Positions 1 through 64,000 of a stretch of 64,000 bases of DNA are shown here, in pieces (position 1 is the stretch's first letter; the number at the start of each line of letters is the position of its first letter). Source of the stretch: Janthinobacterium sp. LM6. Its GTDB lineage: Bacteria > Pseudomonadota > Gammaproteobacteria > Burkholderiales > Burkholderiaceae_D. A program made the translations under genes and the position numbers. A model generated the notes under the pieces. That model saw nothing but the letters and a program-made list of their open reading frames with translations. It was not told the origin of the DNA and did not search any database. The stretch is from positions 1,116,001-1,180,000 of the forward strand of contig NZ_CP019510.1 of NCBI RefSeq assembly GCF_002002885.1, in the 5' to 3' direction.

Positions 1-2
1 TC

Positions 3-1085
3 AAACTGGGCCTGGACCCGACTGCACCCGACTTGCATCTGGGCCACACTGTTGTGCTGAACAAGATGCGCCAGCTGCAAAACCTCGGCCATCAAGTCAT
101 TTTCCTCATCGGCGATTTTACTTCCATGATCGGCGACCCTTCGGGCCGCAACGTCACGCGCCCGCCGCTGACCAAGGAACAGATCGAGATTAACGCGATG
201 ACGTATTTCGCGCAAGCATCTTTAGTGTTGGACGCCAGCAAGACCGAAATCCGCTATAACTCCGAGTGGTGCGATCCGCTGGGCGCGCGCGGCATCATCC
301 AGCTCGCTTCCCACTACACGGTGGCGCGCATGATCGAGCGCGACGACTTCACCAAGCGCTTCCAGGGCGGCATTCCTATTTCCGTACACGAATTCCTGTA
401 CCCGCTGATGCAAGGCTACGACTCGGTGGCCCTGAAATCGGACCTGGAACTGGGCGGCACGGACCAGAAATTCAACCTGCTGGTGGGCCGCGAACTGCAA
501 AAGCAGTACGGACAGGAGCAGCAGTGTATTTTGACCATGCCTCTGCTGGAAGGTTTGGACGGCGTGGAAAAAATGTCCAAGTCGAAGAATAACTACATCG
601 GCATCACGGAACCGGGCAACACCATGTTCGCCAAGCTGATGAGCATTTCCGACGTCATGATGTGGCGCTACTACGAGCTGCTGTCGTGGCGCTCGATCGC
701 CGAACTGGCGCAGCTGAAGCGCGAAGTCGAGGAAGGCCGCAATCCGCGCGATGCCAAGGTTGCGCTGGCGCAAGAGATCGTCGCGCGCTTCCACTCGCAG
801 CAGGCGGCGGAAGATGCGCTGGCCGATTTCGTCAACCGCTCGAAGGGCGGCATCCCCGACGATATCCCGGAAGTGACCTTGGCCGGCGCACCGCTGGGCA
901 TTCCGCAACTGCTGAAACAGGCGGGCCTGTGCCCGTCGACGTCGGAAGCCATGCGCAAGATCGACCAGGGCGGCGTGCGCATCGACGGCACCGTCATCAG
1001 CGACAAGGGCTTGCAAGTGGAAGCCGGTCAGTTCGTGTTGCAAGTTGGCAAGCGCAGCTTTGCGCGCGTCACCTTGACGGCATGA
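3..1085 (+). CDS. tyrS: Tyrosine--tRNA ligase, 5' end missing
   Basis: Charges tRNA-Tyr with tyrosine in the cytoplasm. The frame is already open at the window edge ([16 protein letters not shown]), so the start lies upstream. The class I HIGH-like motif appears as HLGH near the edge and the second signature as KMSKS, in the block EKMSKSKNN. The C-terminal part is an S4-like RNA-binding domain, starting near [10 protein letters not shown] and containing [13 protein letters not shown]. About 360 residues are visible, so only roughly 40-60 are missing for the long TyrS form. The stop overlaps the start of dtd (ATGA), suggesting translational coupling of tyrosine charging with D-aminoacyl-tRNA clearance. 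A TTG codon at 33 is internal and is not the true start. Confidence 0.95.
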
Positions 1086-1531
1086 TCGCGCTGCTGCAGC
1101 GCGTTACGCAGGCAAAGGTCGACGTTGCCGGCGCCACCATCGGCGCCATCGATGCCGGCCTGATGGTGCTCGTGTGCGCGGAGCGGGGCGATACGGAGAA
1201 GGAAGCGGACGCCCTGCTGACCAAGCTGCTCGGCTACCGCGTGTTTGCCGACGACGCGGGCAAGATGAACCGCAGCGTGACGGACGTGGCCGGCGGCTTG
1301 CTGCTGGTGCCGCAGTTCACCCTGGCGGCCGACACCAAGTCCGGCACGCGCCCGTCGTTTACGCCGGCCGCCGCGCCACAGGACGGCTTGCGCCTGTTCA
1401 CGCATTTCGTGGACCAGGCGCGCAGCCGCCATGCGACCGTGCAAACGGGGCAGTTTGGTGCCGACATGCAGGTGTCGCTCACCAATGACGGCCCGGTGAC
1501 CTTCTGGCTGCAAGTGAACGCAAAACAATAA
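1082..1531 (+). CDS. dtd: D-aminoacyl-tRNA deacylase
   Basis: Hydrolyses D-aminoacyl-tRNAs such as D-Tyr-tRNA, as a cytoplasmic proofreading step after charging. The protein has 149 residues, close to the usual family length of about 145. It begins [13 protein letters not shown] and carries the conserved active-site blocks PQFTLAADT (the SQFTL motif of the family) and, near the end, [15 protein letters not shown] (the NDGPVT motif). The ATG overlaps the tyrS stop by four bases, which decides this start over longer in-frame extensions. The tyrS-dtd pairing fits the function. Confidence 0.95.
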
Positions 1532-1549
1532 CTAAAACAGGAGCAAGCG

Positions 1550-2188
1550 ATGAAATTGTGGAGCGAGACGTTTCGTGATGGCGGCCTGATGCCGGCCGAT
1601 TATGCCTTTGCCGAGATCGATCCGGCCAGCCGCGTGCGCCTCGCTGGCAACCGCAATCCCCATCTGGCCTGGGACGAGGTGCCGAACGGCACCGAGTCGC
1701 TGGCCCTGTTCTGCATCGACCCCGATGCGCCGCAAGACGCCAGCCTGGTCAATGTTGAAGGCCAGGCCCTGCCGCTGACGGCGTTGCGCGGCGACTTTTA
1801 TCACTGGAGCTTGCTCGACTTGCCGCCTGCCATGCGGGTGATTGCCGCCGGAGAATTTTCCAGCGGCATTACGCCGCGCGGCAAGGCTGCCGCTACTGGC
1901 AATGGGCTGCGCCAGGGTCTCAACGACTACACGGGCTGGTTTGCCGCCGACCCGGACATGGCCGGCGACTATTACGGCTACGATGGCCCATGCCCGCCGT
2001 GGAACGACGAGCGCATCCACCACTACATTTTCCGCCTGTATGCGCTAGACGTGCCGCAGCTGGCCGTGCCCGAACGGTTTACGGGGCAGCAAGCCTACGC
2101 CGCCATCTATGGCCACATCCTTGACGAAGCCCAGCTCGTCGTCGCCTATTCGCTTAACCCCGAGTTGGCACTTACCCTGAAGAAATAA
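1550..2188 (+). CDS. YbhB/YbcL family Raf kinase inhibitor-like (PEBP) protein
   Basis: A 212-residue member of the phosphatidylethanolamine-binding-protein family. Typical blocks are visible: HLAWDEVPNGTESLALFCIDPDAP, whose central DPDAP forms part of the ligand-binding pocket, FYHWSLLDLPP, and the glycine/proline-rich YYGYDGPCPPWNDERIHHYIFRLYAL region matching the GPCPP-HRY block of YbhB proteins. There is no signal peptide, so it is probably cytoplasmic. A good ribosome-binding site (AGGAG) lies 7-8 bases before the ATG. It sits 18 bases after dtd and 3 bases before the phosphatase gene, so it is probably in one operon. The physiological role of bacterial members is not settled. Confidence 0.9.
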   Translation: MKLWSETFRDGGLMPADYAFAEIDPASRVRLAGNRNPHLAWDEVPNGTESLALFCIDPDAPQDASLVNVEGQALPLTALRGDFYHWSLLDLPPAMRVIAAGEFSSGITPRGKAAATGNGLRQGLNDYTGWFAADPDMAGDYYGYDGPCPPWNDERIHHYIFRLYALDVPQLAVPERFTGQQAYAAIYGHILDEAQLVVAYSLNPELALTLKK

Positions 2189-2191
2189 CGC

Positions 2192-2836
2192 ATGAGCACC
2201 ACGATTTTACTGATACGCCATGGCGAAACGGCCTGGAATGCGGGCCGCCGCCTGCAGGGCCATATCGACATCGCCCTGAACGAGGCGGGCCTGGCGCAAG
2301 CGGGGGCGTTGGGACAGGCGCTGGCGGACGAACCGCTGGCCGCCATCATCGCCAGCGATCTGCAACGCGCGCAGCAGACGGCGCTAGCCGTGGCCGACGT
2401 GAAAGATTTACCCGTGCAAACGGACCCCTTGCTGCGCGAGCGCTGCTACGGCGCTTTCGAAGGCTTGCTGTATGCCGACATCGCCGCGCGCTATCCGCAT
2501 GAATATGCGCAGTGGCAATCGCGCCAGATCGACGCCGTGATGCCGTCGGGCGAGCGCCAGGCCGAAAGTTTCCGCCAGTTCTATGCGCGCGCGAATGGCG
2601 CCATCGCCCGCTGGGCCGAACGCTATGACGGCCAGACGATCGCCATCGTGGCCCACGGCGGCGTGCTCGAGTGCGCTTACCGCGAGGCGGTCGGCATGAC
2701 GCTCGACAGTCCGCGCGACTTCCAGGTCAAAAATGCCAGCGTCAACCGTTTTTCTTACGCCGACGGCAAGCTGCATTTGGTGCACTGGGGAAATATCGAA
2801 CACTTGAGCGCGCCCGCGATGGACGAGCTGGGCTAA
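2192..2836 (+). CDS. Histidine phosphatase family protein (phosphoglycerate-mutase-like)
   Basis: A 214-residue cytoplasmic phosphatase of the histidine phosphatase superfamily. The phosphohistidine motif LIRHGETAWN is near the N-terminus, followed by the RLQGHIDIALNEAG substrate loop, SDLQRAQQTA, LRERCYGAFEG, and the second catalytic histidine in IAIVAHGGVLE. The family includes GpmB-like and CobC-like phosphatases. The substrate cannot be read from sequence, and no cobalamin-lower-ligand gene lies nearby to support CobC. The start follows the PEBP gene stop by three bases. Confidence 0.9.
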   Translation: MSTTILLIRHGETAWNAGRRLQGHIDIALNEAGLAQAGALGQALADEPLAAIIASDLQRAQQTALAVADVKDLPVQTDPLLRERCYGAFEGLLYADIAARYPHEYAQWQSRQIDAVMPSGERQAESFRQFYARANGAIARWAERYDGQTIAIVAHGGVLECAYREAVGMTLDSPRDFQVKNASVNRFSYADGKLHLVHWGNIEHLSAPAMDELG

Positions 2837-2941
2837 GCGGCGCCTCCTCACTCTGACGCACTGAGCAAAAAAATAGTGCTTATTAATTAGGCAGGGAATC
2901 GGTTAAAATAGCAGGTTCCTCCGTCCATTCCAGGTTCTTCA
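2837..2941 (+). promoter_or_regulatory. Intergenic region with candidate dusB-fis promoter
   Basis: This stretch is AT-rich compared with its surroundings. A TAAAAT hexamer at 2904-2909 is a reasonable -10 element about 33 bases before the dusB start. A TTATTA sequence about 18 bases further upstream is only a weak -35. No terminator for the upstream genes is obvious. Confidence 0.35.
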
Positions 2942-3994
2942 GTGCAAATCGGCCCTCACATTCTGCGCAACAACGTTTTTGTCGCTCCCATGGCGGGCGT
3001 GACGGATCGGCCTTTCCGCCAGTTGTGCAAGCAGTTGGGCGCCGGTTACGCCGTGTCGGAGATGGCGGCGTCGAATCCGCGCCTGTGGGCGACGGAAAAA
3101 AGCTCGCGCCGCACGGACCATGCGGGCGAAATGGAGCCAAAGGCCGTGCAGATCGCCGGCGCCGATCCGCAAGACCTGGCCGACTGCGCCAAGTTCAACG
3201 TGGACCGGGGCGCGCAGATCATCGACATCAACATGGGTTGCCCCGTCAAAAAGGTGTGCAACAGCTGGTGCGGTTCGGCCTTGCTGCAAAACGAAAGCCT
3301 GGTCGAAAGAATCTTGCACGCCGTCGTCAACGCCGTCGACGTGCCCGTCACCCTGAAATTTCGCACGGGCTGGAACCGCGAAAACAAGAATGCCCTGAAA
3401 ATCGCCCGCATCGCCGAGCAAGCCGGCATCCAGATGCTGACCCTGCACGGCCGCACGCGCGCCGATGGCTACAAGGGCGATGCCGAATATGAAACCATTG
3501 CCGCAGTGAAAGCATCGGTGGGCATTCCCGTGGTGGCCAACGGCGACATTACCAGTCCTGAGAAGGCCCGCTTTGTGCTGGATCAAACGGGCGCCGATGC
3601 CGTCATGATCGGCCGCGCGGCGCAGGGCCGGCCGTGGATTTGCCGTGAAATTGATCATTTCTTGCGCACCGGCACCTTGTTGCCGGCGCCCTACGTGGAT
3701 GAAGTGCGCACCCTGATGGATGAGCATTTGCGCGCCCATTACGCGTTTTACGGAGAATTCCTCGGCGTGCGCACGGCGCGCAAGCACATCGGCTGGTATG
3801 TCAAGGATCTGGAAGGCGGCGAAGCGTTCCGACAGCAAATGAACTTGCTGGAGTCGACGGAAGCGCAGTTGCTGGCCGTCGATCAATTTTTTGAGTCGCA
3901 ATGGAAATTTGGCGAACGGTTACAATACCGCCTCTCCGAATCGAGTGAAAGTGGCCTGATCGATGTGATCAAACCTATGGCCACGGCAGCATGA
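2942..3994 (+). CDS. dusB: tRNA-dihydrouridine synthase B
   Basis: A flavin-dependent enzyme that reduces uridine to dihydrouridine in the D-loop of tRNAs. The 350-residue protein starts at a GTG (VQIGPHILRNN). It carries the Dus signatures VAPMAGVTDRPFRQLC, the INMGCPVKKV block with the catalytic cysteine region (CNSWCGSALL), and VVANGDI and MIGRAAQGRPW in the FMN-phosphate-binding part. A helical C-terminal domain follows. The next gene is fis, the classical dusB-fis order of proteobacteria, which supports DusB over DusA or DusC. Confidence 0.95.
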   Translation: MQIGPHILRNNVFVAPMAGVTDRPFRQLCKQLGAGYAVSEMAASNPRLWATEKSSRRTDHAGEMEPKAVQIAGADPQDLADCAKFNVDRGAQIIDINMGCPVKKVCNSWCGSALLQNESLVERILHAVVNAVDVPVTLKFRTGWNRENKNALKIARIAEQAGIQMLTLHGRTRADGYKGDAEYETIAAVKASVGIPVVANGDITSPEKARFVLDQTGADAVMIGRAAQGRPWICREIDHFLRTGTLLPAPYVDEVRTLMDEHLRAHYAFYGEFLGVRTARKHIGWYVKDLEGGEAFRQQMNLLESTEAQLLAVDQFFESQWKFGERLQYRLSESSESGLIDVIKPMATAA

Positions 3995-4164
3995 GCAGAT
4001 AGCAGCAAGCAGGGTAAATCAGTTACCAGCAGTACAAGGGCGAGCGCCTATATACAGAGCGTCATGCAATATTAATTACAACACCGAGGCAAGAGGGCAG
4101 CACGCGGACCGCATGAGCGACGCGGCGCCGGATGGCCAGGTGTTCAGCCGGTTGAAGCATAAAA

Positions 4165-4398
4165 ATGAGCAAAGAAAGCATTCAGGAAGTCGTACAGAAA
4201 AGTCTAGAAGATTACTTCAATGACCTGGGCGAACAGCAAGCATCGAATATCTACGACATGGTCGTGCTGACCGTGGAAAAGCCCATCCTGGAAGTCGTGA
4301 TGACACGCGCCGATGGCAACCAGTCGCACGCCGCGCAGATGCTGGGCATCAACCGCAATACCCTGCGCAAGAAATTGCAGGAGCACGGTTTGCTGTAA
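4165..4398 (+). CDS. fis: Fis family DNA-binding protein
   Basis: A small nucleoid-associated and regulatory DNA-binding protein of 77 residues, shorter at the N-terminus than the 98-residue enterobacterial Fis, as is usual in betaproteobacteria. The C-terminal helix-turn-helix is clear (NQSHAAQMLGINRNTLRKKLQEHGLL), preceded by the dimerisation helices (VVLTVEKPILEVVMTRADG). It is 170 bases after dusB and probably co-transcribed with it. A separate promoter in that gap cannot be excluded. Confidence 0.95.
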   Translation: MSKESIQEVVQKSLEDYFNDLGEQQASNIYDMVVLTVEKPILEVVMTRADGNQSHAAQMLGINRNTLRKKLQEHGLL

Positions 4399-4500
4399 TG
4401 CCGGCATGCAAGTGACGCCAAGATTTGAATCCGCCGCCGCCTCAGCCAGACGACTGAGCGGCGCCATTCGCCAAGAACACTTAACCACCTAGCCACAGCC

Positions 4501-6087
4501 ATGATCAAACAAGCTCTCCTCTCCGTTTCCGACAAGACCGGCGTTCTCGAATTCGCCCGCGCCCTGTCCGCCCTCGGCGTCAACCTCCTGTCCACGGGCG
4601 GCACCGCAAAATTGCTGGCAGACAACGGTGTTCCCGTCACGGAAGTTGCCGATTACACGGGTTTCCCGGAGATGCTCGATGGCCGTGTGAAGACGCTGCA
4701 CCCGAAAGTGCACGGCGGTATCCTGGCGCGCCGCGATTTCCCTGAGCACATGTCGAAACTGGTCGAGCACGACATGCCGACCATCGACATGGTGGTGGTC
4801 AACCTGTACCCGTTCCAGGGCACGGTCGCCAAGGCCGATTGCACGCTGGAAGACGCGATCGAGAACATCGATATCGGCGGCCCGACCATGCTGCGTTCGG
4901 CGGCCAAGAACCACAAGGACGTGGTCGTCATCTGCGACCCGAGCGACTACGACGCCGTGCTGGCGGAAATGCGCTCGGCCGACGGCAAGGCCGGCGACGT
5001 CAGCTACGACACCAAATTCATGCTGGCAAAAAAAGTCTTTGCGCACACGGCGCAATACGATGGCGCCATCACCAATTACCTGACCAGCCTGGGCCCGACG
5101 AAGGTGCACGCCGAGCGCGGCGCCTATCCGCAAATCCTCAATGTTGCATTTGAGAAAGTGCAAGACATGCGCTACGGTGAAAACCCGCACCAGAGCGCCG
5201 CCTTCTACCGCGACCTGGTCACCACCGATGGCGCGTTGGCCAACTACCGCCAGCTGCAAGGCAAGGAATTGTCGTACAACAACATCGCCGATGCCGACGC
5301 GGCCTGGGAATGCGTGAAGAGCATGGGCGGCTTCGAGCAAAGCGCCGCTTGCGTGATCGTCAAGCACGCGAACCCATGCGGCGTAGCGCTGGGCAAGAAT
5401 GCAGCGGAAGCGTATGCGCGCGCCCTGCAGACGGACCCGACCTCGGCATTCGGCGGCATCATCGCGTTTAATACCGAACTGGACGGCGCCACTGCCGGCG
5501 AAATCGCCAAGCTGTTCGTCGAAGTGCTGATCGCCCCATCGTTCTCCGCCGAAGCGAAACAGATTCTGTCGAGCAAGCAAAACGTGCGCATGCTGGAAAT
5601 CCCGCTGGGCGGCGGCGTGCACGCCATGGACTTCAAGCGCGTCGGTGGCGGCTTGCTGGTGCAATCGCCGGACGCGAAAAACGTCGGTATCGGCGACTTG
5701 CGCGTGGTCAGCAAGCTGCAGCCAACGCCGCAGCAACTGGCCGACCTGATGTTCGCCTGGAAAGTGGCAAAATTCGTCAAGTCGAACGCCATCGTCTTCT
5801 GCGGCAATAACATGACCCTGGGCGTGGGCGCAGGCCAGATGAGCCGTATCGACTCGGCCCGCATCGCGTCCATCAAGGCGCAAAACGCCGGCCTGTCACT
5901 GACGGGCTCCGTGGTGGCGTCGGACGCCTTCTTCCCGTTCCGCGACGGCCTCGACGTCGTCGTCGACGCGGGCGCGACCTGCGTCATCCACCCGGGCGGC
6001 TCCATGCGCGACCAGGAAGTGATCGATGCGGCGGACGAGCGCGGCGTCGTGATGCTGTACACGGGCACGCGTCACTTCCGTCATTGA
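4501..6087 (+). CDS. purH: Bifunctional AICAR formyltransferase / IMP cyclohydrolase
   Basis: Carries out the last two steps of de novo purine synthesis: transfer of a formyl group from 10-formyl-THF to AICAR, then ring closure to IMP. It has 528 residues, the normal length. The N-terminal MGS-like cyclohydrolase domain spans roughly 1-150 ([51 protein letters not shown]). The formyltransferase domain follows, with [13 protein letters not shown], the catalytic KHANPCG block, [10 protein letters not shown] and [13 protein letters not shown]. It is the only pur gene here. The 102-base gap before it shows no clear PurR-like site. Confidence 0.97.
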
Positions 6088-6111
6088 TAATTGAACCCAA
6101 CGGCAATGACC

Positions 6112-6138
6112 GGGGTCGGATCCTGAGGGTCCGACCCC
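6112..6138. repeat. GGGGTCGGA-type palindromic hairpin after purH
   Basis: GGGGTCGGATCC and GGGTCCGACCCC are separated by a TGA loop. They form a 12-bp stem with one T-G pair, starting 24 bases after the purH stop. A T-rich stretch (GTTGTTTTGGG) follows, so it may act as the purH terminator. The sharply palindromic GGTCGGACC-type core looks like a dispersed repeat unit rather than a unique site. No second copy was noticed in this window. Confidence 0.6.
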
Positions 6139-6165
6139 AGATGTTGTTTTGGGTTGCTGCGACAC

Positions 6166-6206
6166 AATACGGCAGGCACCGGTTATTCACCGGTGCCTGC
6201 CGTATT
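6166..6206. repeat. Perfect 18-bp inverted repeat upstream of ruvC
   Basis: AATACGGCAGGCACCGGT (6166-6183) is followed by a 5-base TATTC loop and its exact reverse complement at 6189-6206. The hairpin ends just before the presumed ruvC -10 element. No T-run follows on the + strand. On the - strand its flank reads into GTGTCGCAGC, so it is not a simple intrinsic terminator. It could be a transcription roadblock, a protein-binding site, or a small palindromic repeat. Confidence 0.8.
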
Positions 6207-6209
6207 CAT

Positions 6210-6223
6210 TATAGAATCTGGCG
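6210..6223 (+). promoter_or_regulatory. Candidate ruvC -10 element and leaderless start
   Basis: The sequence TATAGAATCTGGCG directly precedes the ruvC ATG at 6224. Reading TAGAAT (6212-6217) as the -10 would place the transcription start at or within a base or two of the ATG. No Shine-Dalgarno sequence is visible. The -35 region would fall in the right arm of the perfect hairpin. Confidence 0.4.
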
Positions 6224-6763
6224 ATGATTATTCTTGGCATCGATCCTGGCCTGCGCACGACCGGCTTTGGGGTCATTGAAAAACACGGCAACAAGCTGCG
6301 CTATATCGCGTCGGGTACCGTCAAGACGGGTTCCGAAGGGGAATTGCCGCCGCGCCTGAAGGTCATCCTGCAGGGCGTGGGCGAAATCGTCGGCACCTAC
6401 CAGCCCGATTGCGCGGCCATCGAAAAAGTGTTCGTCAACGTCAATCCCCAATCGACCTTGCTGCTGGGCCAGGCGCGTGGCGCGGCCATTTGCGCGCTCG
6501 TCCATGCCGACCTGTCGGTGGCCGAATACACGGCCCTGCAAGTGAAGCAGGCCGTCACGGGCCACGGCAAGGCGGCCAAGGAGCAGGTGCAGGAAATGGT
6601 GTCGCGCCTGCTGTCCTTGCCCGGCTTGCCCGGCACGGATGCGGCCGATGCCCTGGGCGTGGCCATTTGCCACGCCAACAGCATTGATGCGCTGGCCATG
6701 CTCGGCGCGCTGGCGCCCCAGCTGCAGGGCTTGCGCATGAAGCGCGGCCGCCTGGTAGGCTAG
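6224..6763 (+). CDS. ruvC: Crossover junction endodeoxyribonuclease RuvC
   Basis: Resolves Holliday junctions by paired symmetrical nicks, working with RuvAB. It has 179 residues. The first catalytic acid lies in [14 protein letters not shown]; further acidic residues are in [22 protein letters not shown] and in the C-terminal [14 protein letters not shown] block, which completes the four-carboxylate metal site. It is 47 bases upstream of ruvA, followed directly by ruvB, the standard resolvasome cluster. The start shows no Shine-Dalgarno sequence and lies very close to a -10-like hexamer. Confidence 0.96.
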
Positions 6764-6810
6764 GCGCGCCATATGCCCCTCATATATATACACAACATTA
6801 GGAACACGCG

Positions 6811-7389
6811 ATGATAGGCCGTCTCTCCGGTATTTTGCTTGAAAAGAATCCGCCACAATTGCTGGTCGATTGCCAGGGCGTCGGCTATGAAGTCGACGTG
6901 CCGATGAGCACCTTTTACAACCTGCCCCACGTGGGCGAAAAAGTCGTGCTGTTCACGCACCAGGCCATCCGCGAAGATGCGCATCTGCTGTTTGGCTTTG
7001 GCAATGCGGCCGAGCGTGCCGTGTTCCGCCAGTTGATCAAGATCACGGGCGTGGGCGCGCGCATGGCCTTGTCGATTCTTTCCGGCATGACGATTGCCGA
7101 CCTGGCGCAAGCGATCACCCTGCAGGATTCCGGCCGCCTCGTGAAAGTGCCGGGCATCGGCAAGAAGACGGCGGAACGTTTATTACTGGAATTGAAGGGC
7201 AAACTGGGAGCCGATATCGGCGCCGGCGGCGCGCATGCGGCGCCGGACGCCCAATCGGACATCCTCAATGCGCTGGTCGCGCTCGGCTATTCGGACAAGG
7301 AAGCGCTGGCGGCCGTGAAAAACGTGCCGGCAGGCAGCGGTGTGTCGGACGGCATCAAACTGGCGCTGAAAGCGCTGTCGAAAGGCTGA
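6811..7389 (+). CDS. ruvA: Holliday junction branch migration protein RuvA
   Basis: The tetrameric junction-binding subunit of the RuvAB motor. The 192-residue protein starts [28 protein letters not shown] (OB-fold domain I). The helix-hairpin-helix domain contains [16 protein letters not shown] and [20 protein letters not shown]. The C-terminal domain III (residues about 145-192: [16 protein letters not shown]...) contacts RuvB. An AGGAA ribosome-binding site precedes the ATG, and ruvB follows after six bases. Confidence 0.97.
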
Positions 7390-7395
7390 TAGGGC

Positions 7396-8450
<1,055 letters not shown>

Positions 8451-8451
<1 letters not shown>

Positions 8452-8954
8452 TGGCGGAAGGTAGTCAACCGACCGCGCCGGGCATGCAGATATGGATTGA
8501 TGCCGATGCCTGTCCCGTTGTCATCAAGGAAATTTTGTACAGAGTCGCCGACCGGCTGGAATTGCCGCTCACCCTGGTAGCCAACCAGGGCTTGCGCGTG
8601 CCGCCGTCGCGTTTCATCCGCACCGTGCAAGTACCGTCCGGCGCCGACGTGGCCGACCAGGAAATCGTGCGCCTGTTGAATCCTGGCGACCTCGTCATCA
8701 CGGGCGACATCCCGCTGGCCGCTGACGTGCTCACCAAGGGCGGTTTTGCGCTGAATCCGCGTGGCGAATTTTATACGAAAGACAATATCGCCCAGCAACT
8801 GACGATGCGCGCCTTCATGGAAGAATTGCGCAGCGGCGGCGTCGATACGGGCGGCCCGGCCGCCTTCAGCCAGTCCGACCGGCAACAGTTTGCCAACAGC
8901 CTGGACCGGCATTTGAGCAAGCACCACCGTAAGCCGGCAGCGCCGCAGACGTAA
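8451..8954 (+). CDS. YaiI/YqxD (DUF188) family protein
   Basis: A cytoplasmic protein of the UPF0178/DUF188 family with a PIN-like fold and no settled function. Recognised by [63 protein letters not shown] and [22 protein letters not shown]. The start at 8451 overlaps the ruvB stop. Most relatives begin at MQIWIDADA, which corresponds to the ATG at 8484, so the first 11 residues may not be translated. The aspartates of DAD and GD are candidates for metal binding by analogy with PIN domains. Confidence 0.88.
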
Positions 8955-8980
8955 AAAAAACCGGCGCAAGCCGGTTTTTT
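8953..8980. terminator. Bidirectional rho-independent terminator
   Basis: An A-run, then CCGGC-GCAA-GCCGG, then a T-run: a compact stem with poly-A on the left and poly-T on the right. It lies between convergent genes (the YaiI-family gene and the OmpA-like gene), so it can terminate both strands. Confidence 0.9.
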
Positions 8981-8995
8981 ACATGGCAGTTTGAT

Positions 8996-10141
8996 CTAGC
9001 GCATGACTTTTCTCGTGCCCACCACTTCGACCGTCACGCGGCGGTTCTTGGCGCGCCCGGCGGCACTCGTGTTGTCGGCCACGGGCTGCGTTTCTCCCTT
9101 GCCTTCCGTATAGACGCGGTTCGTCTCCACGCCTTGCGCTACCAGGTAAGCCTTGACGGCTTCGGCGCGGTGTTGCGACAGTTTCTGGTTGTAGGCATCG
9201 GGGCCGACGGCATCCGTATGGCCGACCGTGACGATCACTTCCAGGTCCATGCCCGTCAATTGACCGAGCAACTGGTCCAGCGCGGCCTTGCCTTGCGGCT
9301 TGAGCGTCGATTGATCGAAATCAAACAGCGCTTCGGAAGCAAATGACACTTTTTCCGACACGGGGGCTGGCGCCGGCTTGGCCTCGATCACCGGTGCCGG
9401 CATGGCGACGACGGGGGCGACTTCGGGCGCCGGCTGGTAGGCGGGCGTGGCGCTGGCCGGGCGGCCCAGCTTATACACGAGGCTGACGGAATACAGGTCC
9501 GCATCGCCGCGGTTGCCGACGGCGTCGTTCAGACGATAACGCTCGACTTCGCCGCGCAAGGCCAGCGCTTCGCTGAACTTGTATTCGAGGCCCAGACCCA
9601 GCTTGGCATTGAGTTTGCGCTCGCTGGCATGCGTATTGGTCGAGCCCAGCAGACGGTTGCCGCTGAACTCCGTATTCGTCTTGGTGTAGTGCATGCCGAC
9701 CCGGCCCAGCAAGGACAGGCGCTGCGACAGCGGCAGCTGACCCAGCAAGTCCAGGTTCACGCCGCGAAAGCCCGCTTGCCCGTTCAGCACGCCATTGCCG
9801 CTGGTGGTCGACTGGAAATCGAACTTGCCCAGGTCAAAGTAGCCCGCTTCCACGGCGACATACTGGTTCAGTTGCCGGCCGACAAACAATTTGTAGCCGG
9901 TATCGCGCTGGTCCTTGGTGAAACCGGTGACCGTCTCTCCGTTGGCGGCCAGGCTGGCGCGCAGGCGCGGCTCGTCGATGGTGGCGCGCGACTGGCCCAC
10001 GCCCGCGCCGAGGTACCAGGCGCTGTTGGCCCAGTCCGGGTTGATGAAGGTGTTGTCCTGGGCCTGTGCCGATTGTGCCGCCAGCAAGGCGCCGGCCATC
10101 ACGCTCAGCGCGCCCAGTGTGTGTGCGATAGTCATGGTCAT
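8996..10141 (-). CDS. OmpA family outer membrane protein
   Basis: A 381-residue outer-membrane protein. It has a Sec signal peptide (ending near AAQSAQAQ) and an eight-strand-type beta-barrel region of about 200 residues (WYLGAGVGQSRATID..., YKLFVGRQLNQYVAVEAGYF). A Pro/Ala-rich linker follows at about residues 230-265, then a C-terminal OmpA peptidoglycan-binding domain: ALFDFDQSTLKPQGKAALDQ, VGHTDAVGPDAYNQKLSQHRAEAVKAYL, GRAKNRRVTVEV. The aspartate and arginine that bind diaminopimelate are present (GHTD..., NRRV). The start lies seven bases after the ice-binding gene stop, so both are probably co-transcribed. Confidence 0.93.
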   Translation of the reverse strand: MTMTIAHTLGALSVMAGALLAAQSAQAQDNTFINPDWANSAWYLGAGVGQSRATIDEPRLRASLAANGETVTGFTKDQRDTGYKLFVGRQLNQYVAVEAGYFDLGKFDFQSTTSGNGVLNGQAGFRGVNLDLLGQLPLSQRLSLLGRVGMHYTKTNTEFSGNRLLGSTNTHASERKLNAKLGLGLEYKFSEALALRGEVERYRLNDAVGNRGDADLYSVSLVYKLGRPASATPAYQPAPEVAPVVAMPAPVIEAKPAPAPVSEKVSFASEALFDFDQSTLKPQGKAALDQLLGQLTGMDLEVIVTVGHTDAVGPDAYNQKLSQHRAEAVKAYLVAQGVETNRVYTEGKGETQPVADNTSAAGRAKNRRVTVEVVGTRKVMR

Positions 10142-10148
10142 GTCCCGT

Positions 10149-11927
10149 TTATTTGGTGATCTGGTTGTTGCGCAGGGTAACGGCAGCAGCCGTCAGCACG
10201 CGGCCATTGAGCAGGGTCGTGTTGTCGCCCACCGTGATGGCGGCCGACTGGCCCAGGATATTGCCCTTGAAGACGCTGTTCGCGGCCAGGGTGGTGGGGC
10301 CGACGGGCAACCAGCTGACGTTGTCGGCCGTGGCGCCGTTGTTCAGGGCGACCACCGAGTTGACGGTCGAGTTCAAGGTCAGCGCCGTGCGGAAGATATA
10401 CACGCCGGGACCGTTCAAGGTCAGGGTGCCCGTGATGCTGATGGCGCCCGCGTAGCAATACACGCCGGGGCCGAAGGTCTGGCCGCCCAGGTCGATGCCG
10501 CCGGCAAAGCTGACGTCGCAAGTCCGGCTATTGCCGTCCGTGATCGCCGCTTGCAAATCCGTCATGGCGCCGGCCAGGATGGCGCCCGACTTGTAGTTGG
10601 TAAAACCTGCCGCCTGGGTCGGGTCGACCGTTTGCGAAGGCGCGCCGACGTCGCCCGTGATCAGGGTGGTGCCGCCCGAGTTGTTCGTGATCGAGGTGCC
10701 GGCCAGTACGCCGAATGGTGCCGCGCGGCCCAGGACGATCGGGTTCAGGACGGGCGGGATGGCGACGGCCGTGACGGTCAGCAGCGCGCTGCCCGACTGG
10801 CCGCCGGCCGTGGCCGTGATGCTGCTGGTGCCGACGGCGATGCCGGTGGCGACGCCCGTGTTCAATACCGTGGCATTGGCGACGGTGCCTGAGGTCCAGG
10901 CGGCGCTGCCGGTGATGATGGCGTTCGAGCTGTCCGAATACGTTGCGGTGGCAATGAATTGTTGCTGGGTGCCGACCGCGACGCTGGCGGTGGCCGGCGT
11001 GACGGCGATGCTGACGATGGTGCTGGCAGGCACAGTGACGGTAGTACTGGCCGTCTTGCCGTTGAAGCTGGCATTCATGACGCTGGTACCAAAGGCAACG
11101 CCGGTGACGAGGCCATTGCTGGCGACGCTGGCGAAAGCGGGCGTGGCGGCAACGAAGCTGCTGCCGGCCGTGACGTCAGCGGTGCTGTTATCCGAGTAGG
11201 TGGCAATGACTGCCAGCTGGCGCGTTGCGGCGACGGGGATGATCGGGTTTTGCGGCGTGACGGCGATCGACAGCAAGGTCGCTGGCGTGACGGTCAGCAC
11301 GGTGCTGGCCGTGAGCGTGCCCGTGGTGGCCGTGATCTGCGTCGTGCCGGCAACTTTGCCCAGGGCCAGGCCGCCAGTGGCGATGCTGGCGGTGGCGGGA
11401 CTGGCCGAGGCAAAGGCCGACACGGCCGTGACGTCGCGCGTGGCGCCGTCGCTGAAGCTGCCGGTCACCATAAATTGCTGCGTTGCCGCGATGGCGATCG
11501 ATGGCGCGAGCGGCGTGATGGCGATCGCCGTCAAGGTGGCGGGCGAGACGGTCAACTGGGCCGCCGCGCTCTTGCCGCCAAACGCGGCGCTGATGCTGCT
11601 GCTGCCGGCAGCCACGCCAGCGGCAACGCCGCTGCTGGCATTGACCGTGGCATTGGCCGGCGTGGCCGATGTCCAGGCCGACTTGGCGCTGACGTCTTGC
11701 GAGGAACCATCGCTATACGTGGCGATCGCCGTGAATTGCTGGCCGGCGCCGATGGCGACCGTGGCCGTGGCGGGCGTGACGGCCAGGCTGGACAGCGTAG
11801 CGCCCGGCAAGCCGAGGATGGGATCGCGTCCCTGGTCGCCGCCACCGCCGCAACCGGCAAGGGCGGTCATGGCCAATAAACCTGCCGAGACGAGCAGCGG
11901 GTTCAGATATCGCTTGAAGAGATTCAT
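10149..11927 (-). CDS. Predicted lipoprotein with four Ig-like (Big_2) repeats and an ice-binding (DUF3494) domain
   Basis: A 592-residue exported protein. The N-terminus has a lipobox, ALAGC, with Cys26 as the predicted lipidated residue, followed by a Gly-rich spacer. Residues about 44-390 hold four tandem repeats of about 87 residues, each opening with TLxSIAVTPxxxxV and containing an ATYSD-type block; these are bacterial Ig-like domains. Residues about 400-592 match the DUF3494 ice-binding family: FGVLAGTSITNNSG, TLITGDVGAP, GGIDLGGQTFGPGVYCY, TLTLNGPGVYIFRTA, VFKGNILGQSAAITVG. DUF3494 folds as a beta-solenoid that binds ice in characterised members. The start was chosen because it gives a proper signal peptide. 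It lies directly upstream of the OmpA-like gene. Confidence 0.88.
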   Translation of the reverse strand: MNLFKRYLNPLLVSAGLLAMTALAGCGGGGDQGRDPILGLPGATLSSLAVTPATATVAIGAGQQFTAIATYSDGSSQDVSAKSAWTSATPANATVNASSGVAAGVAAGSSSISAAFGGKSAAAQLTVSPATLTAIAITPLAPSIAIAATQQFMVTGSFSDGATRDVTAVSAFASASPATASIATGGLALGKVAGTTQITATTGTLTASTVLTVTPATLLSIAVTPQNPIIPVAATRQLAVIATYSDNSTADVTAGSSFVAATPAFASVASNGLVTGVAFGTSVMNASFNGKTASTTVTVPASTIVSIAVTPATASVAVGTQQQFIATATYSDSSNAIITGSAAWTSGTVANATVLNTGVATGIAVGTSSITATAGGQSGSALLTVTAVAIPPVLNPIVLGRAAPFGVLAGTSITNNSGGTTLITGDVGAPSQTVDPTQAAGFTNYKSGAILAGAMTDLQAAITDGNSRTCDVSFAGGIDLGGQTFGPGVYCYAGAISITGTLTLNGPGVYIFRTALTLNSTVNSVVALNNGATADNVSWLPVGPTTLAANSVFKGNILGQSAAITVGDNTTLLNGRVLTAAAVTLRNNQITK

Positions 11928-12152
11928 ATAGTTCCTTTGTGCATGGCAATCATTGCCGGGCATCCGCTGATGAGGTCATCCGGCAGAGCCATGCCGCCTT
12001 TCGCTACGGGCGATGGCGTCACAGGCATGCACTATTTCATTTAGGAAACTTCAAGTATGTTCGGTGGCGCGCATAGGCTGCTGGCGCTTGCAGATATGTT
12101 TAAAAGGGAATGATTCGGCCTGGAAAACAACAGGTTTGTCGGGCGCGTGACG

Positions 12153-12178
12153 CAAAAAAGCCGGCGCATGGCCGGCTT
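12153..12178 (-). terminator. Rho-independent terminator of the DUF2147 gene
   Basis: On the - strand AAGCCGGC, a 5-base loop and GCCGGCTT are followed by a T-run. It lies 24 bases beyond the DUF2147 stop. The rest of the stretch between this point and the ice-binding gene start (11928-12152) holds only that gene's presumed promoter region. No further gene was seen in it. Confidence 0.88.
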
Positions 12179-12201
12179 CATCAGGGCAGGGCGTGCGCCG
12201 T

Positions 12202-12669
12202 TTATTCTTCGCGCACCCACGTCTGCGAGCGGCCAAACATCGGCACGCCGACATAGCCGCGCACTTGCAGCTTGGTGCCGCCTTCAATCAGTTCGGCCTT
12301 GCTCTTGTAGACCTTGCCGGTGGCCGGGTCCGTGATTTCGCCGCCTGTCCATTCCTTGCCGTCATATTTCAGGCCGGACAGGATCACCAGGCCGATGATG
12401 GGCTGGTCCTTGTTGGCGCCCGTGCACTTGTCGCACTTGGGATTTTGCTCTTCATTCGGGCCACGGAACAGCTTTTCGATCTTGCCTTGCAAGACGCCGT
12501 TGTTTTCCGTGATGACAACGAGGGATTTCGGCTTGCCGCTGGCGTCGTCGATGGTTTTCCACGTGCCGACGGGGGTGTAGTTGCCGTCGCGCGCGGCGGC
12601 GCTGCCGGCGATGGCCAGGGCGGCCATCATGATGCTTGCTGTGACGCTTGCTTTGAAATTTTTATGCAT
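12202..12669 (-). CDS. DUF2147 domain-containing secreted protein
   Basis: A 155-residue exported protein. The signal peptide covers residues about 1-25, ending ALAIAGSAAAR. The mature part is a small beta-rich DUF2147 domain: PVGTWKTIDDASGKPKS, the GKIEKLFRG block, a CDKC pair (PKCDKCTGANKDQPIIG), LKYDGKEWTGGEITDPATGKVYKSKAEL and a terminal GRSQTWVRE. The CxxC pair could bind metal or form a disulfide. The family is periplasmic and functionally uncharacterised. It is transcribed alone, with its own terminator. A TATATA -10-like sequence lies upstream, near 12712. Confidence 0.9.
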   Translation of the reverse strand: MHKNFKASVTASIMMAALAIAGSAAARDGNYTPVGTWKTIDDASGKPKSLVVITENNGVLQGKIEKLFRGPNEEQNPKCDKCTGANKDQPIIGLVILSGLKYDGKEWTGGEITDPATGKVYKSKAELIEGGTKLQVRGYVGVPMFGRSQTWVREE

Positions 12670-12739
12670 TGCTAGTCTCCAATGGTTTTTTTGATCGGGT
12701 CACGAACAGTGTATATACCAAGGCAAGACCAGCCATCCT

Positions 12740-12765
12740 GCGCGGCGTCACGGATGACGCCGCGC
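12740..12765. other. Perfect 11-bp GC-rich hairpin downstream of valS
   Basis: GCGCGGCGTCA, a CGGA loop and TGACGCCGCGC form a perfect stem 19 bases past the valS stop. There is no T-run on either side, so it is not a canonical intrinsic terminator. It may stabilise the valS transcript 3' end. Confidence 0.6.
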
Positions 12766-12783
12766 AATCCTTCCAAACTTGCC

Positions 12784-15603
12784 TTATGCGCTGGCTAGTT
12801 TAGCAAACTGTTCGCGCAGTTTTTCAATTGTCGCCGAAAAACTGAGCAAACGCTCGTTTTCTTGCGCAACGATGGCGGCAGGGGCGCGCGCGACGAAACT
12901 TTCATTGCCCAACTTGCTGTTGACCTTGGCAATTTCCGCTTCGATGCGGGCGATTTCCTTGCCCAGGCGCTCGCGTTCGGCGGCCACGTCGATTTCCACT
13001 TTCAGCATCAGCTTGGTGGTGCCGACGATGGCGACGGCCGCAGGCGAGTCCGGCAACGCATCGACGATCTGCACGTCGGCCAGCTTGCCCAGCGACTGGA
13101 TGTACGGTGCGTACGACGCCAGCGCTTCTTTCTCGCTGGCATTGCCCGCTTCGACGATCAGCGGCACGCGCACGGATGGCGAGATCTGCATTTCGCCGCG
13201 CAGGTTGCGCGTCGCATCCGTCAAGGCTTTCAGCTGCTGCATCCACGCTTCGGCCGACTCGTCGATCTTGTCGGTGTTGGCGATCGGATACGGCTGCATC
13301 ATGATCGACACGCCCTTGGGCTCACCGTCGGCCTTCGGCAGCTTGCCGGCCAGCGGCGCAACGCTTTGCCACAGCGCTTCCGTGACGAAGGGGATGATCG
13401 GATGGGCCAGGCGCAGCACCACTTCCAGCACGCGCAGCAGGGTGTGGCGGGTGGCGCGCTGCTGGCCTTCCGTACCTTGCTGTACTTGCACCTTGGCTAC
13501 TTCCAGGTACCAGTCGCAATACTCGTCCCACACGAATTTGTAGATCGATGCGGCGATATTGTCGAAACGGAAGTCTTCAAAGCCCTTGGCCACGTCCAGT
13601 TCCGCTTTTTGCAGCAGGGAAATAATCCACTTGTCCGCTTGCGACAGATCAACATCGTTCGCCGTGCAATCCTTGCCTTCCGTGTTCATCATGACGAAAC
13701 GCGTGGCGTTCCACATCTTGTTGCAGAAGTTGCGGTAGCCTTCGCAGCGGCCCAGGTCGAAATTGATGTTGCGGCCCAAGGACGCATAGCTGGCCATGGT
13801 GAAGCGCACGGCGTCCGTGCCGTAGGCCGAAATGCCTTCCGGGAATTCCTTGCGCGTCGCCTTGGTGATCTTTTCCGCGTCGCGCGGGTTCATCAGGCCC
13901 GTGGTGCGCTTGACGATCAAGCCTTCCAGGTCGATGCCGTCGATCAAGTCGATCGGGTCCAGGGTATTGCCCTTCGACTTGGACATTTTTTGGCCTGTCG
14001 AATCGCGCACGAGGCCGTGCACGTAGACGGTTTCAAACGGTACCTTGCCCGTGAAGTGCGTCGTCATCATGACCATGCGCGCGACCCAGAAGAAGATGAT
14101 GTCGAAACCCGTCACCAGCACGGACGACGGCAGGAAGGCCTTCATGTCCGGAGTTTCTTCAGGCCAACCCATGGTCGAGAACGGTACCAGCGCCGACGAG
14201 AACCACGTGTCGAGCACGTCGTCGTCGCGCTTCAAGGGACCCGTGCTGCCGGCGGCCAGGGCCTTGGCTTCCGCTTCGGCTTGCGTTTTCGCAACAAAGA
14301 TATTGCCGGCGTCGTCGTACCACGCCGGGATTTGATGGCCCCACCACAGTTGGCGCGAGATGCACCAGTCCTGGATGTTGTTGAGCCACTGGTTGTAGGT
14401 GGTGCTCCAGTTTTCCGGCACGAACTTGATTTCGCCATTGGCGACCTTGTCCAGCGCCGTTTCCGCGATCGACTTGCCTGGGAAGAAAGTGCCTTCCGGG
14501 GCCGGCTTGCTCATGGCGACAAACCACTGGTCCGTCAGCATCGGCTCGATGACGACGCCCGTGCGGTCGCCGCGCGGCACCATCAGTTTGTGTGGCTTGA
14601 CTTGCTCCAGCAAGCCTTGCGCGTCCAGGTCGGCGACGATCTGCTTGCGCGCGGCGAAGCGGTCCATGCCGCGATACGCTTCGGGTGCGTCGTCGGTGAT
14701 CTTCGCGTCCAGGGTCAGGATGACGATCTGCGCCAGTTTGTGGCGCTGGCCGACGGCGTAATCGTTCATGTCGTGCGCGGGGGTAATCTTCACGCAACCC
14801 GTGCCGAATTCCTTGTCGACGTATTCGTCGGCGATGATCGGGATTTCGCGGTCGGTCAGGGGGAGCTTGAGCATCTTGCCCACCAGCGCCGTGTAGCGCT
14901 CGTCCGTCGGATCGACGGCCACAGCCACGTCGCCCAGCATGGTTTCAGGACGCGTGGTGGCCACCGTCAGGAAGCCGCTGCCGTCGGCCAGCGGGTACTT
15001 GATGTACCACATGGAACCGTCTTCTTCCTCGGACACCACTTCCAGGTCGGACACGGCCGTGCCCAGCACGGGGTCCCAGTTCACCAGGCGCTTGCCGCGG
15101 TAGATCAGGCCTTGCTCGAACAGGCGCACGAAGACGTCGGTGACGACTTTCGAGCGCGGCTCGTCCATCGTGAAGTATTCGCGCTGCCAGTCGGCCGAGG
15201 CGCCCAGGCGGCGCATTTGCCCGGTGATGATGGAACCGGATTTTTCTTTCCATTCCCACACTTTTTCCACGAATTTCTCGCGGCCCAGGTCATGGCGCGA
15301 AATCTTTTGCGCGTCCAGCTGGCGTTGCACGACGATTTGCGTGGCGATGCCCGCATGGTCGGTGCCCGGTATCCAGGCCGTGTTGTGGCCCAGCATGCGG
15401 TGGTAGCGGGTCAGGCCATCCATGATGGTCTGGTTGAACGCATGGCCCATGTGCAGGGTGCCGGTGACGTTCGGCGGCGGCAACTGGATGCTGAAGGAAG
15501 GTTTTCCGGCATCGAGGGTGGCGGTGAAGTAACCGCGCTGTTCCCACTCGGTGCGCCAGAATTGTTCAATGTCGGCGGGCTCGAAAGACTTGGCTAATTC
15601 CAT
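12784..15603 (-). CDS. valS: Valine--tRNA ligase
   Basis: Charges tRNA-Val and edits mischarged threonine. The protein has 939 residues. The class I signature is present as [20 protein letters not shown], the editing domain as [15 protein letters not shown] with [12 protein letters not shown], and the second signature as [12 protein letters not shown]. The C-terminal coiled-coil tRNA-binding arm (residues about 870-939: [21 protein letters not shown]...) is complete. The start at [16 protein letters not shown] was chosen over an in-frame ATG 21 bases upstream because the family usually begins just before this KSFEP block. Confidence 0.96.
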
Positions 15604-15773
15604 GATTTGGCGTGTGATTGGCAAAAGGAACCATTATAAGGGGTGCATAAAGCATGCGCAGCAAATAGCGGCCCTGGATGGGCCGAAAAGCCGCGCACGA
15701 TTGAGCAATATTGCTTCATTGTATTTTTTCTAAGCTATCATCTTTGCAACATTATTTGAAAGTCCAGAAGATC

Positions 15774-18128
15774 ATGAAGAAATTGTGGCAATTGGCCGTG
15801 TTCGGCGTCGGATTGGCTGCCGGCGGCGCATGCGCCGGCGTTCCGGAAGGGATGGCGGCTTTCCAGGCCGGGCGCTGCAGCGAGGCCGTGGCGCAATTGC
15901 GCGGACCGGCGCAGGGTGGCAATGTGGAGGCGCAGAAAGTCCTCGCCGATATCTACGGGGACCGGAGCGAATGCCGGGACGTGGCGCGCAGCGAGGCCGA
16001 AGCGGAGCGCTGGTATCTGCTGGCGGCCAAGGGCGGCGATCGCGCCGCGCAGGAGGCGCTGGTTTTCATGTATGCATACGCGCCGGGCCGCATGCGCAAT
16101 CCATCGCGCGCGCGGCCCTGGTTGGGCGTCATGGCGGCGCAGGGTGAAGGCAAGCCGCTGCAGGAACTGGCGCAAATGCATGAGCGGGGCGAAGGCGGGC
16201 CGGCCGACAGGGTGCTGTCGTACGCGCTCAACCTGCTGGCGCAGCAAGACAAGGAGTGGAGCGGCGCGGCCGCGATGGAGAAGTCCCTGCCGGCGCAGCG
16301 TGGCAGGATGTCGCCGGACCAGGTCGATGAAGCCGTGCGCCTGGCTGCGGCCTGGAAGCGGGGCGCGCCCTTGCCGGCGACGTCGCTGACGGGACAGCGT
16401 TCGCCGCAGGACTGGTACCGCCGCGCCGCCGAGGCCGGCGATATGGAAGCCGCCTACCAGTTGGGCTTGCTGTGCTGGAGAGGCACGGGCGGCCTGGATG
16501 AAAAGCAGGCCGCCCGCTGGCTGCGCAAGGCCGCCGAAAGCGGCAGTGCCAAGGCCCAGCTGCAGCTGGCCGTGCTGTATGGCGAGGAGGCGGGCGTGCC
16601 GCAGGACTATGTGCTCGCTTCCATGCTGAGCCAGTTGGCGGCGGCGGGCGGCGTTGCGGAAGCCGGCGACGCCGTGGCCCGCTGGGCAAAGAAATTGAAT
16701 GCGGCGCAACACGCCGAGGCGGATCAGCTGGCGCGGGCATGGAAGCTGGGCATGCCGTTGCCGCAGGTCTCCGTGCACGGCATGGAACGCTTGATCAATT
16801 ATGTGCGCGAGGCACGCAACAAGCTGCCGCCGACGCCAGAGGTGACGGCGCTGTTCAAGGCTGCCAGAGAGGGCGATGAAGCGGCCTTCGGCAAGCTGCT
16901 TGCCGGCGTTGCCGAGCCGGGCAACTATGCGCTCGACAGGCTTCCCTTGCTGAACTATTTGATCTTGCCCCCATCCAGCATGTTCAAAGCCGAAGCGGCA
17001 TGGCTGAAGGCGCAAACGTGGCGGGACGACGATCAGGAGCGACTGGCGCAGGCGTCGCAGCCGGCCCGCCGCCAGGCGCTGCGTGAGCAGCACGCCGCGC
17101 TGTTGCCCACCAAGCTGCGCATGATGACGCTGCTGTTGCAACGCGGCGTGCCGCTCGGCGAAGGCGATACGCTGTACCACGCCGCGCCCCTGCATCTGGC
17201 TGCCCTGTATGGCAATGCCGCGATGGTGCGCCTGTTGCTGGCCCATGGCGCCGATGTGCGGCAATACGGCGGCGAAAACCAAACGATGGCGCCGCTGGAA
17301 TACGCCTTGCAGCAAGAGGATGCGGGCATCTTGCCGGAATTGATCGACGCGAATGAACGGACGGCCAGCATGATCGCCTTGCTCGACGCAGGCGCGGGCC
17401 GGCCATATTTGCTGGTAGATCAGTATCTGGCAGAGAAAAAAGCCAAGAAAGGCGGAGCTGCGCAGCCAGCCGAACGGCCGCTGGCCGATTCGTTGATATG
17501 GGGGCGCTTGCTGCGCCTGACGCGCGGCACTGAAGTGCTCGACAAAATGCTGGCCACCGGCACCACGCCGAATGTTGATGAGCAGGACAAGTCGCTGTAC
17601 GCCTATGCCGCCGAAGCGGGCAACGCCGGCGTGCTCGATTGGCTCAAGCAGCGCGTGCCCCGGCATGGCGCGAAGGGCGAGGACCGCTGGCTCGACGCCG
17701 CGATGCGCGCCATGTACAACCATCAACCGGCGTCCGAAGACGTGCTGCGCCAACTCGTGATGCCTGGCATGCCATGGCAGCAAGTCGGCCCCGCCGCCGA
17801 AGTGTCTTACCAGGGACAGCAGGCGGCGCTCGATTCGCGGCGCCTGGAAAAGGAGACGCTGCTGTGGCATGCCGTGCGCAGCCAGCGGCCAGACTGGGTC
17901 ACCCGCCTGGCCGCGATGGGCGCACCCGTCGTCAGCGACGGCTATCTTCCGCCCTTGCTGGCGGCCGTCGAAAATGGCGACGCGGCGATGGTCAAGCTGC
18001 TGCTGGGCCTGGGCGCCGATCCGCAGGGCGGGGGAATTTCCGTGTTGAAGATGGCGCAGCAACGGGCGCCGACGTCGGAAAACAAAGCCGTGCTGGCCGC
18101 GCTGCGGGCGGCTGCCGCGGCGCGCTAG
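15774..18128 (+). CDS. Exported Sel1-repeat and ankyrin-repeat protein
   Basis: A 784-residue protein not recognised as a named gene. It has a signal peptide (MKKLWQLAVFGVGLAAGG, ending ACAG). Residues about 25-330 contain Sel1-like helical repeats (AERWYLLAAKGGDRAAQEAL, DWYRRAAEAGDMEAAYQLGLL, AARWLRKAAESGSAKAQLQLA). The second half carries dispersed ankyrin repeats, for example APLHLAALYGNAAMVRLLLAHGADV and PPLLAAVENGDAAMVKLLLGLGADP. Both repeat types are protein-binding solenoids, so a periplasmic scaffold role is likely. The start was chosen because it begins the signal peptide. It is divergent from valS and has no partner gene in the same operon. Confidence 0.82.
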   Translation: MKKLWQLAVFGVGLAAGGACAGVPEGMAAFQAGRCSEAVAQLRGPAQGGNVEAQKVLADIYGDRSECRDVARSEAEAERWYLLAAKGGDRAAQEALVFMYAYAPGRMRNPSRARPWLGVMAAQGEGKPLQELAQMHERGEGGPADRVLSYALNLLAQQDKEWSGAAAMEKSLPAQRGRMSPDQVDEAVRLAAAWKRGAPLPATSLTGQRSPQDWYRRAAEAGDMEAAYQLGLLCWRGTGGLDEKQAARWLRKAAESGSAKAQLQLAVLYGEEAGVPQDYVLASMLSQLAAAGGVAEAGDAVARWAKKLNAAQHAEADQLARAWKLGMPLPQVSVHGMERLINYVREARNKLPPTPEVTALFKAAREGDEAAFGKLLAGVAEPGNYALDRLPLLNYLILPPSSMFKAEAAWLKAQTWRDDDQERLAQASQPARRQALREQHAALLPTKLRMMTLLLQRGVPLGEGDTLYHAAPLHLAALYGNAAMVRLLLAHGADVRQYGGENQTMAPLEYALQQEDAGILPELIDANERTASMIALLDAGAGRPYLLVDQYLAEKKAKKGGAAQPAERPLADSLIWGRLLRLTRGTEVLDKMLATGTTPNVDEQDKSLYAYAAEAGNAGVLDWLKQRVPRHGAKGEDRWLDAAMRAMYNHQPASEDVLRQLVMPGMPWQQVGPAAEVSYQGQQAALDSRRLEKETLLWHAVRSQRPDWVTRLAAMGAPVVSDGYLPPLLAAVENGDAAMVKLLLGLGADPQGGGISVLKMAQQRAPTSENKAVLAALRAAAAAR

Positions 18129-18660
18129 CATCCGGCAGCCGCACCGCTGCGCAAGGGCAAGGACACGGCCGCCAGCCTGCCGCTGCCATAGCGTTAGCCT
18201 GGCCGGCATGCGCCACCTTGCGCGGCGACAGCGCTGTGTTTTGGCGGCCTGGCGAGTCGTTTTACTGCAACAGAACGGGGCTCAAGGCGCTGCCGATGCT
18301 ATAATGCCGGCCTCGGCGCCTCCTGCCTCATCCTTGCGGACGGCGCCAGCAGACGCGGTTGTATCAACGTTTCATATCCAACACTCGTCCGCGTCTCAAG
18401 GCCAGCGCATCCGCGATGCCAGCCACCTTCAGCGCGTCCCCTTCGGGCCGGGCGCCTGAGCCACGCGCACCGCCAGCGGTGCACCATTCACGGCGGAATC
18501 AAAGCGGCTCGTCATTGCACGCCGCTGCCGCCACAGCTTAGCCAGGATCTGTTGTCCGGCGCGTCGTCTTTTGATACGGCATCCCCCGCATGGCGCCTTG
18601 CCGCCTGTGGCCTTGCCGTGGCCGCCGCTTTCCTGGTGTCGCTTTTACAAGGAAATCATC
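18129..18660. other. 532-bp region without a convincing gene
   Basis: No reading frame here has protein-like composition. The short open frames are Ala/Arg/Pro-rich shadows. A TATAAT at 18300-18305 is the only strong -10 hexamer, but no matching -35 lies at the right distance. If used, it would give the porin a leader of roughly 350 bases. An AAGGAA ribosome-binding site precedes the porin ATG. A regulatory RNA or a long 5' leader is possible but unproven. Confidence 0.4.
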
Positions 18661-19701
18661 ATGAAAAAAATCGCCATCGTTGCCGGCCTTGCCACCACCC
18701 TGGGCGCCTTGCCTGCCGCCCACGCCCAGTCGTCTGTTGAAGTGTACGGCCTGATGGATGCGGGCCTGGTGCAGGAAGGCGGCGTCAGCAAGCTCACCAG
18801 CGGCATCTCGGCCGGTTCGCGCCTGGGCTTGCGCGGCACGGAAGCGCTGGGCAATGGCTTGCAAGCCGTGTTCACCCTGGAAGCGGGCGTCCTGAGCGAC
18901 ACGGGCCGCTCGGACCAGGCGGGCCAATTGTTCGGCCGCCAGGCCTTTGTCGGCCTCAATAGCCCGCTGGGCATGCTGACCGTGGGCCGCCAGTACAACC
19001 TGCAAAGCCAGGCGCTGACGGACGTGGCCGACCCGTTCGAGGGCGGCTTTGCCGGCGCGGCGACCAACCTGGCCGGCTACTCGGCCACGCGCATCGACAA
19101 TACCGTGCGCTACACCTCGCCGGAATGGCGCGGCGTGACGGGCACCGTCATGTATGGTGCCGGCGAGCATACGGGGATTGCGGCAGATCAACGTTCGCTG
19201 GGCCTGTCCCTGGGCTATGTCAACGGTCCTTTGACCCTGCGCCTGGCGCGCCAGAGCCGTGCCGGCGAGCCGGGCAAGGCCGACGCGAACAACACCATTC
19301 TGGCGGGTAACTACAACTTCGGCGTGGCCACGGCGTTTGCCGGCTATGGCCGCAACACGGGCGAGGGCAGCTCGATGTTCTTCGCGGAAAACCCATATGG
19401 CGCGGCGCAGGCGCCCACCGCGTCGAACGACAGCCGCGATGCCATTGTCGGCGTGTCCGTGCCGCTCGGCGCGACGACCCTGCTGGCCTCGTATGTGCGC
19501 AAGGATGACCGCGATGCGGCCAACCGCGATGCGCAGCAGCTGGCCATCGGCGCCACGTATGCCTTGTCCAAGCGCAGCAAGGTGTATGTTGCCTACGCGC
19601 ATATCCGCAACCGCAACGACGCTGCCTACATGGTGGGCAATGCAACGGAAGTGGGCAGCGGCAACCGCGCCTTCAACATCGGCCTGCGCCACTCTTTTTA
19701 A
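18661..19701 (+). CDS. Gram-negative general porin (Burkholderia/Neisseria type)
   Basis: A 346-residue outer-membrane porin, expected to form a trimeric 16-strand beta-barrel for passive diffusion of small hydrophilic solutes. The signal peptide is [23 protein letters not shown]. The mature part starts [13 protein letters not shown], typical of betaproteobacterial porins, with [44 protein letters not shown] and the terminal GLRHSF, whose final Phe is the barrel-assembly signal. The stop overlaps the convergent GGDEF-EAL gene by four bases. An AAGGAA ribosome-binding site supports the start. Confidence 0.95.
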
Positions 19702-21782
19702 GCGGGCAGCATGTTGCCTTCGAGCAGCAATGTTTCGAAAGCGGCGGCGGCCAGGGGGCGGCTGAACAAATAGCCTTGCATCTGGTCGCAGCCGTGCTGG
19801 CGCAGGAAGTCCAGCTGCTGCGCCGTTTCCACGCCTTCGGCGATCACTTTCAGGCGCAGGCTGTGCGCCAGCGAAATAATGGCGCGCACGATGGCCGCGT
19901 CGTCGTCGCTGTGCGTGATGTCGCTGACGAAGGTTTTGTCGATTTTCAATACGTCAATGGGGAAGTGGCGCAGGTAGGCCAGGCTGGAGTAGCCGGTGCC
20001 GAAGTCATCGATGGACAGTTGCACGCCCAGTCCCTTCAGCTTGGCCATGATGGCCGTGGCTTGTTCCACGTCATGCATGACCATGCTTTCCGTCAATTCC
20101 AGTTCCAGATGGGCCGCATCGAGTCCCGTGTCCGCCAGCGTCTGCGCCACCGCGTGCAACAGGTTCTTTTGTTTGAATTGCCTCGCCGACAGGTTGACGG
20201 CCAGGCGCAGCAGGCCATGGCCGGCCAGCTGCCAGGCGCGCGCCTGGGCGCATGCCGTGCGCAGCACCCAGTCGCCGATGGGCGTGATCAAGCCCATTTC
20301 CTCGGCCAGGCCGATGAAGCTGGCCGGCGCAATCCGCCCCAGCTGCGGGTGGGTCCAGCGCAGCAGCGCTTCCATGCCCACCACCGCGCCGCTGGCCAGG
20401 TCCAGCTGGGGCTGGTATTCGAGGTGGAATTGCCCCCGCTCCAGGGCATGGCGCAACTCGCTCTCCAGTCCCAGCCGTTCCAGGGTGCCCGCATTCATGC
20501 CCGAGGCATAGAATTGCCAGTTGCCCCGTCCCTGTTCCTTGGCGCGGTACATGGCGATGTCGGCGTGCTTGATCAGGGTGTCGGCATTCTGTCCATCGTC
20601 GGGATACACGGCCACGCCCATGCAACAGCTGAGAAAGAATTCATATTCGCCCAGTTGCAGCGGCTGCGCCACGGCGTCCTGGATGCGCTGCAGGATGGCC
20701 GCGCCCGGTTCGCCATTGCCATGCTGGGGCAGCAGCAGCACGAATTCGTCGCCGCCCAGGCGTGCCACCGTGTCGACTTCGCGCGTGGCGTCGCGCAGGC
20801 GCTCGGCCACGCTTTTCAGCACCAGGTCGCCCGCATCATGGCCCAGGGTATCGTTGACGAATTTAAAGCGGTCGAGGTCGATGAAAACCACCCACAGGGG
20901 CAGGCCGCTGCGCCGCGTCACGGCCATCGCCTGCTCCAGCCGTTCGCGCAGCAGTGCCCGGTTGGCCAGGCCCGTCAGGATATCGTGCCTGGCCTGGAAT
21001 TCCATTTCCTGTTCGAAACGCATGACGGTGCTGATGTCGTATTGCGCCACGACAAAGTGGCTGAGCGCGCCATCGCCATCGTCGCGCACGGGCGCGACGA
21101 ACAGCTCGCTCCAGTAAGTGCTGCCATCCTTGCGGAAATTGCGCACGATGGCCTTGCCTTCGCGTTGTTCGCGCAGGGCCGCCGTAATGGGGTGCATGTC
21201 TTGCCGCCCCTGCTCGGGACCCTGCAAGTCTTCCAGGCGCTGGCCGATGACTTCGCCGGCCGCATAGCCGGTGATGCGCTCGAAGGCGGGATTGACGTAT
21301 TCGATCAGGTAGCCGGGCGCGTCGGCGCTGCACAGGATGATGGCATTGGCCGACACTTCGATGATGCGTTCGCGCAAGCGCAACGACTTTTCATTGTGCA
21401 TGCGCGCGGCGATATCCTCGGACAGGCGCAGATTGGCAAACTGCAGCGCCGCCGTGCGTTCGCCCGTGATGCGGGCAATCACGGAATTGCGCGACACCAG
21501 CTGGTACACATAGGCCGTGGCCAGCAGGCTCGATAATATTCCACCCAGCAACACGTACAGCGAGCCGCGGCGGTTCGCATCCAGGGTCAGCCCATGCGCG
21601 GGCAGCATGGCCGCACTCAGCGCATGGCCGCTGGTGTGGTATTGCAGCAGCGCCCTGGCGCTTTCCGCTTCGATCTGCCGCGCCGAGACATAGCACAGCG
21701 CCGTCAGGCACAGGCCGACCGCCAGGGTGATCAGGGCCGAGGTGGAGACGGAAATGGAGATGCGCTTGAAGAATGATTGCAT
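19698..21782 (-). CDS. Membrane-bound PAS-GGDEF-EAL protein
   Basis: A cyclic-di-GMP enzyme of 694 residues. Two membrane segments (about 15-35 and 74-98) bracket a short periplasmic loop. A PAS domain covers about 135-255, the diguanylate cyclase domain has an intact GGDEF at 343-347, and the phosphodiesterase domain has an intact EAL at 471-473 plus [13 protein letters not shown] near 592-604. Both catalytic signatures are preserved, so it could make or break cyclic-di-GMP; the net activity cannot be read from sequence. It is divergent from the Crp/Fnr-type regulator, with a perfect palindrome between them. Confidence 0.93.
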
Positions 21783-21868
21783 GATGGCGTCCGGTAAGCA
21801 GCACCGCTACCGATCCGTGATCGGGCAGCCCTGGCAGTGATTGACTGTAGGGCGCGCAGCGATTCAGC

Positions 21869-21890
21869 GTCCGTTCGCTACCGAACGGAC
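21869..21890. promoter_or_regulatory. Perfect 9-bp palindrome between divergent genes
   Basis: GTCCGTTCG, a 4-base CTAC spacer and CGAACGGAC form a perfect dyad. It lies 86 bases upstream of the GGDEF-EAL gene and 130 bases upstream of the Crp/Fnr-like gene. Its size and symmetry fit a dimeric regulator operator, with the adjacent Crp/Fnr-like protein the obvious candidate. It does not match the TGTGA or TTGAT half-sites of classical CRP or FNR. Confidence 0.55.
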
Positions 21891-22020
21891 ATTCATGCCA
21901 GTAAGAAATATAGTCGGGCCACCGTGCAAGCAGTGTGTTACGCTGCACACCATGGCGACCCTCGTTCGGACGCCTTTCATCTACCCCCTAGCTGACGACT
22001 GGAAACCAGGAAACCTGCCC

Positions 22021-22761
22021 ATGTCGAGTCCGCATGCCCAGCTGCACAACCCGAATCAAAACCATTTGCTCGCCGCCATGCTCGACGCCGATTTCGCGCG
22101 CCTGGCACCCCACCTGGAGCAAGTCTCCATGCTGCTGGGCGACGTGATCTACGACTCGGGCGACAAGCTGCAGCATGTGTACTTCCCCACCACGGCCATC
22201 GTTTCCATCCACTACCTGCTGGAAAACGGCGGCTCGTCGGAAATCGCCGGCGTCGGCAATGAAGGCGTGGTGGGCGTGTCGCTGTTCATGGGCGGCAACT
22301 CGACACCGAGCCGCGCCGTCGTGCAGACGGGCGGCGTCGGCTACCGGCTCAAGGCCCACCTGCTGATGGAAGAGTTCGACCGCGCCGGCCCCGTCATGCG
22401 CTTGCTGCTGCGCTATACGCAAGCCTTGATCACGCAAATGTCGCAAACGGCCGTGTGCAACCGCCACCATACTGTGGAGCAGCAATTGTGCCGCTGGCTG
22501 CTGCTGACCATGGACCGCCTGCCGAACCGCGAGCTGACCATGACGCAGGAACTGATCGCCAATATGCTGGGCGTGCGCCGCGAAGGCGTGACGGAAGCGG
22601 CGGGGCGCCTGCAGCAGCGCGGCCTCATCAGCTATCGACGCGGCCATATCACGGTGCAGGACCGCGCCGGCCTCGAAGGCCAGGTGTGCGAATGCTATGG
22701 CGTCGTCAAGAAAGAATTTGCGCGCCTGCTGTCGGACGTGCGCCAGCGCCAAGGCCGCTAG
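22021..22761 (+). CDS. Crp/Fnr family transcriptional regulator
   Basis: A 246-residue regulator. An N-terminal cyclic-nucleotide-binding-type beta-roll covers about residues 20-130 (GDVIYDSGDKLQHVYFPTTAIVSIHYLLENGG, GVGNEGVVGVSLFMGG), followed by a dimer helix and a C-terminal winged helix (about 170-225: ELTMTQELIANMLGVRREGVTEAAGRLQQRGLISYRRGHITV). The cAMP-binding signature of true CRP and the N-terminal cysteine cluster of FNR are both absent, so the effector is unknown. The start was chosen for the AGGAAA ribosome-binding site and the family length; a longer in-frame extension looks non-coding. It lies 47 bases before the hybrid kinase. Confidence 0.9.
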   Translation: MSSPHAQLHNPNQNHLLAAMLDADFARLAPHLEQVSMLLGDVIYDSGDKLQHVYFPTTAIVSIHYLLENGGSSEIAGVGNEGVVGVSLFMGGNSTPSRAVVQTGGVGYRLKAHLLMEEFDRAGPVMRLLLRYTQALITQMSQTAVCNRHHTVEQQLCRWLLLTMDRLPNRELTMTQELIANMLGVRREGVTEAAGRLQQRGLISYRRGHITVQDRAGLEGQVCECYGVVKKEFARLLSDVRQRQGR

Positions 22762-22808
22762 GCGCCGCATTTCCCTCCCCTTTATTGTTGTCATAGCCCA
22801 GGCTACCC

Positions 22809-24713
22809 ATGCACTCAGTTGAAAATAACCCTAACCGCGCCCCCTCGCGCTGGCCCATGGCATTGGCGTTTTCATTCAGCGCGATCGCCCTGCTGGCCGT
22901 CGGCGCGCTGGCCTGGCGCGCGCCGTTTGAGACGGCTTGCGTCATCGACGCACTGGTCTTCCTGCTGCTGATGCTGCTGGTGGCGCTGTACCGGCGCACC
23001 GTGGCGGCCAGCCTGCCGCGCCAGCTGCTCAAGGCGGGCGCCTTGCAGGATGCGATTTTCAACAGCGCCAATTTCTCGTGCATCGCCACCGATGCGCAGG
23101 GCGTGATCCAGATTTTTAACGTCGGCGCCGAACGCATGCTCGGCTATGCGGCCAGCGACGTGGTCGACAAGCTGACGCCGGCCGGTATTTCCGACGCGCA
23201 AGAAATCGTCGCCCGTGCCGCCGCCCTCAGCGCCGAGCTCGACACCGTCATCACGCCGGGCGTGGAAGCGCTCGTGTTCAAGGCCACGCGCGGCATCGAA
23301 GACATCTATGAGCTGACCTACATCCGCAACGATGGCAGCCGTTTCCCCGCCATCGTCTCCGTGACGGCCCTGCGCGACGCGCAGAGCAAGGTCATCGGTT
23401 ATCTGCTGATCGGCACCGACAACACGGTGCGCAAGCAGGTCGAGGCGGAACAGGCACTGCTGGATCAGCGCCTGCGCGAACAGCAGGCGTATACGCGCTC
23501 GCTGGTCGAGACCAACAATGCCGAGCTGAAGAAGGCGCGTCTGGTGGCGGAAAAGGCCAACCGCGCCAAGTCCGAATTCCTCTCGAGCATGAGCCATGAA
23601 TTGCGCACGCCGCTGAATGCCGTGCTGGGTTTCGCCCAGCTGATGGCATCCGACGTGCCACCGCCGAGCCCGCCGCAGCAGCGCTCGATCGAGCAAATCC
23701 TCAAGGGCGGCTGGTACCTGTTGCGTTTGATCAATGAAATCCTCGACCTGGCCATGATCGAATCGGGCAAGGTCACCCTGTCGCAGGAAGCGATGTCGCT
23801 GCTCGACGTGCTGCAGGATTGCCAGGCGATGATCGCGCCGCAGGCGGAAAAGCGCGGCATCCGCATGCATTTCCCCCGCTGCGGCAAGGCCTTTTATGTG
23901 CATGCGGACCGCACGCGCGTGAAACAGGTGATGATCAACCTGCTGTCGAACGCCATCAAGTACAACCAGGGCGGCGGCGCCGTCACCGTCGAGTGCAGCC
24001 GGCATGGCGACAAGGTGCGCGTGAGCGTGCGTGACAGTGGCGCCGGCCTCGACGCGGCCCAGGTGGCGCAGCTGTTCCAGCCCTTCAACCGCCTGGGACA
24101 GGAAAACAGCACGGAAGAGGGCACGGGCATCGGCCTCGTCGTCACCAAGCAATTGGTCGAATTGATGGGCGGCACCATCGGCGTCGACAGCGCCGTCGGC
24201 GTGGGCACCACCTTCTGGTTCGAACTGGCCGCCAGCAGCGCGCCGGAACTGGTGCTGGGCGACGGCGATGCGCTGCCGCAGGTGCAGGAGCCGCAGGAAA
24301 GCCAGCGCACCTTGCTGTACGTGGAAGACAATCCCGCCAACCTGGCGCTGGTCGAGCAATTGATCGCCCGCCGCAGCGACTTGAAATTGCTGACGGCCAT
24401 CGATGCGCACCTGGGCATCGACCTGGCGCGCACCTACCAGCCGGACGTGATCTTGATGGATATCAACCTGCCCGGCATCAGCGGCTATGGCGCCCTGCAC
24501 ATCCTGCATGATGATCCCCTCACCAGCCATATTCCCGTCATGGCGCTGTCGGCCAACGCCGTGCCGCGCGACATCGAAAAAGGCTTGCAAGCGGGCTTCT
24601 TCCGCTATCTGACCAAGCCGATCAAGGTCGTCGAATTCATGGACGCGCTCGACGTGGCCCTGCACCATGCAGCCGCGCACGGCCTGGCCGACGACACTCA
24701 CGTAATACGCTAA
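22809..24713 (+). CDS. Hybrid sensor histidine kinase (PAS-HisKA-HATPase-REC)
   Basis: A 634-residue inner-membrane sensor. Two closely spaced transmembrane helices (about 17-36 and 42-62) anchor it. A PAS domain follows at about 75-210, then a coiled coil. The phosphoacceptor His263 is in SMSHELRTPLN. The ATP-binding domain has NLLSNAIKYN, DSGAGLD and the GTGIGL block. A C-terminal receiver domain carries the predicted phosphoacceptor Asp552 (PDVILMDINLPG). The next gene, 28 bases downstream, is a REC-PAS protein and a likely phosphorelay partner. Confidence 0.93.
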   Translation: MHSVENNPNRAPSRWPMALAFSFSAIALLAVGALAWRAPFETACVIDALVFLLLMLLVALYRRTVAASLPRQLLKAGALQDAIFNSANFSCIATDAQGVIQIFNVGAERMLGYAASDVVDKLTPAGISDAQEIVARAAALSAELDTVITPGVEALVFKATRGIEDIYELTYIRNDGSRFPAIVSVTALRDAQSKVIGYLLIGTDNTVRKQVEAEQALLDQRLREQQAYTRSLVETNNAELKKARLVAEKANRAKSEFLSSMSHELRTPLNAVLGFAQLMASDVPPPSPPQQRSIEQILKGGWYLLRLINEILDLAMIESGKVTLSQEAMSLLDVLQDCQAMIAPQAEKRGIRMHFPRCGKAFYVHADRTRVKQVMINLLSNAIKYNQGGGAVTVECSRHGDKVRVSVRDSGAGLDAAQVAQLFQPFNRLGQENSTEEGTGIGLVVTKQLVELMGGTIGVDSAVGVGTTFWFELAASSAPELVLGDGDALPQVQEPQESQRTLLYVEDNPANLALVEQLIARRSDLKLLTAIDAHLGIDLARTYQPDVILMDINLPGISGYGALHILHDDPLTSHIPVMALSANAVPRDIEKGLQAGFFRYLTKPIKVVEFMDALDVALHHAAAHGLADDTHVIR

Positions 24714-24741
24714 TTCAGCATTTATTTTTAGGAATACCGCT

Positions 24742-25548
24742 ATGCTTCAAGCCACCGAGATCCTGAACGCCAGCATCCTCATCGTCGATGACCAGGAGGC
24801 CAACGTCATGCTGCTGGAACAGGTGCTGCGCAATGCCGGCTATACGCGCATCACGTCCACCATGGACCCGCAAGCCGTGCGCGCGCTGCACCAGCAGCAC
24901 CGCTACGACCTGATCCTGCTCGACTTGCAGATGCCGGAAATGGATGGTTTCGAAGTCATGGAAGGCTTGCGCGACATCGAGGCGGGCAGCTATCTGCCCG
25001 TGCTGGTGATTACGGCCCAGCCCGGCCACAAGCTGCGCGCCCTGCAGGCGGGCGCCAAGGATTTCGTCAGCAAGCCTTTCGACCTGGTGGAAGTCAAGAC
25101 GCGCATCCACAACATGCTGGAAGTGCGGCTGCTGTACCAGAAGCTGGCCGAATACAACAAGTCGCTGGAACAGATGGTGGAAGTGCGCACGGCGGAGCTG
25201 CGCGAAAGCGAAGCGCGCTTCCAGCGCTTCACGGAACTGTCGTCCGACTGGTACTGGGAGCAGGATGCGCAGGGCAATTTGACGCGCTTTTCCGGCCCCG
25301 TGGCTGAAATGCTGGGCATCGGCAGCGAGGAAGAGCCGCAACGCTGGAACGCGGCCGAGCGTGCCTTGCTCGACGCCAAGATTGCCGCACGGGAACCGTT
25401 TCTCGACTTTATCTACAGCCGCGCCAACCTCGACGGCAGCACGCAATACCTGCAGGTCAGCGGCGAACCGATGTTCGACACGGGCAGCCGCTTCATCGGC
25501 TACCGCGGCATCGGCCTCGATGTCACGGAGCGCCATCGCACTGTTTGA
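24742..25548 (+). CDS. Response regulator with receiver and PAS domains, no output domain
   Basis: A 268-residue cytoplasmic protein. The receiver domain (about 9-125) has DD at 16-17, predicted phosphoacceptor Asp61 in LILLDLQMPEMDG, and the conserved lysine in FVSKPFD. A coiled coil (about 130-160: YQKLAEYNKSLEQMVEVRTAELRESEARFQ) leads into a PAS domain ending IGLDVTERHRTV. The protein stops exactly where a GGDEF, kinase or other output domain would normally begin. It probably works through protein contacts, or takes phosphate from the neighbouring hybrid kinase. Confidence 0.9.
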   Translation: MLQATEILNASILIVDDQEANVMLLEQVLRNAGYTRITSTMDPQAVRALHQQHRYDLILLDLQMPEMDGFEVMEGLRDIEAGSYLPVLVITAQPGHKLRALQAGAKDFVSKPFDLVEVKTRIHNMLEVRLLYQKLAEYNKSLEQMVEVRTAELRESEARFQRFTELSSDWYWEQDAQGNLTRFSGPVAEMLGIGSEEEPQRWNAAERALLDAKIAAREPFLDFIYSRANLDGSTQYLQVSGEPMFDTGSRFIGYRGIGLDVTERHRTV

Positions 25549-25600
25549 TTGCCGACCGTTGATTTATACTTGGTGCCATCGATACAGACCAGGAAAAATC

Positions 25601-25855
25601 ATGACTGACAAATCTCCCTCCTACTGGTTCCCCGCCAAGACCTATGGCTGGGGCTGGGGCTTGCCCATCACCTGGCAGGGCTGGCTGGTGTTCCTGGCCG
25701 CGCTGGCGCTGTTCGCCTGCGGCGCCTTTTTGTTCCCCCCGCAAACCATGCTGGTCGGCTACATCGTGTATGAAGTGGCCATCGTGGCCGTGCTCATTTT
25801 CATCTGCCAGTTGAAGGGCGAACCGACCAGCTGGCGCTGGGGCAAGAAGAAATAA
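25601..25855 (+). CDS. Small tryptophan-rich two-helix membrane protein
   Basis: An 84-residue protein of unknown function. It opens MTDKSPSYWFPAKTYGWGWG, followed by two hydrophobic segments (about residues 28-48 and 51-70) and a basic tail (SWRWGKKK). An AGGAA ribosome-binding site lies 6-7 bases before the ATG, which favours this start over an upstream in-frame extension overlapping the REC-PAS gene. A positive-inside reading puts both ends in the cytoplasm. It is 52 bases after the REC-PAS gene and could be in that operon. Confidence 0.75.
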   Translation: MTDKSPSYWFPAKTYGWGWGLPITWQGWLVFLAALALFACGAFLFPPQTMLVGYIVYEVAIVAVLIFICQLKGEPTSWRWGKKK

Positions 25856-25938
25856 GCGCGATGGCGTCTGTTGCATTGCAGCAGATGCGCAAAGACGACA
25901 CCTGCAAGAAATCATCTGGCCACGCGGCGTGAACCGCG

Positions 25939-25944
25939 TATAAT
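25939..25944 (+). promoter_or_regulatory. -10 element of the thi operon promoter
   Basis: A perfect TATAAT about 27 bases upstream of the riboswitch P1 strand. The -35 region, near 25916-25921, is poorly conserved. Confidence 0.6.
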
Positions 25945-25970
25945 TGGCTCGCTGCCGCAAGGCGGCAAAC

Positions 25971-26065
25971 GCTAGGGGTCCTGCCTTTCGCTGTGGAAAC
26001 ACGGTGCAAGCGCGGGTGAGAAATACCCTCCGAACCTGATCTGGATAATGCCAGCGAAGGGAAGC
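25971..26065 (+). ncRNA. TPP riboswitch (THI element)
   Basis: Senses thiamine pyrophosphate and controls the downstream thi genes. The diagnostic conserved strands are clear: GGGGTCCTGCC on the 5' side, GTGAGAAATACCC, CCGAACCTGATCTGGATAATG and CCAGCGAAGGGAAGC. The first GCT and last AGC can close helix P1. The variable P3 arm lies between GCTGTGG and the GTGAGA strand. It is followed 94 bases later by thiC. Confidence 0.97.
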
Positions 26066-26120
26066 TTTAGGATGACTGCACCCCGCTTTTCCGCGTGCGC
26101 AATTCCGAACCTCCTTAGCT

Positions 26121-28072
<1,952 letters not shown>

Positions 28073-28083
28073 AGGAGAGCGTG

Positions 28084-28296
28084 ATGCCTGCATTGATATC
28101 CATCACGCTCAACGGCGCACCGCACCAGGTGCCGCCCGGGCAGACACTCGATCAATTGATCGCCGCGCTGTCGCTGGAAAACCAGGCGCTGGCGCTGGCC
28201 GTCAACCGCAACGTCGTGCCGCGCAAGGCGTGGCCGGGACAGGTCTTGCAGGTGCAAGACCAGGTTGAAATCGTACGCGCGATTGGCGGCGGTTGA
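28084..28296 (+). CDS. thiS: Sulfur carrier protein ThiS
   Basis: A 70-residue ubiquitin-like sulfur carrier that delivers sulfur as a C-terminal thiocarboxylate for the thiazole ring. It has the small beta-grasp pattern ([51 protein letters not shown]) and ends in the required Gly-Gly. A GGAGA ribosome-binding site precedes the ATG, which sits 11 bases after thiC. Its adenylating partner ThiF is not in this window. Confidence 0.95.
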
Positions 28297-28321
28297 GTTG
28301 AGAATAGACAAGGAAACGCAC

Positions 28322-29116
28322 ATGAATACCGCAACAAATAACGACCTGCTGACCATCGCAGGCAAACAGTACCAGTCGCGCCTGCTGGTGGGCAGCGGCA
28401 AGTACAAGGATTTGCCGCAGACGCGCGAGGCGACGGACGCGGCTGAGGCGCAAATCATCACGGTGGCGATCCGCAGGGTCAACATTGGCCAGGACCCGAA
28501 CGCGCCCAGCTTGCTGGACTTCGTGCCGCCGGACCAGTACACGATCTTGCCGAACACGGCCGGCTGCTACAACGCGAAGGACGCCGTCTACACGCTGCAG
28601 CTGGCGCGCGAACTGCTGGGCGGGCGCAATCTGGTGAAACTGGAAGTGCTGGGCGATGAAAAAACCCTGTTTCCGCACATGCCGGAAACGTTGATTGCGG
28701 CCGAGGCGCTGGTCAAGGATGGCTTTGACGTGATGGTCTATTGCAGCGACGATCCCATCCAGGCGAAGATACTGGAAGACATCGGCTGCGTGGCCGTCAT
28801 GCCGCTCGCCTCGCTGATCGGCTCGGGCATGGGCATCTTGAATCCGTGGAACTTGTCCTTGATCATCGACCAGGCGAAAGTGCCCGTGCTGGTGGACGCG
28901 GGCGTGGGCACGGCGTCGGATGCGGCGATTGCCATGGAACTCGGTTGCGATGGCGTGCTGATGAATACGGCGATTGCCGGCGCGCGCGACCCCGTGCGCA
29001 TGGCGCGTGCGATGAAGCTGGCCGTGCGGGCCGGGCGCGAAGCGTTTTTGGCGGGCCGCATGCCGCGCAAATTTGCCGCTTCCCCATCGTCGCCGATGGC
29101 GGGCAGGCTGGCGTGA
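28322..29116 (+). CDS. thiG: Thiazole synthase
   Basis: Builds the thiazole phosphate from DXP, ThiS-thiocarboxylate and dehydroglycine in a TIM barrel. It has 264 residues. [21 protein letters not shown] is the family N-terminus. The Schiff-base lysine lies in [10 protein letters not shown], and the phosphate-binding loops are in [15 protein letters not shown] and [30 protein letters not shown] is made by dxs, near 50 kb in this same window. The stop overlaps the thiD start. Confidence 0.97.
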
Positions 29117-29880
29117 TGGTGCTAACGTTGCCGACGGTGCTGGTGTTTGCCGGCGCCGACCCGTCGGGCGGCGCCGGCATCGCCGCCGATATTGTCGCCA
29201 TTGCGGCGCAGGGCGCGCATGCCTTGCCCGTCGTGACGGCCTTGACGGTGCAGGACAACGACAGGGTCTTTGGCGTGGAGCCGGTGGCGCCGGAACTGCT
29301 GCGCCGGCAGGCGCAGGCGCTGATCGACAAGATGGCGATTCATGCCGTCAAGATCGGCATTCCCGGCAGCGCCGCGAATGCGGCCGTCATCGCGCAACTG
29401 ATCGCGCAAATGCGGCTGCTGCGCCCAAGCTTGCCTGTCGTGCTCGATCCCGTGCTGGCCAGCGGCCATGGCGACGTGCTCAGCCGGGACGATGCCGTGC
29501 TGGCGCTGGCGTCCTTGCTGCCGGTGACTACCGTCATCGTACCGAACGGGCCGGAAGCGCTGGCCCTCGGGGGCGAAGAAAACCTGCGCGCGCAAGGTTG
29601 CGCCAATGTGCTGGTGACGGGCGGGCATGGCGAAGGCGCGACGGTCGTCAACCGCTGGTTTGACGCCGCTGGCGGCGGGCGCGAATGGCGCTGGCCCCGT
29701 CTTCCCGGCGAATTTCACGGCAGCGGCTGCACCCTGGCCTCCGCCATCGCGGCGCAGCTGGCGCTGGGGCAGGCGCTGCCGGAAGCGCTTGACCGGGCGC
29801 AAGCCTATTGCCATGCGGCCCTGGCCGGCGCGTATGCGATTGCGCCAGGTCAACTCATGCCGCAACGATTCTTTACATAA
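29116..29880 (+). CDS. thiD: Hydroxymethylpyrimidine / phosphomethylpyrimidine kinase
   Basis: Phosphorylates HMP and HMP-P to HMP-PP for coupling to thiazole. It has 254 residues. The ribokinase-like fold is shown by VLVFAGADPSGGAGIAADIVAI, ALTVQDNDRV, MAIHAVKIGIPGS, VVLDPVLASGHGD, VTTVIVPNGPEALAL and the anion-hole block FHGSGCTLASAIAAQLA with its catalytic Cys/Gly. The ATG overlaps the thiG stop by one base. Confidence 0.95.
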   Translation: MVLTLPTVLVFAGADPSGGAGIAADIVAIAAQGAHALPVVTALTVQDNDRVFGVEPVAPELLRRQAQALIDKMAIHAVKIGIPGSAANAAVIAQLIAQMRLLRPSLPVVLDPVLASGHGDVLSRDDAVLALASLLPVTTVIVPNGPEALALGGEENLRAQGCANVLVTGGHGEGATVVNRWFDAAGGGREWRWPRLPGEFHGSGCTLASAIAAQLALGQALPEALDRAQAYCHAALAGAYAIAPGQLMPQRFFT

Positions 29881-29890
29881 GGAAAACATC

Positions 29891-30514
29891 ATGCGTGGAC
29901 TGTATCTGGTCACCCCGAACTGGGACGACACCGACCGCCTGCTCGATATCACGGAACAGGCTTTGCACGGCGGCGTGGCCCTGCTGCAATACCGTCACAA
30001 GAGCGCCGAGGCGGAGCAGCGGCGCGAACAGGCGGGTGCCTTGCTGGCCCTGGCCCGCAAGTATGGCGTGCCCTTCATCATCAACGATTTTCTTGAGCTG
30101 TGCGAAGAGCTCGACGCGGATGGCGTGCACGTGGGCGGCACGGACGCGTCCGTGGCGCAGGTGCGCGCCCGGCTGGGCAAGGACAAGATCGTCGGCGCCT
30201 CCTGCTATGGCGACATGGCCCTGGCACGCACGGCAGCAGAGGGTGGCGCCAGCTACGTGGCCTTCGGCGGCTTTTACCCGTCGCTGGTGAAAAAGTATCC
30301 GGTGACGACGCCCCTGGATATCGTGCTGCAGGCGAAACGCGAGATCGCCTTGCCCTGCGTGGTGATCGGCGGCATGACGCCGGAGAACGCGGCGCCGCTG
30401 GTGGCGCGCGGCGCCGACATGGTGGCGGCGATCACTAGCGTCTATCAGGCGGACGATGTGGATATTGCGATGCAGCAATTCAATCTGCTATTTGCGCATG
30501 CAGGGGAGGCGTGA
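29891..30514 (+). CDS. thiE: Thiamine-phosphate synthase
   Basis: Couples HMP-PP and thiazole phosphate to give thiamine phosphate. It has 207 residues. Family blocks: LYLVTPNWDD, GGVALLQYRHKSA (pyrophosphate contact), VPFIINDFLELCEELDADGVHVGG, VGASCYGDMALARTAAEGGASYVAFGGFYPS, PCVVIGGMTPENAAPLVARGADMVAAIT. An AAGGAAA ribosome-binding site precedes the ATG. It closes the operon thiC-S-G-D-E. The glycine oxidase ThiO and ThiF, which are also needed, must be encoded elsewhere. Confidence 0.96.
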   Translation: MRGLYLVTPNWDDTDRLLDITEQALHGGVALLQYRHKSAEAEQRREQAGALLALARKYGVPFIINDFLELCEELDADGVHVGGTDASVAQVRARLGKDKIVGASCYGDMALARTAAEGGASYVAFGGFYPSLVKKYPVTTPLDIVLQAKREIALPCVVIGGMTPENAAPLVARGADMVAAITSVYQADDVDIAMQQFNLLFAHAGEA

Positions 30515-30581
30515 GGGGGCGGATTTGGCGAATAATCGGCATATAATATGAGCATCATTCATTACCGAGGTCCCTTTACCC

Positions 30582-31214
30582 ATGAGTCAGCCAGCCGCCG
30601 CGAAACGCCTTATCCTGATCGTTGACGATGACCAGCTCCTGTTGGAATTCCTCGGCGAAGTCCTGCGCCATGCGGGCTACGAAACGGCCCTGGCCCATTC
30701 GGCCGAAGTGGCGTTGCAGCTGATCGCCCAGCGCGAGCCTGACCTGGCCTTGCTCGATATCCACATGCCGGGCATGTCCGGCCTGGAACTGGCCAAGCGC
30801 CTGCACGGCGAAACGGCCGTGCCGTTCATGTTCCTGTCCGGCAGCGGCGACAGCGAATCGGGCAAGCAGGCGGCCGCCTACGGCGCCGTCGGCTATGTCG
30901 TCAAACCCGTCGACGAAGGCCGCTTGATGCCGGCATTCGAAGCGGGCCTGGCGCGCGCCGATGAGATCCGCCAGCTGCGGCGCACCGAGCTGAACCTGAA
31001 CGCGGCCCTGGCCGCCGGCCGCGAAACGAGCCTGGCCGTCGGTTTGCTGATGGGCAAGTTCCAGACGGACCGCAACACGGCGTTCGAAGTGTTGCGCGAC
31101 CACGCCCGTTCCAGCCGCCGCAAGATCAATGAAATCGCCAGCCAGCTGCTGCTGGCCGAGGAAACCCTGAACGGCCTGCACGGCGCGTTTTTGAATCGGG
31201 CGAAAACCAAGTAA
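30582..31214 (+). CDS. Response regulator with receiver and ANTAR (RNA-binding) domain
   Basis: A 210-residue NasT/AmiR-type regulator. The receiver domain has the acidic patch VDDD, predicted phosphoacceptor Asp59 (LALLDIHMPGMSG) and the lysine in VVKPVDEGRL. After a coiled coil, residues about 135-195 form the three-helix ANTAR domain (LAVGLLMGKFQTDRNTAFEVLRDHAR...KINEIASQLL). Phosphorylated ANTAR dimers bind twin hexaloop RNA hairpins to prevent termination. No cognate kinase or target operon is adjacent. A TATAAT at 30542-30547 is a likely -10 element. Confidence 0.92.
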   Translation: MSQPAAAKRLILIVDDDQLLLEFLGEVLRHAGYETALAHSAEVALQLIAQREPDLALLDIHMPGMSGLELAKRLHGETAVPFMFLSGSGDSESGKQAAAYGAVGYVVKPVDEGRLMPAFEAGLARADEIRQLRRTELNLNAALAAGRETSLAVGLLMGKFQTDRNTAFEVLRDHARSSRRKINEIASQLLLAEETLNGLHGAFLNRAKTK

Positions 31215-31237
31215 GTGTTTCAAGTAAGCGTTGCACC

Positions 31238-31262
31238 GGCGCCGGCGTGGCACGTCGGCGCC
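31238..31262 (+). terminator. GC-rich hairpin after the ANTAR regulator gene
   Basis: GGCGCCGGCGT, a GGC loop and ACGTCGGCGCC form an 11-bp stem with one G-T pair, 23 bases beyond the stop. The following sequence (TGCCTTGTT) is only mildly T-rich. It is therefore a possible weak terminator. Confidence 0.45.
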
Positions 31263-31327
31263 TGCCTTGTTATGATGTGACGATACGGCGCGCTGGCGCG
31301 CCTGGTTCAACCATACACAGGACACAC

Positions 31328-32434
31328 ATGAAAACCAAAGCAGCGATTGCATGGAAGGCGGGCGCGCCTTTGACCATCGAGGAAGTCGACCTGGCCGGCC
31401 CGCGCGAGGGCGAGGTACTGGTCGAGATCAAGGCCACCGGCATTTGCCACACCGATTACTACACCCTGTCGGGCGCCGATCCGGAAGGCATCTTCCCATC
31501 CATCCTCGGCCATGAAGGCGCGGGCATCGTCGTCGACGTGGGGCCGGGCGTGAAAAGCCTGAAAAAGGATGACCACGTCATTCCCCTGTACACGCCGGAA
31601 TGCCGCCAGTGCAAATTCTGCCTGTCGCAAAAGACGAACCTGTGCCAGTCGATCCGCTCGACCCAGGGCCGCGGCCTGATGCCGGACGCGACGTCGCGCT
31701 TTTCCATCGACGGCAAGCCCATCTTCCACTACATGGGCACGTCCACCTTTTCCAATTACATCGTCGTGCCGGAAATCGCCCTGGCGAAGATCCGCGAAGA
31801 CGCGCCCTTCGACAAGGTCTGCTACATCGGCTGCGGCGTGACGACGGGCGTGGGCGCCGTGCTGTTTACGGCCAAGGTCGAGGCGGGCGCCAATGTGGTC
31901 GTGTTCGGCCTGGGCGGCATCGGCTTGAACGTGATCCAGGCGGCCAAGATGGTCGGCGCCGACAAGATCATCGGCGTCGACATCAACCCGGCGCGCCAGG
32001 CGATCGCGCGCAAGTTCGGCATGACGCATTTTGTCAACGCCAACGAGGTGGAAAACGTTGTCGACACCATCGTGCAGCTGACGGACGGCGGCGCCGATTA
32101 CAGTTTCGAGTGCATCGGCAATACCACCACCATGCGCCAGTCGCTCGAGTGCTGCCACAAGGGCTGGGGCCAGTCCATCATCATCGGCGTGGCGGCGGCG
32201 GGCCAGGAAATTTCCACGCGTCCCTTCCAGCTGGTGACGGGGCGCGTATGGAAAGGTTCCGCTTTCGGCGGCGCGCGCGGCCGCACGGACGTGCCGAAGA
32301 TCGTCGACTGGTACATGGAAGGCAAGCTCAATATCGATGATTTGATCACACACAGGCTGAAGCTCGATGATATCAATCAAGGTTTCGATTTGATGAAGAG
32401 CGGTGAATCGATCCGTTCCGTCGTCCTGTATTAA
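31328..32434 (+). CDS. frmA: S-(hydroxymethyl)glutathione dehydrogenase / class III alcohol dehydrogenase
   Basis: Oxidises the spontaneous formaldehyde-glutathione adduct with NAD+, the main glutathione-dependent formaldehyde detoxification step. It has 368 residues. Catalytic zinc ligands are in GICHTDYYTLSG and ILGHEGAGIV plus the later Cys in YIGCGVTTGVGAV. The structural zinc cysteines are in PECRQCKFCLSQKTNLC. The Rossmann loop is VFGLGGIGLNVIQAAKMVG, followed by GVDINPAR. The start at MKTKAAIAWKAG is the family's usual N-terminus. No frmB or frmR gene lies next to it. Confidence 0.96.
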   Translation: MKTKAAIAWKAGAPLTIEEVDLAGPREGEVLVEIKATGICHTDYYTLSGADPEGIFPSILGHEGAGIVVDVGPGVKSLKKDDHVIPLYTPECRQCKFCLSQKTNLCQSIRSTQGRGLMPDATSRFSIDGKPIFHYMGTSTFSNYIVVPEIALAKIREDAPFDKVCYIGCGVTTGVGAVLFTAKVEAGANVVVFGLGGIGLNVIQAAKMVGADKIIGVDINPARQAIARKFGMTHFVNANEVENVVDTIVQLTDGGADYSFECIGNTTTMRQSLECCHKGWGQSIIIGVAAAGQEISTRPFQLVTGRVWKGSAFGGARGRTDVPKIVDWYMEGKLNIDDLITHRLKLDDINQGFDLMKSGESIRSVVLY

Positions 32435-32467
32435 TTAATTGACATACGCCGTACCACGGCGTTTTTG

Positions 32468-32493
32468 CGGAGGCTGAGGCCTCCGTTTTTTTT
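32468..32493 (+). terminator. Rho-independent terminator after frmA
   Basis: CGGAGGC, a TGAG loop and GCCTCCG are followed by eight T residues, 33 bases past the frmA stop. Confidence 0.92.
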
Positions 32494-32623
32494 GCCCGGC
32501 GTGCCATCCATCGTCCGTGCTTGCCATCCAGGCAGGTCTTTTTGCAGCCTGTCGCACGGCGCTGGAGGCCAGGTCCGCTTGCCGCTACAGTCAACGTTCC
32601 ACCACTTTTGCGACGAGGCAGCC

Positions 32624-33478
32624 ATGACCACTTCCCATCGTTTGATCCTCAGCCTGGCCGGTATCCTGCTTGGCGGCAGCGCGCTGGCCGTGCAGCCGCC
32701 GCAACCGCCCGCACCCCCGGCCCCGCCTGCCGCGCCCAGCGTGCAGGTCAGCCGTTCGCTCGACAAGGGCGAAAGCTATGCGCTGGTCGATGGTACCAGG
32801 GATGGCGAGGGCGTCATCGTCGTCGACAGCGATATTCACTCGCAGCAGGTGGAAAAACTCAAGCGCTCGATCAAGGGGCCGTTCCTGTGGTTCCGCGACC
32901 AGGGGCAGGCATACGTGCTGCAGGATGCTGCCTTGCTGGGCAAGGTGCGCACGGCATGGGAACCCTCGAAACAGCTGGGCAAGCAGATGGGCGCGCTTGG
33001 CGATCAAATGGGCGCGCATGGCAAGGCCATGGGTGAAATGGGCCGCAAGATGGGTGCCCGCAGCCTGGAAAAAGGCAGCGTGCGCGAGTCGGAACAGCTG
33101 CGCGCGCTGGGCCGCCAGCAGCAGGAGCTGGGCCGCAAGCTCGGCGACGCCTCGCGCCGCCAGGCGCTGGCGACGAGCGACACGGCGCGCCGCGCGGCCG
33201 AGCGCGACGTGGAACGCCTGCAGCAGCAGATGGAAGATGCGCAGGACAAAATGGAAGAGATCAACGACCGCATCGCCGACGTAGACGAGCGCGAGGCCGA
33301 GAAAATGGAGCAGATGTCGCGCCAGATGGAGCAGCGCGGCAAGCCGATGGAAGCGCTGGGCAAGCAAATGGGCGACCTGGGCCGTCAGCAGGAAAAAGTC
33401 GTCAAGATCGCGGACAAGACCACGCGCCAGGTGATCGCCCAAGCGCTCAGCGAGGGCAAGGCCAAGCTGGTGCGCTAG
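32624..33478 (+). CDS. Exported coiled-coil protein resembling the C-terminal tail of M56/BlaR1-type peptidases
   Basis: A 284-residue protein without an assigned function. A signal peptide (about 1-23, ending GGSALAV) is followed by a Pro-rich segment (PPQPPAPPAPP). A short globular part comes next (SYALVDGTRDGEGVIVVDSD, then FLWFRDQGQAYVLQDAALLGKV). From about residue 110 the rest is a charged helical region rich in Gln, Met and Glu with heptad-like repeats (LGKQMGALGDQMGAHGKAMGEMG, LGKQMGDLGRQQ). Several proteobacterial M56-family regulators end in such a block, but no peptidase domain is present here. The start lies after a strong terminator. It converges with the next gene, overlapping it by four bases. 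Confidence 0.75.
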   Translation: MTTSHRLILSLAGILLGGSALAVQPPQPPAPPAPPAAPSVQVSRSLDKGESYALVDGTRDGEGVIVVDSDIHSQQVEKLKRSIKGPFLWFRDQGQAYVLQDAALLGKVRTAWEPSKQLGKQMGALGDQMGAHGKAMGEMGRKMGARSLEKGSVRESEQLRALGRQQQELGRKLGDASRRQALATSDTARRAAERDVERLQQQMEDAQDKMEEINDRIADVDEREAEKMEQMSRQMEQRGKPMEALGKQMGDLGRQQEKVVKIADKTTRQVIAQALSEGKAKLVR

Positions 33479-33747
33479 AACCGATGCCACGCGGCAGCCA
33501 CGGCGCGGTATTGCGCCGGCAACTGCCTGGCGTCGTCCTCGCTGGCATAGGCGTCATCCTGCACCGTGTCCCAGCGCGCGTCGCAGCTGAAACGGTAGAC
33601 TTGCGCTTCGTCCCCGTAGCGGCACACGGCCAGGCCGTGGATGGCGATGGGGGCGGCGCCATCTTCAGCGGCGACATGGCCGAAAGGCAAGTCGGACCAG
33701 GCCCAAGCCAGTACGCGGGCGCCGTCGAGGTGGCTGGGAGGTGTCAT
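33475..33747 (-). CDS. Small conserved-looking hypothetical protein
   Basis: A 90-residue acidic soluble protein, not recognised. It opens MTPPSHLDGARVLAWAWSD and continues with LPFGHVAAEDG, AICR-like IHGLAVCRYGDE, VYRFSCDARWDTVQDDAYASEDDARQLPAQY and AAAWHRF. No signal peptide or membrane segment is visible. Composition is protein-like rather than shadow-like. An alternative start five codons upstream (33762) is possible. The chosen ATG has a GGAA sequence about nine bases before it. Its role cannot be inferred from the neighbours. Confidence 0.6.
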   Translation of the reverse strand: MTPPSHLDGARVLAWAWSDLPFGHVAAEDGAAPIAIHGLAVCRYGDEAQVYRFSCDARWDTVQDDAYASEDDARQLPAQYRAVAAAWHRF

Positions 33748-33850
33748 GGGCGTTGTTTCCATCGGCTGTGCAGTGATGCCGATTGTAGCGCGCACGCGGC
33801 GAATCCGGCGCGACCGCTGGACAAATGCACAGTATTTTTAGCCATGCCGG

Positions 33851-33862
33851 TATAATCACGGG
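33851..33862 (+). promoter_or_regulatory. uvrD -10 element with possible leaderless start
   Basis: A perfect TATAAT (33851-33856) is separated from the uvrD ATG by only six bases (CACGGG). Transcription would then start at or just inside the ATG. No Shine-Dalgarno sequence is present. The -35 region is unremarkable. Confidence 0.5.
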
Positions 33863-36172
33863 ATGCAAAATCTTCTTCACAACCTCAATCCCGAACAATT
33901 GGCTGCCGTCACCTTGCCGGCGCAGCATGCGCTGATCCTGGCCGGCGCCGGTTCGGGCAAGACCCGCGTGCTGACCACCCGCATCGCGTGGCTGATCCAG
34001 ACCCAGCAGGTATCGCCGCCCGGCATCCTGGCCGTGACGTTTACCAATAAAGCCGCCAAGGAAATGCTCACGCGCCTGTCGGCCATGCTGCCGATCAACA
34101 CGCGCGGCATGTGGATCGGCACCTTCCACGGCCTGTGCAACCGCCTGCTGCGCACGCACTACCGCGACGCGGCCCTGCCGCAGACGTTCCAGATCCTCGA
34201 TTCTCAGGATCAATTGTCCGTGATCAAGCGTTTGTTGAAGGCGAACAATATCGATGATGAGAAATTCCCGCCGAAGACGGTGATGTATTTCATCAACAAC
34301 GCCAAGGACCAGGGCTTGCGCGCCACGGACGTGGAAGCGTACGACGCGCACGAGCGCAAGATGGTCGAGCTGTACCAGCTGTACGACGACCAGTGCCAGC
34401 GCGAAGGCGTCGTCGATTTTGCGGAACTGCTGCTGCGCACGTATGAGTTGCTCAGCCGCAACCAACCTTTGCGTGAACACTACCAGGCGCGCTTCCGCCA
34501 TATTTTGGTGGACGAGTTCCAGGATACGAACAACCTGCAATACAACTGGCTCAAATTGCTGGCTGGCCACGGCAGCCGCGATGGCGGCGCCCTGTTTGCC
34601 GTCGGCGACGATGACCAGAGCATCTATGCGTTCCGCGGCGCCAATGTGGGCAACATGAGCGCCTTCGAGCACGAGTTCCAGGTCAAGAACTTGATCAAGC
34701 TGGAGCAGAACTACCGTTCGCACGGTCACATCCTCGACAGCGCCAACGTGTTGATCGCGAACAATAGCAAGCGCCTGGGCAAGAATTTGCGCACGGACGC
34801 GGGCCATGGCGAGCAGGTGCGCGTGTACGAAGCCAGTTCCGACTTGCAGGAAGCGCAATGGATCATCGAAGAGGCGAAGAGCCTGATCGCCGATGGCGCC
34901 TCGCGCAGCGAAATCGCGATTCTGTACCGCTCGAACGCGCAGTCGCGCGTGATCGAGCACGCGCTGTTTTCAGCCAGCATTCCGTACCACGTGTATGGCG
35001 GCCAGCGCTACTTCCAGCGCGCCGAGGTCAAGCATGCAATTGCCTATTTGCAATTGATGGATAATCCGCACAACGATTCCGCGTTCTTGCGCGTTGTCAA
35101 TTTCCCCACGCGCGGCATCGGCATGCGCTCGATCGAGCAATTGCAGGCCGCGTCGGAACAGTACGGCATTTCGCTGTACGCGTCTGTGCCGTATGTGGCG
35201 GGCAAGGCGGGCAGCGTGCTGGCCGGTTTCGTGAAACTGATCGAAGGCGTGCGCTTCGAAACGCAGCAATTATCTCTGCCGGAAATGGTGCGCGTGGTGC
35301 TGGAAGCGAGTACCTTGCTGCAACATTATCAGAATGAAAAGGAAGGTGCCGACCGCATCGAGAATCTGGAGCAGATGGTCAGCGCGGCCAGCCAGTTCAT
35401 TTCCGAGGAAGGTTTTGGCCAGGGCGCACCGGCCCACCTGGGCCCTGCTGCCCAGGCGCAGTCGGGTGCGCCCGTCGTGAATCAGGATGGCATCGAAATC
35501 CTGGATGCCGACGCGCCGCTGCCGGCCGTGATGTCGCCGCTCTCCGCCTTCCTGTCGCACGCGTCGCTGGAAGCCGGGGACAACCAGGCGCAGGCGGGCC
35601 AGGATGCGCTGCAGATGATGACGGTGCACTCGGCCAAGGGCCTGGAATTCGACAACGTGTTCATTACCGGCCTGGAAGAGGGCCTGTTCCCGCACGAAAG
35701 CAGCTCGAAGGAAGACAACGGCGTGGAAGAGGAACGCCGGCTGATGTACGTGGCCATCACGCGCGCGCGCAAGCGCTTATATATGAGCTTTTCGCAGACG
35801 CGCATGCTGCACGGCCAGACGCGCTACAACATGAAGTCGCGCTTCTTCGACGAATTGCCGGAAGAATCGCTGAAATGGCTGTCGCCGAAGGTGCAGGCGA
35901 ACTGGTTCGGCAACCGCAAGTCGGCCTGGGACGAGGCGCCGAAGCTGGTCAGCCTGGGTTCGGACAATGCGATTGCGCAAAAGATCGCGCAAAAAGCCAC
36001 GGGCGGCGGCTGGCGCATCGGCGAATCCGTGGCGCACGCCAAGTTCGGCGAGGGCGTGATCGTCAATATCGAAGGCGGCGGCGGCAATGCGCGCGCGCAA
36101 ATCAACTTCGGCCAGCACGGCATGAAGGTGCTCGATCTGGGTATCGCCAAGCTGGAGAGATTGGGGCGTTGA
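33863..36172 (+). CDS. uvrD: UvrD-family DNA helicase (helicase II)
   Basis: An SF1A 3'-5' helicase for nucleotide excision and mismatch repair. It has 769 residues. Motifs run in order: Q-motif/N-terminus LNPEQLAAV, motif I AGAGSGKTRVLTTR, Ia AVTFTNKAAKEM, motif II VDEFQDTN, motif III GDDDQSIYAFRGA, motif IV QNYRSH, motif V TVHSAKGLEFDNVFITGLEEGLFPH, motif VI EERRLMYVAITRARKRL. The C-terminal Tudor-like segment (VAHAKFGEGVIVNIEGGG...ARAQINFG) that can contact RNA polymerase is present. A PcrA/Rep paralogue is less likely given that tail and length. Confidence 0.94.
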   Translation: MQNLLHNLNPEQLAAVTLPAQHALILAGAGSGKTRVLTTRIAWLIQTQQVSPPGILAVTFTNKAAKEMLTRLSAMLPINTRGMWIGTFHGLCNRLLRTHYRDAALPQTFQILDSQDQLSVIKRLLKANNIDDEKFPPKTVMYFINNAKDQGLRATDVEAYDAHERKMVELYQLYDDQCQREGVVDFAELLLRTYELLSRNQPLREHYQARFRHILVDEFQDTNNLQYNWLKLLAGHGSRDGGALFAVGDDDQSIYAFRGANVGNMSAFEHEFQVKNLIKLEQNYRSHGHILDSANVLIANNSKRLGKNLRTDAGHGEQVRVYEASSDLQEAQWIIEEAKSLIADGASRSEIAILYRSNAQSRVIEHALFSASIPYHVYGGQRYFQRAEVKHAIAYLQLMDNPHNDSAFLRVVNFPTRGIGMRSIEQLQAASEQYGISLYASVPYVAGKAGSVLAGFVKLIEGVRFETQQLSLPEMVRVVLEASTLLQHYQNEKEGADRIENLEQMVSAASQFISEEGFGQGAPAHLGPAAQAQSGAPVVNQDGIEILDADAPLPAVMSPLSAFLSHASLEAGDNQAQAGQDALQMMTVHSAKGLEFDNVFITGLEEGLFPHESSSKEDNGVEEERRLMYVAITRARKRLYMSFSQTRMLHGQTRYNMKSRFFDELPEESLKWLSPKVQANWFGNRKSAWDEAPKLVSLGSDNAIAQKIAQKATGGGWRIGESVAHAKFGEGVIVNIEGGGGNARAQINFGQHGMKVLDLGIAKLERLGR

Positions 36173-36187
36173 TACCCGAGCGGCCAT

Positions 36188-36221
36188 AAAAAAGGGCAGC
36201 CTGCGCAGGCTGCCCTTTTTT
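36188..36221. terminator. Bidirectional terminator between uvrD and the membrane protein gene
   Basis: A poly-A tract, GGGCAGCCTG-CG-CAGGCTGCCC, then a poly-T tract. The 10-bp perfect stem with A and T flanks serves both converging genes. Confidence 0.94.
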
Positions 36222-36236
36222 CATGCGGCGTGAAAA

Positions 36237-37028
36237 TCAGTCGTTCGGCTTGTCCAGCGACACCGTCTTGCTCTCATCGACGGGCACGCCGAAGATCTGG
36301 CGGTAGGCGGCGTAGAACGAGCAATGCATGATGATGGTCAAGATCATCGACAGCGGCATCATCAGTTGCATCATCAGCGGCGTGCGGCCAAAGATGACGG
36401 CCAGCAACTGGCTGGTGACGATGCTGATGGCGAACCAGGTGGCGGCGAAGACGATGAAGGCCGACAGCGAACGCCAGACGGCGAAAAAGCTGAAGAACAG
36501 CGCCTTGCCCAGCCCGGTTTGTTTCCAGTAGATCAGCGGTGCGGCAAAGCAGAAGGCCATGGCGGCCGGCACGTACAGCACGATGGCCAGCAGGATGCCG
36601 AGGCCCAGGCGCGATTCGGGGATGGCGGTGCGCGCCGCTTCTTCCGTCAATTGCCCCGTGACCAGTTGCCACAGCAAGCCGTCGTCCACCAAAGTCGAGG
36701 CGCCGATGGCAACGATGGCCATCAGGATGTACAGCACGCCCAGGCCGAACAGGGAAGGAAAGGCCGGTTTGCGGAAGCCCGAGATCAACAGGCTGGGCAA
36801 GACGCGCTTGCCCTGGTCGATATGCAGGCAGCCTTGCACGAAGGCGACGGAAAACACGGGGACCAGGATGACGGGCAGCATCTGGCCGAGCACGGGCACG
36901 ATGCTGACGGCCAGCATGCAGAACATATAGCCGAGAAACAGCATCGACATGCCGCCAGGTTGTTGGCGAAACAGGGAAAATCCCTGTTTCACCCATTGCC
37001 AACCTGTACTTGCAGGTAATTTTTCCAT
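36237..37028 (-). CDS. BPSS1780-type multi-pass inner membrane protein
   Basis: A 263-residue protein with about six hydrophobic segments, beginning MEKLPASTGWQWVKQGFSLFRQQPGG. That opening, the GYMFCMLAVSIVPVLGQML segment, the SVAFVQGC...QGKR loop and the segments AAMAFCFAAPLIYWK and FFSFFAVWRSLSAF resemble betaproteobacterial BPSS1780-family membrane proteins of unknown function. The start was chosen for the family N-terminus; longer in-frame extension is non-coding. It lies two bases after the thrB stop, so it is probably translated from the same transcript. Confidence 0.85.
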   Translation of the reverse strand: MEKLPASTGWQWVKQGFSLFRQQPGGMSMLFLGYMFCMLAVSIVPVLGQMLPVILVPVFSVAFVQGCLHIDQGKRVLPSLLISGFRKPAFPSLFGLGVLYILMAIVAIGASTLVDDGLLWQLVTGQLTEEAARTAIPESRLGLGILLAIVLYVPAAMAFCFAAPLIYWKQTGLGKALFFSFFAVWRSLSAFIVFAATWFAISIVTSQLLAVIFGRTPLMMQLMMPLSMILTIIMHCSFYAAYRQIFGVPVDESKTVSLDKPND

Positions 37029-37030
37029 GT

Positions 37031-37987
37031 TTAAAACAGTTCCGGGGCAGGTGTGGCGATACGTTCGCGCAGAATGCGTTCGAAATGCGTGGGATCGTGC
37101 GGGGTCAGCATTTCCGCTTCGCGCGGCTGGTAATAATCGTACAGGCGCGACAGCCAGAAGCGCAGCGCAGCGGCGCGCAGCATCGGTTGCCATGCCGTCT
37201 GTTCTTCATGCGTAAACGGACGCACGGCCTGGTAGGCGTCGAGCAGGGCGCGCACTCTTTCCTTGTCGAGCACGCCCGTGGCCAGGTCCACGCACCAGTC
37301 GTTGACGGTGACGGCCACGTCGAACAGCCAGGTGTCGCAGCCGGCAAAGTAAAAGTCGAAAAAGCCCGTCAGTTGTTCGCCGTCAAACATGACGTTGTTG
37401 CGGAACAAGTCGGCATGCACGGGACCGCGCGGGATGGCTTTATACGTATCGCAGGCAGCAAAGGCGTCCTGGAAGTGGATTTCCGCGCGCAGCAGATGGG
37501 CTTTGGCATCGTCGAGGTGGTGCAGGACCAGCGGCGTGGTGGTGTTCCACCAGTCCAGTCCCCGCAGATTCGGCTGTTGCAGGGGGAAGTCCTGCGCCGC
37601 CAGGTGCATCTTCGCCAGCATGGCCCCCACGGCCGCGCAATGCACGGCTTGCGGCGCCATCTGCGAGCTGCCGTCGAGTTTGCTGACGATGGCGGCCGGC
37701 TTGCCTTGCAAGGCCGTCACCAGTTCGCCGTCCGCATTGGCGATCGGCGCCGGCACCAGCACGCCCCGGTCCGCCAAATGGCGCATCAGTTGCAGATAGA
37801 ACGGCAATTGCTCGAAGCTGAGGTTTTCAAAGATCGTCAGCACATACTCGCCGCGCTCCGTGCTCAGGAAGAAATTGCTGTTTTCGATGCCGGAAGCGAT
37901 GCCCTTGAGCGCCAGAGGTTTGCCGAGTGGAAATTGCGTGATCCACTGGCCGATATCGTCCAGGTGTAGCGCGGTAAAAACTGCCAT
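37031..37987 (-). CDS. thrB: Homoserine kinase, ThrB2 (APH-like) type
   Basis: Phosphorylates homoserine in threonine biosynthesis. The 318-residue protein belongs to the aminoglycoside-phosphotransferase-like ThrB2 family rather than the GHMP ThrB family. It shows [22 protein letters not shown], the catalytic loop block [14 protein letters not shown] (HxDxxxxN) and the metal-binding aspartate in [25 protein letters not shown]. No clear ribosome-binding site precedes the ATG. It precedes the BPSS1780-type gene and lies near the DUF2782 gene and polA, a grouping I associate with this bacterial order. Confidence 0.94.
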
Positions 37988-38014
37988 GGGAAAGAAGGGA
38001 ATGGTCTAAAAGGT

Positions 38015-38051
38015 CAAAAAAAGCCGGCTGCCCCGCAGGTGGCCGGGGCAG
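38015..38051 (-). terminator. Terminator-like hairpin downstream of the DUF2782 gene
   Basis: On the - strand CTGCCCCG, an 8-base loop and CGGGGCAG are followed by CCGGC and a seven-T run. It separates the DUF2782 gene from thrB, although the spacer before the T-run is slightly long. Confidence 0.7.
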
Positions 38052-38070
38052 GGCAGAAGAGAGTGGCTGC

Positions 38071-38466
38071 TTACTTCGCTGGTGCGGGCGGCGCTGGCGC
38101 GTCCGCGGCCTCTTCGTCGCGTTGCTTCTGTTTCTTCTTGCCCAGGTCGAATTCCAGCACTTTCCATTGCGGGCCGCGCAGGGCGCCGCTGTGGGCCTGG
38201 TCGCCGCCGGCGGCCGGCTTCATGTAATAGGTGCTGCCGCCGCTCGTCACTTTCACCTCGGACGTCACGCCCGCTTCGCGTTTTTCGGTAATCTGCTGTT
38301 TGGCTGCGGCCGGCGCCACGGTGATGGGCGCTTCGCCCATTTCCTCGATGCGTTCCAGTTGTGGCGGCGCGTCGCTCGGTTTGGCCGGCGTCTGGGCGCT
38401 GGCGATGGCCGAACATGCCAGCAGGGGCAGGGCGAGGAATGTCCAGAGTGTCGATGTACGCATCAT
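38071..38466 (-). CDS. DUF2782 domain-containing exported protein
   Basis: A 131-residue protein of unknown function. The signal peptide MMRTSTLWTFLALPLLACSAIASAQ may also include a lipobox-like LLAC. The mature part (PPQLERIEEMGEAPITV, ITEKREAGVTSEVKVTSGGSTYYMKPA, WKVLEFDLGKKKQKQRDEE) matches the DUF2782 pattern, a short periplasmic protein often found beside polA in betaproteobacteria. A second ATG one codon later is an equally good start. It is divergent from polA. Confidence 0.85.
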   Translation of the reverse strand: MMRTSTLWTFLALPLLACSAIASAQTPAKPSDAPPQLERIEEMGEAPITVAPAAAKQQITEKREAGVTSEVKVTSGGSTYYMKPAAGGDQAHSGALRGPQWKVLEFDLGKKKQKQRDEEAADAPAPPAPAK

Positions 38467-38771
38467 GATGGGTTCGCTTCCATGTGAGGGACTGCAGCGC
38501 GTGCAGTGGTGTAATGCCGTCAATTTATCTATAAGGCATTGTAACAAACTGGTAGGCAATGCTGCTTAATACGGCTGATTAAATGCGCGGAAATGGCTGG
38601 CAGCGGCGGCCCGCGCGCCCGCACGGGGCCGCCGGGGTGGCAAAAACGCCGGAAACGGCAGGCGTTGCGGCCGGTGGCGCGGCCCTAAACTCTGCGATAA
38701 TTGGGCGATATTCCGCCCGCCTGCCGCTGTTTCTTCCCGGCTGGCGCGGCTCACCTTATTTTATTGGCATT
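38467..38771. other. 305-bp divergent intergenic region (DUF2782 gene / polA)
   Basis: No convincing gene is seen. The left half, on the DUF2782 side, is AT-rich and contains TACAAT and TTATAG hexamers on the - strand that could serve its promoter. The right half is GC-rich. A GATAAT sequence near 38697 is a weak -10 candidate for polA. No strong palindrome was noticed. Confidence 0.35.
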
Positions 38772-41534
38772 ATGCAAAACACCCTGCTGTTAGTCGACGG
38801 TTCCAGTTACCTCTATCGTGCCTTCCATGCGCTGCCCGACCTGCGCAGCCCGGACGGTTATCCCACGGGCGCCATGCACGGCATGGTCAACATGCTGCGC
38901 CGCCTGCGCGCCGACTACCCGGCCGCCTATATCGCCTGCGTTTTCGATGCCAAAGGCAAAACTTTCCGTGATGACATGTATCCGGAATACAAGGCCACGC
39001 GCGCCTCGATGCCGGACGACCTGCGCCTGCAGATCGAACCGATCCATGAAGCCGTGCGCGCCATGGGCTGGCCGATATTGATGGTCGACGGCGTGGAAGC
39101 GGACGACGTGATCGGCACCCTGGCCGTGCAGGCTGCCGCCGCCGGCATGGACGTGGTGGTGTCGACGGGCGACAAGGACCTGGCGCAGCTGGTCAACAGC
39201 CAGGTGACCCTGATCAATACCATGAGCAATGAAAAGCTCGATGAAGCGGCCGTGCTGGTCAAGTTCGGCGTGCCGCCGAACCGCATCATCGATTATCTGT
39301 CGCTGATCGGCGATACGGTCGACAACGTGCCCGGCGTGTCGAAATGCGGCCCAAAGACGGCCGTCAAATGGCTGACCTTGTACGACAGCCTGGAAGGCGT
39401 GATGGAAAACGCGGCCAAGGTGGGCGGCGCCGTGGGGGAAAACCTGCGCACGGCCCTGCCATGGCTGCCGCAGGCGCGCGCCTTGATCACCGTCAAGACC
39501 GATTGCGATTTGTCCGAACACATGACGACCATCGCCGACTCGCTGGTGGCGAAACACGAAGACAAGGAAGCGCTGCTGGCCTTTTTCCAGCGCTACGGCT
39601 TCAAGGCCCTGCTGCGCGAACTGGGCGCCACGCCGCCGCCGATGTCGCCCGTCGGCGCGCCTGCAACGGCTGGCGCATCGACTGCGAACTCCACGGGCGA
39701 CATGTTCGCCGACGCGGCCCCAGCAGTCGAGGCCGTGTATGAAACCGTGCTGACGGACGAGCAACTGGACAAATGGATCGCCCTGATCGATGCCGCTGCC
39801 CTGACGGCCGTCGATACGGAAACCACGTCGCTGGAACCGATGACGGCGCAAATGGTCGGTATTTCCCTTTCGGTCGCCGAACACAGCGCCTGCTACATCC
39901 CGCTGGCGCACGACTACGCGGGCGCGCCCGAGCAGTTGACGCGCGAACACGTGCTGGCGAAGCTGCGCCCATGGCTGGAAGACGCGAACAAGCCCAAGCT
40001 GGGGCAGAACCTCAAGTATGACAGCCACATCTTCGCCAACCACGGCGTGACGTTGCGCGGCATCGCCCACGATACCTTGCTCGAATCGTATGTGTTCGAA
40101 TCGCACAAGAAGCATGACATGGACAGCCTGGCCCTGCGCCACCTGAACTACACGACGATCCCGTTCGAGGACGTGTGCGGCAAGGGCGCCAAGCAGATCA
40201 CTTTCAATCAGGTCGAGGTGGAGCAGGCGGCGAAATACGCGGCCGAGGATGCCGACGTGACCTTGCGCTTGCACAATGCCATGTGGGGCAATGTGGCGAA
40301 TGATGAGAAGCTGACCTTCATCTATGAAAAGATCGAGATGCCGACGGCCGTGGTCTTGCAAAAGATCGAGCGCAACGGCGTGCTGATCGACGACGAATTG
40401 CTCAACATCCAGTCGGCCGAGCTCGCCGTCAAGATTCTCGAACTGGAAAAGAAGGCGTATGAACTGGCCGAGCAGCCGTTTAATTTAGGCTCGCCCAAGC
40501 AGATCGGCGAAATCTTCTTTGAAAAGTTGAAGTTGCCGGTGGTCAAGAAAACCCCGACGGGCGCGCCGTCGACGGATGAAGAAGTGCTGCAAAAGCTGGC
40601 CGAGGATTATCCGCTGCCCAAAGTGCTGCTCGAGTACCGCGGCATGGCCAAGCTGAAGTCGACGTATACCGATAAATTGCCGAAGATGATCAACGTCACG
40701 ACGGGCAGGGTGCACACGAACTATGCGCAAGCCGTGGCCGTGACGGGGCGCCTGGCGTCGAACGACCCGAACTTGCAGAATATTCCCATCCGCAGCGCGG
40801 AAGGCCGGCGCATCCGCGAAGCCTTCATTGCGCCGCCGGGCAGCCACATCGTCTCGGCCGACTATTCGCAGATCGAATTGCGCATCATGGCGCATATCTC
40901 GGGCGACGAAGCCATGCTGCGCGCGTTTGCCGACGGCATCGACATTCACCGCGCCACGGCCGCCGAAATCTTCGGCGTGCCGGCCGCGGAAGTGCAGAGC
41001 GAGCAGCGCCGCTATGCCAAGGTCATCAACTTTGGTTTGATCTACGGCATGAGCGCATTCGGCCTGGCCGGTAACCTGGGCGTGGACCGCACGGCCGCGC
41101 AAAGCTATATCGACCGCTACTTTGCCCGTTTTTCCGGCGTGAAACAGTATATGGAAGACACGCGCCAGCAAGCGAAGGCGCGCGGCTACGTGGAAACCGT
41201 GTTCGGCCGCCGTTTGTGGTTGCCGGAAATCAATTCCCCGAACGGCCCGCGCCGCCAGGGCGCCGAACGGGCGGCGATCAACGCGCCGATGCAGGGCACG
41301 GCCGCCGACCTGATCAAGCTGGCCATGATCGCCGTGCAAGGCTGGCTGGAAACGGATGGCTTGCAAACGAAGATGATCATGCAGGTGCACGATGAACTGG
41401 TGCTGGAAGTGCCGGACGCCGAGCTGGAACTGGTCAAGCGCAAGCTGCCGGAACTGATGGCCGGCGTGGCCGCGCTGAAGGTGCCGTTGACGGCCGAGGT
41501 AGGTATCGGTAAAAACTGGGACGAAGCGCACTAA
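38772..41534 (+). CDS. polA: DNA polymerase I
   Basis: Replicative gap filling, primer removal and repair synthesis. It has 920 residues and all three domains. The 5'-nuclease spans about 1-300 (LLVDGSSYLYRAFHAL, FDAKGKTFRDD, STGDKDLAQLV, GVSKCGPKTAVKWL). The 3'-exonuclease spans about 325-510, with the intact catalytic DTETTSL. The polymerase domain carries SNDPNLQNIPIR, the motif A VSADYSQIELRI, motif B RRYAKVINFGLIYGMS and motif C MQVHDELVLEV. The start at MQNTLLLVDGSSYL is the family N-terminus. Confidence 0.97.
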   Translation: MQNTLLLVDGSSYLYRAFHALPDLRSPDGYPTGAMHGMVNMLRRLRADYPAAYIACVFDAKGKTFRDDMYPEYKATRASMPDDLRLQIEPIHEAVRAMGWPILMVDGVEADDVIGTLAVQAAAAGMDVVVSTGDKDLAQLVNSQVTLINTMSNEKLDEAAVLVKFGVPPNRIIDYLSLIGDTVDNVPGVSKCGPKTAVKWLTLYDSLEGVMENAAKVGGAVGENLRTALPWLPQARALITVKTDCDLSEHMTTIADSLVAKHEDKEALLAFFQRYGFKALLRELGATPPPMSPVGAPATAGASTANSTGDMFADAAPAVEAVYETVLTDEQLDKWIALIDAAALTAVDTETTSLEPMTAQMVGISLSVAEHSACYIPLAHDYAGAPEQLTREHVLAKLRPWLEDANKPKLGQNLKYDSHIFANHGVTLRGIAHDTLLESYVFESHKKHDMDSLALRHLNYTTIPFEDVCGKGAKQITFNQVEVEQAAKYAAEDADVTLRLHNAMWGNVANDEKLTFIYEKIEMPTAVVLQKIERNGVLIDDELLNIQSAELAVKILELEKKAYELAEQPFNLGSPKQIGEIFFEKLKLPVVKKTPTGAPSTDEEVLQKLAEDYPLPKVLLEYRGMAKLKSTYTDKLPKMINVTTGRVHTNYAQAVAVTGRLASNDPNLQNIPIRSAEGRRIREAFIAPPGSHIVSADYSQIELRIMAHISGDEAMLRAFADGIDIHRATAAEIFGVPAAEVQSEQRRYAKVINFGLIYGMSAFGLAGNLGVDRTAAQSYIDRYFARFSGVKQYMEDTRQQAKARGYVETVFGRRLWLPEINSPNGPRRQGAERAAINAPMQGTAADLIKLAMIAVQGWLETDGLQTKMIMQVHDELVLEVPDAELELVKRKLPELMAGVAALKVPLTAEVGIGKNWDEAH

Positions 41535-41565
41535 TTTATAAACGCAACATTTTCAGGAGAAGCGC

Positions 41566-42450
41566 ATGAGCGACATGATCACCGATTGTGAAAGTTTGCT
41601 GGGCCAGAGCAGCGTGTCCGGGCCGGACGGCCGGCGCGGTTTCCTGAAGGTGGCGCTGGGCGCGGGCTTTGCCGTGGCCGTGCTGCCCGTGGCGGCGCAA
41701 AACGTCGTCAAGACGGATTCCGCCGGACTCGTCACGGGCAGCATGTCGGTGATGGTCGATGGCCAGGCCGTGCCCGTGTATGCGGCCCAGCCGGAAGGCA
41801 AGACGGGTTTGCCCGTGGTATTGGTGATTTCGGAAATCTTTGGCGTGCATGAACATATCGCCGACATGGCGCGCCGTTTCGCCAAGCAGGGCTATCTGGC
41901 GCTGGCGCCCGATCTGTTCGTGCGCCAGGGCGATGCCACCAAGGTGGCCAGCATTGCCGATTTAATGAAAGGCATCATCGCCAAGACGCCGGATGCGCAA
42001 GTGATGGCGGACCTCGACGCTGTTGTGGCGTGGGCGAAACAGAATGGCGGCGACACGAGCCGCCTGGGCATCACGGGCTTTTGCTGGGGCGGGCGCATCA
42101 CGTGGCTGTACGCGGCGCACAATCCGGCCGTCAAGGCGGGCGTGGCCTGGTATGGCCGCCTCGTCGGCGAACCGACTGCCTTGCAGCCAAGCAACCCCAT
42201 CGATATCGCCGCCACCTTGAAAGTGCCCGTGCTGGGCTTGTATGGCGGCAAGGATACGGGCATCAGCCAGGAATCGATCGGCAAGATGAAGGATGCGCTG
42301 GCCAAGGGCGGCAACCAATCCGAGTTTGTCGTGTATCCCGATGCGGGCCACGCCTTCAATGCCGATTACCGCCCCAGCTATGTGGCGGCCGATGCGAAAG
42401 ACGGTTATGCGCGTTGCCTGGCCTGGTTCAAAAAGCACGGCGTGGCGTGA
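41566..42450 (+). CDS. Dienelactone hydrolase family protein with Tat-type signal
   Basis: A 294-residue alpha/beta hydrolase. The N-terminal segment has a twin-arginine motif (GRRGFLK) followed by a hydrophobic stretch and an Ala-rich cleavage region (VLPVAAQN), so it is probably exported folded to the periplasm. The hydrolase domain shows LVISEIFGVHEHIADMARRFA, the nucleophile elbow GFCWGGR with catalytic Cys, the aspartate in LYGGKDTGIS and the histidine in DAGHAFN. This is the Cys-Asp-His triad of dienelactone hydrolases. An AGGAGA ribosome-binding site is present. The natural substrate is unknown; no aromatic catabolism cluster is adjacent. Confidence 0.92.
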   Translation: MSDMITDCESLLGQSSVSGPDGRRGFLKVALGAGFAVAVLPVAAQNVVKTDSAGLVTGSMSVMVDGQAVPVYAAQPEGKTGLPVVLVISEIFGVHEHIADMARRFAKQGYLALAPDLFVRQGDATKVASIADLMKGIIAKTPDAQVMADLDAVVAWAKQNGGDTSRLGITGFCWGGRITWLYAAHNPAVKAGVAWYGRLVGEPTALQPSNPIDIAATLKVPVLGLYGGKDTGISQESIGKMKDALAKGGNQSEFVVYPDAGHAFNADYRPSYVAADAKDGYARCLAWFKKHGVA

Positions 42451-42572
42451 CGACGTCCGATTAAACCTGCTGCGCGTTGCGACTTGCGGCCTGCGATGCT
42501 CACCGTACTTCAGTACGGTTCCGCTTCTCGGCCACAATTCGCTGCCGCTCGCGACGGTTTTATCCGACGTCG
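42451..42572. repeat. 122-bp inverted-repeat element immediately after the hydrolase stop
   Basis: The outer arms are CGACGTCCGATTAAACC (42451-42467) and a near-exact reverse complement at 42556-42572 (two mismatches in 17). At the centre is a perfect dyad, ACCGTACT-TC-AGTACGGT (42502-42519). The intervening parts (TGCGTTGCG-type and GCCGCTCGCGA-type stretches) can pair partially. The element starts on the base after the TGA. It looks like a compact palindromic repeat, a MITE- or REP-like unit. No second copy was noticed in this window. Confidence 0.65.
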
Positions 42573-42788
42573 AAAGCATGAGAATAGTTAAATTTTCCAG
42601 AAATTGAACCGAAAGCCGCACCGGGCTGTAAAATGCCCGGTGCGCGCCAATGCAGTACAATTGCATCTTCATCGCGCGACGCTGCCGCCAGACGCGCAAA
42701 AAATTAAATAATAGATAACAACGCATTCATCAGGCCAGACGCCAGCATCGCGGGCGCCAGTGACCCGGCGCCATTTTGAGGTAAGAAA
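42573..42788. other. Intergenic leader region before the ZIP gene
   Basis: No gene is seen. Two structured elements are present: GCACCGGGC-(8-base loop)-GCCCGGTGC at 42618-42643, a perfect 9-bp stem with TAAAAT in its loop, and GGCGCC-AGTGACCC-GGCGCC at 42753-42772 followed by ATTTTG, right before the presumed ZIP ribosome-binding site (GAGGT, 42778-42782). An AT-rich stretch (TTAAATAATAGATAA) lies between them. Metal-responsive control in this leader is possible but unproven. Confidence 0.45.
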
Positions 42789-42815
42789 ATCATCGATCCC
42801 GTCCTTATATCCATT

Positions 42816-43574
42816 TTGCTCGCGACCACGATCGCGGGCGTGTTCAGCATTACCGCGGCGGCGATCTTTTCGTTTGCATTCCTCTCCAAAGTGGTCGAGC
42901 GCATGGTCAGCTTGTCCGTCGGCATCATGTTGTCGACATCCCTGCTGCACGCCTTGCCCGAAGCGTTCGAATCGCAGGCGGACCCGCGCAGCCTGTTCGC
43001 CACCCTGCTGGCGGGCTTGCTGGCCTTTTTCATGCTGGAAAAATTCGCCATCCTGCGCCATTCGCACCACCACGAAGGCGACGGCCACCACCATGCGCAC
43101 GGCCACGACAAGCACGAAGCGGGCAAGGCCGGCTGGATGATTTTAGTGGGCGACGGCATGCACAACTTTACGGACGGCATTTTGATCGCGGCCGCCTTCC
43201 TGGCCGACCCGAAGCTGGGCCTGGTGACGGGCCTGGCCATCATCGCGCATGAAATTCCGCAGGAAATCGGCGACTTCATCGTGCTGCTCAACGCGGGTTT
43301 CTCGCGCCTGCGCGCCTACATCTTCAATCTGCTGTGCAGCCTGATGGCGGTGGCGGGCGGCTTGCTCGGCTATTTCACCCTGGACCGCGCCAGCAATCTG
43401 ATTCCTTACGTGCTCGTGTTCGCCTCGTCCGGCTTCATCTATATCGCCTTGAGCGACCTGATGCCGCAGATGCAGCGCCGCGCCACCTTGCGCGAAACCA
43501 TCCCGCAAGTGCTGCTGATCGCGCTGGGCGTGTGCATCGTGCTGTTCCTGACGCATAAACGCCACGGAGGTTGA
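42816..43574 (+). CDS. ZIP family metal transporter
   Basis: Imports divalent metal (zinc, iron or manganese) across the inner membrane. About 252 residues and seven to eight helices. A His-rich cytoplasmic loop follows the third helix (RHSHHHEGDGHHHAHGHDKH). Metal-site helices are GDGMHNFTDGILIAAAF and IIAHEIPQEIGDFIVLLNAG, the HNFxDG and HExPxExGD signatures. The frame is open from 42780, but there is no ATG or GTG; the first conventional start is TTG at 42816, which is 33 bases from the GAGGT ribosome-binding site. ATC codons at 42789 or 42792 have proper spacing and would add IIDPVLISI to the first helix. Confidence 0.88.
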   Translation: MLATTIAGVFSITAAAIFSFAFLSKVVERMVSLSVGIMLSTSLLHALPEAFESQADPRSLFATLLAGLLAFFMLEKFAILRHSHHHEGDGHHHAHGHDKHEAGKAGWMILVGDGMHNFTDGILIAAAFLADPKLGLVTGLAIIAHEIPQEIGDFIVLLNAGFSRLRAYIFNLLCSLMAVAGGLLGYFTLDRASNLIPYVLVFASSGFIYIALSDLMPQMQRRATLRETIPQVLLIALGVCIVLFLTHKRHGG

Positions 43575-43604
43575 CGCGCGGCGGTGCCGCAGTGTTACTT
43601 GTGC

Positions 43605-43610
43605 TATATT
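43605..43610 (+). promoter_or_regulatory. Extended -10 promoter for the ABC-F leader
   Basis: TGCTATATT matches an extended -10 (TGn plus TATATT). It lies about 40 bases before the leader ORF. No good -35 is seen at the right distance, as expected for extended -10 promoters. Confidence 0.45.
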
Positions 43611-43611
43611 G

Positions 43612-43638
43612 CCTTTCTGATCAATTTGCACAGAAAGG
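43612..43638 (+). promoter_or_regulatory. Hairpin overlapping the leader ORF ribosome-binding site
   Basis: CCTTTCTG (43612-43619) and CAGAAAGG (43631-43638) are perfect complements around an 11-base loop. The right arm overlaps the start of the AAAGGAGG Shine-Dalgarno of the leader ORF. Confidence 0.55.
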
Positions 43639-43649
43639 AGGAAAATATC

Positions 43650-43739
43650 ATGGAAGAAAACTTGTTGCTCGCCTTGTGGCGCGCACGCTCTTCAAGCGCA
43701 TTTGCCAGCTCTTGCCCACGTTCTATCGCGCTGCGATAA
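43650..43739 (+). CDS. Putative 29-residue leader peptide upstream of the ABC-F gene
   Basis: An ATG with a near-perfect Shine-Dalgarno (AAAGGAGG, 43634-43641) eight bases upstream opens a 29-codon frame, MEENLLLALWRARSSS... ending SIALR and TAA. It ends 108 bases before the ABC-F start. That start itself has only a weak site (AAGAG). A CCTCCT at 43760-43765 is complementary to the leader AGGAGG, allowing alternative RNA folds. Ribosome stalling on leader peptides controls many antibiotic-protection ABC-F genes, so an attenuator is a plausible role. The peptide has no homologue I recognise. Confidence 0.55.
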   Translation: MEENLLLALWRARSSSAFASSCPRSIALR

Positions 43740-43847
43740 CCTGGCCAGAGCAAAGTTACCCTCCTGGACGAGTCCTTTCCTGGTACTTCGTTGTCGTTAG
43801 CGCTCCTGTTAACGCGGATGTTTGCATCCCGAACAAAGACAAGAGCC

Positions 43848-45587
43848 ATGACTACCCTGATCTCGACACAAGCTTTACAACTGGATACCCACGACGGTTT
43901 CCTCTTCAATGAACTCGCCTTTACCTTGCGCCAGGGCGACCGCATCGGCCTGATCGGCCACAATGGCTGCGGAAAATCCACCTTGCTGGGCTTGCTCAGC
44001 GGCACGCGTGCAGCCACGTCCGGCACCATCCACTATTCTCGTGCCTGCCGCTTGCAGCACGTGGAGCAGCACTTGCCGCCGGAACTTGCCAACCTGAGCC
44101 TGTACGACGCCTTGTTGGCGCCCGTGCTGGAGCAGCCGGAACTGCATTGGCGGGTCGACAGCCTGCTGGCCGAGTTAGGCTTCGAGCACGAGACGGCGCA
44201 AGTGCCCGTGCATTCCCTGTCCGGCGGCCAGCACACGCGATTGCTGCTGGGGCGTGCCCTGCTGCAGGAGCCGAACGTGCTGCTGCTCGATGAGCCAAGC
44301 AATCACCTGGACTTGCCGTCGCTGCTGTGGCTGGAGCAATTCCTGCTGGCCTGGCGCGGCGCCTTCCTCCTCGTCTCGCACGACCAGCGCCTGCTCGACA
44401 ACGTGGCCACGCGCAGCTGGATCTTGCGCGATAGCCGCCTCTACGACTTCGACTTGCCGTGCGGCCCCGCGCTGGCGGCGCTGGCCGAAGCCGATGTGGC
44501 CGCTGCCGCCAGGCATGCGGCGGAACAGAAGGAAATCGACCGCCTGTCCGCCAGCAGCGCCCGCCTGGCCCTGTGGGGCCGCACCTATGACAATGAAGAC
44601 CTGGCGCGCAAGGCCAAGACCATGCAGCGGCGCATCGACAAATTAAAGGATGAGCAATCGTTCGTCAGCGATGGCGCACCGTGGCGCCTGAGCCTGCGCG
44701 GCAAGGCGCTGGCGGCCGACCAGTTGCTGGCGCTCGACGGGCTGGACGTGCGCGCCGTGCCCGCGTCTCCCGTGCTGTTCCAGGCCGGCCAGCTATGGCT
44801 GAAGCCGGGCGACCGGGTCGCCTTGCTGGGCGCCAACGGCAGCGGCAAGTCGTCCTTGCTGCGCCTGTGCTGGCAGGCGATCCAGGCGCAGGAGGAGCGC
44901 AGCGACTTGCGCTACCACAAGGCGGCCAATATCGGCTATTACGACCAGTCGCTCAAGCAACTGGCCGATACGGCCGACCTGTCCGACGCGCTGTACCCGT
45001 TTGCCGTGCAAAACGAAGCTGCGCGCAGCCAGGTGGCGCGCAAGCAAGCCTTGATTGCGGCCGGTTTCCCGTATGCGCGCCATGGCCAGACGGTGGCCAC
45101 GCTGAGCGGCGGCGAGCGGGCGCGGTTGCTGTTCCTGGGACTGTCACTGGCCAGCTATCATTTATTGCTGCTGGATGAGCCGAGCAATCACCTGGACATG
45201 CAGGGCAAGGCGGAACTGGGGCAAGCGCTGCAGGGATTTGCCGGCGGCTGCCTGCTGGTGTCGCACGACCGCGACCTGATCGAGACGGCCTGCAACCGTT
45301 ACTGGGTGGTGGCCGATGGCGGACTGGAAGAGTGGCCCGATGCAGCCAGCGCGTATGCGCGGCTGAGTCTTGAGGATGGGCAAGCGCCGGCGTCCGCGCC
45401 GCGCGTGGAAACGGCTGCGCTTGCGCCAACGCAAACCGACGTCGACGTGCAGCTGGAACGCTTGTGCGAACTGGAACAATTGCTGGCGGAGGATATGGCG
45501 AGAAAACCGCGCCACCAGAAGCCGGCCAGCCAGCAGGCGTGGCAGGCGGAACTGGCGCAGCTGAATCAATCGCTGGGGATAAGTTGA
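43848..45587 (+). CDS. ABC-F family ATPase (ribosome-associated)
   Basis: A soluble twin-cassette ATPase of 579 residues without membrane domains. Cassette 1 has Walker A GHNGCGKSTLLGL, signature LSGGQHTRLLLGRALL and Walker B NVLLLDEPSNHLD. Cassette 2 has LGANGSGKSSLLRL, LSGGERARLLFLGLSL and LLLLDEPSNHLD. The linker between them (about 205-290: EQKEIDRLSASSARLALWGR... RRIDKLKDEQSFVSDG) corresponds to the P-site tRNA-interaction motif region, and a charged C-terminal extension follows. ABC-F proteins act at the ribosomal E-site in translation control or antibiotic protection. Which of these applies here is unknown. The start was chosen because it begins the cassette fold (MTTLISTQALQL). Confidence 0.9.
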   Translation: MTTLISTQALQLDTHDGFLFNELAFTLRQGDRIGLIGHNGCGKSTLLGLLSGTRAATSGTIHYSRACRLQHVEQHLPPELANLSLYDALLAPVLEQPELHWRVDSLLAELGFEHETAQVPVHSLSGGQHTRLLLGRALLQEPNVLLLDEPSNHLDLPSLLWLEQFLLAWRGAFLLVSHDQRLLDNVATRSWILRDSRLYDFDLPCGPALAALAEADVAAAARHAAEQKEIDRLSASSARLALWGRTYDNEDLARKAKTMQRRIDKLKDEQSFVSDGAPWRLSLRGKALAADQLLALDGLDVRAVPASPVLFQAGQLWLKPGDRVALLGANGSGKSSLLRLCWQAIQAQEERSDLRYHKAANIGYYDQSLKQLADTADLSDALYPFAVQNEAARSQVARKQALIAAGFPYARHGQTVATLSGGERARLLFLGLSLASYHLLLLDEPSNHLDMQGKAELGQALQGFAGGCLLVSHDRDLIETACNRYWVVADGGLEEWPDAASAYARLSLEDGQAPASAPRVETAALAPTQTDVDVQLERLCELEQLLAEDMARKPRHQKPASQQAWQAELAQLNQSLGIS

Positions 45588-45605
45588 TAGTTACCCACAG
45601 TGCAT

Positions 45606-45635
45606 AAAAAAGCGGACCGAGGTCCGCTTTTTTTT
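45606..45635. terminator. Bidirectional terminator between the ABC-F and sulfurtransferase genes
   Basis: A six-A run, GCGGAC-CGAG-GTCCGC, then an eight-T run between converging genes. Confidence 0.94.
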
Positions 45636-46491
45636 AGTTACCCGTCGCCACGGGCCGCGCCGGATCGGCGCACCATTCGCTCCACGAGCCCGGATACAGG
45701 GCCGCACCGGTCAAACCGGCCACTTCCAGTGCCAGCAGGTTGTGGCAAGCCGTCACGCCGGAGCCGCATTGCAGGATGGCCGCTTGCGGTGCATCAAATA
45801 ATGCGCTGAAATCGCGCCGTAATTCCTCGGCGCCTTTGAAATGGCCGTCCGCTTGTAAATTATCTTTGAAGAAACGGTTTTTCGCGCCGGGGATGTGGCC
45901 GCCCACGGGGTCGATGGTTTCATTCTCGCCCCGGTAACGGTCGGGCGCGCGCGCGTCGATGACCGTCAAGGCCCGGCTTTGCAGGTTGGTAACGACGTCC
46001 TGCACGCTGACCGTGCGCACCAGGCTGGCTTTTTCCGTCAGATTGCCGACAGGGCGCGGCGCCACGGGCGTGACCAATGGTAAACCTTGCGCTTGCCAGG
46101 CGGCCAGGCCGCCGTCGAGCACGGCCACGGCCGGGTGGCCGACCCAGCGCAGCAGCCACCACAAACGGGCGGCGAACATGCCGCCTTGCCCGTCATAGGC
46201 GACCACTTGCGTGTCGTCATTGATGCCCCAGCCGCGCAGGGTGGCCAGCAGGGCGTTGCGGTCAGGCAAGGGATGCCGGCCCGTGAAGGCCGCGCCGCGC
46301 GCCGTCTTGGGGCCGGACAGGGTCGTGTCGATATCGGCGAACTGGGCGTTCTGGATGTGCCCGGCGGCAAACGCGTCGCTGCCGGCCGTCGGGTTGAGCA
46401 AGTCGTGGCGGCAATCGAGGATGACCCAGTTGCTGTCATTCAGGTGGCTGGACAAATCATTGCTGTTGATCAAGGTCGTATACAAGGTCAT
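45634..46491 (-). CDS. Sulfurtransferase with two rhodanese domains (3-mercaptopyruvate type)
   Basis: Transfers sulfur from 3-mercaptopyruvate or thiosulfate to an acceptor. It has 285 residues. The inactive N-terminal rhodanese domain has VILDCRHDLLNP, AGHIQNAQFADID and VAYDGQGGMFAARLWWLLRW. The active C-terminal domain has VIDARAPDRYRGENETIDPVGGHIPGAKN and the catalytic loop CGSGVTACHN. The CGSGVTA loop favours mercaptopyruvate sulfurtransferase (SseA-like) over thiosulfate rhodanese. It is six bases downstream of the EamA gene stop, so probably in one operon. Confidence 0.93.
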   Translation of the reverse strand: MTLYTTLINSNDLSSHLNDSNWVILDCRHDLLNPTAGSDAFAAGHIQNAQFADIDTTLSGPKTARGAAFTGRHPLPDRNALLATLRGWGINDDTQVVAYDGQGGMFAARLWWLLRWVGHPAVAVLDGGLAAWQAQGLPLVTPVAPRPVGNLTEKASLVRTVSVQDVVTNLQSRALTVIDARAPDRYRGENETIDPVGGHIPGAKNRFFKDNLQADGHFKGAEELRRDFSALFDAPQAAILQCGSGVTACHNLLALEVAGLTGAALYPGSWSEWCADPARPVATGN

Positions 46492-46497
46492 GACTCC

Positions 46498-47421
46498 TTA
46501 CACTTCGCTGGCGATGGGATCCGTGCGCGCGATCGCCGCGCCACGGGCCGTGTTGCGGGTATTGTAATAGGTTGCCGCGATGCCGGAAGCGAGAATGATG
46601 CCGATGCCGGCCCAGCCATGCCAGTCGAACAGGTCGCCAAAGATCACCACGCCCCAGAAGCTGGAAAAGACGATGCCTGTGTATTGCAAATTAGCAACAA
46701 CGAGGGTCTTGCCCAGGCGGTAGGCGCGCGTCATGGCCATCTGCGCCATGGTGGCGCACAGGCCGATGGCGGCCAGCAAGCCGATGCCGTAGGCGCTCGT
46801 GTGCGCGTGCCAGACGACGGGGCCGCCGCCGGCGCTGGCCACGTGGCCGATCACGCCGGCGAGGAAGTTGACGACCGAGAAATAGAAGACGACCCGGTAT
46901 TCGGGTTCGCCCAGCAAGCCCAGCTTGCGCACTTGCAGGTAGGCGAGGGCTGACAGCATGCCGGAAATCAAGGCCGTGATGGCGCCAGCCGCCTGGTCCG
47001 TTTCGAACACGGGTTGCAGCAGCAGGGTCACGCCGACAAAGCTCATGGCAATCGCCGCCACCAGCGGCCACTCGACCTGCTTCGTCGCCTTCCACCAGCC
47101 GCCGGCCAGCAAAATCACGGCGATCCAGATGGGCGCCATGTAATTGAGCGTCATGGCCGTGGCCAGCGGCAGGATGGCGATCGCATAAAACCACAGCCAC
47201 AGGGCGATCACGCCCACCACGCCGCGCCACAGATGCTGGCCCGGCATCGTGGTCTTAAAGCTGCCGCCCTGGTACAGAATCGTGCAGCTCATGACGATCA
47301 TGCCGATGATGCCGCGGTACATGACGATTTCGGACGTCGAATACAGATCCGACGCCAGTTTCACGCACACGCCCATGATGGCGAACATAAAACTTGCAAA
47401 CAGCATCCAAAGAGATTGCAT
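46498..47421 (-). CDS. EamA/DMT family transporter
   Basis: A 307-residue inner-membrane protein with ten predicted helices arranged as two EamA repeats. The first begins MLFASFMFAIMGVCVKLASDLYSTSEIVMYRGIIGM. The second is centred on ALISGMLSALAYLQVRKLG and FSSFWGVVIFGD. The family exports amino acids and other small metabolites; the substrate is unknown. An AGGAA ribosome-binding site precedes the ATG chosen (MQSLWMLFASF). It lies between the Rieske oxygenase (57-base gap) and the sulfurtransferase (6-base gap), all on one strand. Confidence 0.9.
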   Translation of the reverse strand: MQSLWMLFASFMFAIMGVCVKLASDLYSTSEIVMYRGIIGMIVMSCTILYQGGSFKTTMPGQHLWRGVVGVIALWLWFYAIAILPLATAMTLNYMAPIWIAVILLAGGWWKATKQVEWPLVAAIAMSFVGVTLLLQPVFETDQAAGAITALISGMLSALAYLQVRKLGLLGEPEYRVVFYFSVVNFLAGVIGHVASAGGGPVVWHAHTSAYGIGLLAAIGLCATMAQMAMTRAYRLGKTLVVANLQYTGIVFSSFWGVVIFGDLFDWHGWAGIGIILASGIAATYYNTRNTARGAAIARTDPIASEV

Positions 47422-47478
47422 CTGATTCCTGAAAAATGCGGGGATAAAAAAAGGCCGCACGAGGCGACCCTTGAGGGA

Positions 47479-48579
47479 CTACAGTTCGATATTGTTGCGG
47501 TACCATTCGTGGAAATGCTGCATGCCGTCTTCCATCGGCGACTGGTAAGGGCCCACTTCGCTCACGCCGCGCGCCATCAGGGCCTTGCGGCCCGCATCCA
47601 TGCGCAGGGCGATTTCATCGTCCTCGACGCAGGTTTCCATGTAGGCAGCCCGTTCCGCTTCGACGAAGTCGCGCTCGAACAGCACAATTTCTTCTGGGTA
47701 ATAGAACTCCACCACGTTGCGCGTCTTTTGCGGGCCGTCGGGCCACAGGGTCGAGACGATCAGCACGTGCGGATACCATTCGACCATGATGTTCGGATAC
47801 AGGGTCAGCCAGATGGCGCCGTACGGCGGCGCTTCGCCGCCGCGGAATTGCAGTACCTGCTCTTGCCATTTCTTGTAGGCGGGCGAGCCGGCCTGCTGCA
47901 GGCCGCGGTGCACGCCCACCGTTTGCACGCTGTAATCCTTGCCGAATTCCCAGCGCAGATCGTCGCAGCTGACGAAGCTGCCCAGGCCCGGGTGGAACGG
48001 TTCGACGTGATAGTCTTCCAGATAGACTTCGATGAAGGTCTTCCAGTTGTAGTCGCACTCGTGGATTTCCACGTGGTCGAACATATAGCCGGAAAAATCG
48101 AGTTCTTTCGAGACGGACAAATCTTTCAATTTTTCCATCACGTTGTAGCCATTTTGCTCGAACAGCAAGCCATTCCAGCTTTGCAGCGGCGTTTTCGACA
48201 GGTTCAGGCACGGCGTCTCGGGGAAATGCGGCGCGCCGATCAGTTCACCCTTGAGGTCGTAGGTCCAGCGGTGCAGCGGGCAAACGATGTTATTGGCATT
48301 GCCGCGGCCATTGAACATCAGCGCCTGCCGGTGGCGGCACACGTTGGACAGCACTTCGATGCCGTTGGCGTTGCGCACGAGCATGCGCCCTTCGTTCTCA
48401 GACGCCAGGGTCGCAAAATCGCCGGTTTCCGGCACCATCAGCTCGTGCCCGACATAGCGCGGGCCGGCTTGGAACAATTGCTGCATTTCACGCTGCAACA
48501 GCGTTTCGTCAAAATAGACGTGGACCGGAAGTTGCGCGTTTGAGCGCGCCAGCTTGGCGTGAGTAGCCAGATCGGACAT
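47479..48579 (-). CDS. Rieske-type aromatic ring-hydroxylating oxygenase, alpha subunit
   Basis: A 366-residue mononuclear-iron oxygenase. The Rieske [2Fe-2S] ligands are in NVCRHRQALMF and NIVCPLHRW (CxH-x16-18-CxxH). The catalytic iron site is in the SRPBCC domain, EVYLEDYHVEPFHPGLG (D/E-x2-H-x4-H). The start at MSDLATHAKLARSN was chosen; a poly-G ribosome-binding stretch precedes it. No reductase, ferredoxin or beta subunit lies alongside. Related single-component genes act on quaternary amines or carnitine-like substrates, but the substrate cannot be assigned. Probable first gene of a three-gene transcript. Confidence 0.92.
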   Translation of the reverse strand: MSDLATHAKLARSNAQLPVHVYFDETLLQREMQQLFQAGPRYVGHELMVPETGDFATLASENEGRMLVRNANGIEVLSNVCRHRQALMFNGRGNANNIVCPLHRWTYDLKGELIGAPHFPETPCLNLSKTPLQSWNGLLFEQNGYNVMEKLKDLSVSKELDFSGYMFDHVEIHECDYNWKTFIEVYLEDYHVEPFHPGLGSFVSCDDLRWEFGKDYSVQTVGVHRGLQQAGSPAYKKWQEQVLQFRGGEAPPYGAIWLTLYPNIMVEWYPHVLIVSTLWPDGPQKTRNVVEFYYPEEIVLFERDFVEAERAAYMETCVEDDEIALRMDAGRKALMARGVSEVGPYQSPMEDGMQHFHEWYRNNIEL

Positions 48580-48984
48580 CCCAACCCCCCATAAATGTAC
48601 AACGGTCAGCAGTGCCCCAGGCCATTCCCTGGGCAACCGCTACAGAGAGAAAGAATCCGCAAAGACCTGAATTCAAATTTGTTGAAACGGTATTTCGGAC
48701 AGAACCGGCGATTATAGCGCGGATCGGCCTCGGCATTATCAAAACCACCGGGCAAATAGGCTTTTAATGAGAAACATTGTCATTTGGCGCGCAATTTCCG
48801 GCGGAGAGGGGCGATTCGGCTAAAATCTACTGACAAGCTGGCAACGCTATTGACTTTGAGCGCGTCGATTGCGCTTTAGTTTTCACTTAATAGTGTGGTT
48901 TGTTCTAAAATAACGCTTCTATGCTGGCCGGGAATCCCCGGCGTCTCCCTACAAGCCCCTCGTGCCACGAAGAGATCTGAGTCT
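48580..48984. other. 405-bp divergent intergenic region (Rieske gene / xseB)
   Basis: No gene is seen. On the - strand TATAAT (48716-48711), with TTGATA (48742-48737) 20 bases upstream, is a candidate promoter for the Rieske operon. On the + strand a TTGACT at 48850-48855 is a possible -35 for xseB, without a good -10 at 17 bases. The stretch 48650-48900 is markedly more AT-rich than the neighbouring genes, as expected for a regulatory region. Confidence 0.45.
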
Positions 48985-49236
48985 ATGTCGAAGAAATTAA
49001 CTGCCGCTGCCGCAGTGCCGGCCTCGTTTGAAGAGGCAATGGCGGAACTGGCGCAGCTGGTAACGCAAATGGAAGCGGGCCAGTTGCCGCTGGAAGCATC
49101 GGTCGCGGCGTATCAGCGCGGCTCGGAACTGGTCAAGTATTGCGCGACCCAGCTCGACAGTGTCGAAGCGCAGGTGAAAGTACTCGAAGGAGACATGTTG
49201 AAACCGTTCGTGGATGTCGGCGAGGCCGCCCAATGA
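48985..49236 (+). CDS. xseB: Exodeoxyribonuclease VII small subunit
   Basis: The 83-residue helical small subunit of exonuclease VII, which degrades single-stranded DNA. The diagnostic block is ASFEEAMAELAQLVTQMEAGQLPLEASVAAYQRGSELVKYC, close to the family consensus (SFEEALxELExIVxxLExG-LPLEExLxxFExG). The Lys/Ala-rich N-terminus is a usual variable extension. It overlaps ispA by four bases (ATGA). The large subunit xseA is not in this window. Confidence 0.94.
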   Translation: MSKKLTAAAAVPASFEEAMAELAQLVTQMEAGQLPLEASVAAYQRGSELVKYCATQLDSVEAQVKVLEGDMLKPFVDVGEAAQ

Positions 49237-50144
49237 TGGCCAGCATGCAACAAGACAGCGTGACCTTCGGCGACTGGATGCAAACGACCCAGTCCGGCGT
49301 GGAAGGCCGGCTCGACCAGTTCCTGCCGGCGGCCGATACCGTGCCGCACAAGCTGCACGCTGCCATGCGCTATGCGCTGCTGGGTGGCGGCAAGCGCGTG
49401 CGCCCGCTGCTGGTGATGGCGGCTGGCGAATTGTTTGATGCCGATCAAGATACCCTCGCGCGCGCTGCTTGCGCGCTGGAAATGATTCACGTGTATTCGC
49501 TCGTGCATGACGACATGCCCTGCATGGATGACGATGCCTTGCGCCGTGGCAAGCCCACCGTGCACATCGCCTACGACGAGGCGACGGCCCTGCTGGTCGG
49601 CGACGCGCTGCAATCGCAGGCCTTCATGCTGCTGGCCGACGGCGCGGCGATTCCTCCCGCGCGGCAAATGGCCATGATCAAGCTGCTGGCGCACGCCTCC
49701 GGCTCAAGCGGCATGTGCGGCGGCCAGGCGATCGACCTCGACAGTGTCGGCCTGGCCTTGACCTTGCCGCAGCTGGAACAGATGCATCAACTCAAAACGG
49801 GCGCCTTGCTGCGCGCGGCCGTGATTCTCGGCGCGCTGGCCGGCAAGGACTTGACGGCGGACGATATGACGGCGCTGAACGCGTATGCGCGCGCCGTGGG
49901 CCTGGCGTTCCAGGTGGTCGACGACGTGCTCGACGCGACGGCCGACTCGGCCACCCTGGGCAAGACGGCAGGCAAGGATGCGGCCGCCAACAAGCCCACT
50001 TACGTATCGATACTGGGGCTGGAACCATCGCGGGCCCTGGCAGAACAATTGCGGTGCGACGCCCATGCGGCGCTGGCGCCATTCGGGGACAAGGCACGCC
50101 GTTTGCGCGAGCTGGCGGACCTGGTCGTGCAGCGGAAGGCATAA
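49233..50144 (+). CDS. ispA: Farnesyl diphosphate synthase (polyprenyl synthetase)
   Basis: Condenses DMAPP/IPP to farnesyl diphosphate for quinones and undecaprenyl carriers. It has 303 residues. Family blocks: GGGKRVRPLL, first aspartate-rich motif HDDMPCMDDDALRRGKPT (DDx4D-like), KTGALLRAAV, and the second motif FQVVDDVLD. The two residues inserted in the first motif are typical of bacterial FPP synthases. The ATG overlaps the xseB stop; a second ATG follows immediately. dxs follows directly, so the operon supplies the isoprenoid pathway from DXP to FPP. Confidence 0.95.
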   Translation: MMASMQQDSVTFGDWMQTTQSGVEGRLDQFLPAADTVPHKLHAAMRYALLGGGKRVRPLLVMAAGELFDADQDTLARAACALEMIHVYSLVHDDMPCMDDDALRRGKPTVHIAYDEATALLVGDALQSQAFMLLADGAAIPPARQMAMIKLLAHASGSSGMCGGQAIDLDSVGLALTLPQLEQMHQLKTGALLRAAVILGALAGKDLTADDMTALNAYARAVGLAFQVVDDVLDATADSATLGKTAGKDAAANKPTYVSILGLEPSRALAEQLRCDAHAALAPFGDKARRLRELADLVVQRKA

Positions 50145-52013
50145 ATGAAACTGTTAGAAACCATCAATGAACCAGCGCAAGTGCGCAAGCTGGCCCGCTC
50201 GCAACTGGTGCCGCTGGCCCAGGAATTGCGCAGCTTCCTGCTCGATTCCGTTTCCAAGACGGGCGGCCATCTGTCGTCCAACCTTGGCACGGTCGAGCTG
50301 ACCGTCGCGCTGCATTACGTGTTCAACACGCCGCACGACCGCATCGTCTGGGACGTGGGCCACCAGACCTATACACACAAGATTTTGACGGGCCGGCGCG
50401 AGCGCATGCACACCTTGCGCCAGAAAGACGGCATTTCCGGCTTCCCGAAGCGCGACGAGAGCGAATACGACACCTTCGGCACGGCGCACTCGTCGACGTC
50501 CATTTCCGCCGCGCTGGGCATGGCGCAGGCCGCCAAGATCAAGGGCGACCCGCTGCACGCGATCGCCGTGATCGGCGACGGCTCGATGACGGCCGGCATG
50601 GCCTTCGAGGCGATGAACAATGCGGGCGTGCAGGAAGACGTCAATTTGCTGGTGATCCTGAACGACAACGACATGTCGATCTCGCCGCCCGTCGGCGCGC
50701 TGAACCGCCACCTGGCGCGATTGATGTCGGGCCAGTTCTATGCGGCCGCGAAAAACGTCGGCAAGTCCGTCTTGCCCGGCCCCGTGCTGGAACTGGCGAA
50801 GCGCTTTGAAGAGCATGCCAAAGGCATGGTCGTGCCCGCTACCATGTTCGAGGAATTCGGTTTCAACTACATCGGCCCCATCGATGGCCACGACCTCGAT
50901 TCGCTGATCCCGACCTTGCAAAATATCAAGCAATTGAAGGGTCCGCAATTCCTGCACGTGGTGACCAAGAAGGGGCAAGGCTACAAGCTGGCCGAAGCGG
51001 AACCGATTTTGTACCACGGCACGGGCAAGTTCAACCCGGCCGAGGGCATCAAGCCGGCCACGGCGCCCGCCAAGATGACGTACACGGAAGTGTTCGGCAA
51101 CTGGCTGTGCGACATGGCCGCGCACGACAAGCGCCTGGTGGGCATCACGCCGGCCATGCGCGAAGGCTCGGGTATGGTGAAATTCGAACAGCAATTCCCG
51201 ACCCGCTACTTCGACGTCGGCATTGCCGAGCAGCATTCCGTGACCTTTGGCGCCGGTCTGGCCTGCGAAGGCTTGAAACCCGTCGTCGCCATCTATTCCA
51301 CCTTCCTGCAGCGCGCCTACGACCAGCTGATCCACGACGTAGCCCTGCAAAACCTGGACGTGACGTTCGCGCTGGACCGCGCCGGCCTGGTGGGCGCGGA
51401 CGGCGCCACGCACGCGGGCAACTACGACATGGCGTTCCTGCGCTGCATCCCGAACATGGTCATCATGGCCGCGTCGGACGAAAACGAGTGCCGCCAGATG
51501 CTGACCACGGGCTACCACTACCCGGGCCCGGCCGCGATCCGCTATCCGCGCGGCGCCGGCGCCGGCGTGGCCATCGTGCCGGAACTGACCAGCATCGAGA
51601 TCGGCAAGGGCGAACTCAAGCGCCAGGGCAAGCGCATCGCCATCCTGGCCTTCGGGGCTATGGTGGCGCCGAGCGTGGCGGCGGGCGAGAAGCTCGACGC
51701 GACGGTGGCCAACATGCGCTTCGTCAAGCCGCTCGACGTGGCGCTGGTGAAACAGCTGGCTCTTGACCACGATTACCTGGTGACGGTGGAAGAGGGCTGC
51801 ATCATGGGCGGCGCCGGCTCGGCCGTGGCCGAGGCGCTGGCGGCGGAGGGCATCGTCAAGCCGATTTTGATGCTGGGCTTGCCCGACGTCTTCATCGACC
51901 ATGGTGACCCCGTGCAGCTGCTGAAAAGCGTGGGCCTCGATGCGGTCGGTATCGCCGCCTCGATCGAGCAGCGTTTCCCGGCAGCCGGACCGCGCCTGGC
52001 GATGGTCAGCTAA
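50145..52013 (+). CDS. dxs: 1-deoxy-D-xylulose-5-phosphate synthase
   Basis: The thiamine-diphosphate-dependent first enzyme of the MEP pathway; its product also feeds thiazole (ThiG) synthesis. It has 622 residues. Features: [22 protein letters not shown], the ThDP/Mg motif [20 protein letters not shown]...[10 protein letters not shown] (GDG-x25-N), [27 protein letters not shown] with the catalytic Glu, [15 protein letters not shown], and [12 protein letters not shown]-type C-terminal block. The ATG is adjacent to the ispA stop (TAAATG). It depends on the cofactor made by the thi operon in this window. Confidence 0.97.
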
Positions 52014-52027
52014 GATTGCTTGTACGC

Positions 52028-52059
52028 ATGAAAAGCGGCACTGCGGTGCCGTTTTTTTT
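52028..52059 (+). terminator. Terminator of the xseB-ispA-dxs operon
   Basis: CGGCAC, a TGCG loop and GTGCCG are preceded by AAAAG and followed by eight T residues, about 20 bases beyond the dxs stop. Confidence 0.93.
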
Positions 52060-52144
52060 CGTCCGCAGGGATTTTACGCTGCACTGCAACATTTTTCGTC
52101 GGGGAATGCTACGATGACGCTTTGATACCCTTTCAAAGTCCAAC

Positions 52145-54271
52145 TTGTATCTCAGGAAACTTCACCGCCGTACACGCGCACTGGCCGGCCGCTGGCTGAC
52201 GGGCGTGCACGCCTACACCGATACCCTGGCGCAGCGCCGTCCCCTGTGGATGGTCAGCCTGGCCATCGACGAAACGAACCTGTCCGAAGGCTTGCGCGCC
52301 GCCTGCGCCTCGAGCGCCATGCTGCTGCTGGGCCTGCTGTTCGACCACCCCGATTTTTCCTGGGCCGCCATCGGCGCCTTCTGGACCTGCCTGGCCGACG
52401 CGGCCGGCACGCGGCGCATGCGCTTCGTGTCGATGGTGGGCTTCGGCCTGCTGTCGACGGTGGCCGGCGGCCTGACGGCGCTGGCGGCCGGCCATGGCCT
52501 GGCGACGGCCGCCGTCGCCGTGCTGCTGTTTTCCTGGGCCGGCGCGCTGGCGCGCATCTGGGGCGCGGCCACGGCGCAGGTGGCCATCCTGGCCGCCACG
52601 GCCTGCGTGGTGATGGTCACGCATCCGCTGGCATCGATGACGCAGACGGCGCCTTTCCTGGGCCTGTACATGTTCGGCTGCCTGTTTGCCACCGTGCTCA
52701 GTTTTACCGTCTGGCGCATCCACCCGTTCGGCCCCAGCCGGCGCGCCATCCGCGCCGCGTATTCGCGCCTGGCCGGCATCGCGCGCGACAATGCGCGCTT
52801 CCTCGCACATGATGCGGCGCAGGCGGACGTTGCCGCGCATGGCGCCAGCTACCGTTCGCAGGCGCGCGCCGCGCTGGAAGCGGCGCGCGTGGCGCTGGCC
52901 GCCGTGCCGCCCGCGCGCGCCGGCCGCAGCGCCCTGTACGACAACCTGCTGCTGGCGCTCAGCGACGCCGAGCGCATCTTCGCCTACCTGATCGCCGTCA
53001 CGCATACGTGCGAGCGCGAGCAGCACCGGCTGCGCCAGGACCCGCGCGCGCGGCGCAGCCTGGAAGTGATGGCCGTGCTGCTGCGCCGCCTGGGGCAAGC
53101 CGTGCAGCGCCAGCCGGAAACGCCGCCACTGGAATTGCAGCGCCGCCTGGCTGGCTGCGGACGGCGCCTGGAAGCGGCGCTGGGCGCCTTGCTGCCGCTG
53201 CGCCTGAACGTCGACTTCATGGAGCTGGGCTTGCCGCGCGCGGCGCAGCTGCCGTGGCGCGAAGCGGCCTTCCTGGCGCTGGGGCAGGCGTGGCAGACGG
53301 CGAAAGTCAACGCCACGCCGCAGTCGCTGAGCTGGCGCCATGCGGCGCGCGTGTCGCTGGCGACGACGGCCGGCTTCCTGCTGGTCGAGGCCTTGCATAT
53401 TCCGTTCGGCTACTGGGCCACCATGGCCACCTTATTGATACTGCAGCCGTCCGTGTCGACCACCTGGCCGCGCGGCATCGAACGCGTGGCGGGCAGCGTG
53501 CTGGGCGCCGTGCTGGCCGTGCTGATCGGCCTGGTCATTTACACGCCGCTGGGCATTTCGCTTGTGGTGTTTCCCCTGATCGTCGCCACCATGGCCTTGC
53601 GCCGCGTCAGCTACAGCCTGCACGTGTTGTTCATGACGCCCGCCTTCGTGCTGGTGGCCGACTATGCGGCGCCGGCCAGCGAGATGGTGTATGCGATGAG
53701 TCGCCTGGGCAACAATGTGCTCGGTTGCATGCTGGCCTTGCTGGCCACGTTTTTCCTGTGGCCCGACCGCGAGGCGGACGACCTGGACCAGCGCCTGGCG
53801 AAGGCCGTGTCGGCCAACCTGAAATACCTGCTGGCCGTGCTGGCGGCCGGCGGGCGGTGGGACAGCGCCATCGCGCGCCTGCGCCGCGAGGCGGGGCTGG
53901 CCAGCAATAACGCGGAACAGGTCTTGCAGCGCCTGCGCATCGAGCGCCGCCTGGACCGCAGCAGCGGCGTGGGCCTGGCGGCGCTGCGTACCTTGCCGCT
54001 GCTGCGCCGCGTGGCGGGCAGCACGGCGCGCATCAGCCTGAGTCCCCAGGCCGAGCCGGCGCCGCCCGAACTGCAGCAGTGGATCGCCGGCGTCAGCGGG
54101 GAGATCGATGCCTTGCTGCGCGGCGCCGCCGACGCCAGCGCGCCTGGTCCGTGCGTTGCCGACAGCCTGACGCCGCTGCAGGCCGACGCCGTGGCGCAGG
54201 TGCAGTTGCTGCGCGGCTTGCTGCGCGAACATGTGCAGACGCAAGCGGACAAGTTGGCGGCGCCGGCGTAA
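52145..54271 (+). CDS. FUSC family inner membrane protein
   Basis: A 708-residue protein of the FUSC/YccS-like family, related to aromatic-acid efflux (AaeB) proteins. A first hydrophobic block spans about residues 50-180 (SSAMLLLGLLFDHPDFSWAAIGAFWTCLAD). A soluble region rich in Ala/Arg/Leu follows. A second block spans about 395-535 (ATTAGFLLVEALHIPFGYWATMATLLILQPS, the conserved FUSC_2 core), then a helical cytoplasmic tail. The start is uncertain: upstream frames hold only a TTG at 52145 with no clear ribosome-binding site, while an ATG at 52250 (MVSLAIDETNLSEGLR) would also leave the membrane blocks intact. No HlyD-like partner is adjacent. Confidence 0.85.
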   Translation: MYLRKLHRRTRALAGRWLTGVHAYTDTLAQRRPLWMVSLAIDETNLSEGLRAACASSAMLLLGLLFDHPDFSWAAIGAFWTCLADAAGTRRMRFVSMVGFGLLSTVAGGLTALAAGHGLATAAVAVLLFSWAGALARIWGAATAQVAILAATACVVMVTHPLASMTQTAPFLGLYMFGCLFATVLSFTVWRIHPFGPSRRAIRAAYSRLAGIARDNARFLAHDAAQADVAAHGASYRSQARAALEAARVALAAVPPARAGRSALYDNLLLALSDAERIFAYLIAVTHTCEREQHRLRQDPRARRSLEVMAVLLRRLGQAVQRQPETPPLELQRRLAGCGRRLEAALGALLPLRLNVDFMELGLPRAAQLPWREAAFLALGQAWQTAKVNATPQSLSWRHAARVSLATTAGFLLVEALHIPFGYWATMATLLILQPSVSTTWPRGIERVAGSVLGAVLAVLIGLVIYTPLGISLVVFPLIVATMALRRVSYSLHVLFMTPAFVLVADYAAPASEMVYAMSRLGNNVLGCMLALLATFFLWPDREADDLDQRLAKAVSANLKYLLAVLAAGGRWDSAIARLRREAGLASNNAEQVLQRLRIERRLDRSSGVGLAALRTLPLLRRVAGSTARISLSPQAEPAPPELQQWIAGVSGEIDALLRGAADASAPGPCVADSLTPLQADAVAQVQLLRGLLREHVQTQADKLAAPA

Positions 54272-54363
54272 GGCGGCAGCGTGGCGCAGATGCAACAGCT
54301 CGCCGCAAAATTTTTACGCACGTCAAAAAAACAGTAAGGACTTGATTTTCAAACATTGCAACT

Positions 54364-54388
54364 GCAAATAGTAATAGTTATCATTTGC
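54364..54388. promoter_or_regulatory. Fur-box-like operator upstream of the TonB receptor
   Basis: An AT-rich dyad with GCAAAT and ATTTGC ends encloses a 19-bp core (AATAGTAATAGTTATCATT) that matches 12 of 19 positions of the Fur consensus GATAATGATAATCATTATC. A TTGATT at 54342-54347 would place a -10 over the operator. The site ends 91 bases before the receptor start, fitting iron repression. Confidence 0.7.
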
Positions 54389-54479
54389 AATTGGCGGCAT
54401 GAGAAGACGACACTGGATAATCAGGTGAAGGGCGGCATCATGAGACTGCCCCTTTCCCATCTGCAGTTGCAAGGTTTTC

Positions 54480-57032
54480 ATGTCTTCCATTCTTACCCTG
54501 CGCCAGTCCGTACTGGCCATCGGCCTGGCCTTTGGCGCCAGCGCCGCCACCCCAGTTGTCTTCGCCGCCGAAGCCGACACCGAAGAAGCCGCACCGCAAG
54601 TGCTGCCCGAGGTACGTCTGCAGGCCGAGCGCGAGTCCGTGGGCGAACAGCGCCTGGACAAGCGCCAGATCGAGGCCATGAATGGCATCGACGGCAATAT
54701 CACCAGTTTGTTGCGCATCAATCCCAGCGTGCAATTCGATAACAAGCAGCAAGCCTCCGCCACCCAGGGCGAGCTGGCGCCGGCCGACATCAGCATCAAC
54801 GGCGCCAAGTTCTACGACAATCTGTACCAGATGGACGGCATGTCGCTCAACAACGACATTGGCCCGAACAGCAGCAACCCCGCCAGCAATGCCACGCCGC
54901 CATCGGCCAGCCAGGGCTTTGCCGTCGACACCAGCCTGCTGTGCGACGTGACGGTGCTCGATTCGAACATCGGCGCCGAATATGGCCGCTTCAAGGGCGG
55001 TGTCGTCAAAGCCGATACCTGCGTGCCCACGCGCAAGCTGGCCGGCCAGGTGTCCGTGGAAAGCACGCGCTCGGCGTGGATGCAATACAAACTCAGCGAC
55101 AGCCAGCGGGAAAGCGCCGCCAATTCGGCCACGGCCGATTTGCAGCCAGCGTTCGAGAAATGGACGTACCGCGCCGCGCTGCAGGGCAAGGTGACGGAGA
55201 ATTTCAGCCTGATCGGCAGCTTCATCCGCAAGACGTCGGAGATTCCCCTGAACGGCTACGGCAATGGCTTGCAGAGCGCAAGCGACGCGAACCGCAAGGT
55301 GCAGCGGCGCGGCAGCGACAACGCCTTCGTGCGTGGCTTCTGGACCATCACGCCCGGCGTGCTGGCCGACTTTTCCCTCATGCATGCGCCATCCGAAGGC
55401 GATTATTTTATCGCCAACACCAGGAACAGCAGCTATCACCTGAAGAGCGGCGGCAATGGCATCAACCTGGGCCTGACGCACCCCGTGGGGTGGCTGGGCA
55501 ATGCCACGGCGGAACACCGCTTGAGCTGGAGCAAGATGGACAGTTCGCGCGACGCCGATGCCACCGTCTGGAAAGCGTGGCGCTATTCGAGCGACAAGAA
55601 CTGGGGCGTCAAGACGGGCACGGGCGCGACGGGCTGGGCCAGCAATGAAGGCGGCTACGGCGACATTGACCAGGAACAGGAAAGCGCCCAGTACCAGGGC
55701 AAGCTGAAGTGGGAGCCGCTCGACTTGCTGGGCATGTCGCATACTTTCCAGGCCGGCCTGGAACTGGGCACGCAGCATTCGCGTTACCAGCGCAACACTA
55801 CCTATGAGCAATACACGGCATCCGTCAACACCAATACCTGCAATAGGGTGGGCGGCGGCGTCGATAGCCAGTACTGTTCGCTGGCGACGCCATGGAATGC
55901 GGCCTCGAACGTGCGCGGCCAATACCTGGCCTCGCGCATGATTTACTACGCGGGCGGCTATGAGCTGAGCAACAAGACGCGCGGTGCTTTCCTGCAAGAT
56001 GACGTCAGGCTGGGCGATGTGCGCGTGCGCGTGGGCGCGCGCTACGACAGCGACGACCTGTCGCCGAAGTCCAGCATCGCGCCGCGCCTGTCGGCGTTCT
56101 GGGACGTGGCGGGCAAGGGCACGACGCAAGTCGAGCTGGGCGCCAACCGCTACTATGGCCGCAATTTCTTCAATTTCTATGCCCAGTCGAAACGCCTGGC
56201 ACTGCAGACCTCGCCGCAAACGCGTACCTTGTCGGGCGGCTTGCTGAAGGATTGGGCCGCGCCCGTGATGGCCAGCAACTGGAGCTGGCTCAAGCTCGGT
56301 GACATGAAGGTGCCGTACACGGATGAAAAACTGCTGGGCATCAGCCAGCAGTGGGGCGGCGTGAAGTGGAGCGCCAAGCGCGTGCTGCGCGAAGGCCGCG
56401 ACGAGATGGTGTACCACGTGGTGTCGGCCGCCAATTTTTATTGGGATAACGTGGGCCGCAGCGACAGCAAGGTGTGGATCCTGTCCGCCGAGACCATGCG
56501 CCCGCTGCGCTGGGGCGGCAGCGCCACGCAGGTGCAGTTCGGCTACGACCGCACGCGCACCACCAGCACGCATGCCACCTACGACGATTCCCTGAGCGAC
56601 CTGACGAACGAGCTGGATAAATTCATCTATTACCAGGGCAAGTTCGTGCGCTGGGCTGACCGTCCGGCCGACAATTACAATCGCCCCTGGACGGCGCGCC
56701 TGCTGCTGTCGACCGATATCCCAGCGTATCGCCTGAAGGTGGACAATTTCTTCCGCATGCGGGGGCCGGAAACGAATATGGTCGCCACGGGCGATGCGCT
56801 GTCATTCGACGGCGACGTGGCGAAGGTCTACCAGGACGTTTCGACCAGCAAGTCTTTCACCTGGGACATGCGCGTGCAGTATGCGCTGCCGAAGACGGGG
56901 CCGGGCGAAGGTTTCGTGAACCTGGGCATCGAAAACGTCGCCAACCGCAGCAATCCCCTGTTTGATTCCAGCAACGGGGTGGTCTTTGAAAAAGGCCGCC
57001 AGTTCACGCTGGAACTCGGTTACCGTTTCTAA
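54480..57032 (+). CDS. TonB-dependent outer membrane receptor
   Basis: A TonB-driven importer, 850 residues, for a scarce ligand such as a siderophore or metal complex. The signal peptide covers about 1-29 (ending ATPVVFAAE). The plug domain contains LPEVRLQAERESV as the TonB-box region, MNGIDGNITSLLRINPSVQ and ADISINGAKFYDNLYQMDGM. The beta-barrel ends in the assembly signal FTLELGYRF. Two cysteines in the plug (LLCDVTV and DTCVPTR) could form a disulfide. An upstream Fur-like box suggests iron repression. The ligand is unknown. The next gene, 25 bases downstream, is a di-heme peroxidase. Confidence 0.92.
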   Translation: MSSILTLRQSVLAIGLAFGASAATPVVFAAEADTEEAAPQVLPEVRLQAERESVGEQRLDKRQIEAMNGIDGNITSLLRINPSVQFDNKQQASATQGELAPADISINGAKFYDNLYQMDGMSLNNDIGPNSSNPASNATPPSASQGFAVDTSLLCDVTVLDSNIGAEYGRFKGGVVKADTCVPTRKLAGQVSVESTRSAWMQYKLSDSQRESAANSATADLQPAFEKWTYRAALQGKVTENFSLIGSFIRKTSEIPLNGYGNGLQSASDANRKVQRRGSDNAFVRGFWTITPGVLADFSLMHAPSEGDYFIANTRNSSYHLKSGGNGINLGLTHPVGWLGNATAEHRLSWSKMDSSRDADATVWKAWRYSSDKNWGVKTGTGATGWASNEGGYGDIDQEQESAQYQGKLKWEPLDLLGMSHTFQAGLELGTQHSRYQRNTTYEQYTASVNTNTCNRVGGGVDSQYCSLATPWNAASNVRGQYLASRMIYYAGGYELSNKTRGAFLQDDVRLGDVRVRVGARYDSDDLSPKSSIAPRLSAFWDVAGKGTTQVELGANRYYGRNFFNFYAQSKRLALQTSPQTRTLSGGLLKDWAAPVMASNWSWLKLGDMKVPYTDEKLLGISQQWGGVKWSAKRVLREGRDEMVYHVVSAANFYWDNVGRSDSKVWILSAETMRPLRWGGSATQVQFGYDRTRTTSTHATYDDSLSDLTNELDKFIYYQGKFVRWADRPADNYNRPWTARLLLSTDIPAYRLKVDNFFRMRGPETNMVATGDALSFDGDVAKVYQDVSTSKSFTWDMRVQYALPKTGPGEGFVNLGIENVANRSNPLFDSSNGVVFEKGRQFTLELGYRF

Positions 57033-57057
57033 TGACAACGACCATGACGGCAGGCGC

Positions 57058-58206
57058 ATGAATATCGCAACCCACCTGAAAAAAACCACCTTCGCCGTGG
57101 CCGCCCTGCTGGCGGGCGGCGCGGGCCTGATGACGAGCATGGATGGCCGCGCCAGCGATGCCGTTCCCCCCAGCGTGGCTTGCGCGGCGGACAAGGGCTG
57201 GGACATGGCCTGCTTGCGCCAGAGGTACGCGCAGCCCATCGCCAGCTGGCCCCGTCCCCAGGTGGCCGACGGCGTTACGCCGCAGGAAATGGCGCCCGTC
57301 TCGGCCATGCCGCCGGCGCAGGTGCCGCCGCAAGTGGCGGCGCTGGGACAGCGCCTGTTCAACGACCCGCGCTTGTCGCGCGCGAACGCGGTGGCCTGCA
57401 TCAGCTGCCACAGTCCCGCCCACAGCTTTGCCGACAGCAAGCGCACCTCCGTCGGCCACGAAGGCCGCCTGGGCCAGCGCAATGCGCCGGGCCTGCTGGG
57501 CGTGGGCCAGCTCAAGCCGCTGTTCTGGGATGGCCGCGCCGCTACCCTGGAAGAGCAGGCGCTGGGCCCCTTGCAGCATCCGGACGAGATGGCCATGGAC
57601 GTGCCGGCCCTGGCGGCCAAGCTGTCCGCGCTCGATGACTATCCGGCGCAGTTCGACGCCGCCTTCGGCCGGGGCGCCGGCGTGACCCTGCCGCGCATCC
57701 TGACGGCGCTGGCCGATTACCAGCGCACTTTGTTGCCGCCTGTCACCCGCTTCGATACCTTCCTGGAAGGCCGGCGCGCGGACTTGAACGACCGCGAGCT
57801 GCTGGGCCTGCACCTGTTCCGCACCAAGGCGCGCTGCATGACCTGCCACAGCGGCGCCTTGCTGACGGACCAGCAATTCCACAACCTGGGATTGACGTAT
57901 TACGGGCGCAAGAAATATGAAGACCTGGGACGCTACCTGGTGACGGGCAAGGATGAGGACGTGGGCAAGTTCCGCACGCCCGGTTTGCGGGGCGTGGCGC
58001 AATCGGGGCCGTGGATGCACAACGGCTTGTTCCCGCAGATGGTGGGTTTGCTGAACATGTACAACGCGGGCATGTCGCGCCCCGTGCCGCAGAATGCGCA
58101 GCAGGCGGCCGATCCGAAGTTTCCCGTCACGTCGCCCCTGCTGCAGCGCTTGCAGCTGACGTCCGATGAAATCATCGCGTTGAAGAGTTTTCTGGAAGTG
58201 CTGTAG
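57058..58206 (+). CDS. Di-heme cytochrome c peroxidase / MauG family protein
   Basis: A 382-residue periplasmic di-heme protein. The N-terminal signal is MNIATHLKKTTFAVAALLAGG. Two heme-attachment motifs, CISCH (114-118) and CMTCH (260-264), match the spacing of bacterial cytochrome c peroxidases and MauG-like enzymes. Other family blocks: LGQRLFNDPRLSRANAVACISCH, RNAPGLLGVG, LFWDGRAATLEEQALGPLQHPDEM, FRTPGLRGVAQSGPWMHNGLF. It could detoxify hydrogen peroxide or modify another protein. Close spacing to the TonB receptor suggests a joint transcript and a role tied to the imported ligand. The start is chosen for the signal peptide. Confidence 0.92.
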   Translation: MNIATHLKKTTFAVAALLAGGAGLMTSMDGRASDAVPPSVACAADKGWDMACLRQRYAQPIASWPRPQVADGVTPQEMAPVSAMPPAQVPPQVAALGQRLFNDPRLSRANAVACISCHSPAHSFADSKRTSVGHEGRLGQRNAPGLLGVGQLKPLFWDGRAATLEEQALGPLQHPDEMAMDVPALAAKLSALDDYPAQFDAAFGRGAGVTLPRILTALADYQRTLLPPVTRFDTFLEGRRADLNDRELLGLHLFRTKARCMTCHSGALLTDQQFHNLGLTYYGRKKYEDLGRYLVTGKDEDVGKFRTPGLRGVAQSGPWMHNGLFPQMVGLLNMYNAGMSRPVPQNAQQAADPKFPVTSPLLQRLQLTSDEIIALKSFLEVL

Positions 58207-58212
58207 CCGCTC

Positions 58213-58236
58213 GGCCGGCTGCGCCCGCAGCCGGCC
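58213..58236 (+). terminator. Terminator-like hairpin after the TonB receptor/peroxidase operon
   Basis: GGCCGGCTGC, a GCCC loop and GCAGCCGGCC form a perfect 10-bp stem seven bases past the stop, followed by a short TTTAT. It is a good stem with a weak T-tract. Confidence 0.7.
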
Positions 58237-58318
58237 TTTATCTGCTTGCGGCGCCGATATTGTATAGACGTTTGGCGCCGCCCAATCTCTCCAAATTCCA
58301 CATTTCAGGGGCTTCCCC

Positions 58319-58338
58319 GATATATTTTCCAAATTGGA
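58319..58338. promoter_or_regulatory. AT-rich palindrome upstream of the six-cysteine peptide cluster
   Basis: TTCCAA-A-TTGGAA with AT-rich flanks (ATTTTCCAA / TTGGAAATT) forms an odd-centred dyad in the sequence before the first small secreted protein. It could be an operator. A TTGACT nearby (near 58357), followed by TAAAAT, is promoter-like but too closely spaced. Positions are approximate to a few bases. Confidence 0.4.
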
Positions 58339-58406
58339 AATTTATCGGAAGGAAACGTTGACTCTAAAATAAGTGCGGTCTATATTCGATTTTGTAGCAA
58401 GCAAAG

Positions 58407-58475
58407 ATGAAATTTCTTACGACTGGTCTGACGCGATTGCCTGAGGCAATTGCCAACATGGAGAGTAGTAAATGA
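58407..58475 (+). CDS. Possible 22-residue upstream ORF coupled to the first six-cysteine peptide
   Basis: An ATG opens a 22-codon frame (MKFLTTGLTRLPEAIANMESSK) whose TGA overlaps the ATG of the next gene (ATGA), an arrangement that normally means translational coupling. A short hairpin ATTGCC-TGA-GGCAAT (58436-58450) lies inside it. Its own ribosome-binding site is weak, and the next gene has an independent GGAGAG site. It may therefore be accidental. Confidence 0.3.
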   Translation: MKFLTTGLTRLPEAIANMESSK

Positions 58476-58657
58476 AAAAGATCGCAGCATTTATTTTTAC
58501 CCTGGGATTGAGTGCTTCCTATGCCTTCGCTTCGGATATCGGCTGCTCTGTCTGCGAGGAAGAATGGCGGGAATGCACGATGCAAAATGGCGACAGGTCC
58601 CCATTTTGCATCGGCAGCTACAAAAACTGTCTGAAAGTCTGCGAGATCGGCGCCTGA
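58472..58657 (+). CDS. Small secreted six-cysteine protein (copy 1)
   Basis: A 61-residue protein not recognised from any named family. A signal peptide (MKKIAAFIFTLGLSASYAFA) is followed by a mature part of about 41 residues with six cysteines spaced C-x2-C-x6-C-x10-C-x6-C-x3-C (SDIGCSVCEEEWREC ... FCIGSYKNCLKVCEIGA). The layout is nearly mirror-symmetric, suggesting a disulfide-stapled helical hairpin. A GGAGAG ribosome-binding site supports the start. Copies 2 and 3 lie 0.5 and 0.8 kb downstream on the same strand. Possible roles include a metal or redox carrier or a secreted peptide; nothing proves any of them. Confidence 0.8.
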   Translation: MKKIAAFIFTLGLSASYAFASDIGCSVCEEEWRECTMQNGDRSPFCIGSYKNCLKVCEIGA

Positions 58658-58742
58658 TATCCGTTTTTTTGTATTGCAAGGCGGCCGGTAGCCGTATTTT
58701 TCACTGGCCGCCCCTCGATCATCCACGCCTCCGATAACACCT

Positions 58743-59123
58743 ATGATGCAGAAAAAAATTAAAACCATCGCCATGTATGGCTTGATCCTGGCGGCCGGCC
58801 TGGGCAGCGGTTACGGCCTGTCCTTGCTGCCTGGCTTGCTCAAAGCGGATTACACGGAAGGCAATTACGCCGCGTATTTCCCGAATGCACAGGCCAAGGT
58901 GGTGCTGTACGGCACGGACTGGTGCGCTTATTGCGCCAAGACGCGCGCGTATTTCAAGGAAAACAAGATCGAATTCGTCGATCTCGATATCGAGAAATCG
59001 CCAGCAGCGAAACAAGCCCATGAAGCACTGGGCGGCGGCGGCGTGCCCGTGGTGTTGATCGGCAACCGCAAGATCCAGGGTTTCAATACGGGCGCGCTGG
59101 AAGCGGCGCTGAAGAAAATCTGA
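58743..59123 (+). CDS. Membrane-anchored glutaredoxin/thioredoxin-fold protein
   Basis: A 126-residue protein. An N-terminal hydrophobic segment (about 8-30, AMYGLILAAGLGSGYGLSLLPG) without an obvious cleavage site anchors it. The C-terminal domain (about 50-126) is glutaredoxin-like: AKVVLYGTDWCAYCAKTRAYFKENKIEFVDLDIE, active site CAYC at 61-64, cis-proline in GGGVPVVLIGN, and the NTGALEAALK end. The fold would lie in the periplasm, unlike classical cytoplasmic glutaredoxins. It sits between copies 1 and 2 of the six-cysteine proteins, suggesting it may oxidise, reduce or shuffle their disulfides. Spacing is 85 and 72 bases. Confidence 0.85.
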   Translation: MMQKKIKTIAMYGLILAAGLGSGYGLSLLPGLLKADYTEGNYAAYFPNAQAKVVLYGTDWCAYCAKTRAYFKENKIEFVDLDIEKSPAAKQAHEALGGGGVPVVLIGNRKIQGFNTGALEAALKKI

Positions 59124-59195
59124 TTGCCGGATGGCGCGTAAGAGACGGCGCGCCATGGATGTACGTCATCGTCTGTCAATTCAACAGGAGTGCTT

Positions 59196-59387
59196 ATGTT
59201 CAAGAAACTGGGTTTCTTTTTGTTTGCCATGGGCGTCAGCGCCTCGTACGCGATCGCCGGCGGCGAACCGGAATGCTATATGCAGTGTGACGACGCTCTG
59301 GACCAGTGCGTGATCGCCCGTCCAGGGTCGGCAGGCGCCTGCACCAAGGTTCATCAGCTCTGCTATAACCGCTGCGCTCAAGACTAG
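59196..59387 (+). CDS. Small secreted six-cysteine protein (copy 2)
   Basis: A 63-residue protein. The signal peptide MFKKLGFFLFAMGVSASYA precedes a mature part of about 42 residues with cysteines spaced C-x3-C-x6-C-x10-C-x6-C-x3-C (PECYMQCDDALDQC ... ACTKVHQLCYNRCAQD). Its signal-peptide DNA differs from copy 3 at only 3 of the first 63 bases, while the mature regions share little beyond the cysteine frame and a CYMxxxDxC-like core. An ACAGGAG ribosome-binding site supports the ATG; a GTG two codons upstream is less likely. The function is unknown. Confidence 0.8.
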   Translation: MFKKLGFFLFAMGVSASYAIAGGEPECYMQCDDALDQCVIARPGSAGACTKVHQLCYNRCAQD

Positions 59388-59478
59388 CATCAAATCAAAT
59401 TCACCGGCTGGCCAGTACGCTGACCAGGCCGGCTGAGTCACCTCATCCGTCCTGCAGTCTTTCCACAAAGGAGTACTT

Positions 59479-59667
59479 ATGTTCAAAAAACTGGGTTTCT
59501 TTTTGTTTGCCATGGGCGTCAGCGCCTCGTACGCCATGGCCAGCAGTAGCGCCGATATTTCGGAATGCCAATCCGAGTGCTATATGGCGCTCGATGCCTG
59601 TGTCATGGAGTTCAGTGTCCCTTCATGCGTCCGTGCCAATAAAGCGTGTCTGCAGCGCTGCGGCTAG
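59479..59667 (+). CDS. Small secreted six-cysteine protein (copy 3)
   Basis: A 62-residue protein. The signal peptide MFKKLGFFLFAMGVSASYA is identical to copy 2, followed by a mature part of about 41 residues with cysteines spaced C-x3-C-x6-C-x8-C-x6-C-x3-C (SECQSECYMALDAC ... SCVRANKACLQRCG). The ribosome-binding site (AAAGGAG) and the bases around it also resemble copy 2, consistent with a tandem duplication covering the 5' part. The protein ends at a terminator, so the cluster probably ends here. Confidence 0.8.
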   Translation: MFKKLGFFLFAMGVSASYAMASSSADISECQSECYMALDACVMEFSVPSCVRANKACLQRCG

Positions 59668-59684
59668 CATGCGCTTGTCAGCGG

Positions 59685-59735
59685 GATAAAGCACGGCGAT
59701 GCTGTTGACAGGCATCGCCGTTTTTTATTTTATCC
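59685..59735. terminator. Bidirectional terminator after the six-cysteine cluster
   Basis: ACGGCGATGC (59693-59702), a 9-base loop and GCATCGCCGT (59712-59721) are followed by TTTTTT. An outer GGGATAAA / TTTATCCCC pairing extends the structure. The cob(I)alamin adenosyltransferase gene converges from the other side and slightly overlaps the right edge. Confidence 0.88.
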
Positions 59736-60284
59736 CCGCGTGCGGTCATGCCGCCACAGCACGTCGCTGCCGCCGGCGAAGCGGTTCAGCACGCGCGACA
59801 GCACGAACAGCAGGTCCGACAGGCGGTTCACGTACTGGCGCGGATGTTCGTGCAGCGGTTCCGCATTGGCCAGCGCGACGATGCTGCGCTCGGCGCGGCG
59901 GCACACGGTGCGGCACACGTGCGCCAGCGAGGCGGCGCGCGAGCCGGCCGGCAGGATGAATTCACTCAAGGCGGGCAAGTCCGCATTGTATTTCGCCAGC
60001 AGGTCGTCGAGGCGCAGCACGTGCTCTTCCTTGATCAACTGGTAGCCGGGGATGCAGATTTCGCCGCCCAGGTCGAACAAATCGTGCTGGATGGCCACCA
60101 GCTCGTCGCGCAAGGCGTCGGGCATGGCTTCGCACAGCAGCAAGCCGATATTGGAGTTCAGTTCGTCCACGTCGCCCATGGCGTGGATGCGGACACTGTC
60201 CTTGCTGGTGCGGCTGCCGTCGCCCAGGCCGGTGCTGCCATTGTCGCCCGTGCGCGTGGCGATTTTCGAAAGTCGGTTGCCCAT
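59730..60284 (-). CDS. PduO-type cob(I)yrinic acid a,c-diamide adenosyltransferase
   Basis: Transfers adenosine from ATP to cob(I)alamin to make adenosylcobalamin. It has 184 residues. Diagnostic blocks: KIATRTGDNGSTGLGDGSRTSKDSVRIHAMGDVDELNS (ATP-binding N-terminus), QHDLFDLGGEIC, FILPAGSRAASLAHVCRTVCRRAERSIVAL and YVNRLSDLLFVLSRVLNRFAG. The start at MGNRLSKIATRTG is the family N-terminus; a longer in-frame extension looks non-coding. No other cobalamin gene is nearby. It is divergent from glcD with a 150-bp gap. Confidence 0.94.
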   Translation of the reverse strand: MGNRLSKIATRTGDNGSTGLGDGSRTSKDSVRIHAMGDVDELNSNIGLLLCEAMPDALRDELVAIQHDLFDLGGEICIPGYQLIKEEHVLRLDDLLAKYNADLPALSEFILPAGSRAASLAHVCRTVCRRAERSIVALANAEPLHEHPRQYVNRLSDLLFVLSRVLNRFAGGSDVLWRHDRTRG

Positions 60285-60434
60285 GATGTCGATCCTGTCA
60301 AGAAGAATGGGGGCAGCATACGACACCGCGCGCCGCCTGGCCCCGGATTTGCCCGCAAATAGGACAAAAAATGCGCTGCGCGCCACTTTTGTGCTTACAA
60401 TCGTTGCACACCCATGCACTTTTGCTCACATCCT

Positions 60435-61925
60435 ATGCTCAATGCCGCCCCTGAATCCGGATCGACCGCCGCGCGCCAGCAAGCCGTCGTCGCGGCCCTG
60501 CTGGCCGTGCTGCCGGCCCGCTGCGTGCTGTCCGACGCGGAAGATACGCGCCCGTACGAATGCGATGGCCTGGCTGCCTACCGCCAGCTGCCGATGGTGG
60601 TGACCCTGCCGGACACGGAGGAACAGGTCATCGCCATCCTCGGCGTCTGCCGCGAGTTGCAGGTGCCGATCGTGCCGCGCGGCGCGGGCACGGGCCTGTC
60701 GGGCGGCGCCTTGCCCATCGCCGACGGCGTGGTGCTGTCGACGGCGCGTTTGAACCGCATCGTGCGTCTTGACGCGTATGCGCGCACGGCCGTGGTGCAG
60801 CCGGGCGTGCGCAACCTGGCCATTTCCGAAGCGGCGGCGCAATATGCCTTGTACTACGCGCCCGACCCTTCCTCGCAGATCGCCTGCAGCATCGGCGGCA
60901 ACGTGGCGGAAAACTCGGGCGGCGTGCATTGCCTGAAATACGGCTTGACCGTGCACAATGTGCTGCGCGTGCGCGTTGTTACTATTGATGGTGACGTGCT
61001 GGAACTGGGCGGCGAATGCCTGGACTCGCCCGGCCTCGATTTGCTGGCCGTTTTTATCGGCTCCGAAGGCATGCTGGGCATCGTCACGGAAGTGACGGTC
61101 AAGCTGATCCCGAAGCCGGCCACGGCGAGGGTCATCATGGCGTCCTTTGACGACGTCGTCACGGGCGGCAATGCCGTGGCCAACGTGATCGCGGCCGGCA
61201 TCATCCCGGCCGGCCTGGAAATGATGGACCGGACGTCGTCGCGCATGGTCGAACCGTTCGTCAAGGCCGGCTACGACATCGACGCGGCGGCCATCTTGCT
61301 GTGCGAAGCCGATGGCACGCACGAGGAAGTGGAAGAGGAAATCGCCCGCATGACGGCCGTGCTGGAAGGGGCGGGCGCCAGCGCCATCGCCGTGTCGCAG
61401 TCGGAAGCGGAGCGCATGAAATTCTGGTCCGGCCGCAAGAACGCCTTTCCCGCCGCGGGGCGCATCTCGCCCGACTACTACTGCATGGACGGCACCATCC
61501 CGCGCAAGCGCCTGGCCGAAGTCCTGACGGGCATCGCCGCCATGGAAACGACGCATGGCTTGCGCTGCGCCAACGTGTTCCACGCGGGCGACGGCAATTT
61601 GCACCCGCTGATCCTGTTCGACGCCAACATGCCCGGCGAATTCGAGCGCGCCGAAGCGTTTGGCGCGGACATCCTGGCCCTGTGCGTGGCCGTCGGCGGC
61701 ACGATTACGGGCGAGCATGGCGTGGGCATGGAAAAGATCAATTCCATGTGCGTGCAGTTTACGCGCGCCGAACTCGATGCCTTCTTTGCCGTCAAGCGCG
61801 CCTTCGATCCCCACGCCTTGCTGAATCCGGACAAGGCGATTCCCACCTTGAACCGCTGCGCCGAATTCGGCAAGATGCATGTGACGGCGGGACGCCTGCC
61901 GTTCGCCAACCTGCCCCGTTTTTAA
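60435..61925 (+). CDS. glcD: Glycolate oxidase FAD-linked subunit
   Basis: Oxidises glycolate (or D-lactate) to glyoxylate with FAD, passing electrons to the GlcE/GlcF subunits. It has 496 residues. The FAD PCMH domain shows VVTLPDTEEQVIAIL, VPRGAGTGLSGGALP and SSQIACSIGGNVAENSGGVHCLKYG, then GSEGMLGIVTEVTVKL. The C-terminal cap contains NVFHAGDGNLHPLILFD, TGEHGVGMEK and a last NPDKAIPT. The start at MLNAAPESGS follows a poor ribosome-binding site; an ATG seven codons upstream is an alternative. First of glcD-E-F. Confidence 0.95.
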   Translation: MLNAAPESGSTAARQQAVVAALLAVLPARCVLSDAEDTRPYECDGLAAYRQLPMVVTLPDTEEQVIAILGVCRELQVPIVPRGAGTGLSGGALPIADGVVLSTARLNRIVRLDAYARTAVVQPGVRNLAISEAAAQYALYYAPDPSSQIACSIGGNVAENSGGVHCLKYGLTVHNVLRVRVVTIDGDVLELGGECLDSPGLDLLAVFIGSEGMLGIVTEVTVKLIPKPATARVIMASFDDVVTGGNAVANVIAAGIIPAGLEMMDRTSSRMVEPFVKAGYDIDAAAILLCEADGTHEEVEEEIARMTAVLEGAGASAIAVSQSEAERMKFWSGRKNAFPAAGRISPDYYCMDGTIPRKRLAEVLTGIAAMETTHGLRCANVFHAGDGNLHPLILFDANMPGEFERAEAFGADILALCVAVGGTITGEHGVGMEKINSMCVQFTRAELDAFFAVKRAFDPHALLNPDKAIPTLNRCAEFGKMHVTAGRLPFANLPRF

Positions 61926-61941
61926 TTTTCCGGAGACTCTT

Positions 61942-63012
61942 TTGCAAGCGATAGCGGAACAATTCAGGCAGCAGATCCTGGCGGCCAGCGCGGCAGGCCT
62001 TCCCTTGCGCCTGCGCGGCGGCGGCACGAAAGACTGGTATGGCCAGCAGCTCGATGGCGAGGTGCTCGATACGCGCGCGTATGCGGGCATTATCGACTAT
62101 GAACCGACGGAACTGGTGATCACGGCCCGCTGCGGCACGCCGCTGGCGGAAATCGAGGCGGCGCTGGCCGCGCGCAACCAGATGCTGGCCTTCGAACCGC
62201 CCCATTTCGGGCCGGGCGCCACGCTGGGCGGCGTCGTCGCCAGCGCCCTGTCCGGCCCGCGCCGCGCCAGCGCAGGAGCCTTGCGCGACTTTGTGCTGGG
62301 CGCCGTGCTGATGGATGGCCACGGCCAGCGTCTGGCCTTCGGCGGGCAAGTCATGAAGAACGTGGCCGGCTACGATGTCTCGCGCCTGCTGGCGGGCTCG
62401 CTGGGCACCCTGGGCCTGATCCTGGAAGTGTCGCTGAAGGTGTTGCCCTTGCCGCTGCGCGAAGCGACCTTGCGCCTGGAATGCGCGGAAATTGCCGCCT
62501 TGCGCATGCTCAATGAATGGGCGGGCAAGCCGCTGCCCATTTCCGCCAGTTGCTGGCATGACGGCGTCTTGAGCGTGCGTCTGTCCGGCGCCGAGGCGGC
62601 CGTGTCGGCGGCCCTGCAATCCTTGAAAGGCGAGCTGCTGGCAGCCGAAGACGCGGCCGCCTTCTGGCTGTCCGTGCGCGAACAGACGCACGATTTCTTC
62701 GCGGGTGCGGGCAGCCTGTGGCGCCTGTCGCTGCCGCCGCACGCCAGCGCCGTGATTTTAAAGGGGCGCCAGCTGATCGAGTGGGGCGGGGCGCAGCGCT
62801 GGCTCAAGCTCGACGGCGACGCCGATGCGCAAGGTGCGCGGCACATCCGCCAGGCCGTGGCCGCGCTTGGGGGCCACGCTACCCTGTTCCGCGGCGGCGA
62901 CAAGGCCGTGGGCGTGTTCCATCCGCTGGCACCGGCCATCGATAAAATCCACCAGCGCCTGCGGCACGCTTTCGACCCGGCCGGCATCTTCAACCCGCAC
63001 AGAATGACTTGA
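61942..63012 (+). CDS. glcE: Glycolate oxidase FAD-binding subunit
   Basis: The second FAD-domain subunit of glycolate oxidase. It has 356 residues. It shows LRGGGTKDWYGQQ, ELVITARCGTPLAEIEAALAARNQMLAFEPPHFGPGATLGGVVASALSGPRR, GQVMKNVAGYDVSRLLAGSLGTLGLILEVSLKV and the terminal FDPAGIFNPHRM. It starts with TTG (LQAIAEQFRQQ), supported by a GGAGA site (61932-61936) at good spacing and by the lack of a nearby ATG. It lies 16 bases after glcD and 4 bases before glcF. Confidence 0.95.
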   Translation: MQAIAEQFRQQILAASAAGLPLRLRGGGTKDWYGQQLDGEVLDTRAYAGIIDYEPTELVITARCGTPLAEIEAALAARNQMLAFEPPHFGPGATLGGVVASALSGPRRASAGALRDFVLGAVLMDGHGQRLAFGGQVMKNVAGYDVSRLLAGSLGTLGLILEVSLKVLPLPLREATLRLECAEIAALRMLNEWAGKPLPISASCWHDGVLSVRLSGAEAAVSAALQSLKGELLAAEDAAAFWLSVREQTHDFFAGAGSLWRLSLPPHASAVILKGRQLIEWGGAQRWLKLDGDADAQGARHIRQAVAALGGHATLFRGGDKAVGVFHPLAPAIDKIHQRLRHAFDPAGIFNPHRMT

Positions 63013-63016
63013 GCGC

Positions 63017-64000
63017 ATGCAAACCAATCTCGCCGATTTCATCAAGAACACGCCGGCAGGCGACGAAGCCGAAGCCATCCTGCGCGCCTGCGTGCATTGC
63101 GGCTTTTGCACGGCCACCTGTCCCACCTACCAGCTGCTGGGCGATGAACTCGATGGCCCGCGCGGACGCATCTACCTGATCAAGCAGGTATTGGAGGGCG
63201 CACCCGTCACGGCCAAGACGCAGATGCACCTGGACCGCTGTCTGACCTGCCGCAACTGCGAGTCGACCTGTCCCTCGGGCGTGCAGTACGGGCGCCTGGT
63301 CGACATCGGCCGCAACGTCGTCGAGCAGCGCGTGCAGCGCCCCTTGCGCGAACGGGCGCTGCGCTTCGCCCTGAAGGAAGCGCTGCCGCGCCGCTGGCTG
63401 TTTACGCCCGCGTACAAGGCGGGCCAGGCGCTGCGGCCCTTGCTGTCGAAAGGCTTGCAGGACAAGCTACGTCCCGGAGAAAAGGCCGGGACATGGCCCG
63501 CGCGCCGGCATGCGCGCAGCATGCTGCTGCTTGACGGCTGCGTGCAGCCGGCCATGTCGCCGAACATCAACGCGGCCACGGCGCGCGTGCTCGATGCGCT
63601 CGGCGTGCAGTTGATCGTCGCGCCGAAGGCCAGCTGCTGCGGTGCGCTGCGCCATCACTTGAACGACCAGGAAGCGGCGCTGGACGACATGCGCCGCAAT
63701 ATCGACGCCTGGTGGCCCTACGTAGACTGCGTGGACAGCGCGGAAGCCATCGTCATGACGGCGTCCGGCTGCGGCGCCACGGTGAAGGAATACGGCCATC
63801 TGCTGGCGCACGACGCCCGCTATGCGGACAAGGCGCGGCGCATCGCAGAATTGACGCGCGACTTGTCCGAGATCATGCCCGCATTTGAGGCGGAACTGGT
63901 GGCGCTGCTGAAAGGGCGCATCGGCAAAAGAGTGGCGTACCACCCGCCGTGCACCCTGCAGCACGGCCAGCAGGTGCGCGGCAAGGTGGAGCAGGTGCTG
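63017..64000 (+). CDS. glcF: Glycolate oxidase iron-sulfur subunit, 3' end cut by the window
   Basis: The electron-transfer subunit carrying two [4Fe-4S] clusters. 328 codons are visible and the frame is still open at the window end; the family length is near 405-410. The clusters are bound by CVHCGFCTATCPTY (CxxCxxCxxxCP) and CLTCRNCESTCPSGVQYG. The CCG-type domains contain LLDGCVQP, ASCCGALRHHL, TASGCGATVKEYG and the start of a second repeat, VAYHPPCTLQH. It follows glcE by four bases. Confidence 0.95.
   Translation, partial: MQTNLADFIKNTPAGDEAEAILRACVHCGFCTATCPTYQLLGDELDGPRGRIYLIKQVLEGAPVTAKTQMHLDRCLTCRNCESTCPSGVQYGRLVDIGRNVVEQRVQRPLRERALRFALKEALPRRWLFTPAYKAGQALRPLLSKGLQDKLRPGEKAGTWPARRHARSMLLLDGCVQPAMSPNINAATARVLDALGVQLIVAPKASCCGALRHHLNDQEAALDDMRRNIDAWWPYVDCVDSAEAIVMTASGCGATVKEYGHLLAHDARYADKARRIAELTRDLSEIMPAFEAELVALLKGRIGKRVAYHPPCTLQHGQQVRGKVEQVL

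Follow-up and report, generated by a model that had tools for sequence, protein, structure and literature searches.

Putative stapled-hairpin peptides and a linked membrane-anchored redoxin in Janthinobacterium and related proteobacteria

We analyzed a 64-kb stretch of the 6.29-Mb chromosome of Janthinobacterium sp. LM6 (hereafter, the window) and found a cassette encoding three small peptides with a near mirror-symmetric six-cysteine frame together with a membrane-anchored redoxin. Similar peptides recur beside this type of redoxin in other genomes, are missing together with it from several relatives and elsewhere form arrays of strongly diverged members. We lean, with limited confidence, towards the reading that these genes encode a two-part extracytoplasmic system, in which stapled hairpin peptides would be served by a dedicated disulfide redoxin and would then act as scaffolds with variable surfaces.

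The cassette in the window

The whole cassette occupies positions 58211..59727 (+ strand) between a gene for a MauG-like di-haem protein and an opposite-strand cobalamin adenosyltransferase gene (Pfam, NCBIfam), and it is present or absent as a unit. According to the sequence and the list of open reading frames (ORFs), the + strand carries, in this order, peptide 1 (58472..58657; 61 aa; C-x2-C-x6-C-x10-C-x6-C-x3-C), the redoxin (58743..59123; 126 aa), peptide 2 (59196..59387; 63 aa; C-x3-C-x6-C-x10-C-x6-C-x3-C) and peptide 3 (59479..59667; 62 aa; C-x3-C-x6-C-x8-C-x6-C-x3-C), in agreement with the coordinates, cysteine spacing and gene order that the original prediction had given for three proteins of 61-63 residues. 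The signal-peptide-like leaders of the peptides and the redoxin anchor were assigned by eye. A sigma-70-like promoter, TTGACT-17-TATATT (58358..58386, +; 10/12 matches), is a weak call, as 2 such sites were found and 1.3 were expected; a sequence scan located a terminator-like 11-pair stem with a T-run at 59693..59721 (+). Since the promoter-like and terminator-like sites bracket the block, it is plausible that peptides 1-3 and the redoxin form a single transcription unit. Rfam gave no match in positions 57000-61000.

The six-cysteine frame occurred in exactly 3 ORFs of the window, the chance expectation being 0.03 per window (100 rounds of residue shuffling, signal peptide not required) for a pattern that was formulated after the frame had been seen. 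The frame in the window is not due to chance, and the peptides look like real genes.

Among 40 Janthinobacterium genomes, the redoxin was present in 26 (E below 1e-50), the peptides were present in the same 26, and the remaining 14 lacked both. All 14 cassette-free genomes kept the flanking adenosyltransferase gene. A clean empty site was seen in three of them (L169-L171), where the sequences corresponding to window positions 58210 and 59728 lay ~40 bp apart, indicating that 58211-59727 is absent there as one block. The upstream flank had no alignment inside the stretch compared in 10 of the 14, and one cassette-free genome (L181) carried ~790 bp of other DNA between the flanks.

The peptide family and its arrays

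With a peptide profile of 10 rows, matches at E<=1e-3 were found in at least 41 of 294 genomes and at least 7 of 44 genera in a sample of the bacterial family. A sample of the order gave matches in at least 4 of 399 genomes; the genome counts are lower bounds, with up to 21 and 15 candidates scored per genome, respectively. The order-sample matches were the genome of the window itself, two genomes with a peptide plus a redoxin (G403 and G538), and G353, whose match appears spurious (internal stops, and nothing on rescan).

We collected 193 distinct peptides from 168 loci, many of them from one genus. Six cysteines were present in 178, four in 6, seven in 3, eight in 2, ten in 1, and two or fewer in 3. 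The C-x6-C spacing was kept in all 178 six-cysteine peptides in the first half and in 176 in the second, the outer x3 gap in 149 (x2 in 28) and 169 of the 178, respectively, and the loop measured 4-13 residues; the profile favors its own frame, so this constancy among the 193 is partly by construction. A rescan near the redoxin that avoided this bias required only a leader and at least four cysteines. It gave mirror-symmetric frames in most peptide-bearing loci, and two loci had an asymmetric frame, 2-6-7-9-2. The mirror was kept across two-, three- and four-rung forms (6..6, 3..3, 3-6..6-3 and 3-6-3..3-6-3): the number of rungs varies (2, 3 or 4), and the symmetry is mostly constant.

Three members had been noted earlier, which is the number in the window; arrays elsewhere hold up to 23 detected peptides. 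The largest contained 23 together with two redoxin genes (L065; and L090 of Massilia sp. BJB1822, whose last peptide is cut by the locus end). The Pseudoduganella violacea array (L091) had 17 peptides, and that of Rugamonas sp. CCM 8940 (L096) had 13 with three redoxins. Within five arrays, mean agreement was 10-17% at non-cysteine helix residues and 40-45% in the leaders. Likewise, the DNA of peptides 2 and 3 of the window was 98% identical in the leader and 47% in the helix part. Array members are alike mainly in their cysteines and leader. The array gaps of L065, L090 and L091 contained M48 peptidase, GDSL hydrolase and LysR genes (Pfam on the L090 copies), which look like local synteny and were rejected as parts of the system. 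No third gene recurred as widely beside the peptides and the redoxin, as judged with crude gene calling and clustering of ORFs of 90 aa or more.

Linkage of peptides and redoxin

We scored anchored redoxins (E<1e-18, identical sequences removed) for a symmetric leader-bearing ORF within 1.5 kb. Such a mirror-symmetric peptide accompanied 72 of 107 anchored redoxins, on the same strand in 72/72, none of 24 unanchored relatives and none of 5 weak anchored ones. When clustered at 80% identity, 37 of 67 clusters had a symmetric peptide (unanchored, 0/24); at E<=1e-40, the counts were 55 of 64 redoxin genes and 22 of 28 clusters at 80% identity. The symmetry rule was formulated after the forms had been seen, so the controls matter: the 15 other-redoxin loci (273 kb) gave 2 symmetric ORFs, neither judged protein-like, and the far flanks of 14 chosen loci (173 kb) gave none. 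Many of the 35 peptide-less anchored redoxins come from the class sample and from the family of G1056 and may represent another subfamily. The class sample had a redoxin match in 50 of 369 genomes and a peptide at 1 of 29 loci rescanned, under a rule that needed x6 gaps and misses 3..3 forms (the wider rule was applied in the 107-redoxin count). In the family of G1056, the redoxin matched in 18 of 197 genomes, and a symmetric peptide was found at 7 of 20 loci.

The named genomes held 48 redoxin loci, 29 of which (L085-L113) had a longer anchored match. A profile-detected peptide lay within 1 kb at 24 of these 29, on the same strand in 22 and, with a variant frame, on the opposite strand in L105 and L107. 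At L088 the nearest profile-detected peptide was 3.0 kb from the redoxin. The profile detected no peptide at the redoxin loci L092, L095, L097 and L110; near the redoxin of the last (Undibacterium sp. TS12) is a four-cysteine hairpin frame, C-x3-C-x13-C-x3-C, that the profile missed.

Outside the genus, 18 genomes had both components, 2 the peptide only (both weak), 7 the redoxin only and 240 neither (P=2e-20), with the redoxin at E<=1e-33, 11 genomes with matches of 1e-20 to 1e-26 excluded (none peptide-positive), and 27 same-genus genomes assumed within the family sample for the count of 240. Using all redoxin matches at E<=1e-20, the counts were 18, 2, 18 and 229 (P=4e-16). These P values overstate independence, the genomes being related; better evidence comes from the patchy co-occurrence inside the genus and from the insertion sites, which differ. 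On re-examination, 6 of the 7 redoxin-only genomes had a divergent cysteine peptide near the redoxin, namely a six-cysteine frame beside it in G165, G195 and G235 and a 4-Cys 3..3 frame in G263, G278 and G302; rescanning found no cysteine peptide near the redoxin of G281.

Not every peptide gene is close to a redoxin gene, as would be expected if the two were functionally unlinked neighbors brought together by coincidence in a genomic island: 8 of 20 peptide loci examined had no redoxin nearby. Each of these genomes has a redoxin elsewhere. The window's own genome has a distant peptide copy at 735071 (L078), in a block shared with Rugamonas and Duganella sacchari, and the Rugamonas (L094, L096) and Duganella sacchari (L111) versions of this block carry the redoxin and peptides. 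Coincidence is nevertheless highly improbable, because the two are linked again at other genomic sites and in Andreprevotia, Lysobacteraceae and several genera of a single family, and the unanchored redoxins serve as negative controls. The original prediction had paired substrate and oxidoreductase and proposed a search for recurrence across relatives. At the genomic level, the shared presence and absence in the genus and the counts for anchored and unanchored redoxins sustain the pairing, and homologues exist, often beside the redoxin, an outcome that favors the finding.

Properties of the redoxin

The redoxin scored 48.5 bits against Pfam PF00462 (glutaredoxin superfamily), above the cut-off of 22.9, and 64.2 bits against TIGR02196 (YruB family), below the cut-off of 88.55. 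Its N-terminal lysines and one hydrophobic segment, read by eye, indicate that it is probably periplasm-facing. The codons of its CAYC active site, read from the sequence, are at 58923..58934 (+). Among 66 distinct relatives, the active site was CPFC in 19, CGYC in 18, CPYC in 17, CAYC in 4, CSYC in 3, CSFC in 3, CGFC in 1 and CQYC in 1, and the turn was GF in 58 (GF[N/D/K] in 55) and GY in 8. In classical glutaredoxins, the turn that binds glutathione reads GG-D. This signature of glutathione dependence is absent from the window redoxin, which has GFN instead (including in an alignment to 1fov), suggesting that it is closer to NrdH/YruB-type redoxins than to classical glutaredoxins; the GF turn also speaks against tight glutathione use. 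Thus, the earlier glutaredoxin assignment stands for the fold and fails for the classical type. Redoxins of the YruB/NrdH type (TIGR02196; 7c10) gave the best NCBIfam and PDB-sequence matches, with the GF turn in common; the present redoxin differs from them by its N-terminal anchor, its score under the family cut-off and its link to the peptides. Its dN/dS was 0.085 across 18 genus loci, and a redoxin with 100% identity over 126 residues is encoded on a Janthinobacterium contig (L085). The genome of the window has one DsbC match and one DsbB match, which makes it very likely that the cell has a general machinery for handling disulfides.

The tight genomic coupling, and the CGYC and CPYC sites that suit reducing or isomerizing roles and recall DsbC and DsbG, would also be compatible with a reversible redox relay or thiol buffer, in which the peptides cycle with the redoxin and shuttle electrons across the envelope. 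However, a buffer needs no set of up to 23 sequence-diverse versions, and a cycling partner should retain a docking surface, yet the surfaces vary. In addition, nested structural rungs would seem to make poor exchangeable disulfides. We therefore consider a relay distinctly unlikely.

Predicted fold and surface of the peptides

AlphaFold2 modeled the mature part of peptide 2 as a hairpin with helices at 4-20 and 25-41 (pLDDT 94.3) and that of peptide 1 as a helical hairpin (pLDDT 87.5), bearing out for two peptides the helical hairpin of the disulfide-stapled structure that had been suggested earlier. In a 15-chain comparison, the best structural match was acrorhagin I (6ux5), which was weak (E 0.018), as was the match to neurotoxin B-IV (1vib; E 0.13); ATP-synthase c-rings took ranks 2 and 3, indicating that any sort of helical hairpin matches. 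Across 130 distinct cores, F/W/Y/H occupied helix-1 position 9 in 58% and helix-2 position 5 in 48%. The mean net charge of the cores was -2.3; it was negative in 167 of 190, positive in 6, and +3 or more in none.

The hairpin fold weakly resembles alpha-hairpinins and venom hairpins, and Janthinobacterium and Lysobacteraceae are known for antagonism. The peptides might accordingly be cationic membrane-lytic antimicrobials or bacteriocins, but the mostly acidic cores speak against membrane lysis, and crude gene calling revealed no recurrent immunity or exporter gene. We regard this as very unlikely. Acidic cores, patchy all-or-none presence and arrays with diverse members would fit small periplasmic immunity or decoy proteins directed against toxins or phages. 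Against this, PADLOC matched neither the redoxin nor any of the three window peptides, and the redoxin was without a match in a plasmid collection and had one weak partial match (residues 55-113) in viral contigs. To our knowledge, immunity genes are not usually accompanied by a redoxin; we assign such a role a low probability.

The cysteines are invariant amid variable residues, and a redoxin partner would suit a reductant. Hence, the peptides could be thiol metal carriers whose reduced cysteines bind Cu(I)/Zn(II) inside paired hairpins, with the redoxin keeping them loadable. The design of exported copper storage proteins (Csp) likewise points cysteines, which are in a CXXXC arrangement, into a helical bundle. 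However, a Csp monomer is a Cys-lined four-helix bundle, whereas the monomer models here have two helices with 6 cysteines, and the family has hairpins with 4, 6 or 8. Exported thiols normally become oxidized, no third gene family recurs as widely in the unannotated clusters nearby, and amplification for metal binding would favor near-identical copies, contrary to the low non-cysteine helix identity in the five arrays. The metal- or redox-active carrier that had been proposed earlier gained no support, and we consider metal carriage unlikely.

Evolution of the peptides

Across five ortholog groups, dN/dS was 0.02-0.35 in the cores (0.03-0.47 with cysteines removed) and 0-0.08 in the leaders. 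The core value was 0.19 for peptide 1 (16 distinct CDS) and 0.35 for peptide 2 (17 CDS), the fastest of the five. These ratios indicate that the peptide orthologues are under purifying selection, and positive selection on the cores was rejected. Such constraint on orthologue cores speaks for specific functions maintained across the genus over a current arms race, and the spread of paralogues is probably old. Concerted evolution of the leaders by gene conversion received too slight support despite their strong conservation: leader identity between peptides 2 and 3 was 0.968 within genomes (n=8 genomes) and 0.958 between genomes (P=0.037).

Comparison with known families and systems

The window peptides had no match above cut-off in Pfam or NCBIfam and none significant in PHROGs (best, phrog_7508 for peptide 3, E 0.021), and no published description of the family was seen among the papers listed in searches of the open-licence PMC literature, in line with the earlier statement that no described family fits. 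Among 45 hand-picked peptides, Pfam and NCBIfam matches were scattered (best E 1.2e-4), the commonest occurring in 5 of 45 and involving N-terminal (leader) models.

Plant alpha-hairpinins are likewise secreted, short helix-loop-helix peptides with mirror-symmetric cysteines, the helical fold of the window peptides being predicted by AlphaFold2 for two of them. In the patterns listed in PMC11591084, these are CX3CX4-20CX3C (4C) and CX3CX3CX4-20CX3CX3C (6C). The four-cysteine form near some redoxins (Undibacterium sp. TS12, for example) fits the 4C pattern as given there, whereas the inner x6 spacing of the window peptides (2/3-6-10/8-6-3) fits neither. Unlike their plant counterparts, the window peptides are bacterial, acidic and paired with a redoxin. 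The rung spacing equals that of the aphid bacteriocyte peptide BCR3, for which PMC9604261 gives CX3CX6CX21-25CX6CX3C and describes the bonding as unknown; by that description, BCR3 differs in its longer loop and insect origin. The weakly matching acrorhagin I (sea anemone) and neurotoxin B-IV (ribbon worm) are eukaryotic toxins with no demonstrated shared ancestry.

Mitochondrial CHCH proteins have twin CX9C or CX3C motifs, in contrast to the x6 of the window peptides, and their Mia40 does not have the glutaredoxin fold; the divergent 3..3 peptides would fit twin CX3C. In Gram-positive bacteria, sublancin BdbB and pediocin PedC are private thiol oxidoreductases encoded next to a disulfide-bonded secreted peptide. 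This resembles the arrangement here, although those systems include immunity and exporter genes, whereas here we saw many acidic peptides and, with crude gene calling of unannotated clusters, no such recurrent third gene. Dedicated-oxidoreductase pairing is therefore already known, as are stapled helical hairpins in plants and animals. What appears new is that proteobacteria combine a membrane redoxin with hypervariable arrays and with mirror-symmetric scaffolds of 2, 3 or 4 rungs.

Proposed mechanism and significance

Returning to the two-part system that we favor, we propose that the peptides would be exported and would fold as antiparallel two-helix hairpins held by mirror-symmetric disulfide rungs. 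The most likely rungs would be C1-C6, C2-C5 and C3-C4, and aromatic residues would form a layer separating C2-C5 from C3-C4. An oxidase that joins cysteines in order of emergence tends to mispair nested, non-consecutive rungs; DsbA prefers consecutive cysteines, and DsbC repairs non-consecutive cases. For such rungs, a private catalyst would make sense despite the encoded DsbB and DsbC; on the simplest view, the anchored periplasmic redoxin would be the dedicated disulfide oxidase or, more likely, isomerase of the peptides. As stated in PMC10344953, added oxidized glutathione can compensate in the E. coli periplasm when DsbA is lost, so that an electron partner could be available. Once folded, the hairpins would work in the periplasm or beyond it, each a stable scaffold whose surface can vary almost freely, and the gene sets would expand by duplication, with the leader conserved and the core diverging.

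More tentatively, and with less confidence than in the system itself, we suggest that one conserved export leader, one cysteine scaffold of 2, 3 or 4 rungs with nearly unconstrained surfaces, and a private membrane redoxin setting the nested disulfides might make up an expandable bacterial repertoire of secreted hairpins that acts on nearby microbes or eukaryotic hosts. With up to 23 members per array, it would be a bacterial counterpart of conotoxin-like peptide sets.

If these proposals are correct, bacteria would possess a natural stapled-hairpin scaffold that is heavily diversified and comes with an enzyme to fold it, and mirror-symmetric cysteine hairpins would have arisen not just in plants, insects and venomous animals but in bacteria too. 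The redoxin would offer a testable case of a disulfide catalyst reserved for its own substrates in a cell with DsbB and DsbC genes. The rung numbers of 2, 3 or 4 would provide peptide engineers with a natural design series, and small proteins missed by current family libraries would gain a likely partner.

Peptides 2 and 3, two of the putatively exported six-cysteine peptides, were compared at the DNA level at eight loci of the genus. Their leader DNA (window 59196–59252 and 59479–59535, respectively) was 92–100% identical, whereas their helix DNA was 42–49% identical; because of this difference, the leader is read as a module that is either conserved or exchanged. The sequences hint, weakly, at leader exchange between the two peptides.

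Upstream of the cassette (window 54480–58206), an 850-aa ORF, judged by eye to resemble a TonB-dependent receptor, immediately precedes the gene of a MauG/CCP-type di-haem protein. The latter matched PF03150 in Pfam (161 bits) and scored under the cut-off against the MbnH- and MauG-type NCBIfam models. The two may form a pair of receptor and oxidising enzyme.

The large peptide arrays of L065, L090 (Massilia sp. BJB1822) and L091 (Pseudoduganella violacea) are broken up by genes for an M48 peptidase, a GDSL hydrolase and a LysR-type regulator (Pfam covered the L090 copies). A lone six-cysteine peptide at L078 (C1:725000–744900, on the same chromosome as the cassette) lies near a gene that looks EF-Tu-like by eye; the counterpart of this block in Rugamonas and Duganella sacchari also has a redoxin.

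Among 45 hand-picked peptide relatives, two weakly matched NCBIfam TIGR04453 (Lepto_8Cys), a cysteine-rich model by name (best E 0.018). Small cysteine-rich proteins with a leader and frames unlike that of the main family (e.g., 2-6-7-9-2, residues between successive cysteines) were present at several further loci: L140 (own chromosome, C1:1474049), L104 (8246–8848), L105 (9551–9802), L107 (9574–9825), L235 and L238. Some are encoded on the strand opposite to an anchored redoxin. These proteins are perhaps a sister family.
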